50,137 nt of DNA, taken from the NCBI GenBank assembly GCA_023255875.1, contig JAGDVY010000016.1:23820-73956 (forward strand), read 5' to 3'. This document shows positions 1-50,137 of this stretch, piece after piece. The position numbers and the translations under genes were made by a program. Within the stretch, counting starts at the first letter, position 1, and the number at the start of each line of letters is the position of its first letter. The stretch is from Hydrogenobacter sp. (lineage in GTDB: Bacteria > Aquificota > Aquificia > Aquificales > Aquificaceae). Under the pieces are notes generated by a model that saw nothing but the letters and a program-made list of their open reading frames with translations, searched no databases and was not told the origin of the DNA.

Positions 1-162
1 CGTATTTTTTACCCAAAAATGGATAAAAATGGCAAATTTTTACACATATACGCTATCAAAAATCGTAAAGGAAACATAGTTATTGAGAAACCTCTAATAA
101 TAAATGAACAAAGTGGTGAATATACTAAAGAGGTGAAAAACATCCTTGAAAGCTTCCTGTGA
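1..162 (+). CDS. C-terminal end of a TrmN6/YfiC-like tRNA methyltransferase (partial)
   Basis: Frame 1 is open from the window edge to a TGA at 160-162, giving the last 53 residues of a protein. The pattern (R-I-F-Y-P near the start, K-N-R-K-G-N-I-V-I-E, then P-L-I-I and G-E-Y-T-K-E-V) matches, as I remember the family, the C-terminus of COG4123 methyltransferases, the tRNA1(Val) adenine-37 N6-methyltransferase (TrmN6/YfiC) group. In that family this tail follows the Rossmann-fold catalytic domain, which lies outside the window. No catalytic motif can be inspected here, so the family call rests only on the tail. The next gene starts 14 nt downstream. Confidence 0.6.
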   Translation, partial: RIFYPKMDKNGKFLHIYAIKNRKGNIVIEKPLIINEQSGEYTKEVKNILESFL

Positions 163-168
163 TATAAT
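163..168 (+). promoter_or_regulatory. Extended -10 box (TGATATAAT) before the DUF507 gene
   Basis: TATAAT at 163-168 is preceded by TG one base upstream (160-161), forming an extended -10 element that overlaps the stop of the preceding gene. The ATG at 177 lies 8 nt after the box, so transcription would begin at or just before the start codon. There is no Shine-Dalgarno sequence in between. A TTGAAA at 146-151 is too close (11 bp) to be a normal -35. Confidence 0.55.
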
Positions 169-176
169 TAACATTT

Positions 177-725
177 ATGAGGTTACCAGAAAAACTTGTG
201 GAGAGGATAGCAGATAGAATTATAAAAGAGTTAGGAGAGGAGAGGGTTATAGAAGTGGAAGACCCTTATACATTTAAGAAAAAGATAATTGCGGTTTTTA
301 AAACTGCAGAAGAAGAAGAGAGAATGCTTGATGAAAAAACCAGAGAGGTGCTAAGGGAAAAACTTGACCTGCTTGAAGAAACAAGCCTTGATTACAGGAC
401 TGCGTACAGAGCGGTAAGAGCCAAGCTTGCAGAAGAAATGAACATACATACAGGCAGAAGGGAAAGAATGAACCAAATAGCCAACATGATAAAGGACCTC
501 ATTATGTCAGAAGACAGCGTAGAGATATACGAAGAACCCCACTACATAAGAAACAGGATAAGACAGATACTCATGGAAGCGGTAAAAGAAGAGGAAGAGA
601 TAGACAGAGAGGTCAGGGAAAGGATAAAGTCATACTCCAAAAGGATAGTGGAAGGCACACCCGAGTGGAATCATCTTTACAGAAGGATCTATGAGGACGC
701 ATTAAAAAGAAGAGGATTACTTTAG
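177..725 (+). CDS. DUF507 family protein with two tandem repeats
   Basis: A 182-residue, highly charged, helical protein without signal peptide or membrane segments. The C-terminal half, with R-I-K-S-Y-S-K-R-I then G-T-P-E-W-N-H-L-Y, is the signature of the DUF507 family (PF04368), whose usual members are about 90 residues. The N-terminal half repeats the same plan: residues about 1-65 (E-K-L-V-E-R-I-A-D-R-I, then E-V-E-D-P-Y, then E-K-T-R-E-V-L-R-E-K) align with residues about 92-160 (R-M-N-Q-I-A-N-M-I, then I-Y-E-E-P-H-Y, then R-E-V-R-E-R-I-K). The gene therefore appears to be an internal duplication. Function is unknown. It ends in a 4-bp tail-to-tail overlap with the FAD oxidase gene on the other strand. 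Confidence 0.85.
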   Translation: MRLPEKLVERIADRIIKELGEERVIEVEDPYTFKKKIIAVFKTAEEEERMLDEKTREVLREKLDLLEETSLDYRTAYRAVRAKLAEEMNIHTGRRERMNQIANMIKDLIMSEDSVEIYEEPHYIRNRIRQILMEAVKEEEEIDREVRERIKSYSKRIVEGTPEWNHLYRRIYEDALKRRGLL

Positions 726-2119
726 TTTTCTGGGAATAGCTTACCTGGGTTAAAGAGATTCTTTGGATCAAAGACCATCTTTATGCCCTTCATCACCTCT
801 ATTCCCACGTCACCCAATTGCCACCTTAGGAACTTCCTTTTGGTGAGTCCAACGCCGTGCTCTCCTGTTATAGAACCGTTATAACGCAAAGCCAGTTCAA
901 ACACCTCATCTACAGCTCTCTCTGCTCTTTCCTCCTCCTCTCTGTTTTTCTTATCATAGAGAAGATTCACATGAAGGTTCCCATCACCAATGTGTCCAAA
1001 GATCACCATATGAAGGTCATACTTTTTGGCTATTTCTCTGAGCTTGGGAATAGCCTCAGAGAGATAAATCCTTGGGAGTACTATATCTTCGTTTATCTTG
1101 CCCGTTTTGAGATTGGCAAGAGCTGGTCCAAGGTTTTTGCGTGCCATCCACAGCTTTTCTGCCTGAGCCTCATCTTGCGCTACTTGAACTCTTAGTCCCA
1201 TACCTGTAAGAAGCTTTTCAACTGTATTTAGGTCCTCTTTCACACCTTCCATAGAACCGTCTATTTCTATAAGTAAAAGTGCGGACACATCTTTGGGAAG
1301 ACCTACAGGTTTGTGAGCTTCTACCGCTTTTATGGCATCTGCATCCATAAACTCAAGAGCGGAGGGAAATACGCCAGAGGTCATTATCTTAGTGACTGCC
1401 CTTCCTACATCTTCAAGCCTTTCAAAGAGCACAAGTGCCGTCGCTCTTGCTTTAGGTTTGGGAATTAGCTTCAGAGTTGCGGAAGTTATAAGTCCCAAAG
1501 TGCCCTCTGAGCCTACAAAAAACTTAGTTATGTCATATCCCGCCACGTCTTTTATGACTGGGTTGCCCGTCTTTAACACCTTACCTTCCTTTATAACTGC
1601 GGTTAGCCCAAGCACATACTCCCTTGTGACACCATATTTTAAACATCTTGGACCACCTGCATTCTCCGCTATATTTCCACCTATTGTGGAGTACTTAAAG
1701 GAAGAGGGGTCTGGTGGATAAAAAAGTCCAAGTTTCTCCACATACTGTTGTAATTCGTAAGTTATAACGCCGGGTTCTACCACCGCGGTAGCGTTATCCA
1801 CATCTACACTGAACTTCTTCATCTTTTCAAAGGAGACAACCACGCCTTTTTCTAAAGTAGGTACCGCGCCACCTGTGAGTCCAGAACCCGCACCTCTTGG
1901 GAATATAGGCACCTCTTCTTGATAACATATTTCTACAAGCTTTTGTACGTCTTCTTGGGATTCGGGGAAGATCACTGCTGAAGGCACCGCCCTCTCTATA
2001 GGTATGGGTGTGGCATCATAAGAGTAGAGCTTTCTCTCTACAATGGAAGTAATAACCTTGTCTTTACCTAAAACTTCCACAAGCTTATCAACAGGTTTTT
2101 TCTTTAGCAGTCCCAACAT
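722..2119 (-). CDS. glcD: FAD-binding oxidase, GlcD / D-lactate dehydrogenase family
   Basis: A flavoprotein of 465 residues. The N-terminal FAD_binding_4 domain shows P-R-G-A-G-S-G-L-T-G-G for FAD phosphate binding and G-G-N-I-A-E-N-A-G-G-P-R. The C-terminal FAD-oxidase_C domain shows G-H-I-G-D-G-N-L-H and the closing T-G-E-H-G-V-G. Such enzymes oxidise glycolate, D-lactate or related 2-hydroxyacids. No GlcE or GlcF partner is adjacent, so substrate and electron acceptor are unclear. I chose the internal ATG at 2117-2119 (M-L-G-L-L-K-K-K) over the far ATG at 2170. A TTGCAA-17-TATATT promoter lies inside the longer reading and ends 9 nt before 2119, and the extra N-terminal residues do not resemble the family. 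Confidence 0.88.
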   Translation of the reverse strand: MLGLLKKKPVDKLVEVLGKDKVITSIVERKLYSYDATPIPIERAVPSAVIFPESQEDVQKLVEICYQEEVPIFPRGAGSGLTGGAVPTLEKGVVVSFEKMKKFSVDVDNATAVVEPGVITYELQQYVEKLGLFYPPDPSSFKYSTIGGNIAENAGGPRCLKYGVTREYVLGLTAVIKEGKVLKTGNPVIKDVAGYDITKFFVGSEGTLGLITSATLKLIPKPKARATALVLFERLEDVGRAVTKIMTSGVFPSALEFMDADAIKAVEAHKPVGLPKDVSALLLIEIDGSMEGVKEDLNTVEKLLTGMGLRVQVAQDEAQAEKLWMARKNLGPALANLKTGKINEDIVLPRIYLSEAIPKLREIAKKYDLHMVIFGHIGDGNLHVNLLYDKKNREEEERAERAVDEVFELALRYNGSITGEHGVGLTKRKFLRWQLGDVGIEVMKGIKMVFDPKNLFNPGKLFPEN

Positions 2120-2128
2120 GATTTTGTA

Positions 2129-2157
2129 AATATAAACAAAGGAATAAAACCTTGCAA
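2129..2157 (-). promoter_or_regulatory. Promoter for the GlcD-type gene, sharing its -35 with the divergent promoter
   Basis: Read on the minus strand, TTGCAA (forward 2152-2157) is followed after exactly 17 bp by TATATT (forward 2129-2134). The box ends 9 nt before the ATG at 2119, predicting a leaderless or nearly leaderless transcript. TTGCAA is its own reverse complement, and the same six bases are the -35 of the plus-strand promoter at 2152-2181. Confidence 0.6.
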
Positions 2158-2181
2158 TGATGTAAAGCATTCCTCTATAAT
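2152..2181 (+). promoter_or_regulatory. Promoter for the first SurA-like gene
   Basis: TTGCAA at 2152-2157, an 18-bp spacer and a perfect TATAAT at 2176-2181. The ATG at 2190 is 8 nt after the -10 box, so the message should be leaderless or carry only a few nucleotides. No Shine-Dalgarno sequence is present between box and start. Confidence 0.65.
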
Positions 2182-2189
2182 TTCATATC

Positions 2190-3020
2190 ATGCTTCAAAG
2201 GGTCCTTTTTCTGCTTCTTGTAGCACTTAGTCTATCCTATGGTGATGTAGTTGCCAGAATAAACTCAAAGGTGATAACTAAGGAAGAGCTCACTAATGCC
2301 TTTAATGCATACTGGCGTGAGATAATACATCTGCCTATAGCCCAAGCTACCAAAAGTGACATGAGAGAATTTCTCATAGAGTATGTAAGAAGTCAGATAA
2401 TACAACAAGAAGCTAAAAGGATGGGTATAAGTGTTAGGGAAAGCGAGCTAAGAGAATACATACAGAAGAATATTGGAAGTGAAAGATTAAGCGAAACGGT
2501 AAAAGAATTGGTAAAAACGGAAATAATTACCAACAAGATCATAGACAGGATAGCCAAAGACATAGAGGTGAATGACAGGCAGGTAATAGCCTATTACTAT
2601 CTAAACCTGAGAGATTTCAAACTACCTGCTCAAATTTTAGTAAAAAGATTTCTGGCAGATGATCTGGACACAGCCAACGAGGTGTATTATCGCCTTTCAG
2701 TAGGAAAAAGCTTGGAAAACTTAAAGTTTGTCAGAGAGGGAGAGCCCATGTGGTACTCCATACAGACCCTGCCAGAGATAGTAAAGAATCAGTTATATCC
2801 TTACGAAATAGGCAAGGTTTCAAAGCCTATAGATACTGGAGCAGGGTATCTTATACTCAAGATATTGGACAAAAGGGGAGGTGGCATCATGCCCCTTGAG
2901 TACGCAAAGCCCTTGGTAAGAGAGAGACTTTTGAAAGAAAAAAGACAGGAGGTTTTCCGAGAATGGTTTCAAAGAGTATTAAAAGACTATCGTGTGGAGT
3001 TCTTCTTCTGGCGGTTATAG
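2190..3020 (+). CDS. Periplasmic SurA/PpiC-like chaperone or peptidyl-prolyl isomerase (first of pair)
   Basis: A 276-residue secreted protein. Residues 1-18 form a signal peptide (hydrophobic L-F-L-L-L-V-A-L-S-L-S, cleavage probably after Y-G). Residues about 20-140 resemble the SurA N-terminal chaperone domain, beginning V-V-A-R-I-N-S-K-V-I-T-K-E-E-L. Residues about 145-230 are parvulin-like (Y-E-I-G-K-V-S-K-P-I, then G-A-G-Y-L-I-L-K-I) but the usual I-L-V-x-H motif is weak, so isomerase activity is uncertain. The likely role is folding of outer-membrane proteins. The last 58 nt overlap the next gene, which encodes a second protein of the same type. Confidence 0.75.
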   Translation: MLQRVLFLLLVALSLSYGDVVARINSKVITKEELTNAFNAYWREIIHLPIAQATKSDMREFLIEYVRSQIIQQEAKRMGISVRESELREYIQKNIGSERLSETVKELVKTEIITNKIIDRIAKDIEVNDRQVIAYYYLNLRDFKLPAQILVKRFLADDLDTANEVYYRLSVGKSLENLKFVREGEPMWYSIQTLPEIVKNQLYPYEIGKVSKPIDTGAGYLILKILDKRGGGIMPLEYAKPLVRERLLKEKRQEVFREWFQRVLKDYRVEFFFWRL

Positions 3021-3835
3021 TACTTAGTGCCTATGCCCAAAAGCTTGTTGATAGGGTAGTAGCATCAGTAAATGGTGAGCCCATACTTGAAAGTGATGTA
3101 AAATTGGGTGAGCTCTTTTACGGCACTAAGGATAGAAAGCAGGTAATAGATAAGCTTATTGACACATACCTCATTGCTCAGTTTTTGGAAAGTAAAGGAG
3201 GACAAGTGCCCCAAGAATACATAAATAAGACACTTTTGGACATAGCCAAAGCTAACAATACTGACATAGAAGGACTTGCTAAGGAACTTGCCAAAGAAGA
3301 TCTCACAGTTGAAGACCTAAAGAGGTTTCTTGAAAAGGAGATCTTAGCCACTCAAGGATTAAACTCCTATCTTTCTAAAGAAATAAAGGTCTCTCAGCTT
3401 GATGTGGAACTGGAAAAGCTCAAAAAGGGTCAGGTAAAGTTAAAGAGGGATATAGACCTTGTGGTGTTAGATAAGAAAGATGGCCAAAAGCTTCTTAATT
3501 TGATGGAGCAAAAAAAGACTCTTCAGGAAATAGCCAAGGCTTTCTCTACTAACGTGGAGAGCGTCAGTGTGGAAAAGGGTGATCTCGTTGAGCCTCTTGA
3601 TAAAGAAGTATGGAGAGCAGGCATAGGCAGTTTGGTAGTAGCGGAAGATGACAAGCACATCTACCTGGCGCAGATAAAAGATCAGAAGGAGATCTACAGC
3701 GGTGTATCCGAAGAAGAACTAAGAGAGCAGATCTTTCTCAAAAAGCTTGAGGAAAAAAGGGAAGAGTTTATTAGAAACCTGAAAAAGAAGAGTTTTATAA
3801 AGATCCTCCCAGATGCGTATTCTGTCGGTAGTTGA
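2963..3835 (+). CDS. Periplasmic SurA-like chaperone (second of pair)
   Basis: A 290-residue secreted protein. The signal peptide spans residues about 1-25, with K-S-I-K-R then a hydrophobic core and cleavage after A-Y-A. The mature part starts Q-K-L-V-D-R-V-V-A-S-V-N-G-E-P-I-L-E-S-D-V, the classic SurA N-terminal opening. The C-terminal region (about 160-250) is a degenerate parvulin-like segment. The ATG at 2963 lies 58 nt inside the preceding gene in another frame. No later in-frame ATG, GTG or TTG would keep the signal peptide, so the long overlap is probably real. The gene overlaps the following glycosyltransferase by 23 nt, indicating one operon. Confidence 0.75.
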   Translation: MVSKSIKRLSCGVLLLAVIVLSAYAQKLVDRVVASVNGEPILESDVKLGELFYGTKDRKQVIDKLIDTYLIAQFLESKGGQVPQEYINKTLLDIAKANNTDIEGLAKELAKEDLTVEDLKRFLEKEILATQGLNSYLSKEIKVSQLDVELEKLKKGQVKLKRDIDLVVLDKKDGQKLLNLMEQKKTLQEIAKAFSTNVESVSVEKGDLVEPLDKEVWRAGIGSLVVAEDDKHIYLAQIKDQKEIYSGVSEEELREQIFLKKLEEKREEFIRNLKKKSFIKILPDAYSVGS

Positions 3836-4907
3836 TGGTATAGGGTGGAGCGGAACAAAAGAGCAAGTGTATCTCTTAGCAAGAGAGCTCTCAAAAAGAG
3901 CAATAGAAACCCACATGGCTCTTTCCTTTGAATACACTCAAATGGTGGAAAAGTTAAAGGAATATGGCATTAAGTTTCACTTTTTTGAACATCATCACAA
4001 ACTCTCAAGATACAATCCTGCAAACTACTACAGGCTTTGGAAAGTAATAAAGGAAAACGCATTTCATGTAGTACTGGCTAACTCTCCTCATGCCTTTGAC
4101 TATGTAAGATTAGTCTATCCTTTCTTGAATAAAAAGCCCAAGCTGGTGGTAGTCAAAAGGTCTGCAAGAGTGCCCAACAGAATGTCCCTTAGGTTCAAGT
4201 ACGCCTATGCAGATATGGTGGTGGCAGTCTCTCCTGCTGTTAAAGAGAACTTGGTTAAGGCAGGCTTTCCTGAGCAAAAGGTGTGCGTAATAGAAAGTGG
4301 TATAGATACACAGCGCTTTAGGCCTGACTCACTTCTTGGTATACAGACAAGAGAGAAACTCCAAATACCTTTGGATGCTAAGGTGTTTATCAATGTTGCC
4401 AACTGGAATCCTGAGGTAAAGGCACAGGATAAGCTTATAGAAACTTTCTCTAAACTTTCTTGTGGAAACTGCTACCTAATACTTGTAGGCATAGATACAG
4501 ACCGGTATGCTCCCAAACTTGCGCAAAGGTATGGAATAAAGGACAAAGTTTTGGCTCTTGGTTTTAGAGAAGATGTAGAAGCCTTATTGAACGCTTCGGA
4601 TGTTTTTGTGCTATCCTCTTATCTTGAAGGCATATCTAACGCACTTTTGCAAGCTATGGCTTGCGGCAAGGTGGTCATATCCACAAACGCAGGAGGAATA
4701 GGACAGGTGATAAAAGATGGAGAGAACGGCTTTTTAGTTGATGTGGGAGATTTTGATCATCTTCTTAAAAAAATGCAAAAAGCCATAGAGCTTTCCCAAG
4801 AGGAAATCAAAAAACTTTCTGCACATGCTATAAAGACTGCGGAAAACTTTTCTATAAGCACAACGGCAAGCAAGTATCAAAACCTTTTTGAGAGGCTTCT
4901 GTCTTGA
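3813..4907 (+). CDS. GT4-family glycosyltransferase
   Basis: A 364-residue GT-B fold enzyme with an N-terminal acceptor half (about 1-170) and a C-terminal Glycos_transf_1 half (about 190-345). The nucleotide-sugar region reads L-G-F-R-E-D-V, then D-V-F-V-L-S-S-Y-L-E-G, then A-M-A-C-G-K and N-A-G-G. The GT4 E-x7-E motif is altered: E272 is present, but the second acidic position is Q280 (L-L-Q-A-M). Together with the deacetylase that follows it probably builds a surface glycan or lipopolysaccharide component, acting on the cytoplasmic face of the membrane. Donor and acceptor cannot be told from sequence. Confidence 0.85.
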   Translation: MRILSVVDGIGWSGTKEQVYLLARELSKRAIETHMALSFEYTQMVEKLKEYGIKFHFFEHHHKLSRYNPANYYRLWKVIKENAFHVVLANSPHAFDYVRLVYPFLNKKPKLVVVKRSARVPNRMSLRFKYAYADMVVAVSPAVKENLVKAGFPEQKVCVIESGIDTQRFRPDSLLGIQTREKLQIPLDAKVFINVANWNPEVKAQDKLIETFSKLSCGNCYLILVGIDTDRYAPKLAQRYGIKDKVLALGFREDVEALLNASDVFVLSSYLEGISNALLQAMACGKVVISTNAGGIGQVIKDGENGFLVDVGDFDHLLKKMQKAIELSQEEIKKLSAHAIKTAENFSISTTASKYQNLFERLLS

Positions 4908-5956
4908 TATTAGTTCTTGTGTATCACAAAGTGATAAAGTATCCCACCTTTGATTTGTGGTGGAAAACTTTTGACTTACAATGTTCCATACTCAAAAAGC
5001 ATTTTAAAGTCATTACCTTAGACCAGGTGATAGAAGCATTAAGCGAGGGAAAACTTCCCAAAGAACCAAGCGTTGCCATAACCTTTGATGATGGTTATGC
5101 AGATAACTATATATACGCTTATCCTATTTTGAAAAAACATCGCCTGAAAGCCACACTTTTTGTTGCCTCCTCAAGAATCATCAAAGAATCTGGTAAAAGA
5201 AAAAACTTAGAAGATTACTGGAAGGGTAAGGTATCCTACAGGGAGCTTTATTCACCCAAGAGCATGTGGCAAGCCAATTACCTATTCCTCAAAGAAGGGA
5301 AAGAAGCGGATTTTTTGACGCAGGAGGAACTTCTGAGCATGATGGATGTTTTTGAGATAGGTTGGCATTCTAAGTATCACACAAAGGACTTTTTTCAGGA
5401 TAGGATCATAGACCTTGTTGATGGCAAGAATTACCACTGGTCTGTTATTCACGCCTATGGTGAAGAGCCTGTAAGGGGCTTTCCTCTGTTTCCCATGAAG
5501 GGATCTCTTTGTGTACTCAGGGGCAAAGTAAGAAAGGAGGTAAAGACTTTTATAAAGAGCTTAGATGATAAGTTTTTTCAAAGAAAAAACTGGAAAGAAC
5601 ACCTAAAAAAGGAACTTTTGAAGAATTTTGATAGTTTTTTAGAGTTTGAAACGCAGGAAGAGAGGGTAAAAAGAATAAGAAAGGAGATAGAGGAATCTCT
5701 TCAAGAGCTAAAGAGCATAACAGGGGTAAATGTAGTTCATTCCGCTTATCCCTTTGGAGATTACGACCCTTTGCTAAAAGAAGAGTTATCTAAGAGATTT
5801 GTTTCTGCCTTCACCACAGAGAAAAGATACATAACAGTGCAAGAAGATATGCATCTTCTTCCGAGAATTACTGTCCCAAAAGACATGTGGTCCTTTTTAG
5901 CTATTTTAGGAAAGTTTGTAGGAAGCTTTTTAGTTCGCTCAGGCTGGAGAAGATAA
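4904..5956 (+). CDS. Polysaccharide deacetylase family protein (CE4/NodB-like)
   Basis: A 350-residue protein starting at a TTG (4904) that overlaps the TGA of the glycosyltransferase by 4 nt, which indicates translational coupling. The NodB core is visible: I-T-F-D-D-G-Y with the catalytic and metal-binding aspartates, A-T-L-F-V for the next strand, the metal-binding pair in H-S-K-Y-H, and A-Y-P-F-G-D-Y-D near the end. The core is interrupted by long insertions, roughly residues 105-145 and 165-265, rich in Lys and Glu, so it is longer than a minimal NodB domain of about 200 residues. It likely removes acetyl groups from a surface sugar. Its tail overlaps the HAD gene on the opposite strand by 56 bp. 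Confidence 0.82.
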   Translation: MILVLVYHKVIKYPTFDLWWKTFDLQCSILKKHFKVITLDQVIEALSEGKLPKEPSVAITFDDGYADNYIYAYPILKKHRLKATLFVASSRIIKESGKRKNLEDYWKGKVSYRELYSPKSMWQANYLFLKEGKEADFLTQEELLSMMDVFEIGWHSKYHTKDFFQDRIIDLVDGKNYHWSVIHAYGEEPVRGFPLFPMKGSLCVLRGKVRKEVKTFIKSLDDKFFQRKNWKEHLKKELLKNFDSFLEFETQEERVKRIRKEIEESLQELKSITGVNVVHSAYPFGDYDPLLKEELSKRFVSAFTTEKRYITVQEDMHLLPRITVPKDMWSFLAILGKFVGSFLVRSGWRR

Positions 5957-6689
5957 AATCAGGTTTGAACTCTGTCTTTGAAAGCTCTTCCTCTTTGTAT
6001 TTACCCGTAGTCATAAAAACCGTCTTAATGCCAAGGCTTTTAGCTCCTATAAGGTCCGTGTATATGTCATCGCTTATGAGGTATGTTTCTCCTTGGGGCA
6101 TGCCTTTTGTAGCATAAGCTATAAACTCTGGTGAGGGCTTGCCTAAGTTGGGAACTTCCTGTGAGTAGTTGCAGGCATGCACCAACATACTTGCCACAGA
6201 ACCAGCACCGGGAAAGTATAAGCCATCGTCATCTTTCACTATCCTACTCAAATTCACAGGTATTATCTTTGCATTCTGGAGGAATACTGCAGATGTAGCG
6301 GTTTTTATCTTCTGAAAGTCCAAAGACCTATCCTGTCCTATAACTACCGCATCTACCTTATGATCATCAACTACCTGAAAGCCCTCTTCCTGTAGGTATG
6401 ACTTTAAAGAAGGTGTGCCTATCACAAAAAGTCTGTGGAGTTTTTTGTTTCTTAGATACTCAGGTAGCACCACAAGGGGAGAAATAAACCTATCTTCTGG
6501 GAGGATCACTCCCTTTTGTCTTAGGTTTTCAAGCATTTCTTTGGGTGGTCTTGTGGAATTATTGGAGACCACCCTAAAGGGTAAAGAGTTTTTCTCAAGG
6601 AAATCAAGAAATTCCAGCGTATCAGGAAAAGGATTTAGTGCTTTGTCCTTAACCAAAACACCGTCCAGATCCACCAAAAGCCTTATCAT
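5901..6689 (-). CDS. HAD-superfamily phosphatase, class IIA (NagD-like)
   Basis: A 262-residue soluble protein. HAD motif I is D-L-D-G-V-L (nucleophile Asp7, acid/base Asp9), motif II is V-S-N-N-S-T-R-P, the lysine motif is L-G-K-P-S-P, and motif IV is I-S-D-D-I-Y-T-D. The S-N-N-S-T-R and G-K-P-S-P-E-F elements are characteristic of the NagD / 4-nitrophenylphosphatase class with a C2 cap. The substrate is probably a small phosphorylated metabolite. The start overlaps the end of the panE-like gene by 41 nt, placing it last in the grpE operon. Confidence 0.85.
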   Translation of the reverse strand: MIRLLVDLDGVLVKDKALNPFPDTLEFLDFLEKNSLPFRVVSNNSTRPPKEMLENLRQKGVILPEDRFISPLVVLPEYLRNKKLHRLFVIGTPSLKSYLQEEGFQVVDDHKVDAVVIGQDRSLDFQKIKTATSAVFLQNAKIIPVNLSRIVKDDDGLYFPGAGSVASMLVHACNYSQEVPNLGKPSPEFIAYATKGMPQGETYLISDDIYTDLIGAKSLGIKTVFMTTGKYKEEELSKTEFKPDFIFSSLSELKSFLQTFLK

Positions 6690-7596
6690 AGCACACCCCT
6701 TTTACCATATTGGTTATAACACTGTTTATAGGAGTTTCCATGTTAGCCTGCTTTCCAAGCTCCACTATAGCACCATTTAAAGCATCTATTTCCGTCTTCC
6801 CCTTCTTTATATCCTCAAGCATAGAAGGATAATGGTTAGCGGTTGGTGGCACAAGTTTTTCATAAAAGTGCCTTTTGTACTCCTCAGAGGAGGAGTGGAA
6901 GGTCTCTATGCCATGTGCCTTTAGCACTGTAAATATCTCGTCTATTATTCCGTTAATGATCTCTCTAATGTATGGGTTTTCCACAAGCTGTCCGTAGGTT
7001 AATTCAAACAGAGCGCCCAAAGGGTTTAGTGCGCAGTTGTATATTATCTTCTCCCAGAGGTATTTGTAAACTTCTCTGTCGTGCCTTGTGGGTATTCCCG
7101 CTTTACTAAAAATGTCTGCAAGCGTATTTAAAAATTCCTCTTTTATATTACCTGAGGGACTACCTATAACTACAGAGTCAGCACACACAGTTATCCTTAC
7201 TCTATCCGCACTTGTTCTCTTGGCTCCAAAGATGATCCTTGAGAGGATCACCTTATCGTCTCCAAAGAGCTTAACTGCCTTTTCGTAATTACCGTAGCCA
7301 TTTTGAGCTATCAAAATGTAGGACCCCTTTTCCACAAAAGGTGATAATCGCTCTAACGCGCTTTGCGTATCATAACTTTTTACAGCTAGCACTATCACAT
7401 CTGGTGTGTATTCAACAAGGCCTGGGTCTTCTACTGTTATCACTTCCTGTTCAAACTCTCCCCATATACCTTCAACTTTTATTTTGCTTAAGCTTCTTCC
7501 GGGTTTTACAAGTCCTACCACTTTGTACCCCGCCCTTGAAAGAAAGGACAGAAAGACACTTCCTACCGCACCAACACCCACGACTAAAAACTTCAT
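6649..7596 (-). CDS. panE: 2-dehydropantoate 2-reductase (ketopantoate reductase family)
   Basis: A 315-residue NAD(P)-dependent reductase of the ApbA/PanE family. The N-terminal Rossmann domain opens V-G-V-G-A-V-G-S, followed by V-L-A-V-K-S-Y-D. The C-terminal helical domain contains L-W-E-K-I-I-Y-N-C-A-L-N-P, holding the catalytic lysine, and P-S-M-L-E-D-I-K-K-G-K-T-E-I-D, the substrate-binding signature. It would reduce ketopantoate to pantoate in pantothenate and coenzyme A synthesis. Related members reduce other 2-oxo acids, so specificity is not proven. It overlaps the NYN gene by 4 nt upstream and the HAD gene by 41 nt downstream. Confidence 0.85.
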   Translation of the reverse strand: MKFLVVGVGAVGSVFLSFLSRAGYKVVGLVKPGRSLSKIKVEGIWGEFEQEVITVEDPGLVEYTPDVIVLAVKSYDTQSALERLSPFVEKGSYILIAQNGYGNYEKAVKLFGDDKVILSRIIFGAKRTSADRVRITVCADSVVIGSPSGNIKEEFLNTLADIFSKAGIPTRHDREVYKYLWEKIIYNCALNPLGALFELTYGQLVENPYIREIINGIIDEIFTVLKAHGIETFHSSSEEYKRHFYEKLVPPTANHYPSMLEDIKKGKTEIDALNGAIVELGKQANMETPINSVITNMVKGVCYDKAFGGSGRCFG

Positions 7597-8090
7597 TCCT
7601 TCTCCTCAAGCTTTATGTAAGGCATTATGTCCGCAAGGTCTATGTACTTATCACAGGCATTTACGAGTTCCACCGCTGAGCTCTCTTTGGTGGATACGCA
7701 TATGATCTCTTTGCCAAAATCTCTTAGCACCCACACGAGTTTTTCAAAATCACTGTCTCCGGAACACAGCACCGCAACATCGTAATTGTCTTTGGTAAGT
7801 AGCATATCAAGAGCCATATCTACATCAAGGCTTCCCTTGTAGGTCCCATCCTTTAGCTGTTTTATTGGTTTTTTAACCACCGTTATACCACTAAAAGCAA
7901 GGAGTTTTATAAAACTTTCCTGCTTTTCATCGCCTTCTCTATAAGCCAAGTAAAAGAAGGTGTTGTAAATGGTGTAATCCTTTTTAAAGTACTCCACAAG
8001 CTTTATCAGGTCTATCTTTTGGTGCAGTATATTCTTCTGTATAAAGTAGAAGTTAGCACCGTCTATGAATATGCCAGCCCTTCTGCCCAT
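7593..8090 (-). CDS. NYN-domain (LabA/DUF88) putative ribonuclease
   Basis: A 165-residue single-domain protein of the NYN superfamily, a PIN-like nuclease fold. The acidic metal-binding pattern is visible: F-I-D-G-A-N near residue 10, L-D-V-D-M-A-L-D in the middle, and C-S-G-D-S-D-F followed by L-R-D-F-G-K-E-I. Relatives are thought to cleave or bind RNA; some are called LabA. Its place between grpE (7-nt gap) and panE (4-nt overlap) gives no clear functional hint beyond co-expression. Confidence 0.8.
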   Translation of the reverse strand: MGRRAGIFIDGANFYFIQKNILHQKIDLIKLVEYFKKDYTIYNTFFYLAYREGDEKQESFIKLLAFSGITVVKKPIKQLKDGTYKGSLDVDMALDMLLTKDNYDVAVLCSGDSDFEKLVWVLRDFGKEIICVSTKESSAVELVNACDKYIDLADIMPYIKLEEKE

Positions 8091-8097
8091 CTTTCCT

Positions 8098-8652
8098 TTA
8101 GGTAATCTCCTCTTCTTGCACAGAAACTACCACTTTGGCTGGTCTTAGCACGCGCTCATGAAGCATATAGCCCTTCCTTACAACTCTGATAACTGTATTG
8201 GGTGGAACATCAGGGTTATATTCTTTTTCTACCGCTTCTGCAAGGTAAGGGTCAAACTCCTTACCCTCTATCTGTATCTCCTTTATGCCATACTTTTCAA
8301 GTATTCTCTTTAGCTCTCTGTATATGAGTTGAAAGCCTTGTAGTATGGGTGTGTGGGATTCAGAAACACTATCAAAGGCTCTCTCAAAGTTATCAACAAC
8401 TTCCAGCATCTCAAGGGCAAACTTTTCGTATCCATACTTTCTTTGCTCTTCCATGTCTCTGCGATATCTCTCTTTAAAAAGCTCAAACTCCCTTTGGAGT
8501 TCCACATACCTTTGGTTTGCAAACCTTGCAACCTGCTCCAGTTTGGAAACCTTTTCTTCTAGCTCTTTAATCTTTTTCTCTTCCTCTTTCAATTCTTCTT
8601 TAACTTCTTCAATCTCATTTATTAATGGTTCTTGATTTTCCTTTTCCTCCAT
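8098..8652 (-). CDS. grpE: GrpE, nucleotide exchange factor for DnaK
   Basis: A 184-residue protein with a long acidic coiled coil (about 1-65, rich in Glu and Lys), then the GrpE core: F-A-N-Q-R-Y-V-E-L, L-E-M-L-E-V-V-D-N-F-E-R-A and, at the C-terminus, P-N-T-V-I-R-V-V-R-K-G-Y with L-R-P-A-K-V-V-V. It releases ADP from the DnaK chaperone. dnaK and dnaJ are not in the window; instead it heads an operon with NYN, panE and HAD genes. The ATG at 8652 has a strong Shine-Dalgarno sequence (AGGAGGT at forward 8660-8666, 7-nt spacing). Confidence 0.93.
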   Translation of the reverse strand: MEEKENQEPLINEIEEVKEELKEEEKKIKELEEKVSKLEQVARFANQRYVELQREFELFKERYRRDMEEQRKYGYEKFALEMLEVVDNFERAFDSVSESHTPILQGFQLIYRELKRILEKYGIKEIQIEGKEFDPYLAEAVEKEYNPDVPPNTVIRVVRKGYMLHERVLRPAKVVVSVQEEEIT

Positions 8653-8659
8653 TCTTTTT

Positions 8660-8666
8660 ACCTCCT
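8660..8666 (-). promoter_or_regulatory. Shine-Dalgarno sequence of grpE
   Basis: AGGAGGT on the minus strand, 7 nt upstream of the grpE ATG. It shows that this divergent unit starts with a leadered mRNA, unlike several TATAAT-adjacent genes in the window. The 44-bp spacer to hemN also contains TATATT at 8681-8686, 10 nt before the hemN ATG. Confidence 0.7.
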
Positions 8667-8696
8667 GGAAGGTTTTAATATATATTTAAATCTATC

Positions 8697-10067
8697 ATGA
8701 GAACAGTCTTTTCTGCAGAGTTAATAAGAAAGTACGACAAGCCCGGACCCAGATACACAAGCTATCCACCTGCCACAGAATTTCACGAAGGGGTAAAGGA
8801 AGAGGAATACAAGAAAAAGCTTTTGGAAAGCAACGAAAGGGGAAGGGATCTTTCTTTATACTTTCACATACCTTTCTGTGAAAGTGCCTGCTGGTTCTGC
8901 GGTTGTAACGTGATCATATCCCACAGAAAGGATGTGAGCAGGAGGTATCTTGATTATCTCTACAGAGAAATGGACATGTTAAAAGACTACATAGACCCTT
9001 CAAGGAAAGTGGTTCAGCTACACTGGGGAGGTGGAACGCCTAACTTTTTGACTAATCAGGAGATAAAGGAGCTCTTTAGTAAGATAAGGGACACCTTCAA
9101 TATAGACCCTTCTGCGGAGATAAGCGTAGAGATAGACCCAAGATACCTCTCAGAGGGTCAGTTGGAGACCTTCAGGGAGCTGGGTTTTAATAGGATAAGC
9201 ATGGGACTTCAGGACCTTGACCCTCAGGTACAAGAAGCAATAAACAGAGTTCAGCCAGAGAGTCTTATGAAAGATGTGATGAAAAGACTGAGAGACTTAG
9301 GTTTTGAAAGTATAAACATAGACCTCGTTTATGGACTTCCCTATCAGACGCCTGAGAAGTTTAAGATCACTATAGAGAAAACCATAGCTTTGGACCCAGA
9401 CCGTGTTGCGGTCTTTAACTTTGCCTATGTGCCTTGGATAAAACCCCTTCAGAGAAAGATAGATCCTTCCACACTTCCACCACCAGAGGATAAGCTCCGC
9501 ATCTTGGAGATGACTATAGATATGTTTCAGTCAGCGGGTTATGTGTTTATAGGCATGGATCACTTTGCCAAACCTAACGATGAGTTGGCAGTAGCCCAAA
9601 GGGAAGGCACTCTGTGGCGGAACTTTCAGGGATACACCACCAAAAAGGGAGTGGACCTTATAGGCATTGGTGCCACTTCCATAGGCATGCTCTATGACGC
9701 GTACTTCCAAAATTACAAAACCATAAGGGACTACTACATGGCTATAGATGCAGGTAAGCTACCCATCATGAGGGGATACTTGCTAAACCACGAAGACATA
9801 TTAAGAAGGGAGGTGATCATGGACCTTATGTGTAACTTCCAGTGTTCTTTTAAGAAGATAGAAGATATGTTTGGTATAAGTTTTGAGGAGCACTTTGAGA
9901 AGGAACTTGAGGAGCTAAAAGGTATGGAATCTGACGGTCTTCTTGAGATAAAAGATAGAAAGATACTGGTAAAGCCCGAAGGGAGGCTTCTTATAAGAAA
10001 CATAGCCATGGTCTTTGACGAACATATCAGAAACAAAAAGGAGCTTAGGTTTTCCAGAACCATATGA
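8697..10067 (+). CDS. hemN: Oxygen-independent coproporphyrinogen III oxidase
   Basis: A 456-residue radical SAM enzyme, the usual HemN length. The N-terminus carries the family signature [10 protein letters not shown]. The 4Fe-4S motif is C-E-S-A-C-W-F-C (CxxxCxxC), followed by G-C-N. Further HemN blocks are [22 protein letters not shown] and I-D-L-V-Y-G-L-P. It decarboxylates coproporphyrinogen III to protoporphyrinogen IX without O2, in the cytoplasm. The same window has a flavin protoporphyrinogen oxidase at 46485. The C-terminus overlaps the ABC ATPase gene by 4 nt. Confidence 0.95.
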
Positions 10068-10981
10068 GTAGTCTTCTTGAAGTCATCTCTTTGAGTAAGG
10101 TTTATAAGATAAGTAGAGGGTTATTTAGACACACATATCATCCTGCGGTCAGGAAGGTTAGCTTTAGTATAAAGGAGAGGGAGATCTTTGCCTTAGTAGG
10201 TGAGAGCGGTTCTGGTAAAACTACCATAGGTAAAGTGATCCTAAGGCTTGAAAGACCAACAGAAGGTAGCGTGAAGTTAAGGGATAAAGATATATGGGAA
10301 ATGGGCAGGGAATACACAAAAAGGGTTTCTGCGGTCTTTCAAGATCCCTTTTCCTCTCTCAATCCTTACATGAAGGTAAGACAGATAATAGAAGAACCCA
10401 TGGTGATCCACAAACTAAAGGACAGAAAGAGGAGAGTGGAAGAAGTGGCTCAAATGGTAAAGCTTCCTATAGAGCTTCTTGATAGAAAACCTCAAGAGCT
10501 TTCTGGAGGCCAAAGGCAGAGAGTTGCCATAGCCAGAGCGGTATCTCTGTTTCCCGAGCTAATAGTTGCGGACGAGCCAACAGCATCCCTTGATGCCACT
10601 GTCAGGAAGGAGATACTTGAGCTTTTTGGGGAACTAAAGGAGAGGGGAATAAGCACTCTGCTCATAACTCACGATATAAGGGCGGTAGAAAGGATAGCGG
10701 ATAGATTGGCAGTCATTTACTCAGGTATGATCATGGAAATGGGCACAAAGGAGCAAGTCCTCAAAGACCCAAAGCATCCCTACACTAAGTATCTTTTGGA
10801 AAATGTTCCTGTAAGACATCCCAAAGAAAGAAAGGTGCGCATGCAAGAGGAAAGCGTGCAAGAGGTATTGGACAGAGGTTGTCCCTTTTACTGGCTTTGC
10901 AGTCAAAGGTTAGAAGCTTGTAAGCAGAGTATAAAGGAGGAGGTTTTGGATGGAAGGTTCGTCGCTTGTAACCTTTACTGA
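10064..10981 (+). CDS. Peptide-type ABC transporter ATPase (OppF/DppF-like), orphan
   Basis: A 305-residue ATPase: Walker [10 protein letters not shown] near residue 48, signature [10 protein letters not shown], Walker B V-A-D-E-P with T-A-S-L-D, and switch T-H-D. The C-terminal oligopeptide-transporter domain has the Cys pattern G-C-P-F-Y-W-L-C, then E-A-C, then A-C-N-L, as in family members that carry an iron-sulfur cluster. No permease, binding protein or second ATPase is nearby, so its partners must lie elsewhere or it has another role. The start overlaps hemN by 4 nt and the end overlaps the CorC-like gene by 32 nt. Confidence 0.85.
10939..10943 (+). promoter_or_regulatory. Shine-Dalgarno sequence that sets the CNNM/CorC start
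   Basis: GGAGG inside the end of the ABC ATPase gene, 6 nt before the ATG at 10950. It supports that start and hence the 32-nt overlap between the two genes. Confidence 0.7.
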
Positions 10982-12203
10982 ACTCTCCATACTCCTGTTT
11001 TTGCTCTTTTTGTCTGGTTTTTTTGCCTCCTCTGAGGTAGTCTTTTTTGGTGCAAACAGATACCTCCTTAGAAGGTACTCATCCAAAAAACTCTACAAAC
11101 TTCTAAACAAACTCCTCTCAAAACCTCGGGAACTCCTCCTTTCCATTCTTATAGGCAACGAGGTGGTAAATGTCCTTATATCCTCTTACGGGACAAAGCT
11201 TTTTGTTGATACTTTTGGAAAGAAAGGTGCTACTTTTTCTGCCTTTCTTATGAGTTTTCTCATATTCCTGTTTGGAGAGGTGATACCCAAAAACTTAGTT
11301 TTACCCTTTACCACAAGACTTTCGCTCTTTTATGCTCCCATCTTTTATGTGTTTCACACAGCATTTTTGCCAATAAGAAAGCTTTTCTTTACGCAGATTG
11401 AGAGGATACTGAACTTTTTTGAAATGGAGGGAATAGAGGAAAAAAGGAAAACGGATCAGGTATTTTGGGAAATATTTGAGATGGGATACTCGGAGGGACT
11501 CTTTAGTGCAGAAGAGAGGGATTTAGTAGAGAGAGCCATGTCTTTGGACGATCTTTTGGTTAAAGAAGTTATGACGCCAAGACCGGACATATTTGCCCTT
11601 GATGAAGAAAGTACTGTTGCGGAAGTCTTTGAGAAGATCATTGAGAAAAAACACTCGCGCATTCCCGTTTTCAAAGAAACTCTTGACAACATAACGGGCA
11701 TAGTTTATGTGAAGGACATAATACCTTTTGAGGAGAATGCCAATAAGAAACTCAAAGAATTCAAAAGACCTGCTCTTTTTATTCCAGAAATCTCAAGCAT
11801 AACTACACTTTTAAAGGAAATGAGATCAAGCGGTATGCAGATAGCCATAGTGGTAGGAGAACACGGAGAGGTATCTGGGCTTATTACTCTTCACGATGTG
11901 CTAAAGAGGCTTTTGGGAAGTATGCCAGAGGTGTGGGAAGAAGACACAGTTAGAATATCAAAGGGCATCTACAAAGTTTATGGTTGGGCGGACATAGAGA
12001 AGGTGGCAAAAACTGTGGGCTTTAGCCTTCCAGAAGAGTATGAGTACGATACAGTTGGGGGCTTTGTTATGGCAAACCTCTCAAAAGTGCCAGAGGAAGG
12101 TGATGAGTTTGAATACGAAGGCTTTAAGTTTGTGGTGGACAAGATGGAAGGAAACCGCATAGTTAGCCTTTATATAATGACAACGGAAAGCCAAAAGGTG
12201 TAA
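10950..12203 (+). CDS. CNNM/CorC-type membrane protein (DUF21, CBS pair, CorC_HlyC)
   Basis: A 417-residue integral membrane protein. Residues about 8-150 form the DUF21/CNNM region with several membrane helices (S-G-F-F-A-S-S-E-V-V-F-F-G near the first; L-I-F-L-F-G-E-V-I-P-K-N later). Residues about 195-320 are two CBS domains with V-M-T-P-R-P-D-I and H-S-R-I-P-V-F. The C-terminal CorC_HlyC domain (about 330-410) includes the Y-D-T-V-G-G-F-V-M motif. Relatives act in Mg2+ or Co2+ efflux or are annotated as hemolysins. It is followed by rpoN after 12 nt. Confidence 0.87.
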   Translation: MEGSSLVTFTELSILLFLLFLSGFFASSEVVFFGANRYLLRRYSSKKLYKLLNKLLSKPRELLLSILIGNEVVNVLISSYGTKLFVDTFGKKGATFSAFLMSFLIFLFGEVIPKNLVLPFTTRLSLFYAPIFYVFHTAFLPIRKLFFTQIERILNFFEMEGIEEKRKTDQVFWEIFEMGYSEGLFSAEERDLVERAMSLDDLLVKEVMTPRPDIFALDEESTVAEVFEKIIEKKHSRIPVFKETLDNITGIVYVKDIIPFEENANKKLKEFKRPALFIPEISSITTLLKEMRSSGMQIAIVVGEHGEVSGLITLHDVLKRLLGSMPEVWEEDTVRISKGIYKVYGWADIEKVAKTVGFSLPEEYEYDTVGGFVMANLSKVPEEGDEFEYEGFKFVVDKMEGNRIVSLYIMTTESQKV

Positions 12204-12215
12204 ATTATTACTCTG

Positions 12216-13364
12216 ATGATAAAAGGCGAACTAAAGACCACAGTAAAACCAAAACTGAACCTCTCGCTACTTTTAAAGCATCACATAGACCTTTTAGCTA
12301 AGAGTTCTGAGGAACTTAAGCAGGTGCTTGAAGAGGAGCAAAAGCAAAATCCATACATAGCACATGTATTTAAGCGTATACCAAGGTGGTTTTTCAAAGA
12401 GGAGATTAAGCAAAAAGAACCTGTGGCAAAGGATAGCCTTTTTGAGGAAATTTCAAGGCAGATAAGTCTTGAGTTTGACGGTATAGACAAAGATATAGCT
12501 TTAGAGATACTATGCAGGTGCGATGCTGATGGTTTTTTTAAAGATGATCCGGAAGATATAGGAAAGATTTACGGAGTAAGTGCAGAGTATGTGGAAGACA
12601 TAAGAGAATTTATAATGACAGAGATAGAGCCTGTGGGTATAGCTTCCAAAAACCTTGAGGAGTTCATAAGAGTGCAGTTGCAAGAGATGTATCCGCATGA
12701 CATTCAAATACAAGAAAAGGTAATGCAAGCCGTAAAAACAGGACACGCGGACCCTCAGATAAAGGAGATCATCTCTCGCCTTAGGCTAAAACCTTTGGGA
12801 GGTGAGGCAGGTCCTCAAAGGACGGGAACGGTGGACTTAGTTTTGGAACATGATGGGGAAAACTGGTACATCTTCATTCAGGAGGACTTTATAGATTTTC
12901 ATATAGAGGAAGACCTGCCAATCCAAAACGAGGTGCAAAAGGAAAAGTTAAGAAGAGCAAAAAACCTAAGGATCATCTTGGAGATGAGAAGGAGATTACT
13001 TAGGGAAATAGGTAAGTTCATCATTCAAAGGCAGGAAGACTTCCTTCTGAGGGGAAAACCTTTAAAAACTCTAACACTAAAGGAGGTGGCACAGAGCGCA
13101 GGAGTAAGTTTATCTACGGTTAGCAGGTTGGTAAATTCCAAATACGCAAGCACGCCAGCAGGGATATATCCCCTTAGATTTTTCTTTGTAAAGGAAAGTA
13201 AAAGCGGTATGAGCAAGGAGGAATTAATGAGAGCCATAAAAGAAGTGTTGCAGGAAAATAGGTCTATAAGCGATAGCAAGGTGGCTAATATGCTAAAAGA
13301 GAAGGGCATAAACATAGCAAGAAGAACGGTAGCCAAGTACAGAAAACTTTTGGGTTTGAGATGA
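12216..13364 (+). CDS. rpoN: RNA polymerase sigma-54 factor
   Basis: A 382-residue protein, short for the family but similar to the Aquifex form. N-terminal region I is recognisable (L-K-T-T-V-K-P-K-L-N-L-S, then L-E-E-E-Q-K-Q-N-P-Y). The core-binding domain is central. At the C-terminus the helix-turn-helix includes T-L-K-E-V-A-Q-S-A-G-V-S-L-S-T-V-S-R, and the diagnostic RpoN box reads A-R-R-T-V-A-K-Y-R. It directs transcription from GG/GC (-24/-12) promoters with an AAA+ activator; no such activator gene is in this window. It overlaps the peptidase gene by 4 nt. Confidence 0.95.
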   Translation: MIKGELKTTVKPKLNLSLLLKHHIDLLAKSSEELKQVLEEEQKQNPYIAHVFKRIPRWFFKEEIKQKEPVAKDSLFEEISRQISLEFDGIDKDIALEILCRCDADGFFKDDPEDIGKIYGVSAEYVEDIREFIMTEIEPVGIASKNLEEFIRVQLQEMYPHDIQIQEKVMQAVKTGHADPQIKEIISRLRLKPLGGEAGPQRTGTVDLVLEHDGENWYIFIQEDFIDFHIEEDLPIQNEVQKEKLRRAKNLRIILEMRRRLLREIGKFIIQRQEDFLLRGKPLKTLTLKEVAQSAGVSLSTVSRLVNSKYASTPAGIYPLRFFFVKESKSGMSKEELMRAIKEVLQENRSISDSKVANMLKEKGINIARRTVAKYRKLLGLR

Positions 13365-14425
13365 AGCTAAGGCAGGTAAAAGAGCTTATTGAAAAAAGTG
13401 GTCTCGATGCCTTTTTGGTGAGTTCTGTGTCCAATGTCTTTTATCTTACTGGTTTTAGATCAACGCACGCTTACCTCGTGATCACTCCAGATAGCCATCA
13501 TCTTCTTACTGATGGAAGGTATTACGAAAAGGCAAAGAGGGAAGTAACTCAGTGGGATGTGAGGCTTATAGAAGGTAGTGCAATAAAGTACATAAAAAGC
13601 TTTCTCAAAGACCTTGGGGTCCAAAGAGTGGGATACGAAAAGGATAAAGTGAGTTGCGAGTTCAGGCAGGCACTAAAGACAAAAGGCATAAAGTGGGTAG
13701 GACTTTCTGGATTTCTTTCTTACATCAGAGCCATAAAGAGCCAAGAAGAGATAAGCATAATGAGAGAAGGCGTCAAAAAGAGCGACAGCATATACAGAAA
13801 ACTCTTGGAGTTTATAAAGCCTGGCATGACAGAGATGGAAATAAGAGCCTTCATAGTTCAGGAGATATTCAAAGTGGGTGCAAGCGGAGAGAGTTTTCCT
13901 ACCATAGTTGCATCTGGTGAGCATTCTGCAATCCCTCACTGGGAAACATCCTATTACAAAATAGAAGCGGGTAAAAACCTCCTTGTGGATATGGGACTCA
14001 TCTGGAAAGGATACTGTACTGACTTTACGAGAACCATCTTTATAGGTAAGGCAGATGATGAGTTTAAAAAGGTGTATCAGATTGTAAAGGACGCTCATCT
14101 TTTTGCTCTTGAAAAAGCAAGGGTAGGAAATACATTAGGTGATGTGGATAAAACCGCAAGGAAATACATAGAAAAGAAAGGTTATGGAAAGCTCTTTAAC
14201 CACTCCACGGGCCACGGTGTGGGCATTGATATACACGAGTATCCAAGAGTCTACTATAAAGGAAAAGACAGCAAAAAAACCATAGAGGAAGGCATGGTTT
14301 TTACCATAGAGCCGGGTATATACATCCCAGGAAGGTTTGGTGTTAGACTTGAGAACATAGTAGCCATTGAAAAAGGCATAGGCCAACCTCTTTCGGAGAT
14401 AAGCCTTGACTTGATAGAGCTGTAA
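13361..14425 (+). CDS. pepQ: Xaa-Pro aminopeptidase / dipeptidase (M24)
   Basis: A 354-residue M24B metallopeptidase. The creatinase-like N-terminal domain (about 1-120) includes S-S-V-S-N-V-F-Y-L-T-G-F. The catalytic pita-bread domain holds the five metal ligands in V-D-M-G, T-D-F-T-R, G-H-G-V-G, I-E-P-G and L-E-N-I. It removes residues ahead of proline from peptides; whether it is an aminopeptidase (PepP) or dipeptidase (PepQ) cannot be decided, although the length suits either small type. The start overlaps rpoN by 4 nt. Its last codons contain the -35 element of the downstream tRNA promoter. Confidence 0.88.
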   Translation: MKLRQVKELIEKSGLDAFLVSSVSNVFYLTGFRSTHAYLVITPDSHHLLTDGRYYEKAKREVTQWDVRLIEGSAIKYIKSFLKDLGVQRVGYEKDKVSCEFRQALKTKGIKWVGLSGFLSYIRAIKSQEEISIMREGVKKSDSIYRKLLEFIKPGMTEMEIRAFIVQEIFKVGASGESFPTIVASGEHSAIPHWETSYYKIEAGKNLLVDMGLIWKGYCTDFTRTIFIGKADDEFKKVYQIVKDAHLFALEKARVGNTLGDVDKTARKYIEKKGYGKLFNHSTGHGVGIDIHEYPRVYYKGKDSKKTIEEGMVFTIEPGIYIPGRFGVRLENIVAIEKGIGQPLSEISLDLIEL

Positions 14426-14434
14426 ACTTATAAT
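14406..14434 (+). promoter_or_regulatory. Consensus-like sigma-70 promoter for the tRNA-carA-ftsI unit
   Basis: TTGACT at 14406-14411, a 17-bp spacer and TATAAT at 14429-14434. This is the best match to the housekeeping consensus in the window. Transcription would start near 14441, about 8 nt before the mature tRNA-fMet. The -35 lies inside the end of the peptidase gene. Confidence 0.8.
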
Positions 14435-14448
14435 ATTTTAAAGTATTA

Positions 14449-14522
<74 letters not shown>

Positions 14523-14536
14523 CTTGATAAAAGGCA

Positions 14537-14626
14537 GGAGAGGTGGCCGAGAGGTCGAAGGCGGCTCCCTGCTAAGGAGTTGTAGGGTTAAAAGCCCTAC
14601 CGCGGGTTCGAATCCCGCCCTCTCCG
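14537..14626 (+). tRNA. tRNA-Ser (GCT)
   Basis: A 90-nt type II tRNA: acceptor GGAGAGG pairs with CCTCTCC, discriminator G, anticodon loop CTGCTAA with anticodon GCT (reads AGC/AGU), a long variable arm with stem TAGGG(T)/(A)GCCCTA, and T arm GCGGG-TTCGAAT-CCCGC. CCA is not encoded. It lies 14 nt after tRNA-fMet and 12 nt before the carA ATG, so all three are probably one transcript. Confidence 0.96.
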
Positions 14627-14638
14627 TTGGGAAGAGCT

Positions 14639-15754
14639 ATGAAAAGAGCCATTCTTGCTCTTGAAGATGGGACATACTTTGTGGGATACTCCTTTGGTGC
14701 GGAGGGAGAGACAGAAGGGGAAGTGGTTTTTAACACATCAATGACAGGCTATCAGGAGATACTCACAGACCCATCTTATAAAGGTCAGATAGTGGTAATG
14801 ACCTACACACAGATAGGCAACTGTGGGGTAAACGATGAAGATATAGAATCAGAAAAAGTTCAGGTAAATGGGTTTGTAATAAGAGAGCTTTCCACTTTCT
14901 ATAGCAATTGGAGAGCCAAAAAGAGCCTTGATGAGTATCTAAAAGAGAACGGTGTGGTGGGAATTCAAGGTATAGACACAAGGGCTCTTGTCAAAAGGAT
15001 CAGAGAAAGGGGTGTTGTAAGAGGCGTAATATCTACAAAAGAAGAAGATCCAAGAAAGTTGGTGCATAGAGCAAAAAACGTCAAGGACATCTCAGATCAG
15101 GACCTGGTGGATAAAGTGGCAACAAAAGAGATCTATTATTGGAACGAAGGGGATTGGGATCTATATAAAGGTTATATAAGAAGGGATTCAGAAAAGCCCA
15201 TCATAGCGGTGGTGGATTTTGGCGTAAAGCGAAACATACTCCGAAGGCTTGTCAGCGAAGGTGCAAAGGTAGTAGTTTTGCCTCCCTATGGTGCGCGTAA
15301 GCTCATAAGAAAAATAGACCCAGATGCCATACTCCTTAGCAACGGTCCTGGAGATCCAGCAAAGGTGTTAGTGGGCATAAGGCTTGTGAGGGAGTTTATG
15401 GAAGAAAAACCCATAATGGGTATATGCCTTGGGCATCAGATAATAGGGATAGCTCTCGGAGGTAAGACCTACAAGCTCAAGTTTGGACATCACGGATCAA
15501 ATCATCCTGTAAAGGACCTAAGAGATGGACACATAGAGATAACCTCACAGAATCACAACTTTGCGGTGGACCCAGAAAGCCTAAAGGACGTGGAGATCAC
15601 TCACATAAACCTGTTGGACAATACCTTGGAAGGTTTTAGACACAAGTACTTACCCATATACTGTGTGCAATACCATCCTGAGGCTTCTCCTGGACCCCAC
15701 GATGCAAAGAACATTTTCAAAGAATTCATCCAACTATGTTATGCAAGAGCTTAA
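14639..15754 (+). CDS. carA: Carbamoyl-phosphate synthase small (glutaminase) subunit
   Basis: A 371-residue protein of the usual length. The N-terminal CPSase domain has F-N-T-S-M-T-G-Y-Q-E and D-P-S-Y-K-G-Q. The class I glutamine amidotransferase domain has the nucleophile in G-I-C-L-G-H-Q, plus S-N-G-P-G-D-P and the His-Glu pair in Y-H-P-E-A-S. It hydrolyses glutamine to feed ammonia to CarB for arginine and pyrimidine synthesis; carB is not nearby. I chose the ATG at 14639 because an in-frame TTG at 14627 adds only four residues and abuts the tRNA end. Confidence 0.95.
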   Translation: MKRAILALEDGTYFVGYSFGAEGETEGEVVFNTSMTGYQEILTDPSYKGQIVVMTYTQIGNCGVNDEDIESEKVQVNGFVIRELSTFYSNWRAKKSLDEYLKENGVVGIQGIDTRALVKRIRERGVVRGVISTKEEDPRKLVHRAKNVKDISDQDLVDKVATKEIYYWNEGDWDLYKGYIRRDSEKPIIAVVDFGVKRNILRRLVSEGAKVVVLPPYGARKLIRKIDPDAILLSNGPGDPAKVLVGIRLVREFMEEKPIMGICLGHQIIGIALGGKTYKLKFGHHGSNHPVKDLRDGHIEITSQNHNFAVDPESLKDVEITHINLLDNTLEGFRHKYLPIYCVQYHPEASPGPHDAKNIFKEFIQLCYARA

Positions 15755-17471
15755 AAAGGAAAACACAAAAATTCTGTTCCTCTCCTTTTTAGTTTTTTTA
15801 GGTCTTTTTGTGCTTCTCTTGAGAGTAGCTTACCTTCAGCTCATAGGAAGGACAGAGTACGTAAAAAGAGTAGCGGAGAGGTTTTCAAAGGTTGCGCTGG
15901 TGGATATACCCACTTACAGGGGCTCAATAAAGGACAGGAATGGCAACGATCTTGCTGTAAGTATTCCTACCATATCTGTTTATGCCTTTCCCAAGTACGT
16001 CCAAAACAAAGAAGAGCTTGCCAGCAGGTTATCTGCTGCAACAGGAGTACCTGAGAATAAGATACTTGAGCGACTAAACTCGGGGAAAAAATTTGTGTGG
16101 CTTGTCAAAAAGGTGGATAAGAACCTTCTACCTTACATAAAGGGTGTTATAAAGGATACAGAGAACTCTAGGTATGTGGGAATTCAGGAAGATTTCAAAA
16201 GGTTTTATCCGCATGGGCATTTGGCAAGTAACCTGCTTGGTTTTTCAGGAGATGATGGCATAGGTCTTGAAGGGCTTGAGTACATGCTTAATCCTTTCCT
16301 CAATGAGAAGAGACAGAGGATACCCTTTCTTTTCTCTCCAGAAGGTAGCTTAGCCTTAGAGCCATCTTCTTACATGGAAGTTTTAAATTCAAAAACTGTT
16401 TACACCACTATAGACTTAGGAGTTCAGAGCATACTTGAGGACATAAGAGATAAGATAGTCAAGGATTGGAAACCAAAGAGAGTTGCCATACTTATTATGG
16501 ATGCCAAAAGTGGAGACATATTGGGTATGGCTACTTACCCATATTATGACCCTAACAACTACAATAAGTACAAACCTTGGGAGAGAAGAAACTTTGTAAT
16601 TACAGATATTTTTGAGCCTGGATCCGTGATGAAACCCTTTTTTATAGGTATGGCTCTTGACAGAGGCTACATATCTGAGAAATACACCGTAGATGGTGAG
16701 AATGGAAAAACTGAGGTTTACGGTAGGATAATAAGGGATGTACATCCTTATGGTAGGCTTACCTTAGATGAGGTGCTTATAAAGTCTTCTAATGTGGGAA
16801 CTGTTAAGATAGCCAAATTTCTTTCAAGGAAAGATGTGGAAGAACTTATGCAGAAGATACATTTTAAAGACAGCTTTGGAATACTTCCGGGAGAAGTAAA
16901 GCCAAAGCTACCAGATTACAGATACCCTGCAAATATAGTTTATTCTAGCATAGGACAAGGTCTTTCTGCCAATTTGCTTAACCTCTGTAGTGCTTTTTCT
17001 CTTCTTGCCACAGGATACATGCCAAAGCCTAGAATAATCCTCTATACCGAAGACGAGGAAGGAAAAAGAACTTACTACCAGAGCGAGATAATAAGGCAGG
17101 GACTCTTTTCAGAGAGAGTCATGAAATGGCTACACAAAAACCTTATAAAAGTAGTAGAAGAGGGTACCGCCAAGCTGGCAAGGTCAGACTACTTTACTAT
17201 AGCTGGCAAGACTGGTACTTCTCAAAAATTTGATTTTAGTTTGGGTAGGTACTCAAGGGATAAGGTGGTAGCATACTTTGTGGGTTACTTTCCTGCAACA
17301 GACCCAAGATTTGTAGCTGGCATATCCGTTGATGAGCCAAAGGGGTTAGCCTACGGAGGCACAGCTGCAGCACCCTACTTTAAAGAGATGGTGGAGAGGG
17401 TATCTGCTTACTACAAACTAAAACCCGACAAGATGGGCAAGAGCGCGTCTGAACTCCGCAGGAAGCAGTAA
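15741..17471 (+). CDS. ftsI: Class B penicillin-binding protein (FtsI/PBP2-like transpeptidase)
   Basis: A 576-residue bitopic membrane protein. Residues about 10-30 form one membrane helix, followed by the PBP dimer domain (Y-R-G-S-I-K-D-R-N-G) and a transpeptidase domain with S295-V-M-K298 (SxxK), S-S-N (SxN) and A-G-K-T-G-T-S (KTG). It cross-links septal or lateral peptidoglycan in the periplasm. An upstream GTG at 15663 would prefix residues translated from within carA in another frame; the ATG at 15741, which overlaps carA by 14 nt, gives the normal short cytoplasmic tail. ftsI next to carA rather than in a mur/dcw cluster is unusual. FtsI versus PBP2 is not fully resolved. Confidence 0.88.
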   Translation: MQELKKENTKILFLSFLVFLGLFVLLLRVAYLQLIGRTEYVKRVAERFSKVALVDIPTYRGSIKDRNGNDLAVSIPTISVYAFPKYVQNKEELASRLSAATGVPENKILERLNSGKKFVWLVKKVDKNLLPYIKGVIKDTENSRYVGIQEDFKRFYPHGHLASNLLGFSGDDGIGLEGLEYMLNPFLNEKRQRIPFLFSPEGSLALEPSSYMEVLNSKTVYTTIDLGVQSILEDIRDKIVKDWKPKRVAILIMDAKSGDILGMATYPYYDPNNYNKYKPWERRNFVITDIFEPGSVMKPFFIGMALDRGYISEKYTVDGENGKTEVYGRIIRDVHPYGRLTLDEVLIKSSNVGTVKIAKFLSRKDVEELMQKIHFKDSFGILPGEVKPKLPDYRYPANIVYSSIGQGLSANLLNLCSAFSLLATGYMPKPRIILYTEDEEGKRTYYQSEIIRQGLFSERVMKWLHKNLIKVVEEGTAKLARSDYFTIAGKTGTSQKFDFSLGRYSRDKVVAYFVGYFPATDPRFVAGISVDEPKGLAYGGTAAAPYFKEMVERVSAYYKLKPDKMGKSASELRRKQ

Positions 17472-18071
17472 TCCATCTATCCTTGGAATTTCCAAAGGTT
17501 TAATCCCCGTAAGTTCTTGCACTATTCTTGGGTTAGTCCTTTCGGATACATCCTTTCCTCCAAACCCGTTCATCACTATACCCTTAATATCAAGACCCAT
17601 ACTCTTTGCGTAAAAGTAGGTCAAAAAGGTGTGGTTTATTGTCCCCAAAGTAGCCCTCGCTACTATCAAAATGGGTAAATTCCAGTCCTTAGCAAGCTTT
17701 GCATAGTCATAATCTCTCTTTATGGGTACCGCAATGCCTCCCGCTCCTTCCACTATAACAAACTCATACCTTTGTAGCATGCTTTCAAAGTGATGCTTTA
17801 GGTCATCCAGAGAAAAATCCTTGCCCTCTTCTAAAATACCCGCATATGGTGATAGAGGAAGGGAAAAGACAACAGGCACCGCTTCTTTTATGTCTTGCCC
17901 CGTTATGCTAACAAGAAGGCTTCCGTCCGCGGGAAGTTCTTTTACATCTGTCTCTACAGGTTTTAAGTAGCCTACCTTTACTCCTTTTTCTTTAAGAGCG
18001 TAAGCTAAGTTATAAGATACAAAAGTTTTGCCTACACCCGTATCTGTAGCTGTTATAAGCAGAGCTCTCAT
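17418..18071 (-). CDS. bioD: Dethiobiotin synthetase
   Basis: A 217-residue P-loop enzyme with T-D-T-G-V-G-K-T-F near the N-terminus, K-P-V-E-T-D for substrate binding and V-E-G-A-G-G-I-A-V-P. It forms the ureido ring of dethiobiotin from DAPA, CO2 and ATP, in the cytoplasm. bioC and bioH lie at 39622-40873 and a biotin-dependent carboxylase subunit at 35218. The gene overlaps the end of ftsI tail-to-tail by 54 bp, and its ATG overlaps the stop of a 67-residue ORF by 4 nt. Confidence 0.93.
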   Translation of the reverse strand: MRALLITATDTGVGKTFVSYNLAYALKEKGVKVGYLKPVETDVKELPADGSLLVSITGQDIKEAVPVVFSLPLSPYAGILEEGKDFSLDDLKHHFESMLQRYEFVIVEGAGGIAVPIKRDYDYAKLAKDWNLPILIVARATLGTINHTFLTYFYAKSMGLDIKGIVMNGFGGKDVSERTNPRIVQELTGIKPLEIPRIDGLLLPAEFRRALAHLVGF

Positions 18072-18271
18072 AAGTTCAACCTCCTGATGAGTTTTACCAT
18101 CTCAAGGAGTGTCCTCAGGAACTCTTCCGTCTGAGTCTTATAAAAGTGCGATCGGGTACAAAACAACAGCTTGAAGGACAAAAAGCCTTCAAACATCTCC
18201 AGCGCAGGCCTTTGTGCTTCTCCACATCTAAATACTGCACATAAGAGAAGAGCATAAAAAGGATTATACAT
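18068..18271 (-). CDS. Small hypothetical protein upstream of bioD
   Basis: A 67-residue ORF that I do not recognise. It has a mildly hydrophobic N-terminal stretch (F-Y-A-L-L-L-C-A-V-F), three cysteines and a basic, helical C-terminus (L-L-E-M-V-K-L-I-R-R-L). Its stop overlaps the bioD ATG in an ATGA arrangement, which supports translation and coupling. Against this, a TATAAT on the minus strand (forward 18263-18268) falls directly after its ATG, so a transcript started there would lack the first codons. It may be a shorter protein starting at an internal Met near forward 18196, or an untranslated leader of bioD. Confidence 0.45.
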   Translation of the reverse strand: MYNPFYALLLCAVFRCGEAQRPALEMFEGFLSFKLLFCTRSHFYKTQTEEFLRTLLEMVKLIRRLNL

Positions 18272-18298
18272 GGAATAGTTGCAAGCTTCTAAAAAAGC

Positions 18299-18304
18299 TA
18301 TAAT
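18299..18304 (+). promoter_or_regulatory. -10 box of ilvD
   Basis: TATAAT 11 nt before the ilvD ATG at 18316. A TTGCAA at 18279-18284 is only 14 bp upstream, too short for a standard spacer, so the -35 is uncertain. The leader would be only a few nucleotides and has no Shine-Dalgarno sequence. Confidence 0.5.
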
Positions 18305-18315
18305 CTTTAATTACT

Positions 18316-19983
18316 ATGTGGAGAAGCGATAAGGTAAAAAAGGGAATAGAAAGATCACCTCACAGGGCTTTGCTTAGAGCCTGTGGCCTTTCTGATGAGG
18401 ACTTTGACAAACCCCTTATAGGCATAGCTAACTCTTACATTGACATCATACCAGGCCACGTGCATCTAAGGGAGTTTGTACAGCCTATAAAGGAAGAAGT
18501 GAGAAAAGCGGGTGGTGTTCCCATAGAGTTCAATGTGATAGGTGTAGATGATGGTATAGCTATGGGACACTACGGTATGCATTACTCTCTTCCTTCCCGT
18601 GAGCTCATAGCGGACTCCATAGAAACCGTGGTGGAAGCTCATCAGCTTGATGCTCTTATATGCATTCCCAACTGCGATAAGATAGTTCCGGGTATGCTCA
18701 TGGCAGCCGCAAGGCTCAACATTCCCACCATATTCATAAGCGGTGGACCCATGCTGGCAGGAGAGGTAAACGGTAAAAAGGTGGACCTCATAAGCGTTTT
18801 TGAGGGTATAGGACAGCTAAAAGCAGGAAAAATAGACGAGAAACAGCTAAAAGTTATAGAAGAGCACGCTTGTCCTACCTGTGGAAGCTGTTCAGGTATG
18901 TTCACCGCTAACTCTATGAACTGCATAACGGAGGTCTTAGGTCTTGGACTTCCGGGAAACGGCACCATCCCTGCGGTGGACCCAAGAAGGGAGCTTTTGG
19001 CAAGACAGGCAGCAAGACAGATAATGGAGCTTCTCAAAAGGGACATAAGACCAAGAGATATTCTTACCATTGAAGCTTTTGATAACGCCTTTGCGGTAGA
19101 TATAGCCATGGGAGGATCTACCAACACCATACTGCACCTTTTAGCCATAGCCAGGGAGGCAGGCATAGACTATCCCCTCTCAAGGATAAACGAAATATCC
19201 AAGAGGACACCAACCTTGTGTAAGATATCACCTGCTTCTGAGTATCACATACAGGACCTTGATTATGTTGGTGGTATTCCCGCTCTTCTTAAGGAGCTCA
19301 TAAAGGGTGGTTATCTTCCGCATCCCGATAAGCTAACGGTAAGCCTTAAAACTCTTAGAGAAATAGCCATGTCCGCACCAGACGCAGATGGAAACGTGAT
19401 AAGAACTGTGGAGAATCCTTATTCTGAAGAAGGTGGTATAGCTATACTCTTTGGTAACTTAGCTCCAGAGGGTGCTGTGGTAAAAACCGCAGGTGTTGAC
19501 CCCAAAATGCTCACCTTTAGAGGAAAAGCCATATGTTTTGACTCCGAAGAAGAGGCCATAGAAGGCATACTGGGAGGTAAGGTAAAACCCGGTCATGTGG
19601 TGGTTATACGCTACGAGGGTCCAAAGGGTGGACCTGGTATGAGGGAGATGCTATCTCCTACTTCCGCTATAATGGGTATGGGATTGGGTGATAAGGTGGC
19701 TCTTATAACGGATGGGAGGTTCTCCGGTGGAACACGTGGTGCGTGTGTGGGACACATATCCCCAGAGGCAGCAAGTGGTGGTCCCATAGGAGTGGTCCAA
19801 GATGGTGATGAGATTCTTATAGACATACCCAATAGGAGAATAGAGCTTTTGATAAGTGAGGAAGAACTAAAGCGAAGAATGGAGAACTTTGTACCCAAAC
19901 AGAAAGAAATAAAAAGCCCTTGGCTCAGAAGGTATGTAAAGTTTGTAACATCAGCCTCTAAAGGAGCTGTATTGGAAGCTTGA
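18316..19983 (+). CDS. ilvD: Dihydroxy-acid dehydratase
   Basis: A 555-residue enzyme of typical length. The iron-sulfur cluster cysteines are in P-N-C-D-K and [11 protein letters not shown]; other family blocks are [19 protein letters not shown] and [11 protein letters not shown]. It dehydrates 2,3-dihydroxy acids to 2-oxo acids in valine, isoleucine and leucine synthesis, and so also feeds pantothenate (panE at 6649). No other ilv genes are adjacent. The C-terminus overlaps the DUF218 gene on the opposite strand by 26 bp. Confidence 0.97.
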
Positions 19984-20683
19984 GAAAAAGGAGTGCCAAG
20001 TACTCGCGCAGAGCTTTTACAGAGTCGCTAAGCACGCTCATTTTGGGAAGCAGGCTATAAAGGTTGTACCTGAGATCTCTTTTAAAATCTGTGGGGTAGG
20101 GTAAAACACTGATCCCTTCCCTTTCAAAAAGTAGAACCGCTCTGGGCATGTGATAAGCAGAGGTGATCAGAATTATTTTCTTGTAATTTCTCTCTTGGCA
20201 CACCTTTTTAACGTACATGGCATTCTCTTTAGTGTCCCTACTTTGGACTTCCGTTATTATGTTCCTTTTATCTACTCCAAGGTCCAAAAGAATAGACTTC
20301 ATAACCTCCGCATCTGGAAGGCTTCCTGCGCCACCTGAAAGTATTATGGGCAGGCCTGTCTTTTTGTGAAGAGTAAGAGCGGTCAGAAGTCTTTTCATGG
20401 AGTCTTCTTTGAGTATTCCTGTTTTGTAAGAGCCTCCTCCTAAAACTACCAAAGCATCTCCCTCTACCTTTCCCGGTACAGGAAACTTGTTCTCTAAGGG
20501 TGTAAAAAGAGCATCTTTTACAGGCTCTATAGAAAGCAGATAAAGGCATAGAGCACAGGTCATAGAAAAATAGTAAGTAAGCTTTTTCTTTCTTTCAAAA
20601 AAGCTTATTAGTAGGAAAGCCAATATAAAAAAGCCAGGTGGCAGAAAAAGGGAAGAAAGAAGCTTTTTAAGAAAGAACATCAC
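19958..20683 (-). CDS. DUF218 (YdcF/ElyC/SanA-like) membrane protein
   Basis: A 241-residue protein with two N-terminal membrane helices (about 8-26 and 34-52) and a DUF218 domain. The domain shows [22 protein letters not shown] and T-S-A-Y-H-M-P-R-A. ElyC and SanA, known relatives, affect envelope integrity and lipid-carrier or peptidoglycan metabolism, but the biochemical activity is unresolved. It overlaps exbD by 4 nt and closes an operon that also encodes ExbB, ExbD and a TPR protein. Confidence 0.82.
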
Positions 20684-21072
20684 TTTCTACTTCTTGTAGC
20701 TATAATCACATCCTGAACTTTTTCTTTTTTGGCTATGTCCATGAGTGCAACCACATACTTGTGAAGGGTGTCCTCATCAGCCTCTATCACCAAGGAGCTG
20801 GGTTTTTTACTTTGTATCTGTTTATCCAAGTCATCAAGACTTAAGGATTTTCCTTCATATACATAAGAACCATCCCTTAAAACTTGAACCCTCATAACGG
20901 TAAGCACCTTTTTCTCACCTTCTTGAGCAAAAGGAAGCTTAACCGCAAGGAAGGTCATAGGAGATTGAAAGGCAAGTATGGCAAGAAACAAAAATACCGC
21001 GAGGAGCGTATCCACCAAAGGCACCACATCTATATAAGCTCTCTCGTCGTAGCTTAACCTTCTCCTTCTCAT
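20680..21072 (-). CDS. exbD: ExbD/TolR-family energy transducer
   Basis: A 130-residue protein with a basic N-terminus (M-R-R-R-R), a single membrane helix about residues 18-36 starting V-V-P-L-V-D-T-L-L, where the Asp is the conserved proton-pathway residue, and a periplasmic domain of about 90 residues. With the neighbouring ExbB it would form a proton-motive-force-driven motor in the inner membrane. Whether it powers a TonB-type transporter or a Tol-like envelope process is not evident; no tonB, tolA or tolB is in the window. It overlaps its neighbours by 4 nt on both sides. Confidence 0.9.
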   Translation of the reverse strand: MRRRRLSYDERAYIDVVPLVDTLLAVFLFLAILAFQSPMTFLAVKLPFAQEGEKKVLTVMRVQVLRDGSYVYEGKSLSLDDLDKQIQSKKPSSLVIEADEDTLHKYVVALMDIAKKEKVQDVIIATRSRK

Positions 21073-21683
21073 TTAAGAACCCTCAGAGTTTCTGCAAGCT
21101 CTTGCTCTATCCTGTCAAGAATGCTATTACCCATTATCCTAAAGATCCAGTAAGCGAGTAAGGCAGGTATCGCAACCGCAAGACCAGTGGCTGCAGAGAT
21201 AAGCGCCTCACTAATACCCGTAGCTAAAAGAGCTATACCTTGCTCTGTCTGTACCACCGCAAAAGCGGAAAACACCTTTATAAGACCTGTTATAGTACCA
21301 AACAGACCAATAAGTGGAGAAACGCTTGCTATGGTAGAGAGCAAGGCAAGGTTCTTCTCCACCTTAGGAGCAAGCAAAGAAATCTCAAAGCTAAGATCAG
21401 ACATAAGCATTCTTTTGTCCGCCTTACCTTCTTTGTACTCTTCCAGCAGACGATAGAGTATCTGACCTGCAGGCGTATTATCCAAAGAGAGTAGCTTTAG
21501 AGCACCGTCTATATCTCCACTGGCAAGCAAGGATCTTACATCTCTGACGGATTTGGACATCATACTCCCAAACCTGAGGGTAAAAAGCCGTTCTATAATC
21601 AGAGCCCAAGAGACGAAGGAGAGAAAAACAAGCACATAAACCGCAAATCCCCCCTTCTCAAACAAGCTAAAGAGAGTATCCAT
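21069..21683 (-). CDS. exbB: ExbB/TolQ/MotA-family proton channel
   Basis: A protein of about 204 residues with three membrane helices: about 12-32 (F-A-V-Y-V-L-V-F-L-S-F), then the pair around 110-135 and 150-180. The family signature is clear in V-S-P-L-I-G-L-F-G-T-I-T-G and A-L-I-S-A-A-T-G-L-A-V-A-I-P. A GTG at 21698 would add five residues. I prefer the ATG at 21683, which lies 1 nt after the TPR gene stop and has GAGG 9 nt upstream. It pairs with ExbD. Confidence 0.9.
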   Translation of the reverse strand: MDTLFSLFEKGGFAVYVLVFLSFVSWALIIERLFTLRFGSMMSKSVRDVRSLLASGDIDGALKLLSLDNTPAGQILYRLLEEYKEGKADKRMLMSDLSFEISLLAPKVEKNLALLSTIASVSPLIGLFGTITGLIKVFSAFAVVQTEQGIALLATGISEALISAATGLAVAIPALLAYWIFRIMGNSILDRIEQELAETLRVLK

Positions 21684-21684
21684 T

Positions 21685-24225
21685 TTATCTCGCCTCACAC
21701 TTGGGAAGTCCCCTTCTGAGAGAGTTTATCATACTTAGTTCCTCTCTTGAAGCGGTTTCTAAGTTGGCTTTTTCAAGAAAACAGGACGCATCGCGTTTTG
21801 CATTTAGTTCTATGAGCACTTTAGCTCCTTCTATCACCGCTTTGTTATAAAAAGGCGAATCTTTGTGATTTACTGTTATGTCCACTAAGTCTTCCAAGGC
21901 TTTCCTTTTTTCGTTTTCTCTTAGATGATCAAGAGCGGACAGATAAAGAGCCTGAGGTCTTATTTGGGGATCTTTACTCTGCTTGAGATAATCTAAATAA
22001 CTTCTGTCTTTGGAAATCTTGTATAGCTCCAAAAGATAGTTCTCAAACTCTTGAGTTCTGTATCCCTTTTGCATAAGAGCCTTTGCCAAGTTCTGTGCGC
22101 TCTGATCATCTCCCAAGGACATGTACATGCCTATCGCTTTGACTTTATCGCCATCTTCACCTTCTGCAAGGAGGTCCGCAATGCTCTTTCTGTCCCCTAC
22201 TTGCGTATAAAACTCTATAAGCTCATCGCGGGCTTGTTTTCTCTCTTGGGTATTCCCTTCCTTATAAACCTTGTAAAGAAATACCACTTTCTTTTTAGGG
22301 TCTTTTTCCAAGTGTGCCAGCTCAAGTATAGCCTTGTATTTGAGTGAAGTGTTTATAAGCTCCATAAGTATAGCCTTTGCCTTTTCTCTCTGACCGTTCT
22401 TTATGTATGTTTTGGCAAGCTGGTATTTGAGCTCATCAGACATGGGAGAGTTAGGATACTTTTTAAGATAGTTTTCTAGCAGTGTTTCCATCTGTTTGTC
22501 CCCAATCTCCTTACTACCCATGCCTATAAGGGCAAGCGTGGCGTACTTGGCATACTCAGAGTTGGGATAGTTAGTCAGAACTTGGTAGTAGTACTCTTTT
22601 GCAAGATCAAGTTTTCCTTGGTTATAAAGGGCATCTCCAAGCTTTAAGAGAGCTTTGGGTCTTAGTGGGCTGTTCTCTGAAATGAATTTGAAGTACTGAG
22701 CGGACTCTTCATACTTGCCTTCTAAGAAGTAAGACAATCCCATAAGATATAGTTCTTCATCTGTATTTTGCGTTAAAAAGCTCCTTGCCAAATTAGTATC
22801 TCCCAAAAATAGGGCAGATTTTGCTTTGAGTAGCCTCTCTTTTAGAGAATTTCTGCTTTGGAGTATCTGTATTGCTTTATTGTAGTCCTTCATGTTAAAG
22901 TAAGCCAAAGCCTTATAATAAGGGTCATCAAGGTAGATTATCGCCTTGTCCCATTCACCTTTCTTGAAGTAATACCAACCCATGTATTCCTTGTAGAGGT
23001 CCGGATATCTGTCTTTTATCTCATCTAAGATGGGTTCTAAGCTCTTATTAGACCAATAGGCACTTTCCAAGTACCACTTATACTCTTCCTTGCTTTTTCT
23101 ATCCTTTTGTCTTAGGAGTTCGTAGGCTTTTGTGTACTCTCCAAGTTTTATGTAGGAGTATACTGCGTAAAGCACATTCCCTGATTCTAAAAAGTTATAA
23201 ATGGCAAACCTGTAATCTCCTGAGTTATACGCTATAGCGCCTGCCCTGTCAAGAAAGCGTTTATCACCTGTGATGGAGTAAGTCAATCTGGAGAGTAGCA
23301 CATTTTTTGAGGACACTATGCTGTATAGACTTTCTGAAAGCGATGGATTTATGGTTTCTAGTATGCTTGCATAAGAGAGGGCACTTTTGGTATCTCCCCT
23401 TTCTGCGGATATAACACCCAAGTAATAAAGAGCTATGTCTCTGTATGGTTTTGCTGGTGTTGAGTACTCTTTGAATATTTCTTCTGCCTGCAGAGTTTTA
23501 CCCTTTTGGTAAAGCACTATGGCTTTTCTTAGCCTTAGACTATCTGTGTATTTGTTTCCTTCTTTTCCTTCGTAAAACTCAAGCACATACTGGCAGTACT
23601 CTTTAAAAACTGCATCTGTGCAAGAGGGTTTTGAGATAATGCCAGACTTTATGTTGGCTACCGCTTCCCACATGGGGTCTTTGTTCTGAGGTACCTTTCC
23701 AGTGAGTTTAAAGCTAAGAGCATAGTACGATTCACAGCTTGCCTTTTGGTACATGTGCGAGTACTCACAAGAATTCCTAAAGAGCTCTAAGGCTTTCTCT
23801 TCTTCTCCTTCCTTGGCGTAGATAACACCAAGGACATACTCTGCCATGGGTTTGAAGGGCGATGGCATAACCACTACCTTAGAGAGCTCTTCTTTTGCAG
23901 GCCCGTATTTACCCTCAAGATAGTAATCCACACCCAGTCTGTAAGATATGCGATCTTTGGGCTCTCCACAGCTTATGCCACCTTCTTCTTTTAAGGGTTT
24001 TATCTGGGCTTGTTCCAACTTATCTGGGGGTTCCAAAAGCCTGTAGCTCAGGTCTATAGATTTATCTTCCTGAATCTGTAAAGTTTCGGGAGGTAAGAGT
24101 TTGGGTTTTTCTTCTGTAGACCTGCCTATCAGCTCAACGCTCACATCAAACTCTTTTTTTATATCTGCAGACACAAGGAAAATCCCACACAAAAGTAGGC
24201 TAAATAGCCTTATGGGCTTCCACAT
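21685..24225 (-). CDS. Large secreted TPR-repeat protein
   Basis: An 846-residue protein with a signal peptide (W-K-P-I-R-L-F-S-L-L-L-C-G-I-F-L, cleavage near V-S-A) and a mature part made almost entirely of helix pairs. TPR-type repeats are seen in G-K-Y-G-P-A-K-E-E-L, G-K-Y-E-E-S-A-Q-Y-F, G-K-L-D-L-A-K-E-Y-Y and G-Q-R-E-K-A-K-A-I-L, spread from about residue 100 to 800. It should be periplasmic or outer-membrane associated and act as a scaffold. It lies between pspA (26-nt overlap) and exbB/exbD, so it is probably the periplasmic partner of this motor. No catalytic domain is evident. Confidence 0.83.
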   Translation of the reverse strand: MWKPIRLFSLLLCGIFLVSADIKKEFDVSVELIGRSTEEKPKLLPPETLQIQEDKSIDLSYRLLEPPDKLEQAQIKPLKEEGGISCGEPKDRISYRLGVDYYLEGKYGPAKEELSKVVVMPSPFKPMAEYVLGVIYAKEGEEEKALELFRNSCEYSHMYQKASCESYYALSFKLTGKVPQNKDPMWEAVANIKSGIISKPSCTDAVFKEYCQYVLEFYEGKEGNKYTDSLRLRKAIVLYQKGKTLQAEEIFKEYSTPAKPYRDIALYYLGVISAERGDTKSALSYASILETINPSLSESLYSIVSSKNVLLSRLTYSITGDKRFLDRAGAIAYNSGDYRFAIYNFLESGNVLYAVYSYIKLGEYTKAYELLRQKDRKSKEEYKWYLESAYWSNKSLEPILDEIKDRYPDLYKEYMGWYYFKKGEWDKAIIYLDDPYYKALAYFNMKDYNKAIQILQSRNSLKERLLKAKSALFLGDTNLARSFLTQNTDEELYLMGLSYFLEGKYEESAQYFKFISENSPLRPKALLKLGDALYNQGKLDLAKEYYYQVLTNYPNSEYAKYATLALIGMGSKEIGDKQMETLLENYLKKYPNSPMSDELKYQLAKTYIKNGQREKAKAILMELINTSLKYKAILELAHLEKDPKKKVVFLYKVYKEGNTQERKQARDELIEFYTQVGDRKSIADLLAEGEDGDKVKAIGMYMSLGDDQSAQNLAKALMQKGYRTQEFENYLLELYKISKDRSYLDYLKQSKDPQIRPQALYLSALDHLRENEKRKALEDLVDITVNHKDSPFYNKAVIEGAKVLIELNAKRDASCFLEKANLETASREELSMINSLRRGLPKCEAR

Positions 24226-24835
24226 ACAGGTCTCCCAAATGGCACGTGATGTTAAGCTTTAGTATAACATTTCTGTGCTCTTCCATATGCACCACCGAGT
24301 AGCTCGCATTATCACACCCAAAACTCCAAAACTTAGATAGGTCTATACCCAAAAGGGCACAGTACATAGCGCGTATGGGAACCGTATGAGACACTACAAC
24401 CACCGTCTTTTCTCTGTGCTTTTTCTTTACTTCATCAAGAAACTCCTTTACCCTATTGAAAACGGATCTGAGGCTTTCCCCTCCGGGAAACTCCACCTTA
24501 TGAGGCTCTTCAAGCCACCTTCTAAAATCCTCCGGATACTTTTCCATAACTTCTTCCACCAGCATGCCAGACCAAACACCGTGGTCTATCTCTATTATTC
24601 TATCCTCCTTTATAACATCAAGACCCTTTACTTTGGCTATCTCCAAAGCGGTTGCGTATGTTCTCTTCAAAGGTGAAGAGTAGATGGTGTCTATGTGTTC
24701 CTTTGAAAGTTCTTGGGCGAGGAGTTTGGCTTGCTGTTTGCCTCTCTCAGATAGGTCTGGATCAAGAAGTCCCTGATACCTTCCTATAGGATTCCACTCG
24801 CTTTCTGCGTGGCGCACAAGGATCAACTTTACCAT
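24200..24835 (-). CDS. pspA: Metal-independent phosphoserine phosphatase (histidine phosphatase superfamily)
   Basis: A 211-residue member of the cofactor-dependent phosphoglycerate mutase family. The phosphohistidine motif is L-V-R-H-A-E-S-E-W-N at the N-terminus and the second catalytic His is in V-V-S-H-T-V-P. In Hydrogenobacter thermophilus such proteins (PspA and PspB) were shown to be phosphoserine phosphatases rather than mutases, and this sequence closely resembles PspA as I recall it, including the C-terminus K-L-N-I-T-C-H-L-G and V-E-A-H-K-A-I. It would complete serine synthesis. Its start overlaps the aminotransferase gene by 7 nt, which fits that pathway. Exact identity was not computed. 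Confidence 0.82.
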   Translation of the reverse strand: MVKLILVRHAESEWNPIGRYQGLLDPDLSERGKQQAKLLAQELSKEHIDTIYSSPLKRTYATALEIAKVKGLDVIKEDRIIEIDHGVWSGMLVEEVMEKYPEDFRRWLEEPHKVEFPGGESLRSVFNRVKEFLDEVKKKHREKTVVVVSHTVPIRAMYCALLGIDLSKFWSFGCDNASYSVVHMEEHRNVILKLNITCHLGDLYVEAHKAI

Positions 24836-25953
24836 AGTCCAGATTCCATCAAAGCCTGCGAGTATTCCGCTACAGCGCTACCCAACTGCACGCTGTAGCC
24901 CAATCTTTTTAGCACCACTTCCAAAACACCTATAAGCATAAGCCCATCTTTATCGCTCACACCCATGTGAGATATCCTGAATATCTTCCCTTTGAGATGA
25001 TCCTGACCACCTGCTACCCTTATACGATGCTTTAAAAGCTCCTTGCGTATTCTTTCCGCATCTTGGGTTTTTACTGCTGTTAGGGATATGGAAGGTCTCT
25101 CTGGAAAGACTTCAAGACCCAACTTCCTTATGGCTCTTCTTGTGCCTTCTGATATAGCCCTGTAGCGCTTTTCCACTCTGTCCATACCCTCTTCCAAAAG
25201 CAGATGAAGAGACTCTCTTAGTCCTAGCACAAGACTTATGGCTGGTGTCCATGCGGTCTGGCCTTCTTTCTGTTTGCTTAGCTCTCTCTTTACGCTAAAG
25301 TAAAAGGCTCTGTCCTTTAGCCTATCCTGAGCTTTTTGGGAAAACCACAAAAGGGAAAGCCCCGGAGGTAGCATAAAAGCCTTCTGAGAACCACCTACTA
25401 GCACATCAATACCAATAACAGAAGGTCTTATATGATACACACCCAGCGCAGTTATAGCGTCCGCAACCAAAAGGGCATCACTCTCTTTACATATCTGCGC
25501 TATTTCCTCTACGGGATGGTAGCTACCTGTAGAAGTTTCAGATATCTGAAGCAAAACTCCCATACAGTCAGGATGTTCCTTAAGAAGGTCCCTAATCCTT
25601 TCCGGGTCTGCAGATTTCCCCCACTCCACGCTGTACTCTATAACATTTAACTTCCAATGTTTGGCAAGCAAAAGCCACCTTTCACCAAACTTCCCACCGT
25701 TGACTACCAGAACTTTTTGCCCTTCCTCAAAAAAGTTCAAAACCGCAGATTCCATAGCACCCGTGCCAGAGGAAGAAAAAAGCACCAAATTGTCAGAAGG
25801 GTCTTCCAGTAGCCTCTTTATAAGCTCCCTTACTTCCAAAAATACCTGCCTAAACTCCTCTGTCCTATGATGAATTATCTGTCTGCCAAGGACTTCTCTT
25901 ACTCTGTCTGGAATCTCAACGGGTCCTGGTGTAAAGAGCCTTTCTTGATACAT
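24829..25953 (-). CDS. Class V aminotransferase (phosphoserine or serine-glyoxylate aminotransferase group)
   Basis: A 374-residue PLP enzyme. The N-terminus has T-P-G-P-V-E-I-P, the PLP region shows S-S-S-G-T-G-A-M-E, the aspartate is in V-A-D-A-I-T-A-L-G, and the Schiff-base lysine lies in G-G-S-Q-K-A-F-M. The family includes serine-glyoxylate, alanine-glyoxylate and some phosphoserine aminotransferases. Because pspA follows with a 7-nt overlap, I infer the transamination of 3-phosphohydroxypyruvate to phosphoserine, but a serine-pyruvate or glyoxylate activity cannot be excluded. Its start codon shares the CATG at 25951-25954 with a possible divergent start. Confidence 0.83.
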   Translation of the reverse strand: MYQERLFTPGPVEIPDRVREVLGRQIIHHRTEEFRQVFLEVRELIKRLLEDPSDNLVLFSSSGTGAMESAVLNFFEEGQKVLVVNGGKFGERWLLLAKHWKLNVIEYSVEWGKSADPERIRDLLKEHPDCMGVLLQISETSTGSYHPVEEIAQICKESDALLVADAITALGVYHIRPSVIGIDVLVGGSQKAFMLPPGLSLLWFSQKAQDRLKDRAFYFSVKRELSKQKEGQTAWTPAISLVLGLRESLHLLLEEGMDRVEKRYRAISEGTRRAIRKLGLEVFPERPSISLTAVKTQDAERIRKELLKHRIRVAGGQDHLKGKIFRISHMGVSDKDGLMLIGVLEVVLKRLGYSVQLGSAVAEYSQALMESGLW

Positions 25954-25972
25954 GTTAAACTATTTTATCTTA

Positions 25973-26812
25973 ATGCTGGGTATTTTGCTTGCCTTCCTGT
26001 CTTCCTTCTTTTGGGCTACTAACGATCTTATTACCAAAAAGCTCATACATAAAGGTCTTGACGAATACCTACTTTTATGGGTAAGGTTTCCCGTATCCTC
26101 TTTACTTTTACTGCCTCTTGGTGTGATCTTTTGGGATTTAAATACTTTTGTCTTACTTAGCACTTTTCTTTGGCTTCCTGTTGAGGTTTTGGCAGGTGTG
26201 TTCTTTATAAAAGCACTAAAGTACGCTCCCCTTTCTGTAGCCATGTCCTTTTATTCTTTCATGCCCCTCTTTTCTGCTATCTTCGGCTTCTTATTTTTGG
26301 GAGAAACGCCAAACTCTTTGGGAATTATTGGTATGCTTTTCATGATAGTTGGAACGCTCTTTTTGACAGGGTTTTCTCCTGCGGAGTTTTTTAGGAAGAA
26401 TATAGGCAGTCTTTACATGATCATCTCCACAGCGCTCTTTGGTTTTAACACGGTTCTTGGCAAAATGGTAGTGATAAACAGCAACCCTTTCTTTTTCAGC
26501 TGGTACTACACCTTTTGTATGTCTTTTGGTACTCTACTTTTGGTAGATAAGCGTCATATAATTAGAGTGGAGAATTACAAGGATAAAAGATTTATCATCT
26601 TGGGCGTGTTCTTTGCCTTGGGTGATCTACTCTATAACTCAGCCTTTCTTTACGCACCTGTGTCTTATGTGGCAGCCATGGAGAGAGTCTCTCTACTTAT
26701 CAGTATGTTTTATTCTAAAATTTTTCTTGGTGAGCGTGTGGCTCATTTGCTTCCGGGTGCTCTCCTTATGCTTATTGGTTCATTGCTTTTGAGCTTGAGC
26801 TTCCAAGTATGA
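25973..26812 (+). CDS. EamA/DMT-family transporter
   Basis: An integral membrane protein of 279 residues (286 if the ATG at 25952 is used) with about ten hydrophobic helices in two EamA halves. Signature segments are F-F-W-A-T-N-D-L-I-T-K-K in helix 1, S-V-A-M-S-F-Y-S-F-M-P-L-F-S-A-I-F-G with L-G-E-T-P at the end of the first half, and V-S-Y-V-A-A-M-E-R-V-S with L-G-E-R at the end of the second. It probably exports a metabolite or amino acid. The upstream ATG at 25952 overlaps the aminotransferase start on the other strand; the second Met at 25973 leaves room for a promoter and still includes helix 1. Confidence 0.8.
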   Translation: MLGILLAFLSSFFWATNDLITKKLIHKGLDEYLLLWVRFPVSSLLLLPLGVIFWDLNTFVLLSTFLWLPVEVLAGVFFIKALKYAPLSVAMSFYSFMPLFSAIFGFLFLGETPNSLGIIGMLFMIVGTLFLTGFSPAEFFRKNIGSLYMIISTALFGFNTVLGKMVVINSNPFFFSWYYTFCMSFGTLLLVDKRHIIRVENYKDKRFIILGVFFALGDLLYNSAFLYAPVSYVAAMERVSLLISMFYSKIFLGERVAHLLPGALLMLIGSLLLSLSFQV

Positions 26813-27310
26813 GTTTTTATAAGCTACATAGTTCTTTGATGACTCTTCTATGAGCCTTATCTCCTCTGGCTTTAGGTCTCTGACTATCTTGGCAGGAAAC
26901 CCTGCTACTAAAACTCCTGATGGTATCTTTTTCCCCTGCGTCAGAAGAGCACCCGCTCCTATGATCACATAGTCCTCTACTTCCACACCGTCCATAACTA
27001 TAGCTCCCATACCTACAAGGATGTGGTTTTTGAGCACACATCCGTGCAAAACTACTCTATGTCCTACGGTGACATCATCACCTATAATGGTAGGATATCT
27101 TTCGCGAGTTACATGCACTACGCAGTTGTCCTGAATGTTAGTCCTTTTACCTATTCTTATGTAATGGACATCTCCTCTTATGACAGTGCCATACCATACA
27201 GAGGAATCCTCGCCTATTTCCACATCTCCTATTACAACAACGTTTTCCGCAAGATAGACAGTGGGATGTATGCGTGGATGTATACCTCTGTATGGCTTTA
27301 CAAGAGCCAC
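26780..27310 (-). CDS. Gamma-class carbonic anhydrase family protein
   Basis: A 176-residue left-handed beta-helix protein with hexapeptide repeats (V-V-V-I-G-D-V-E-I-G and so on). The three zinc-ligand histidines of the gamma-carbonic anhydrase family are in place: V-V-H-V-T and G-H-R-V-V-L-H-G. The fold forms trimers in the cytoplasm. Some relatives (PaaY, YrdA, CaiE) have other or no activity, so CO2 hydration is inferred. A GTG at 27310 is the best start: GGAGG (forward 27317-27321) lies 6 nt upstream inside the end of pgk. An ATG at 27331 would overlap pgk by 20 nt without a ribosome binding site. Confidence 0.85.
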   Translation of the reverse strand: MALVKPYRGIHPRIHPTVYLAENVVVIGDVEIGEDSSVWYGTVIRGDVHYIRIGKRTNIQDNCVVHVTRERYPTIIGDDVTVGHRVVLHGCVLKNHILVGMGAIVMDGVEVEDYVIIGAGALLTQGKKIPSGVLVAGFPAKIVRDLKPEEIRLIEESSKNYVAYKNSYLEAQAQKQ

Positions 27311-27311
27311 A

Positions 27312-28508
27312 TTAGTCCTCCAGATCGTCAAGGACCTCTATGCACGGAAGGGTGTTGCCTTCAAGAAGTTCCAAAAAGGCACCACCACCTGTTGAGACAA
27401 AATCTATGGAGTTATAAACTCCAGCCCTGTGTATGGCGTGATCTGTGTCTCCACCACCTGCAATGGTAAGAGCGGAAGAGTTAGCCAGCATCTTGGCGGT
27501 CTCATAAGTGCCGTCTTTGAATCTGTCAAGCTCAAAAGCACCCATAGGACCGTTCCATATTATGGTCTGAGCATCAGAAATGATCTCTTTAAGTAGAGAT
27601 ATAGATACGGGACCTATATCAAGCCCCATCCATCCTTGGGGTATTTCCTGCCAAGGCACAAGCTTTGTGGGAGTTCTCTCAGAAAGCTCTTTGCCCAACA
27701 CAAAGTCCACAGGAAGATAAAATTTTACTCCCAGCTTTTTGGCAATCTCCATTATGTCCCTTGCGGTCTCTATAAAGCCTTCTTCCACTATAGAACTTCC
27801 CACCTCGTATCCCATAGCCTTTATGAAAGTAAATGCCATGGCACCACCTACAAATATCTTGTCCACCCTTTTGAGCAGGTTCTTTATTATGCCTATCTTG
27901 GAAGATACCTTTGCACCCCCCAGCAAGGCAACCACAGGCCTTTGGGGGCTTACCATAGCTTTCTCAAAGTAGGATATTTCCTTCTCAAGAAGAAAACCCA
28001 TAACCGCAGGCTTGAGAATTTTAGGTACTGTATAAACAGAGGCGTGCTTTCTGTGGCATGTGCCAAAGGCATCACTCACATAAACCTCTCCCAAGCTTGC
28101 CAGTTCCTTTGCAAAGCCCTCGTCATTTTCCTCTTCCTCTTTATGAAACCTCAGATTTTCAAGGAGCACCACATCCCCTTCCTTCATCTTATCCACCAAT
28201 GCCTTCACACCAGGACCCACACAGTCCTCAGCCATTATCACATCCTTGTTTAGGTATCTTGAGAGCCTTTTGGCAACAGGAAGTAGGCTATACTTCTGGT
28301 CTTTCCCTTTGGGTCTTCCCAGATGCGACATTAGTATTACCTTAGCCTTTGCGTCCAGCAGATACTCAATGGTAGGTAAAGATGCCTTTATTCTCGTATC
28401 GTCCTCTATATTCCCCTGCGGGTCTATGGGCACATTAAAATCAACCCTGACGAGTACCCTCTTACCAGAAACGTTTATATTCCTTAGTTTCTTCTTCCTG
28501 ATCACCAT
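27312..28508 (-). CDS. pgk: Phosphoglycerate kinase
   Basis: A 398-residue enzyme of typical length. Signatures are V-L-V-R-V-D-F-N-V-P near the N-terminus, S-H-L-G-R-P-K-G, E-N-L-R-F-H, L-G-G-A-K-V-S-S-K, W-N-G-P-M-G-A-F-E and the closing S-T-G-G-G-A. It interconverts 1,3-bisphosphoglycerate and 3-phosphoglycerate, working in the gluconeogenic direction in an autotroph. 3-Phosphoglycerate is also the precursor of serine, made by the aminotransferase and pspA genes nearby. It is tightly packed between the gamma-carbonic anhydrase gene (1-nt gap) and a hypothetical gene (1-nt gap). Confidence 0.97.
   Translation of the reverse strand: MVIRKKKLRNINVSGKRVLVRVDFNVPIDPQGNIEDDTRIKASLPTIEYLLDAKAKVILMSHLGRPKGKDQKYSLLPVAKRLSRYLNKDVIMAEDCVGPGVKALVDKMKEGDVVLLENLRFHKEEEENDEGFAKELASLGEVYVSDAFGTCHRKHASVYTVPKILKPAVMGFLLEKEISYFEKAMVSPQRPVVALLGGAKVSSKIGIIKNLLKRVDKIFVGGAMAFTFIKAMGYEVGSSIVEEGFIETARDIMEIAKKLGVKFYLPVDFVLGKELSERTPTKLVPWQEIPQGWMGLDIGPVSISLLKEIISDAQTIIWNGPMGAFELDRFKDGTYETAKMLANSSALTIAGGGDTDHAIHRAGVYNSIDFVSTGGGAFLELLEGNTLPCIEVLDDLED
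27317..27321 (-). promoter_or_regulatory. Shine-Dalgarno sequence that sets the gamma-carbonic anhydrase start
   Basis: GGAGG on the minus strand inside the last codons of pgk, 6 nt upstream of a GTG at 27310. It supports that GTG over the more distal ATG and implies coupling with pgk termination. Confidence 0.7.
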
Positions 28509-28509
28509 G

Positions 28510-28845
28510 TCAAAAGTCCAAGTCTATATCTTCATCATCAAGTTCCACATTTTGGTCCGATGCGAAAATACCCCTTAGGTTCATAGCTATATTCTTCAAA
28601 GTTTCAAGATAGTAGAGCACATCTTCGTAAATGTGCATCTGAGCTTTGTATCTGCTAACCTCATCGTAAGATAACTTCTTTGTCTTGAGAAGTTTTTTGA
28701 TTGCAAGTCTTGACATGTAGGCTCTTGAAAACTTCTCCTGCCACTCTTTCCAAAAATCCTGAGTGTTCACAGGGCTTTTGACTATAAAATACTCAAGATT
28801 AGACATCTCTTCTAAAAGTTGGACATCAAGAGGAGTGTTTTTCAT
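28510..28845 (-). CDS. Hypothetical protein between trpC and pgk
   Basis: A 111-residue soluble protein that I do not recognise. It is predicted mainly helical, with a Trp- and Lys-rich middle (D-F-W-K-E-W-Q-E-K-F) and a strongly acidic C-terminal tail (E-L-D-D-E-D-I-D-L-D). There is no signal peptide, membrane segment or cysteine. It overlaps trpC by 20 nt and is 1 nt from pgk, so it is translated as part of this operon. It may be lineage-specific. Confidence 0.7.
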   Translation of the reverse strand: MKNTPLDVQLLEEMSNLEYFIVKSPVNTQDFWKEWQEKFSRAYMSRLAIKKLLKTKKLSYDEVSRYKAQMHIYEDVLYYLETLKNIAMNLRGIFASDQNVELDDEDIDLDF

Positions 28846-29635
28846 AGACTACCTCCTTATCATCATTATAACCTAAAAGTTCCCTTAACTTTTTTGCTGG
28901 ATCTTGGCTTTTCATGAGGGTTGTGCCTATCAGAAAAGCATCAACACCTAAGTTCTCAAGCTCAACAATCTGATCCCTCTGACTTATACCACTTTCTGCA
29001 ACTATATACCTTGCTCCCATGTCCCTTATCTGGGGCGCAAGCCTTTTGGATAGGTTTATATCCACCTTGAGAGTATCCAGATCCCTGTTGTTTATGCCTA
29101 TGACCTTTGCACCCGCTTTGATGGCTTTTTCTCCTTCTTGAAGGCTAAAGACCTCCACAAGAGGGGTTAAAGATAGCTCATAAGCGTAATCTATAAGGTC
29201 CCTAAGAAGTGAGAAATCAAGTATTCGTGCTATCAAAAGCACAGCATCCGCACCAAAAGCCTTAGCTTCTTCTATCTGCACGGGGTCTATAATAAAGTCC
29301 TTCCTGAGTAGAGGAAGCTTTATTGCCTGTCTCACTTGATACAAGTCTTCAAGAGAGCCGTTAAAGTAAGTTTGGTCTGTGAGGACAGAGACCGCTATGG
29401 CACCTGCACTCTCGTATATCTTTGCCTGATGAACTACAGAAACTTCCTTTATCTTACCCTCCGATGGAGATGCTTTTTTTATTTCCGCTATAATTTTTGT
29501 GCCTTCTTTGTGCATAGCGGACTCAAAGGGTAAAATTTCCTTCTTTTGAGGTGGCTTTGGAAAATCCAAGCGCCTCTCTTTTGCCCTCTTTACCTCTTCC
29601 TTTTTCTTCTCCAGTATGCTTTCAAGAAAACCCAT
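28826..29635 (-). CDS. trpC: Indole-3-glycerol phosphate synthase
   Basis: A 269-residue TIM-barrel enzyme. Family motifs are I-A-E-I-K-K-A-S-P-S with the catalytic lysine, V-S-V-L-T-D, L-L-R-K-D-F-I-I-D, I-G-I-N-N-R-D-L and V-A-E-S-G-I. It closes the indole ring in tryptophan synthesis. It stands alone from other trp genes, sharing an operon with a TusA-DUF3343 fusion and pgk. The stop of the upstream gene and the ATG overlap by one base (TAATG). Confidence 0.95.
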   Translation of the reverse strand: MGFLESILEKKKEEVKRAKERRLDFPKPPQKKEILPFESAMHKEGTKIIAEIKKASPSEGKIKEVSVVHQAKIYESAGAIAVSVLTDQTYFNGSLEDLYQVRQAIKLPLLRKDFIIDPVQIEEAKAFGADAVLLIARILDFSLLRDLIDYAYELSLTPLVEVFSLQEGEKAIKAGAKVIGINNRDLDTLKVDINLSKRLAPQIRDMGARYIVAESGISQRDQIVELENLGVDAFLIGTTLMKSQDPAKKLRELLGYNDDKEVVYEKHSS

Positions 29636-30225
29636 TAAGGATAAACTCTCCTGTAGGATTTTCCTTCCTTTTTATATATGGCTTCCACACCAAAACCTTT
29701 TTTGAGAAGTTCATCGTATATGCTTTTTGCCTTTTGGTAGCCCTTAACAGCCATCACCACACCACACCGAGGGTCTATCTCATCGGGTATAGGTATGAGC
29801 TTTGCTCTACCTTGGAGGAACTTTTCCGCCCTTGTACCCTCAGATATGGCACTAAAAGTTATAAAGTGGTCCGGCTTTTCTATAAAAGGATTGAGTTGCA
29901 TGAGTATGTGCCTTACGTGTAATTTTACTCCCAAGGCATGGAACTTTATCCAATACCAAAGGGAAGGTTCAGCACCAACAGAGCTCTTTCTTATTTGAGC
30001 TATCACTTTGCCATCTTCTTTTTTAATGCTCAAAAGCTCGTTGCCCGTTTGCATGCACCAGTTTCTTATGTCCATTTCAAAACCGGGATCTGTAGAGATC
30101 ACAGTGAGCACATCTCCTTCGTTTAGTCTTTTCATCTGCTCTGAGGTCATCACTACAGGCAAAGGACAAATAAGCCCAGAAAGATCAAGGATTTTGGTTT
30201 GGTGTTGTTCTCCAACTGTATTCAT
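29635..30225 (-). CDS. TusA-DUF3343 fusion, putative sulfur (or selenium) carrier
   Basis: A 196-residue cytoplasmic protein of two domains. Residues about 10-80 are TusA/SirA-like, with the catalytic C20-P-L-P23 motif and V-I-S-T-D-P-G. Residues about 115-190 match DUF3343 (PF11823, called a putative Se/S carrier): H-F-I-T-F-S, then R-A-E-K-F-L, then I-P-I-P-D-E-I-D-P-R-C-G with C154. The linker (about 85-115) is rich in aromatic and His residues. TusA proteins relay persulfide sulfur; fusion to DUF3343 would place two reactive cysteines in one chain. This would suit a sulfur-oxidising lineage. Its precise partners are unknown. Confidence 0.78.
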   Translation of the reverse strand: MNTVGEQHQTKILDLSGLICPLPVVMTSEQMKRLNEGDVLTVISTDPGFEMDIRNWCMQTGNELLSIKKEDGKVIAQIRKSSVGAEPSLWYWIKFHALGVKLHVRHILMQLNPFIEKPDHFITFSAISEGTRAEKFLQGRAKLIPIPDEIDPRCGVVMAVKGYQKAKSIYDELLKKGFGVEAIYKKEGKSYRRVYP

Positions 30226-30234
30226 GAGACCACC

Positions 30235-31092
30235 TCACACCGCAAGTTTGATAGTGTCCTTTTTAACATTGTCATCAAAGCCGACTATATATAAATTTAG
30301 CAGTTTGGCAGACTTTTCAAGGGTGTTTATTAGCTCTTTATCGTAAAGTTCAAAGGGTGTGTTGAGGTAAAATACCACATAGGCTGAACCTTTTTCAAAA
30401 AATACAGGCACATACACAGCTAAATTTTCCTTATCTAAGAGTGTATCCTTGTTCTGTATATCTCCTTTAGCAAATATGGCTATCTTCTTGAGAGAAAACC
30501 TCTCCTTTATGTGAGTGAGAAATTCTTCCGGAGACTTGTCCTCTATAGCTCTATCAAGCAGAAAAGACAGATACTCTTTCTCTTTAGCTTCTTTTTCAAG
30601 CCTTGAGATGTCTTTGAAAAGTTCCTTATAGGATGCCCTAAGTTTCTTTATGTAATGTCTCTCTTTTCTTATACTATCAATGAAATCGGGAGATAGAGCA
30701 GAAAGCAAGAGTGCAAATAACAAAGGAATATGAAGAACGCTAGTTGACCCACCTACAAGTAAAAGCGTAAGAACACAAGCCAAAAACAGGAAAAGGGAGA
30801 TAACTGGTAATCTATTTACGTAGAATATCGCAGGTGCAAGTAAAGAGAAAGTGCTGAGAATATCTTGGGTAAAAAAAGCAATGGGTGGTAACATAATAAA
30901 ATCAACAAGCTTTCTTATGATTTTCATCCTTGCAGGGTAAAGAAAAGATAGTATAGACAGGCTTGTGTATATTGTGGTAAGAAAAATAATAACTGCTCTT
31001 TGCTCTATGGGTTTTTTAAAGGCAGACGCTATGAATACCAAAGCTATCAAGAGCCTGACTGCTAGAAGTATTAAATTTATATCCTTTAGCAC
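30235..31092 (-). CDS. Unrecognised membrane protein with C-terminal GAF-like soluble domain
   Basis: A 285-residue protein. Residues about 1-140 contain roughly five hydrophobic helices (for example N-L-I-L-L-A-V-R-L-L-I-A-L-V-F-I and V-I-S-L-F-L-F-L-A-C-V-L-T-L-L-L). A charged helical linker follows (about 145-180), likely a coiled coil. The C-terminal 100 residues alternate strands and helices in a way that suggests a GAF or PAS-type sensory domain, but I see no diagnostic motif and no kinase or cyclase output. It lies between PBP1A (14-nt gap) and the TusA fusion (9-nt gap). Function unknown. Confidence 0.65.
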   Translation of the reverse strand: MLKDINLILLAVRLLIALVFIASAFKKPIEQRAVIIFLTTIYTSLSILSFLYPARMKIIRKLVDFIMLPPIAFFTQDILSTFSLLAPAIFYVNRLPVISLFLFLACVLTLLLVGGSTSVLHIPLLFALLLSALSPDFIDSIRKERHYIKKLRASYKELFKDISRLEKEAKEKEYLSFLLDRAIEDKSPEEFLTHIKERFSLKKIAIFAKGDIQNKDTLLDKENLAVYVPVFFEKGSAYVVFYLNTPFELYDKELINTLEKSAKLLNLYIVGFDDNVKKDTIKLAV

Positions 31093-31106
31093 AATAAAAT
31101 AATATT

Positions 31107-33323
31107 TTAAGGAACTTCCTTTACTTTTGACTCTTCTTGTTCTATCTTTTTAAGGATCTCTGGGTCCACTATTCCTTTAAGTTCATCTTCTTCCATTCCT
31201 TTAGACTCTTCTTCCTTTACGTTGCACACACCTTGAGTACCATCAACAAAGTACATGGGTGTAGGACAGTTAACTAAAACTACGCCTTTGGGAACTGGAA
31301 AGTCTTCGTTGGGATACCTAAAAGCAGCAACGGACATAAAATCAAGCCATATGGGCAGGGCTACTTTTGCTCCTGCCATACCCTTACCCATACTTCTTTT
31401 TATGTCATAGCCCACCCACACACCAGTGACTATGTAAGGAGAGAATCCAACAAACCACGCGTCCATATAATCGTTGGTAGTGCCTGTCTTTCCTGCTATT
31501 ATCCTTCCAAAAGATCTGGCAGATACCGCTGTTCCCTCAAGGACAACAGCTCTAAGCATATCTATAAGCACTCTCACTTCCTGAGGTGGAAGCACTTGCT
31601 CACATTTGGGCTGATGTCTTTCTATTACCCTTCCATCAGGAGACACTATTTTCTCTATAAAGTAAGGTTGGCACTTTTTTCCCAAGTTGGCAAAAGCCTG
31701 AAAAGCAGAAGTAAGCTCAAGGGGTGTGACTTCTATACTACCCAAAGCCATGGAATAATAGGGTTTTAGTTCAATTCCCAGGTCCCTGCCTATCTGTATG
31801 GGCATGTCAAAGCCTATTTCAGAGAGGAGGTTCACGGTTGCAGTATTTATACTTTTTGCAAGAGCTGTCCGAAGGGTAACAGTGCTGTACTCCTGACCTT
31901 CGTAATTTTTGGGTGTCCACTCCTTTCCTGTGGAGGGATCATAGAAACTCCTAGGTGTAGCGTCTATTGGAGATACCTGCGTATAACCTTTCATGAGCGC
32001 AGCAAGGTATATGATGGGCTTTATGGCAGAACCTGGCTGGCGCTTTGCATAAACCGCTCTGTTATAGGAACTTCTCAGATAGGAATACCCTCCCACCATG
32101 GCTCTGATGGCACCCGTTTTTACATCTAAAGCCACAAGCGCACCTTGTAAATCTGGCAGTACCTCTGCACTGACTTCATCTTTCTTACTTTTCTTTACAA
32201 ACCTCACAAGCACATAATCTCCCTTCTCTATGGGCATTTTGTTTATTTGCACATTAAACTGGTAGTCTTTTACCTCCACCTTTATGTTTTTGTCATTTAC
32301 TTCTAAGACCTTGCCTATGTAAACTTTTCCAGGCTTTAGCTCCACTTTCTGCTCTTGATACCTCTTTTGAACTTCGTAAGGATCTTCTGGCAGAAAGGGT
32401 ATGCCGTTAGCCTTTGCCACCCTCATTACACCCTTCTTTAGAACTTCTTGTGCGTGCGCCTGAAGATCTTTGTCTATGGTAGTGTATACCTTATATCCAC
32501 CCGCCAAAATGACCTCCCCATAATTCTCCACAAGGTAATCCTTGACATAATCAAGGAAATAGTCCATACCGTAATATCTGTTTTCTAACTTGACCTTTAT
32601 GGGCATAGAAGAGTAGCGCTGTAGCTCTTCTTGGGTTATGTAGCCATCTTCGTACATTCTCTGAAGCACGTAGTTTCTGCGTTCTTTGACCTTTTCAGGA
32701 TTTCTAAAGGGATTGTATTTGGTAGGAGCTTTGGGAAGTCCTGCAAGAAGTGCCGCTTCATCAAGGGTGAGGTCCTTCACATGTTTTCCAAAGTATATTC
32801 TTGATGCTGCTTCAACGCCGTAAGCACCCTGCCCAAGGTATATGTAGTTTAGGTACATCTCAAGGATCTTGTCCTTACTGAAAGTCCTCTCTATTTTTAT
32901 AGCCAAAAGCATCTCTTTGAGCTTTCTTTTAAAGCTTCTTTCAGGAGTGAGGAACAGATTTCTTGCAAGCTGTTGGGTTATAGTGGATGCTCCTTGAGTT
33001 ATTTCCCTCTCTCTTAAGTTGGCTATCAAAGCCCTGAGGACTGCAACTGGATCAATACCAAAATGCCTATAAAAGTTCCTGTCTTCTGCGGATATAAAAG
33101 CCTGTCTTACATAGGGTGGAATGTCTTTTAATGGCACATAGTACCTTCTTTGAATGGCTACATCTCCAAAAACTCTGCCTTTGTAATCATAGATAAGTGT
33201 TGCTTCTGGAGGTTTCCAATCCTTTAGCTTCTCTACAGATGGAAGGTCAGAGGAAAGCACAAATATACCAAAGAGAGCACTTCCTAACAAGGCAACAAGG
33301 AGTAAAACTACAAACCTAAGCAC
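31107..33323 (-). CDS. mrcA: Class A penicillin-binding protein 1A
   Basis: A 738-residue bifunctional peptidoglycan synthase starting at a GTG. One N-terminal membrane helix (about 3-24) anchors it. The GT51 transglycosylase domain has E-D-R-N-F-Y-R-H-F-G and G-A-S-T-I-T-Q-Q-L-A-R-N. A central OB-like insert (about 330-390) is followed by the transpeptidase domain with S-A-I-K (SxxK), S-I-N (SxN) and K-T-G-T-T. The C-terminal 40 residues are acidic. The initiation region carries a minus-strand TATAAT 7 nt before the start codon. It complements FtsI (15741) and MurI (34454) in wall synthesis. Confidence 0.95.
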   Translation of the reverse strand: MLRFVVLLLVALLGSALFGIFVLSSDLPSVEKLKDWKPPEATLIYDYKGRVFGDVAIQRRYYVPLKDIPPYVRQAFISAEDRNFYRHFGIDPVAVLRALIANLREREITQGASTITQQLARNLFLTPERSFKRKLKEMLLAIKIERTFSKDKILEMYLNYIYLGQGAYGVEAASRIYFGKHVKDLTLDEAALLAGLPKAPTKYNPFRNPEKVKERRNYVLQRMYEDGYITQEELQRYSSMPIKVKLENRYYGMDYFLDYVKDYLVENYGEVILAGGYKVYTTIDKDLQAHAQEVLKKGVMRVAKANGIPFLPEDPYEVQKRYQEQKVELKPGKVYIGKVLEVNDKNIKVEVKDYQFNVQINKMPIEKGDYVLVRFVKKSKKDEVSAEVLPDLQGALVALDVKTGAIRAMVGGYSYLRSSYNRAVYAKRQPGSAIKPIIYLAALMKGYTQVSPIDATPRSFYDPSTGKEWTPKNYEGQEYSTVTLRTALAKSINTATVNLLSEIGFDMPIQIGRDLGIELKPYYSMALGSIEVTPLELTSAFQAFANLGKKCQPYFIEKIVSPDGRVIERHQPKCEQVLPPQEVRVLIDMLRAVVLEGTAVSARSFGRIIAGKTGTTNDYMDAWFVGFSPYIVTGVWVGYDIKRSMGKGMAGAKVALPIWLDFMSVAAFRYPNEDFPVPKGVVLVNCPTPMYFVDGTQGVCNVKEEESKGMEEDELKGIVDPEILKKIEQEESKVKEVP

Positions 33324-33330
33324 ATATTCA

Positions 33331-33336
33331 ATTATA
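33331..33336 (-). promoter_or_regulatory. -10 box of the PBP1A operon
   Basis: TATAAT on the minus strand, 7 nt before the GTG start of PBP1A at 33323. No convincing -35 is visible. The message would be leaderless, on a GTG start. Confidence 0.5.
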
Positions 33337-33344
33337 GTTTAAGT

Positions 33345-33350
33345 TATAAT
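33345..33350 (+). promoter_or_regulatory. -10 box of tmk
   Basis: TATAAT 10 nt before the tmk ATG at 33361. It is back-to-back with the PBP1A -10 box, with 8 bp between them in a 37-bp intergenic gap. No clear -35 is seen. Confidence 0.5.
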
Positions 33351-33360
33351 CCTTCAGAGC

Positions 33361-33966
33361 ATGAAGGGATTTCTTATCACCTTTGAGGGTATAGACGGCT
33401 CTGGTAAAACCACGCAGGCAAACCTCCTTTATGAGTACCTTCAAAGAAAAGGCATACCAACATCCATCTACAGAGACCCAGGTGGCACTGCTTTGGCTGA
33501 AAAGATAAGGGAATTAATCATGGAGTTTTCCATGGATCCCATTACGGAGCTTCTCCTCTTTGAAAGTGCCCGTTCAAGTCTTGTATGGGAAAAGGTGCTT
33601 CCAGATCTATGTGCAAATAAGGTGGTAATAGTGGACAGATTTATAGACTCCAGCGTGGCTTACCAAGGCTATGGGAGGGAAATAAATTTGGGAACTGTCA
33701 ATATTCTCAATCATATAGCCATCAGAGGTAGAAAGCCAGACCTTACCATAATACTCAATGTGAGTCTTGAAACTGCTTTAAGTAGAATAAGGCACAAAAA
33801 AACCAAGTTTGAAGACCCTGAACTTCTAAGAAAGGTAAGAGATGCATACATACTCATAGCCCACTCAGAGAAGGAGAGAGATATACGAATAGTTGATGCC
33901 AATAGGGATAAGGAAGAAGTTTTTAAGGAGATAGTTTGCATAGTAGAGGATAAATTAGGTCTTTGA
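33361..33966 (+). CDS. tmk: Thymidylate kinase
   Basis: A 201-residue P-loop kinase. It shows F-E-G-I-D-G-S-G-K-T-T (Walker A), R-D-P-G-G-T (DR-type base/phosphate loop), D-R-F-I-D-S-S-V-A-Y-Q-G and R-H-K-K-T-K-F-E in the lid. It phosphorylates dTMP to dTDP. The DUF4416 gene follows after 4 nt, and the two probably form a small operon. Confidence 0.95.
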   Translation: MKGFLITFEGIDGSGKTTQANLLYEYLQRKGIPTSIYRDPGGTALAEKIRELIMEFSMDPITELLLFESARSSLVWEKVLPDLCANKVVIVDRFIDSSVAYQGYGREINLGTVNILNHIAIRGRKPDLTIILNVSLETALSRIRHKKTKFEDPELLRKVRDAYILIAHSEKERDIRIVDANRDKEEVFKEIVCIVEDKLGL

Positions 33967-33970
33967 AAAC

Positions 33971-34519
33971 ATGGAACTTGCTAAACCCATCTTATCAGTG
34001 ATCTACAAAGAGGAAGAGATTTTTAGAGAGTTTTTAAAGGAACTAAATGTGGAACACCTATCTGAGCCTTATTATTTTGCATCCATACAAAGATACTACT
34101 CAAGAGAGATGGGGGAAGGGCTTATGAAGATATTTTTATCCCTGAAGGGTCTTATTAAAAAAGAGGAACTTGTAAACTTTAAACTTTGGACTATGAAAAA
34201 GGAAAAGGAGTTTTCTTTGCATGGAAGAAGACGCCTTAACATAGACCCTGGGTATGTAGATGAGAGCCACCTTATCTTAGCATCTTCCAAAAAGCGTGGA
34301 GGAAGGCTTTACTTAGGAAAAGATGTCTACGCGGAAATGGAGTATCTCTTTCTTTATGGTGGCTTTAGACCTCTCTACTGGACTTATGCGGATTACAGGG
34401 ATAAAAGAGTAATAGCCTTTTTTGAGAAAGTTAGGAAGGCATTTCTCAATGAATTAAAGACTGCAAAGCATGGGAATAAGTTGATGCTCTTGTCCTTCAC
34501 CGAGTATCAATTCTATTAG
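33971..34519 (+). CDS. DUF4416 family protein
   Basis: A 182-residue soluble protein with the features I associate with DUF4416 (PF14385): Y-Y-S-R-E-M-G-E-G-L near residue 45, R-R-R-L-N-I-D-P-G-Y-V in the middle, G-K-D-V-Y-A-E-M-E-Y and W-T-Y-A-D-Y-R near the end. Function is not known. It follows tmk closely. Its last 66 bp are antisense to the end of murI, the longest convergent overlap in the window. Confidence 0.8.
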   Translation: MELAKPILSVIYKEEEIFREFLKELNVEHLSEPYYFASIQRYYSREMGEGLMKIFLSLKGLIKKEELVNFKLWTMKKEKEFSLHGRRRLNIDPGYVDESHLILASSKKRGGRLYLGKDVYAEMEYLFLYGGFRPLYWTYADYRDKRVIAFFEKVRKAFLNELKTAKHGNKLMLLSFTEYQFY

Positions 34520-35221
34520 GTTTTTTAGACTAGGAGACTGGTCTGTAAAGAAAAGGCTCAGACTTCCATTTCCTTCGTTTTTTACATAACTCGCTATTTC
34601 CTCAGCTATAGCGCTTGCGGAATCCACTATATGCACTTCTCCCATATATCTCTTTATAGCGGGTGAAAGGAGTGGATAGTGGGTACAGCCAAGTATAAGA
34701 GTATCTATATCAGTAGATTTAAATTCTCTAAGGTAAAAATCAATGACCTTATCCACTATCTCGCCCTCTATAAGTCCCTCTTCCACGATGGGAACAAAGA
34801 GAGGACAGGCTTTTGCGTAAACTACACTTCCTGCTTCTTTAAGGCTTTTTTGATAAACACCGCTCTCTATAGTGCTTCTTGTACCTATAACACCTATGAC
34901 CTTATTTTTTGAAACCTCCAAAGCCTTTCTCACTCCCGGCTTTATAACCCCAAAGACTGGTATGCCAAGCTCCTCTTTAAGAATGTCTAAGGCATAGGAG
35001 CTTGCGGTGTTGCAGGCCACCACCAAAATATCAATATCAAAGCGCGCAAGAAAGTGAGCACACTCTATGCTGTAGCGTATTATTGTTTCCTTAGACTTTC
35101 CTCCATAAGGCACTCTTGCGGTATCCCCCAGATATATAAGATCAACCTTTGGAAAGGCAGACCTTATAGCCTTTAGGACAGTAAGTCCACCCACACCCGA
35201 ATCAAAAATTCCCAATCTCAT
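34454..35221 (-). CDS. murI: Glutamate racemase
   Basis: A 255-residue enzyme with the Asp/Glu racemase motifs: F-D-S-G-V-G-G-L-T-V at the N-terminus, D-T-A-R-V-P-Y-G, the first catalytic cysteine in V-A-C-N-T-A-S, and the second in L-G-C-T-H-Y-P-L. It supplies D-glutamate for peptidoglycan. The ATG overlaps the accC stop by 4 nt, so it is the last gene of an operon that starts with the PDO gene. Confidence 0.95.
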   Translation of the reverse strand: MRLGIFDSGVGGLTVLKAIRSAFPKVDLIYLGDTARVPYGGKSKETIIRYSIECAHFLARFDIDILVVACNTASSYALDILKEELGIPVFGVIKPGVRKALEVSKNKVIGVIGTRSTIESGVYQKSLKEAGSVVYAKACPLFVPIVEEGLIEGEIVDKVIDFYLREFKSTDIDTLILGCTHYPLLSPAIKRYMGEVHIVDSASAIAEEIASYVKNEGNGSLSLFFTDQSPSLKNLIELILGEGQEHQLIPMLCSL

Positions 35222-36552
35222 ACCATCATCTCCTCTACAAACTTTATGTGATGCTTACCCTCTACAAACTCTCTGGTGGATACAACCCTCTTGTGAAACT
35301 CTATGTTGGTCTTTAACCCTCTTCCAGAAATCAAAAACTCCTCTAAGGCTCTTTTTGCTCTTTCTATAGCGCTCTTTCTGTCTTCACCCCACACTATTAG
35401 TTTGGCAATAAGAGAATCGTAATACGGTGGTATTGTGTACCCACAGTAAATATGCGTATCTACCCTTACACCAGGTCCACCTGGTATGTAGAGCTCTTCT
35501 ATTTTCCCAGGTGATGGTATAAAGGTGTATGGGTCTTCCGCATTTATCCTAAACTCTATGGCATATCCCCTTCTTTCTATGTTTTTTATGCTGAGCTTTT
35601 CGCCTCTGGCTATCTTTATCTGCCACTTTACTATGTCTATGCCCGTTATCATTTCCGTTACTGGATGCTCTACCTGTATCCTTCCGTTCATCTCCATAAA
35701 GTAGAACTTTCCATCCTGATCCATAAGAAACTCTACTGTCCCTGCACCTTCATAACCTATTGCCTTGCAAAATTCAATGCTGGCTTCTTCTATCTCTTTG
35801 CGTTGTGCGTCATTTATAGAAATACTCGGAGCTTCTTCTATGAGCTTTTGGTTTCTCCTCTGTATGGAACACTCTCTCTCTCCAAGGGACACCACATTTC
35901 CGTATTTGTCCGCTAAGACCTGCACCTCTATATGTTTTGGATTTATCAAATACTTTTCTATGTAAACCCTTCCATCACCAAAGGCCACCTTTGCTTCCTC
36001 AATAGCTAAAGGTAGTTTTTCCCTTAGCTCTTTTTCATCTCTGACCACCCTTATACCTCTACCACCACCCCCTGCGGAAGCCTTGATCACAACAGGATAA
36101 CCTATCTGGTTAGCAGTCTCAATCGCGGACTTAACATCAACACAACCGTCGCTTCCTGGCAGTAATGGAATGCCTACTTTTCTTGCTAACTCCTTAGCTC
36201 TTATTTTGTCTCCTATAAGCTCAAGGGTTTGCGCAGATGGACCTATGAATATCTTCTTACTCACTCTTACTATCTCTGCAAATTTGGGATTTTCCGCCAA
36301 GAAACCGTATCCCGGATGCACCGCATCAGCACCGGACACTTCTACAGCGGACATAATGCGCGGAATGTCCAAATAACTCTTACCTGCCTCCGCAGGACCT
36401 ATACATATGCTCTGATCCGCAAGTTTTACGTGCATAGACTCTCTGTCCGCTTCTGAGTAAATGGCAACTGTTCTTATACCAAGCTCCTTACATGCCCTTA
36501 TGACCCTTACCGCTATCTCCCCTCTGTTAGCTATCAGGACCTTTTTGATCAT
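35218..36552 (-). CDS. accC: Biotin carboxylase subunit of acetyl-CoA carboxylase
   Basis: A 444-residue ATP-grasp enzyme starting I-K-K-V-L-I-A-N-R-G-E-I-A-V-R, with A-S-A-G-G-G-G-R-G-I-R for ATP binding, G-E-R-E-C-S-I-Q-R-R-N-Q-K and the active-site block E-M-N-G-R-I-Q-V-E-H-P-V-T-E. The usual Thr in that block is Gly here; the catalytic Glu, Asn and Arg remain. It carboxylates biotin on a carrier protein. The related 2-oxoglutarate carboxylase subunit CfiB of Hydrogenobacter differs clearly in sequence as I recall it, so acetyl-CoA carboxylase is the better call. I chose the ATG at 36552; an ATG at 36609 adds 19 atypical residues overlapping the upstream gene. Confidence 0.9.
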   Translation of the reverse strand: MIKKVLIANRGEIAVRVIRACKELGIRTVAIYSEADRESMHVKLADQSICIGPAEAGKSYLDIPRIMSAVEVSGADAVHPGYGFLAENPKFAEIVRVSKKIFIGPSAQTLELIGDKIRAKELARKVGIPLLPGSDGCVDVKSAIETANQIGYPVVIKASAGGGGRGIRVVRDEKELREKLPLAIEEAKVAFGDGRVYIEKYLINPKHIEVQVLADKYGNVVSLGERECSIQRRNQKLIEEAPSISINDAQRKEIEEASIEFCKAIGYEGAGTVEFLMDQDGKFYFMEMNGRIQVEHPVTEMITGIDIVKWQIKIARGEKLSIKNIERRGYAIEFRINAEDPYTFIPSPGKIEELYIPGGPGVRVDTHIYCGYTIPPYYDSLIAKLIVWGEDRKSAIERAKRALEEFLISGRGLKTNIEFHKRVVSTREFVEGKHHIKFVEEMMV

Positions 36553-36562
36553 AGACTTAACA

Positions 36563-37330
36563 TTATATTTGGTTTTTAAGTACTTTTCTAAGAAGGTCCC
36601 TATCTCCACTTACACTGGTAATAACCGCATTAACGCTTCCTATAACAAAGCTTAAGCTCATCCTAATAGGTAAGTACATATCTTCATCAATCCACAGATG
36701 CCACTTACCTCTTGGTTTTAAAAGTCCCTTTGTCTCAATGTTAGGATACACTTCAATCATTCTTGTGTTGAAAGTCCCAAGATCAGTATCTATACTATCT
36801 CTTTTTAACACAGAATACGGAATTACATACCTTTTATCATCGTAAAACATAAGGATATTACCGTGGTTTTTAACCGCAGAGTCCCTGTAAAGTAATAGAC
36901 TTGCAGTATAGGGTTCCACATATCCAGCTTCCTGATAAACTTTTTCCTCGCTTTTCTCTATTTGATCAGTGAGCTTTTTGTACTTTACTTCCTTCACATA
37001 TATCTTTCCATCTTTAAAGGTGTACTCCTGATACCTTTTAAACTCTCCCTCCTCTTGGTAATACTTAAAACTTATGGGTTGAAGAGTAGCCTTTTCTATA
37101 ACCGCTTGTCCTCTGTTGTACACTCTCTTTACCAACTTGCCTACGTTTATGGTTCTCACAACGCTTGAAACATAAAGTTCTTTGCCTCTATCTTCGTAAG
37201 TAATACAGGTCTCCGCAACGGGTAAAAAGACAAAGTACGCCTTATAGCATGCTGTTAGCTTGTTCGCAAAAGAAAAAGCAAAGGGCAAAAGGATTAGAAA
37301 GAGTAGAGATTTTTTAAGTCCTCTAACCAA
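36563..37330 (-). CDS. DUF3108-like secreted protein
   Basis: A 255-residue exported protein. The signal peptide is R-G-L-K-K-S-L-L-F-L-I-L-L-P-F-A with cleavage near S-F-A. The mature part is rich in beta strands and resembles DUF3108 proteins: an early A-Y-F-V-F-L-P-V-A-E-T, then K-Y-K-K-L-T-D-Q, and a C-terminal W-H-L-W-I-D-E-D-M-Y-L-P-I-R. Such proteins are thought to be periplasmic or outer-membrane linked, with no known activity. It overlaps the TPR gene by 37 nt and precedes accC by 10 nt. Confidence 0.7.
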   Translation of the reverse strand: MVRGLKKSLLFLILLPFAFSFANKLTACYKAYFVFLPVAETCITYEDRGKELYVSSVVRTINVGKLVKRVYNRGQAVIEKATLQPISFKYYQEEGEFKRYQEYTFKDGKIYVKEVKYKKLTDQIEKSEEKVYQEAGYVEPYTASLLLYRDSAVKNHGNILMFYDDKRYVIPYSVLKRDSIDTDLGTFNTRMIEVYPNIETKGLLKPRGKWHLWIDEDMYLPIRMSLSFVIGSVNAVITSVSGDRDLLRKVLKNQI

Positions 37331-37617
37331 GTTCTCATCTCCTCTGCCATTGATGGGTGATTGTGTTTTATGGATTTCTCTATGCCTTCTTGAAGTGTCT
37401 TTATAGCCTTTTCATATTCTCCAAGTTCTTCGTAGCATTTGGCAAGTACCTTGTAACCTGCGCCTTCATCTTCGTGCATCCTAAGGTAAGTCTCCATGTG
37501 CTCTATGGACTTAACATAGTCCTTTTCTTTGAAGTACTCAAGGGCAAGGGAGTAATGCACCATAGGGTTGTTGGGATTCTTTTTGAGCAGTTCAAGAAAG
37601 TATTCAAGCCTGTTCAT
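37294..37617 (-). CDS. Small TPR protein
   Basis: A 107-residue soluble protein with two to three TPR units: N-P-M-V-H-Y-S-L-A-L-E-Y-F-K-E-K-D-Y, then G-A-G-Y-K-V-L-A-K-C-Y-E-E-L-G-E-Y-E-K-A. I chose the ATG at 37617 (M-N-R-L-E-Y-F-L-E-L-L-K-K-N-P) because the reading from 37686 adds 23 residues encoded within the upstream gene and unlike a TPR. It overlaps the PDO gene by 14 nt and the DUF3108-like gene by 37 nt. It is probably an adaptor; partner unknown. Confidence 0.75.
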   Translation of the reverse strand: MNRLEYFLELLKKNPNNPMVHYSLALEYFKEKDYVKSIEHMETYLRMHEDEGAGYKVLAKCYEELGEYEKAIKTLQEGIEKSIKHNHPSMAEEMRTWLEDLKNLYSF

Positions 37618-38281
37618 TCTTTTCTCTCTTGATCTTTTCGTATGCAGATATAACGTATCCCAAAAAGGCATTCTCTGGTTGAGCACCTACAAACTCAACA
37701 AGACCCCTGTTTATAACTATCTTGGGTACACCCACTACCTGAAATCTCTCCGCAAGATCCATATTCTCGTTTGCATCCACTATCAAAGCTCTTATGTTTT
37801 CGTTAGCTAAGGCAAAGTTCATAGCCATAACTGCTGCAGAAGGACAGTATCCACAGGAGGTAGTGACAAAAACCATGATCTCCATAGGTAAGTCTATGCC
37901 CTGTAGCAACTCTATAGTCTTTTCAGAAAGCTTTGGAGTTCTTTTAGATACCTGAATAATGCCCTGCACCAAAGTGCTAAATTCAAGTCCAGCAGGTAGC
38001 CCCACATACCTTATACCGTAATCCTTATCTCCCTCTATCACTATAGTAGGAACGCGCTCTATCCCATACGCTTGTGCCATCTCCTTTTCTATAAGAGGAG
38101 AGTATATCTCAAGCTCTATCTTCTCAGGTTCTACCTGCGATACCTCCTTTAGAAGGTCCTCTGCAATAGAACAAGTTTCACAACCTATGGCTTGAGAAAA
38201 AAGCTTTAGCTTAACCTTTTCCTTAAGTTCTTTAGAAAATATGTCCTTCAGCTGAGTTCTGACATCAAGGCTAAGAAGCAT
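37604..38281 (-). CDS. Protein disulfide oxidoreductase with two thioredoxin folds (PDO)
   Basis: A 225-residue cytoplasmic protein of the glutaredoxin-like PDO family. It has two thioredoxin units, each with a CxxC site: C34-E-T-C37 and C143-G-Y-C146, each followed by a cis-Pro segment (R-V-P-T-I and G-V-P-K-I). PDOs are known from hyperthermophilic archaea and from Aquifex, where they support disulfide formation in cytosolic proteins. The gene heads an operon and has a full Shine-Dalgarno sequence (AAGGAGGT, 6 nt before the ATG). Confidence 0.9.
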   Translation of the reverse strand: MLLSLDVRTQLKDIFSKELKEKVKLKLFSQAIGCETCSIAEDLLKEVSQVEPEKIELEIYSPLIEKEMAQAYGIERVPTIVIEGDKDYGIRYVGLPAGLEFSTLVQGIIQVSKRTPKLSEKTIELLQGIDLPMEIMVFVTTSCGYCPSAAVMAMNFALANENIRALIVDANENMDLAERFQVVGVPKIVINRGLVEFVGAQPENAFLGYVISAYEKIKREKNEQA

Positions 38282-38304
38282 GTTTTTACCTCCTTCTAAA
38301 TATA

Positions 38305-38310
38305 ATTATA
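38305..38310 (-). promoter_or_regulatory. -10 box of the PDO operon
   Basis: TATAAT on the minus strand, 23 nt before the PDO ATG, leaving room for a leader with a Shine-Dalgarno sequence. No convincing -35 is seen 16-18 bp upstream. Confidence 0.5.
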
Positions 38311-38406
38311 ATCTTATAAATGCCAAAACCTTCTTTTTTCTAAAGAAGCTATATCTCAAAAGCATAAGTATGCAAAGGAGTTATTTGGGGATCGGAAGCT
38401 TTTGAC

Positions 38407-38447
38407 TTTCTTCCATGTCTTAGTTTTTCTCTTGTTTTCTTCCATGT
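38407..38447. repeat. 12-bp direct repeat upstream of mqnC
   Basis: TTTCTTCCATGT occurs at 38407-38418 and again at 38436-38447, 29 bp from start to start. It could be a paired binding site for a regulator, or a small local duplication. Confidence 0.55.
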
Positions 38448-38453
38448 GTTGCT

Positions 38454-38494
38454 TTGCTTTAAAAGCAATCATTTGACGGTGTGAAATTTCTCAC
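38454..38494. promoter_or_regulatory. Two palindromes upstream of mqnC, candidate operators
   Basis: A perfect 7+1+7 inverted repeat (TTGCTTT-A-AAAGCAA, 38454-38468) and a 16-bp near-palindrome (GTGTGAAATTTCTCAC, 38479-38494, one mismatched pair) lie just upstream of the probable mqnC -10. Neither resembles the BirA operator. The regulator is unknown. Confidence 0.4.
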
Positions 38495-38543
38495 TCAGCG
38501 TATAAGTTTATATTTATTATACTTGTAAGCGGAGGCTCTTAGA

Positions 38544-39629
38544 ATGAGAACTAACAGTCTTGATTACATAAAGGAGAAAGTACTTGATGGAAAGAGGATA
38601 AGCCCTGATGAAGCCCTTTTGCTTTTGGAGGAGGCGGACCTAACCCTATTGGGCTTTTTGGCAAACGAGATTAGAAAAAGACTGCACCCTGAAGGTATAG
38701 TCACTTTTGTCATAGACAGGAATGTCAATTACACCAATGTTTGTGTGGCGGGTTGTAAGTTCTGTGCCTTTCAGAGAAAGGTAGGATCACCCGAAGGGTA
38801 TGTGCTCAGCAAAGAGGAGATACTCAAAAAGGTTCAGGAGCTTGTAGATTGGGGAGGAACAACCCTTTTAATGCAAGGAGGCTTAAATCCAGACCTTCCC
38901 TTGGAGTATTACGAGGATCTCATATCCTCCATAAAGGAGCGCTTCCCTCAAATTCAAGTGCATTCCTTTTCCGCTCCCGAGATAGTATATCTCTCCAAGT
39001 TAGAGGGTATAAGCATAAAACAAGTTCTTGAAAGGCTGAAAAATGCAGGACTTGACTCTCTGCCCGGTGGTGGTGCGGAAGTGCTCTCTCAGGAAGTGAG
39101 AAGCTTTTTAAGTCCTGGAAAGTGCACAGTAGAGCAGTGGGAAGAGGTGCACAGAAGTGCTCACGAGCTTGGTATGACATCAACTGCTACCATGATGTTT
39201 GGACACATAGAAAAACCACACCACATAGTGGAGCATCTTGAAAGGCTGAGGCGTCTGCAAGATGAGACAGGTGGCTTTACAGCCTTCATACCTTGGACTT
39301 TCAAGAAAGGAAACACTCAGCTTGATCACATAGAGGAAGCTTCCACAGTGTACTATCTTAAAGTCCTTGCCCTTTCACGCATATATCTTGATAACTTCAA
39401 AAACATTCAGAGCTCTCATGTGACACAGACTATGCAGGTGGGTATGGTGGGACTACACTTTGGCGCAAACGACATGGGAAGCGTGATGATAGAAGAAAAT
39501 GTTATATCTTCTACTTCTTATAAGGTAAATATTCCCAAGGTGGAGGATATGGTTTCTGCCATAAGGTCTGCGGGTTTTGTTCCCGCACAGAGAGACACCT
39601 ACTACAGAATAGTGAGGATCTTTGAGTAA
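38544..39629 (+). CDS. mqnC: Cyclic dehypoxanthinyl futalosine synthase
   Basis: A 361-residue radical SAM enzyme. The cluster motif is C-V-A-G-C-K-F-C (CxxxCxxC), followed by F-Q-R-K. The family block L-M-Q-G-G-L-N-P-D-L-P and the S-L-P-G-G-G-A-E motif place it in the MqnC/CofH/MqnE group, closest to MqnC. It acts in the futalosine route to menaquinone, here presumably towards the methylthio-naphthoquinone of Hydrogenobacter. Other mqn genes are absent from the window, so an MqnE function is a minor alternative. It overlaps bioH by 8 nt. Confidence 0.88.
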   Translation: MRTNSLDYIKEKVLDGKRISPDEALLLLEEADLTLLGFLANEIRKRLHPEGIVTFVIDRNVNYTNVCVAGCKFCAFQRKVGSPEGYVLSKEEILKKVQELVDWGGTTLLMQGGLNPDLPLEYYEDLISSIKERFPQIQVHSFSAPEIVYLSKLEGISIKQVLERLKNAGLDSLPGGGAEVLSQEVRSFLSPGKCTVEQWEEVHRSAHELGMTSTATMMFGHIEKPHHIVEHLERLRRLQDETGGFTAFIPWTFKKGNTQLDHIEEASTVYYLKVLALSRIYLDNFKNIQSSHVTQTMQVGMVGLHFGANDMGSVMIEENVISSTSYKVNIPKVEDMVSAIRSAGFVPAQRDTYYRIVRIFE

Positions 39630-40251
39630 GCTTTTTTGTCTCCACGGCTGGGGTTTTTCTTCAAAGGTTTTTAGAGGTTTTAGGTGCTCAAGTATAGACC
39701 TTCCTGCTCATGGAAGCTCAAACCTTCCTTACAAAAACTTCAGGGATATGGCTAAAGATATAGCGCTAAGGATTCCCAATAGGTCTGTGCTTCTTGGGTG
39801 GTCCATGGGTGGCAGTTTGGCTATTTTGATAGCTCTTATGTTTCCCCAAAAGGTTCAAGGGCTCATTCTTATAGGCAGTGCTCCTCACTTTGGCTCTTGC
39901 TGGAGTGAGAAAAACATAAGGGCTTTTCTTCTGAGGCTAAGAAAAGAAGGAAAGAGCTTTCTAAGGGAGTTTAGGAAAAGGGCATATCAAGGAGAGTTTG
40001 AAGACGAGATTGATCTTCAGGTAGCCTACAAAATGCTTGAGGACTATATAAATTTAGATCTTACTTACCTTCTGCCGTATGTAAAACAAAAAACGGTGAT
40101 AATTCATGGCGTTTGGGATAACATAGTGCCACTAAAAGCGGGGATTACTCTTTACAATCTTATAAAAAAGTCTAAATTTATTACATTCCAAGGAGGGCAT
40201 TTTCCGAAAGGATATGAGCATCTTATCCTTGAGGTTCTCAAGGGCTTTTGA
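39622..40251 (+). CDS. bioH: BioH-like pimeloyl-ACP methyl ester esterase
   Basis: A 209-residue alpha/beta hydrolase, somewhat shorter than Escherichia coli BioH (about 256). It has L-H-G-W-G-F-S-S near the N-terminus (oxyanion region), the nucleophile elbow G-W-S-M-G-G, the acid in H-G-V-W-D-N and the catalytic His in G-G-H-F-P. BioH cleaves the methyl ester from pimeloyl-ACP after chain elongation. The call is supported by the BioC-like gene that overlaps its 3' end by 38 nt. A generic esterase is the alternative. Confidence 0.8.
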   Translation: MSKLFCLHGWGFSSKVFRGFRCSSIDLPAHGSSNLPYKNFRDMAKDIALRIPNRSVLLGWSMGGSLAILIALMFPQKVQGLILIGSAPHFGSCWSEKNIRAFLLRLRKEGKSFLREFRKRAYQGEFEDEIDLQVAYKMLEDYINLDLTYLLPYVKQKTVIIHGVWDNIVPLKAGITLYNLIKKSKFITFQGGHFPKGYEHLILEVLKGF

Positions 40252-40873
40252 TACTTATGAGAGGTGGGCTCTGCCACAAAAGAAAAGTGCAGAAATACTG
40301 CTTGAAATGAAAAGGGTTTGTGGGATAGCCTTAGATGTGGGGTGTGGTACAGGTTTTGCCAGCAGGGGCTTGGAAAGAGTGGTAGGACTTGATATATCAA
40401 AGGGTATGGCAAGGGTATATAAAGAGAGGTTTGGAAGAGTAGTTTTGGGAAATGCGGAGCACCTGCCTTTCAAAGACAAACAGTTTGATCTTGTGGTGAG
40501 CAACTTTTCCCTTCATTGGACGGACATAAAGAAAAGCCTTCCTGAGCTAATAAGAGTTTGTAAAGGACAACTACTTTTAGCTATCCCCATAGAGGGAAGT
40601 TTAAAAGAATTAGGTTTTCCCTTTCCACACAAAGAGGAGGTCCTTGGTATCCTGACAGCAGGAGGTTGCCAAGTCTTAGAATGCTTTACGCAAGACATGG
40701 AAATTCCTTTCAGAGGTTGGGATTTGGTCAGGTTTTTCCACTACACAGGTAGCTCCTTTAATCCTTCAACAGGTGGTGTTATAATGTCAAAAAAGAGGAT
40801 AGAAGATATGATATCTCGTATTGACATACCCATTTTTACTGTGTTATTCTTGTCCTGTGAGGCAAAAGCATGA
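40214..40873 (+). CDS. bioC: BioC-like malonyl-ACP O-methyltransferase
   Basis: A 219-residue class I SAM methyltransferase. The BioC-type opening R-F-S-R-A-F-D-T-Y-E is followed by SAM motif I (L-D-V-G-C-G-T-G-F), V-V-G-L-D-I-S-K-G-M, G-N-A-E-H-L-P-F and the BioC-type S-N-F-S-L-H-W. It would methylate malonyl-ACP to start pimelate synthesis. The 38-nt overlap with bioH implies tight coupling. It is shorter than E. coli BioC (251 residues), mainly in the cap region. The TGA overlaps the next start (ATGA). Confidence 0.82.
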   Translation: MSILSLRFSRAFDTYERWALPQKKSAEILLEMKRVCGIALDVGCGTGFASRGLERVVGLDISKGMARVYKERFGRVVLGNAEHLPFKDKQFDLVVSNFSLHWTDIKKSLPELIRVCKGQLLLAIPIEGSLKELGFPFPHKEEVLGILTAGGCQVLECFTQDMEIPFRGWDLVRFFHYTGSSFNPSTGGVIMSKKRIEDMISRIDIPIFTVLFLSCEAKA

Positions 40874-42285
40874 GGAGGTTAAAAATGATTTTCCTCTCGT
40901 CTTTAGTTTTGCTTTCTTTTCTCATATTCACTGGCTGTAAGGCTCAAAAAGTACAGGAGGAAGTCCAAAGAGTCCAGTTGGTAAAGAGCGATGTGCTTTC
41001 CCAGTTTGAGAACGAGCTTACCCAAATAGTGGATAAAGTTTCACCTTCCGTGGTTACCATATTTGCCACTCAGGAAGTCCAGATGCAAAATCCCTTTGGT
41101 GAAGACTTTCCTTTTCCTTTCCCTATTCCCATTCCACCCCAAGAAAGGAGATCCTTAGGTTCTGGTGTCATTATTGACTACAAAAACGGAAAGTTCTACA
41201 TACTTACCAACAATCATGTGGTGCAAAACGCAAAGTCTATAAAGGTCAAGCTTGACGAACACACAGAAAAGAAAGGCAGGATAGTAGGAACAGACCCAAA
41301 AACGGATATAGCGGTGGTAGAAGTTGATGCAAAGGATATAAAAGATCCGGAGCAAAGAGTGGCAAGATTAGGAGACTCTGACAAACTAAAAGTAGGACAG
41401 TTAGTTATAGCCATAGGCAACCCTTACGGACTTGAAAGAACTGTCACTATGGGTGTCATATCCGCGCTCAAAAGGTCCATAGGTGTTACCCAGTATGAGA
41501 GCTTTATACAGACGGACGCGCCTATAAATCCGGGAAACTCGGGAGGACCTCTTGTGAACATAAAGGGTGAGGTTATAGGTATCAACACAGCCATAGTGGC
41601 AGAGGGACAAGGGCTTGGTTTTGCCATTCCCATAAACTTAGCCAAATGGGTGGCGGATCAGCTTATAGCCAAGGGTAAGGTCACAAGAGGTTGGCTCGGT
41701 GTAGTTATACAGGAAGTCACACCAGATATGGCAGAAGCAGTTGGAGTAAAGGAAGGCGTTATCATAGCTCAGGTGATGCCATCAAGCCCCGCAGAAAAGG
41801 CAGGACTAAAGGTGGGAGATATAGTGATAGCCATAGATGGAGAAAAGGTAAGCAGTGTAAGAGACCTTCAGCTCAGAGTCATGAGGACTCCACCCGGTAA
41901 AGAGATAACACTGACAGTAATAAGAAACGGCAAAGAACAAAACATAAAGGTAAAAGTGGAAGTTATGCCCGAAGAGGCCAAAATTTCTCAGGCTGGACCA
42001 TCTACTCAGGATGTGGGACTCTTGCTCAGAGATCTTACACCCGATGAGGAAAGGCGCTTAGGTGTAAAAGGTGTGTATGTAAGCGGAGTTGTGCCCGGAA
42101 GTCTTGCCTACCAGAGCGGTATAAGACCCGGAGATATCATAATGAGCGTTAATAACAGAGCTGTTACCAACAGAGCGGAGTTCACTCAAGCTATAGAAGA
42201 TGCCAAAAAGGCAGGAAGGGAAAAGGTATTGCTTCTTGTAAGAAGAGGAGATACAAATCTTTATATTGTGCTTAGTTTGAGGTAG
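40870..42285 (+). CDS. degQ: HtrA/Deg serine protease, probable lipoprotein
   Basis: A 471-residue S1C protease. The N-terminus (M-R-R-L-K, hydrophobic core, F-T-G-C23) looks like a lipoprotein signal, so it is probably membrane-anchored in the periplasm. The catalytic triad is H116 (N-N-H-V-V), D146 (K-T-D-I-A) and S224 (G-N-S-G-G-P). Two PDZ domains follow (about 255-345 and 375-465), one with G-V-I-I-A-Q-V and one with G-V-Y-V-S-G-V-V. An inner ATG at 40885 has a better Shine-Dalgarno sequence, but it would remove the positive charges of the signal. It degrades or refolds misfolded envelope proteins. Confidence 0.92.
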   Translation: MRRLKMIFLSSLVLLSFLIFTGCKAQKVQEEVQRVQLVKSDVLSQFENELTQIVDKVSPSVVTIFATQEVQMQNPFGEDFPFPFPIPIPPQERRSLGSGVIIDYKNGKFYILTNNHVVQNAKSIKVKLDEHTEKKGRIVGTDPKTDIAVVEVDAKDIKDPEQRVARLGDSDKLKVGQLVIAIGNPYGLERTVTMGVISALKRSIGVTQYESFIQTDAPINPGNSGGPLVNIKGEVIGINTAIVAEGQGLGFAIPINLAKWVADQLIAKGKVTRGWLGVVIQEVTPDMAEAVGVKEGVIIAQVMPSSPAEKAGLKVGDIVIAIDGEKVSSVRDLQLRVMRTPPGKEITLTVIRNGKEQNIKVKVEVMPEEAKISQAGPSTQDVGLLLRDLTPDEERRLGVKGVYVSGVVPGSLAYQSGIRPGDIIMSVNNRAVTNRAEFTQAIEDAKKAGREKVLLLVRRGDTNLYIVLSLR

Positions 42286-42289
42286 AGCC

Positions 42290-43222
42290 ATGATACCCGA
42301 TACAGAGCAGGAAATTATAAATCAGTACCTTAAGAAAGTAGCCAAAATACCCCTCCTGACGCCAGAGGAAGAGAAAGAGATTGCCAGGCGTGCTAAGGAA
42401 GGTGATCAGGAGGCTTTTAAAAAGCTCGTAGAGTCTAACCTCAGGTTCGTTATAAACATAGCAAAGCAGTATTTGGGATATGGACTTCCCCTTTCTGAGC
42501 TCATAGCAGCAGGAAATCATGGTCTTATAGAAGCGGCAAAGAGGTTTGATCCAGACAGAGGTGTGAAGTTTATATCCTACGCGGTATGGTGGATAAGACA
42601 GGCTATTATGCAAGCGCTATCCCAACAAACTGGTGCGGTGAGAATACCTCTAAAGCAAGCCCATGTGATAAACAGGATAGGCAGTATATACAGCAAACTA
42701 TATAGGGAGCTTGAGAGAGAGCCAACAGCAGAGGAGGTTGCAGAAGAGTACTCAAAGGAGGTCATATATAAGGAGCTTGAAAGAGAGCTTGGGAGGAAAC
42801 CCACAAAGGAAGAGGTGGAAGAAAGGCTTAAGAAAGAAGGCTTGAAGATAAGCCCCGAAGAAGTGGAAAAGTGCATGCAAGTGTGCAGGATGCCTCTGTC
42901 TTTGGATGCACCAGTAGGCGAAAACGAGGACACCTTCTTTGTTGACTTTCTGAGCCGGCACGGAACCGCAGATGTAGAGGAAAAGATCATAACCGAAGTG
43001 CTTGAAAAAGAAATAGAAGACATGTTAGACAAACTGCCAGAAAAAGAAAGGAGAGTGATAGAGCTACGCTTTGGCTTAAGAGGTGAAGAGCCAAGGACCC
43101 TAAGAGAGATAGGAGACATACTCAACATATCAAGGGAGAGAGTAAGACAGTTAGAAACCAGAGCCCTTAGAAAACTCAGAAACATGGCTATAAAGAAACA
43201 CCTAAAAGACTTCCTGAGCTAA
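42290..43222 (+). CDS. Sigma-70 family factor (group 1/2 type) with enlarged region 3
   Basis: A 310-residue sigma factor without region 1.1. Region 1.2 is near residue 10-40; region 2 includes N-L-R-F-V-I-N-I-A, L-I-A-A-G-N-H-G-L-I-E-A and S-Y-A-V-W-W-I-R-Q-A-I (2.3-2.4, about 95-106), which is nearly canonical for TATAAT recognition. Region 4.2 is L-R-E-I-G-D-I-L-N-I-S-R-E-R-V-R-Q. Between, residues 137-152 and 160-179 are two similar modules (L-E-R-E-P-T-A-E-E-V and L-G-R-K-P-T-K-E-E-V), where region 3 normally has one. It resembles RpoS/RpoD-type factors; whether it is the primary sigma is unclear, as a primary RpoD is usually longer. Confidence 0.88.
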   Translation: MIPDTEQEIINQYLKKVAKIPLLTPEEEKEIARRAKEGDQEAFKKLVESNLRFVINIAKQYLGYGLPLSELIAAGNHGLIEAAKRFDPDRGVKFISYAVWWIRQAIMQALSQQTGAVRIPLKQAHVINRIGSIYSKLYRELEREPTAEEVAEEYSKEVIYKELERELGRKPTKEEVEERLKKEGLKISPEEVEKCMQVCRMPLSLDAPVGENEDTFFVDFLSRHGTADVEEKIITEVLEKEIEDMLDKLPEKERRVIELRFGLRGEEPRTLREIGDILNISRERVRQLETRALRKLRNMAIKKHLKDFLS

Positions 43223-44088
43223 TGTTTCCTTCCGTAATTTTGGTGGATAAACCCAAAGGCTTGACCTCCTTCCAAGTGGTAGAAAATGTAAAAAAAAGGT
43301 TCAAAGTTAAGGTGGGACACACAGGTACCCTTGATCCTATAGCTACAGGATTGCTCATCCTTCTTCTTGATACAGCAACAAGGTACGCCGAGTTCTTTAC
43401 CAAACTTCCCAAAGAGTATTTGGCTACAGCAACGCTCGGAGAGATAAGAGATACGTACGATGCGGAAGGCACACTAATAGAAAAAAGAGAAGTAAATATA
43501 AGCTGTCAAGATGTTCATAATGTGCTAAAGAGCTTTATAGGAAAGATAAGCCAAGTGCCACCACCCTATTCTGCAAAAAGGATAGCAGGCAGAAGAGCCT
43601 ATGAACTTGCAAGAAAGGGCATATCTGTAGATTTAAAACCAGTAGAGGTGGAAGTCTTTAACGCACAAATCGTGGAGTGCCAAATACCTCAGGTGAGGTT
43701 TTTATTTTTTGTATCTTCTGGGACTTATATAAGAAGCCTTGTGCACGACATAGGGCAAAAGCTTGGTTGCGGTGCCTATGTGGAAGACCTAAGAAGGACA
43801 AAGATAGGACCTTTTGATGTGAGTAAAGCTATAAGCTATGAAAGACTTATGACACTCACAGATCTACAAGGAATAGCAATACCCATATGGTCTGCCCTTG
43901 ATTTTATGCCTGCTGTAGACCTTGACTTTAAAAATGCAGACAAAATAAGAAAAGGCATGTTCATAACATTACCCTCTTATACTAAGGAAAGACTCTTTGT
44001 GAGACTTTATGAGAATGATACTTTCATAGGTGTAGGTATAGTAGAAGAAAACAGGCTAAAGCCTTATAGACTTCTTCCTCAAAAATGA
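43222..44088 (+). CDS. truB: tRNA pseudouridine-55 synthase
   Basis: A 288-residue enzyme. The TruB core opens V-D-K-P-K-G-L-T-S-F, with the catalytic aspartate in G-H-T-G-T-L-D-P-I-A-T-G, then P-P-P-Y-S-A-K-R and S-S-G-T-Y-I-R-S-L. A C-terminal PUA-like extension (about 220-285) is present. It makes the universal pseudouridine of the tRNA T loop. The ATG shares one base with the sigma factor stop (TAATG). Confidence 0.96.
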   Translation: MFPSVILVDKPKGLTSFQVVENVKKRFKVKVGHTGTLDPIATGLLILLLDTATRYAEFFTKLPKEYLATATLGEIRDTYDAEGTLIEKREVNISCQDVHNVLKSFIGKISQVPPPYSAKRIAGRRAYELARKGISVDLKPVEVEVFNAQIVECQIPQVRFLFFVSSGTYIRSLVHDIGQKLGCGAYVEDLRRTKIGPFDVSKAISYERLMTLTDLQGIAIPIWSALDFMPAVDLDFKNADKIRKGMFITLPSYTKERLFVRLYENDTFIGVGIVEENRLKPYRLLPQK

Positions 44089-45419
44089 GAACGTTTATCC
44101 TTGCAATAATCAACGGAGTTTTGCTTTATCTTCCCTTTTCTCGCTACGAGCTTTGGTTTTTCATCTTCCCAGCACTATTAATGCTTTTGGCAAACCCCAA
44201 TCACAGACACTACTTTTTAACAGGTTTTACCTTCTTCTTTATATCTTTAAAATGCGTCAATATAGCCAGCATACAGTACGGAGGCATTAATCCTTTCTTG
44301 GCTTACGCTCTTTTTTCCATCTTTGTCCTCTTTCTTACCCTTTACCAAATGAACCTACCTTTAATGCTGTGGCAAAAGCTAAGCAATAGATTATGGACCT
44401 TACCCCTTTTTTATTCGCTCTTTGAGGTAATAAGGTCTTATCTGCCTTACGGTGGCTTTCCTTGGCTCATAGTAGGTGAAACATCTATATACATCCCCAT
44501 TGTAAAGTACTCACTGCGCTTTTTTACCGTTTATGGTGAGAGCATTCTTATGTGGTATGTAGCTTACTTTCTTTACAAGAAAAAAGTAGTACCACTACTT
44601 TCTTTGTTGATGCTTGTTTTTTTGACGGGTTTGTATGCCAAGCACACCCTTTTGAAAGAGCTTAGTTCCGCAGTTTCTATAAAAGTAGCTTTAGTACAAA
44701 CAGCAATACCTCAGAAAGATAAACTCACAGAAAAAGAGTTTAGAAAACACACAGAAGAGACCCTTTCCTTAGTTAGGTCCGCTCTAAAAGAAAAACTAGA
44801 CCTTGTAGTGCTTCCAGAATCCGCCTTTCCCTTCTTTTTCTCCGATGAGTTTGACAAAGACAGGAATGAGCTTTTTGAACTTAGCTTTCAAGCACCTGTG
44901 TTGGTAGGTCTTATAGACGTAAGAGAAGGACTAAAACCCTACAATTCTGCATACCTAATAAAGGATGGTCAGTTGGTAGGCTACTATGACAAGATAAGAC
45001 TACTTCCTATTGGTGAGTATGTGCCCTTTCCTTTTGGTTTCTTAAAGGATGTCTTTTCTGCAATAGCAGGTATAGACTACACACCTGGCAGAACTTGGAA
45101 ACCTATAACTTACAAAAATATGAAGCTGGCTACACCCATCTGCTTTGAAGTAGCTTACTGGGACTTAGTTAAAAAGCTATCAAAAGAGGCAAACCTTATA
45201 GTGGTTCTCACTAACGATGGATGGTTCAACAACAGCGATTGTACTCATCAACACTTCACTTGGGCAAAGGTGAGAGCCTTAGAAAACGCCAAGTTTGTCC
45301 TTTGGGTGAATAACTCAGGAGACACAGCGGTAATAGACCCATCAGGAGATGTGCTCAAAAGGCTTCCCTACATGGAAAAGAGCATCCTTGTTTATAGTGT
45401 AAAGCTCGTAGGACCTTGA
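44085..45419 (+). CDS. lnt: Apolipoprotein N-acyltransferase
   Basis: A 444-residue membrane enzyme with about six N-terminal helices and a periplasmic nitrilase-like domain. The catalytic Glu is in L-P-E-S-A-F, the Lys in Y-D-K-I-R-L-L-P and the Cys in P-I-C-F-E-V-A-Y. Other family blocks are P-I-G-E-Y-V-P-F and N-D-G-W-F. It adds the third acyl chain to lipoproteins, perhaps including the HtrA protease in the same operon. It overlaps truB by 4 nt. Confidence 0.95.
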   Translation: MRTFILAIINGVLLYLPFSRYELWFFIFPALLMLLANPNHRHYFLTGFTFFFISLKCVNIASIQYGGINPFLAYALFSIFVLFLTLYQMNLPLMLWQKLSNRLWTLPLFYSLFEVIRSYLPYGGFPWLIVGETSIYIPIVKYSLRFFTVYGESILMWYVAYFLYKKKVVPLLSLLMLVFLTGLYAKHTLLKELSSAVSIKVALVQTAIPQKDKLTEKEFRKHTEETLSLVRSALKEKLDLVVLPESAFPFFFSDEFDKDRNELFELSFQAPVLVGLIDVREGLKPYNSAYLIKDGQLVGYYDKIRLLPIGEYVPFPFGFLKDVFSAIAGIDYTPGRTWKPITYKNMKLATPICFEVAYWDLVKKLSKEANLIVVLTNDGWFNNSDCTHQHFTWAKVRALENAKFVLWVNNSGDTAVIDPSGDVLKRLPYMEKSILVYSVKLVGP

Positions 45420-45443
45420 TGTTAAAGCTTTAGAATTTATATT
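45416..45443 (+). promoter_or_regulatory. Promoter for the thiS operon
   Basis: TTGATG at 45416-45421, a 16-bp spacer and TATATT at 45438-45443. The ATG of thiS is 7 nt after the -10 box, so the message would be leaderless. There is no room for a TPP riboswitch. Confidence 0.55.
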
Positions 45444-45450
45444 TTACTAT

Positions 45451-45657
45451 ATGATCCTTTACATAAATGGTGAGCCAAGGCAGGTAGAGAGAGAGCTTAA
45501 CTTGCGTGAGCTTTTGGATTACTTAGGTATAACCTTCAGGGAAATAGGGCTTGCCATTTCTGTTAACGGAGAGGTAGTTCCCAAGAGTAAGTATGCGGAG
45601 GTGAGGCTAAAAGAAGGTGATAGTGTTGAGATTATACACTTGGTAGGTGGAGGTTGA
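45451..45657 (+). CDS. thiS: Sulfur carrier protein ThiS
   Basis: A 68-residue ubiquitin-like protein with I-L-Y-I-N-G-E-P-R at the start, S-V-N-G-E-V-V-P in the middle and the functional C-terminal Gly-Gly (H-L-V-G-G-G). The terminal glycine becomes a thiocarboxylate that donates sulfur for thiazole formation in thiamine synthesis. thiG follows after 27 nt. Confidence 0.95.
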   Translation: MILYINGEPRQVERELNLRELLDYLGITFREIGLAISVNGEVVPKSKYAEVRLKEGDSVEIIHLVGGG

Positions 45658-45684
45658 TATAAAATCTATTCACGGAGGTTTGAT

Positions 45685-46488
45685 ATGCTTGATGTGGAAA
45701 AGCTCTTAGAGGAAGACCCACTTGAAATAGCAGGAAGAAGATTTAAGTCAAGGCTCATAATAGGTTCTGGAAAGTTCAAAAGCTTTCAGCAGAACAAAGA
45801 GGTCCTTGAGGCAAGCGGTGCGGAAATAATAACGGTAGCGGTCAGGAGAGTTAATATTACAGACCCAAATAAAGAAAACCTGTTAGATTACATAGACCCC
45901 AAAAAGTACCTAATACTTCCCAACACTGCAGGTTGCTATACCGCAGAAGAAGCTATTAAGACCGCCATGCTTGCAAGAGAAGCCACAGGCATAAACTGGA
46001 TAAAGCTTGAGGTCATAGGAGACCAAAAGACGCTCCTTCCAGACATGGAAGAGACCCTAAAAGCTGCTAAGTTCTTGGTAAAAGAGGGTTTTGTGGTACT
46101 TCCTTACATATTTGATGATCCCGTTTATGCCAAAAAGTTTGAAGATGTAGGCTGTGCTGCGGTTATGCCTTTGGCAGCACCCATAGGGTCAGGGCTTGGA
46201 CTTCAAAACCCTTACAACATTATGTTTATCAAAGAGTCCGTCTCTATCCCCGTTATAGTAGATGCTGGTATAGGAAGCGCTGCGGACATACCACCCGTTA
46301 TGGAGCTTGGTGTTGATGCCATCCTTACCAACACTGCACTTGCAGAAGCAAAAGACCCCATAAAGATGGCAATAGCTATGAAATATGCAGTGATAGCAGG
46401 TAGACTATCTTACCTTGCGGGTAGAATGCCAAAGAGAACCTATGCGGTTCCCTCTTCTCCTCTAAAGGGTGTTCCTTACAAATCATGA
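45685..46488 (+). CDS. thiG: Thiazole synthase
   Basis: A 267-residue TIM-barrel enzyme. Family blocks are [41 protein letters not shown] and V-D-A-G-I-G. It makes the thiazole phosphate of thiamine from DXP, ThiS thiocarboxylate and dehydroglycine. A good Shine-Dalgarno sequence (GGAGG, 6 nt upstream) precedes the ATG. It overlaps the next gene by 4 nt. Confidence 0.96.
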
Positions 46489-47810
46489 TGGAGGTTGCGG
46501 TAATAGGAAGTGGTATATCTGGGCTTTCGGTAGCCCATCATCTAAAAAAGGCTGGTGTAGAAGTAAAGGTCTTTGAAAAGGAAGATGTTTTGGGAGGAAA
46601 CATACAGAGCGAATACATAGATGGATATCTCTGTGAGTTGGGACCTCAGACGGTCCTTGCGGATAGCAAAGTGGAAGATTTTTTAAAGGACCTGCGTTTA
46701 GAACCCATATATGCCAACCCATCTTCCAAAAAAAGGTACATATACAAAAAGGGTAGGCTTGTTGCTCTTCCCCTCTCTCCTTTGGAGTTTATCACATCAC
46801 CTTTCCTGTCCCTTAGTGGAAAACTAAGACTCCTAAGAGAACCCTTTGTGCCCAAATCTCCCAAAAAGGAAGAGAGTATAGCGGAGTTTGTAAGGCGCAG
46901 GTTCGGAGAGGAGTTTTTAGATTATGTGGTTGCACCCTTTGTGTCTGGAGTTTATGCAGGAGATCCAAAAGAACTTTCCGTAAAGTATGCGGTCAGAAGG
47001 GTGTATGAGCTTGAAGAAAAGTACGGAAGCATCATAAAGGGTGCCATAAAGCTAAAAGCCTTAGGTCCTTCCGGAAAACTCATATCTTTTAAGGATGGTA
47101 ATAAAACCTTAATAAACAAGCTTTCAGAAAATCTTGAAGTGATTAAGGGGAATGTAGTCCTTAGAATAAGGAGGAAAGATGATCTTTTCTTTTTGGACAC
47201 CAAGGAAGGTAAGTTTTCAGCCAAAGCGGTTGTAGTTGCAACACCCGCAACATCTGCAAGCTACCTTCTTAGGGACCTCTCTTGGAGCGTGTCAGAAGAA
47301 TTTGACAAGATATACTATGCGCCTGTACTTGTGATGCACGTATCCGTAAATGCAGGTAGTCTGCCAGAGGGCTTTGGCTTTTTAGTGCCAAGGAAGGAAG
47401 GCAAAAGAATACTTGGTGTGATATTCTCCTCACAGCTCTTTGAAGGTAGAAGTCCCAAAGGAAAGGACCTACTTACAGTATACTTAGGTGGAGCAACAGA
47501 CCCACAAATCGTGGATTACCCAGATGAAGCGGTAGTTAGCATCGTAGAAAAAGAATTGAAGGAAATACTAAAAATAGAGCATTTTGAGGTCATAAAGATA
47601 ACGCGTTGGAAAAAGGGAATACCCCAGTACACATTGGGATATGGTAGGTACTTGGACTTGGTAAACTCCATAGAAAAGGAACAGCCAGGACTGTTTCTAA
47701 CGGGCAACTACCTTTATGGTGTGTCCGTAGCGGATTGTATTAGATCGTCTTATCAGGTGGCTAAGAGGGTCTTGGAGTTTCTTGAACTCAAAAAAGGCGC
47801 TGTGGTATAA
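46485..47810 (+). CDS. hemY: Protoporphyrinogen oxidase, HemY type
   Basis: A 441-residue flavoprotein. The FAD-binding N-terminus is [12 protein letters not shown], then [12 protein letters not shown]. The middle has [10 protein letters not shown], a protoporphyrinogen oxidase signature, and the end has [13 protein letters not shown]. It oxidises protoporphyrinogen IX, or coproporphyrinogen in related Gram-positive enzymes. The presence of HemN in this window favours the protoporphyrin route. Two ATGs in tandem (46485, 46488) are possible starts. Confidence 0.9.
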
Positions 47811-47811
47811 T
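47782..47811 (+). promoter_or_regulatory. Promoter for transaldolase
   Basis: TTGAAC at 47782-47787, an 18-bp spacer and TATAAT at 47806-47811, inside the end of the protoporphyrinogen oxidase gene. A short leader with GGAGG (47819-47823) precedes the ATG at 47832 by 8 nt. The bases AGCGGAGGC around this ribosome site also occur before mqnC (38528-38536). Confidence 0.65.
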
Positions 47812-47831
47812 TATTAGCGGAGGCGGGCAAG

Positions 47832-48485
47832 ATGCAGTTTTTCTTGGATACAGGAAATGTAGATGAAATAAAGCAGGCGTTAGATTGGGGCATTCTTGAT
47901 GGCGTTACCACTAATCCCACGCTTATAGCCAAGACAGGCAGGCCCTTTATGGAAGTAGCCAAAGAGATAGTCAAGCTCGTAGATGGTCCTGTAAGCTTAG
48001 AAACTGTTTCCCTTAACGCGGAAGGTATGATAAAAGAGGGAAGGATGCTTGCCGAGCTTGGCGACAACGTGGTAGTAAAAATACCCATGACTCCAGAAGG
48101 AGTAAAAGCCATTCAAGTACTTGAATCTGAAGGCATACCTGTAAATGTGACTCTCATCTTCTCCCCCGCTCAAGCTCTTATTGCTGCAAAGGCAGGTGCT
48201 ACTTTCGTCTCTCCCTTCATAGGAAGACTAGATGATATATCTGGAGAAGGTATGAAGCTCATAAGAGAGGTTAAAACTATCTTTGATAACTACAACATAG
48301 ATACACAGATCATAGTAGCGAGTGTGCGCCACCCCATGCATGTAGTAGAGGCTGCTCTCATAGGTGCTGATATATGCACCATGCCCTTTGAAGTGATGAA
48401 AAAGCTCTTTAATCATCCCCTAACTGACAAAGGATTAGAACAGTTTCTCAAAGATTGGGAAAAGGTTCCAGGCAGGCCCTTTTAA
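47832..48485 (+). CDS. tal: Transaldolase, short TalC/MipB type
   Basis: A 217-residue TIM-barrel aldolase of the short transaldolase / fructose-6-phosphate aldolase subfamily. Motifs are [20 protein letters not shown], the catalytic lysine in V-V-K-I-P-M-T, N-V-T-L-I-F-S and V-A-S-V-R-H-P. In an autotroph it makes pentose phosphates. It has its own promoter and Shine-Dalgarno sequence. The stop overlaps the end of the RseP gene on the other strand by 4 bp. Confidence 0.94.
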
Positions 48486-49777
48486 ATACCACCACCAGTT
48501 ATAAGTCTCACTATATCGTTGAGTATAACAAAAGCCGAAAGAGCTATGATGATGGCAAAGCCTACTTTTTGCCAGTTCTCTTTGAACTTTTGCGAAAGAG
48601 GTCTTCTCCTGATAGATTCTATAAGAAAGAGGAGTATCAAACCACCATCAAGCACAGGAAGAGGAATGAGATTGAACACAGCAAGTTGAACAGATATAAA
48701 AGCCATCATACCAAGAAAGGCTATAAGTCCTTGCTGAGCGGATTCTCCAGCCAGCTGAGCAATAGCTATAGGACCACCAAGCGTTTTTAGGGAAAGACCA
48801 CCGGTAATTAAAGCCCAAAGAGCTTTTATAGATAAGACTGTCAAATCCCATGTTTTCCTAAAAGCCTCCAAAACAGCTTCACCCAACGGTTCTTTTACGC
48901 TTATAATCTCTATACGCGGTGATACACCCAAAATAGGAATACCCGTCCTTTTATCCACCATAGGTATCACATGCTTCTCAAGAATCTGTCCGTCCCTTTT
49001 GATCTTAAGCTTTATAATTTCCCCCTTTGTGCTTCTTATGAGGACTACTGCATCATACCAGCTTTTAACCTTTTTGCCATTTATTTCCAATATTTCATCT
49101 CCCTCTTTTATACCCACTTGCTCAGCGGGGCTTTTGGGAAGAACCTTGCCTATAACAGGTTTAATGTAAGGCTCAACACCAAAAGAGTGAGCCCTAGATA
49201 GCTCCACAGTTCCAGAAAGTTGTAGTACTTGGCCATCTCTGAGCACCACTACATTCCAGTTCTTTTTCAATACGCTCTCAAGCACAGCATTTTCAAACTC
49301 CTTCCACGTGCTTACCTTCTTACCGTTTATCTCCAACAGAAGATCTCCTTCTTTTAGTCCAAGCTTCTGTGCTGGACTATTTTCCACCACATGACCTACA
49401 AGGGGTTTTTCAAGCACATACGAAGGCGTAGGTTTTCCTACGGAAAAGATGAAAGCAAACAAAAGAATTGCCAATATAAAATTAAAAAGAGGTCCCCCGC
49501 TAGCTATGAGTATCTTTTGGTAATTCTTCTTTGAAGAGAAGGCTCTCGGATCATCTAAGTTATCCTCTTCCCCGTAAAGCTTGACAAAACCACCCAAAGG
49601 TATAGCAGATATTCTATATTCTGTCTCTCCTAACTTTTTGCTCACAAGCACCGGACCAAAACCTATAGAGAAGATTTCCACCTTTACACCAAAAAGCTTG
49701 GCAAAAAGAAAGTGTCCAAGCTCATGAAACCACACAACCACTCCTATCAGTACGAGGAAAGCCAGCAGCGTTTCCAT
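48482..49777 (-). CDS. rseP: Site-2 intramembrane zinc protease RseP
   Basis: A 431-residue membrane protease. The zinc motif H18-E-L-G-H22 sits in the first helix and the third ligand is in V-L-D-G-G near residue 380. Two PDZ domains lie between ([13 protein letters not shown] and [13 protein letters not shown]). RseP cleaves anti-sigma factors and signal peptide remnants in the membrane. In many bacteria it sits with dxr, cdsA or bamA; here its neighbours are transaldolase and an unassigned stretch. Confidence 0.94.
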
Positions 49778-49793
49778 AGGTCATAAATATACG

Positions 49794-50033
49794 TTATTTA
49801 CTGGCATTTGTCAAAAGCTCTTTCAGTAGCTTTCTTTTACCTGTTCCATCTGCTATCATGCGATGAAACTCTTTTATTTGCATCTTTTGTCTTATCCTTT
49901 CTGCAAGGTCTTTTATGAGGTTTTCAACTAATTGTTTATCAAACTTTTTGAATCTGTAGGAGAGAGTGAAAAAGTTTAGTAAAGGTATTCTATTATGAAC
50001 TTTGCCATTTGTTTGTGCTTTGTGTTTCTCACT
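49794..50033 (-). pseudogene. Possible degraded transposase fragment
   Basis: A stop-free frame of 79 codons, preceded in frame by a TAA (forward 50034-50036) and lacking an ATG near its start. Translation gives a basic, helical stretch, then residues reading F-H-R-M-I-A-D-G-T-G before an abrupt Lys/Leu-rich end. The I-A-D-G-T-G segment recalls the first catalytic aspartate region of IS4/IS5-type transposases, usually followed by a glycine/tyrosine-rich block that is missing here. I therefore suspect a truncated remnant, but the similarity is from memory and weak. No inverted repeats or target duplications are visible. Bases 49778-49793 hold nothing recognisable. Confidence 0.3.
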
Positions 50034-50136
50034 TTACATTTTTAAGCCTTAAGTTTCCGAAAACTATCCTTAAACCTAAAATGGAGACAATAAACCCTAT
50101 TATAACATTGAGTATACCAAGTTTATTATAGAGCCA
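50029..50136 (-). CDS. C-terminal end of an unidentified membrane protein (partial)
   Basis: An open frame running in from the right edge for 35 codons to a TGA at forward 50029-50031. It encodes one clear hydrophobic helix (G-I-L-N-V-I-I-G-F-I-V-S-I-L-G-L) followed by a basic tail (N-L-R-L-K-N-V-K), typical of a protein ending on the cytoplasmic side. Family cannot be named from this fragment. Confidence 0.4.
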   Translation of the reverse strand, partial: WLYNKLGILNVIIGFIVSILGLRIVFGNLRLKNVK

Positions 50137-50137
50137 A

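Follow-up and report, generated by a model that had tools for sequence, protein, structure and literature searches.

Two back-to-back promoters in a Hydrogenobacter genome may well share a single palindromic hexamer, TTGCAA, as the −35 element for both directions of transcription. These promoters, which would be of the type read by the housekeeping sigma factor (sigma-A), would together fill the 70-bp gap between two divergent genes: one for a GlcD-type FAD-linked oxidase and the other for a SurA-like periplasmic chaperone. We arrived at this reading from the sequence of the junction, from its conservation in relatives and from the recurrence of the same architecture elsewhere in the Aquificaceae. 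The junction lies near one end of the window, a 50,137-nucleotide stretch of a Hydrogenobacter contig, to which all coordinates below refer.

Organization of the junction

The junction has the following features.

722–2119, minus strand: gene for a GlcD-type FAD-linked oxidase (Pfam FAD_binding_4 and FAD-oxidase_C), starting at ATG 2119
2129–2134, minus strand: leftward −10 box TATATT, 9 nt before ATG 2119
2135–2151, no strand: left spacer, 17 bp, with length kept at 16–17 bp and sequence unconserved
2152–2157, no strand: palindromic TTGCAA, candidate −35 element in both directions, identical in 5/5 Hydrogenobacter genomes
2158–2175, plus strand: right spacer, 18 bp, of which the first 13 bp (TGATGTAAAGCAT) are conserved; possible additional regulatory site
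2176–2181, plus strand: rightward −10 box TATAAT, 8 nt before ATG 2190
2190–3020, plus strand: gene for a SurA-like periplasmic chaperone/rotamase (Pfam SurA_N_2/3 and Rotamase_2)

Direct reading and a promoter scan agree that TTGCAA at 2152–2157 is its own reverse complement, and that the positions, the spacers of 18 and 17 bp and the distances of 8 and 9 nt to the start codons are those given in the original prediction. The hexamer matches TTGACA at 4/6 positions in each direction which, with spacers of 17 and 18 bp, yields promoter totals of 9/12 and 10/12. Both directions thereby have the TTGACA-like hexamer 16–18 bp before a −10 box that defines a sigma-70 promoter.

The start of the glcD-like gene had been placed at 2119, not 2170, on the basis of promoter geometry. 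The position is correct, although the argument for it now comes from relatives: most glcD orthologues in the family align from the methionine encoded at 2119. A longer frame from ATG 2170 was considered and rejected: a stop codon breaks it in G027, and G028 carries a frameshift.

Leaderless-type starts on both sides

Leaderless genes have been described as carrying a TANNNT box, the first T of which lies around 12 bp upstream of the start codon (Zheng 2011, PMC3160421). At the junction, this T lies 14 bp before the SurA-like start and 15 bp before the glcD start, and neither ATG has an evident Shine–Dalgarno sequence; TTTCATATC and TTTACAAAATC stand before the two ATGs. The two features used by Zheng 2011, the TANNNT box and the absent Shine–Dalgarno sequence, are therefore found on both sides and, with a TATAAT-like box at approximately the distance seen in Aquificae, the locus is an ordinary member of this class in each direction.

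The −10 boxes are retained well beyond the genus. In other genera, where the two genes have different neighbours, 22/24 orthologues of the SurA-like gene and 24/25 of glcD retain a TATAAT-like box 4–11 nt (mostly 6–8 nt) upstream of the start codon. Within Hydrogenobacter, the rightward TATAAT is conserved at 6/6 positions in all five genomes, and the leftward TATATT of this genome is replaced by a perfect TATAAT in the aligned sequences of G027 and G028.

A simple gene caller was run on 1.248 Mb of the 1.25-Mb draft genome, and TATAAT-like boxes (matches of at least 5/6) were counted before 450 first-in-unit genes. The boxes peak 7–9 nt before the starts (38, 50 and 30 of the 450 genes at the three positions, over a background of around 8 per position), and G028, a closed genome of 1,743,135 bp, shows the same peak across its first 800 kb. 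This genome-wide peak agrees with the published estimate that leaderless genes make up around a quarter of the total in the two Aquificae genomes carrying the signal (PMC3160421). Another leaderless-type start lies at 164–177 of the window, where a TATAAT precedes the ATG of a DUF507 gene (at 177) by a few bases.

Family-wide conservation of the −10 boxes and their position on the genome-wide peak thus support divergent leaderless-type promoters for both genes. This is the firmer half of the original proposal of two divergent leaderless promoters with one −35 element; the sharing of that element is likely rather than proven. Among the papers searched, none gave transcription start-site data for Hydrogenobacter.

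Conservation of the palindromic hexamer

Among the loci examined, the divergent order of glcD and the SurA-like gene is confined to Hydrogenobacter. Alignment of five Hydrogenobacter genomes bears out the expectation that relatives keeping this gene order would retain the palindrome and its spacing: TTGCAA is unchanged at 6/6 positions in all five, and the left and right spacers measure 17 and 18 bp in three genomes, 16 and 17 bp in G027, and 16 and 18 bp in G028. Identity at fourfold degenerate sites of glcD is 0.36–0.44 between three Hydrogenobacter lineages, which places neutral sites near saturation, and the left spacer resembles neutral sites in being identical to G027 and G028 at 5/16 positions. 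Because these sites have diverged so far, we consider TTGCAA to be under constraint. The right spacer, too, has changed less than neutral sites, with 13/17 positions identical between G000 and G028 and 10/17 between G000 and G027.

As a −35 element alone leaves the conservation of the right spacer unexplained, the chief competing explanation that we retain is a site for a regulator. Both promoters would then be driven mainly by their −10 boxes, and TTGCAA would be the edge of a site of around 19 bp (TTGCAATGATGTAAAGCAT) that serves the SurA-like side or both, with its fit as a −35 element secondary. The block conserved past TTGCAA between near-saturated lineages is what such a site predicts, and leaderless promoters in this organism generally lack a −35 element (see below). 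However, a genome search for TTGCAATGATGTAAAGCAT as a repeated operator motif returned no second copy above the control of shuffled queries, and that motif was rejected; the internal dyad of the block is weak and is lost in G027. A regulator site also accounts neither for the constant length of the left spacer nor for the recurrence of this architecture at unrelated junctions whose spacer sequences differ. We regard this explanation as unlikely, although it is the one that best survives beside a shared −35 element.

Use of −35 elements in this organism

When 306 leaderless promoters were aligned on their −10 boxes, almost no −35 signal emerged. TTG was present at a spacer of 17 bp in 10/306 (background of around 5), TTGACA at a threshold of at least 4/6 was not enriched upstream of the 306 boxes, and the idea of a −35 motif common to leaderless promoters throughout the genome was accordingly discarded. 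These promoters have a modest TGn extension (52/306) and a T/A-rich pattern immediately 5′ of the −10 box. In the tRNA promoters of the same genome, TTG is found at spacers of 17–18 bp in 10/31, over a background of around 0.5 per spacer, and one of these promoters is a perfect TTGACA-17-TATAAT. The region 4.2 helix of RpoD (contig C6) reads TRERIRQIE, which we take to be the sequence of the same helix in E. coli RpoD. A second sigma-70 family gene, besides RpoD, is located at around 42290–43222 of the window (an open frame of 313 amino acids with Sigma70_r4 above the cut-off).

A further reading, which we consider improbable, is that TTGCAA acts as the −35 element of one promoter only, the other being driven by its −10 box and the second fit being coincidental. 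In genus g6, glcD keeps a TTG 16–17 bp upstream of its −10 box in ten loci, and SurA-like promoters outside Hydrogenobacter have none at spacers of 16–18 bp (0/22), both of which would single out the glcD side; conversely, the conserved block extends to the right only, which would single out the SurA-like side. Use by one side alone is at odds with spacers that are 16–18 bp in both directions in all five genomes, and both −10 boxes, on the glcD and the SurA-like side, lack the TGn extension that could stand in for a −35 element. A hexamer shared by both promoters could plausibly have arisen from a TTG −35 element that first served glcD and the other face of which was later used by the SurA-like gene.

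Recurrence in the Aquificaceae

The architecture around TTGCAA appears to be rare yet recurring in the family. In 64 Aquificaceae genomes, we looked for pairs of perfect divergent TATAATs with TTGCAA or TTGWCAA between them, the latter word being TTGACA on one strand overlapping TTGTCA on the other. Eight places were found, compared with around 0.5 expected (places were counted by hand from the matches listed), and the matches sit at gene starts or divergent junctions.

TTGCAA accounts for four of the places, with zero matches to the reversed pattern: the glcD/SurA-like junction in G027 and G028, and the junction between a tRNA-Ser gene and a DEAD-box helicase gene in G025 and G026. At the latter divergence (L149 and L150), the core is a 12-bp palindrome, TTTTTGCAAAAA, with TATAAT 17 and 16 bp away. 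The genome studied here has the same tRNA-Ser, but its upstream sequence differs from that of L149 and L150.

The four TTGWCAA places comprise the rubrerythrin promoter with three different neighbours and the dnaJ promoter in G033. In G039, rubrerythrin faces a HisZ/HisS-like gene and in G057 a gene for a small protein; its counterpart in G043 is a short leaderless-type start, beyond which lies a hisG-like gene; the names rubrerythrin, HisZ/HisS-like, hisG-like and dnaJ are our own assignments from reading the translations. The core of the rubrerythrin promoter, TTGACAAATGA...AAGTTT.CATATAAT, is kept in the three genomes (L194, L195 and L196), and the divergent neighbour, different in each, has a TATAAT beyond the same −35 word.

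Measured against all WWSSWW words in the same frame, TTGCAA holds 4/21 places (0.37 expected, P = 4e-4); against all WWSWSWW words in the same frame, TTGWCAA holds 4/11 (0.15 expected, P = 1e-5). With orthologous places counted once, the values are P = 0.04 for TTGCAA and P = 0.007 for TTGWCAA.

At the junction itself, a consensus match alone is without weight, because a consensus promoter scan of 6 kb gave 11 promoter-like sites and shuffled sequence gave 10.9. When the interval is fixed at 41 bp, the probability that some hexamer agrees with TTGACA at 4/6 or more positions on each strand, with usable spacers, is approximately 0.011, and TTGCAA is the only one among the 24 palindromic hexamers tested that has the double geometry anywhere in the genome. 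That the palindrome and its spacings arose by chance in AT-rich DNA, as the equality of promoter-like matches in the region with the shuffle mean might suggest, is very improbable in the face of conservation across three near-saturated lineages and the family-wide enrichment of the architecture.

Divergent pairs elsewhere in the genome

Sharing a −35 element is the exception in this genome; divergent leaderless genes more often share a promoter through −10 boxes that overlap or are adjacent. There are 175 divergent pairs, 52 of which have a leaderless-type −10 box on both sides, and in approximately 36 of those 52 the two boxes overlap or lie within 21 bp. Where the start codons are 14–60 bp apart, both boxes are present in 22/63 divergent pairs, compared with 2.0 in shuffles (maximum of 6); the corresponding count for short divergent pairs in G028 is 13/40, compared with 1.05. 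Such short pairs resemble the shared −10 bidirectional promoters of other bacteria (PMC10268837), with leaderless-type genes on both sides. At 33323/33361 of the window, and in around 35 other pairs, start codons are approximately 11–51 bp apart and the leaderless-type −10 boxes overlap or nearly touch.

Mechanism and significance

Under the shared-element reading, each mRNA would start at, or around 3–4 nt from, its ATG, directed by its own −10 box 8–9 nt upstream, and region 4 of the sigma factor would read the palindromic TTGCAA as a −35 element from either strand. One polymerase at a time would occupy the junction and, after clearance, either direction would again be usable. We therefore do not find support for the earlier idea that the two genes are mutually exclusive switches, as polymerase leaves on promoter clearance and competition at E. 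coli promoters with a shared −10 element is negligible at the basal level: lowering one direction gave no gain to the other, and competition arose only when one side was strong or activated (PMC12825309). The likely effect would be mild mutual interference, which should be weak because the −35 element matches at only 4/6 positions each way and the left −10 box is imperfect in this genome.

Bidirectional bacterial promoters are described, in PMC10268837 (citing Warman 2021) and PMC12825309, as having a symmetric shared −10 element and divergent starts 7–25 bp apart. As at those promoters, symmetric DNA would let polymerase bind either way, with divergent transcripts and possible steric competition; however, the shared element here would be the −35, and the −10 boxes are 41 bp apart and the predicted starts around 65–70 bp apart, which is not the arrangement of overlapping −10 boxes and closely spaced starts. 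In classical back-to-back divergent promoters, two sigma-70 promoters face away from each other with overlapping −35 regions and polymerase footprints, whereas at this junction both −35 hexamers would be the same six base pairs and the transcripts would be of the leaderless type. Our literature search for divergent promoters sharing a −35 element found none in the papers covered.

More tentatively, bidirectional promoters centred on a symmetric −35 element (TTGCAA or TTGWCAA) may have evolved repeatedly in the Aquificaceae, whereby a gene with a TTG-type −35 element gains a divergent neighbour through a TATAAT 16–18 bp on the far side; the two genes would share a sigma region 4 contact, and their expression would be coupled by polymerase competition. 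Promoter symmetry is already known to give bidirectional transcription in bacteria via the −10 element. If the reading offered here is true, a symmetric −35 element used both ways would add another route to bidirectionality, one that differs in its geometry. This compact thermophile genome, in which divergent genes are often 15–50 bp apart with leaderless-type −10 boxes that overlap or almost meet, is a good natural system for the joint study of polymerase interference and leaderless translation.
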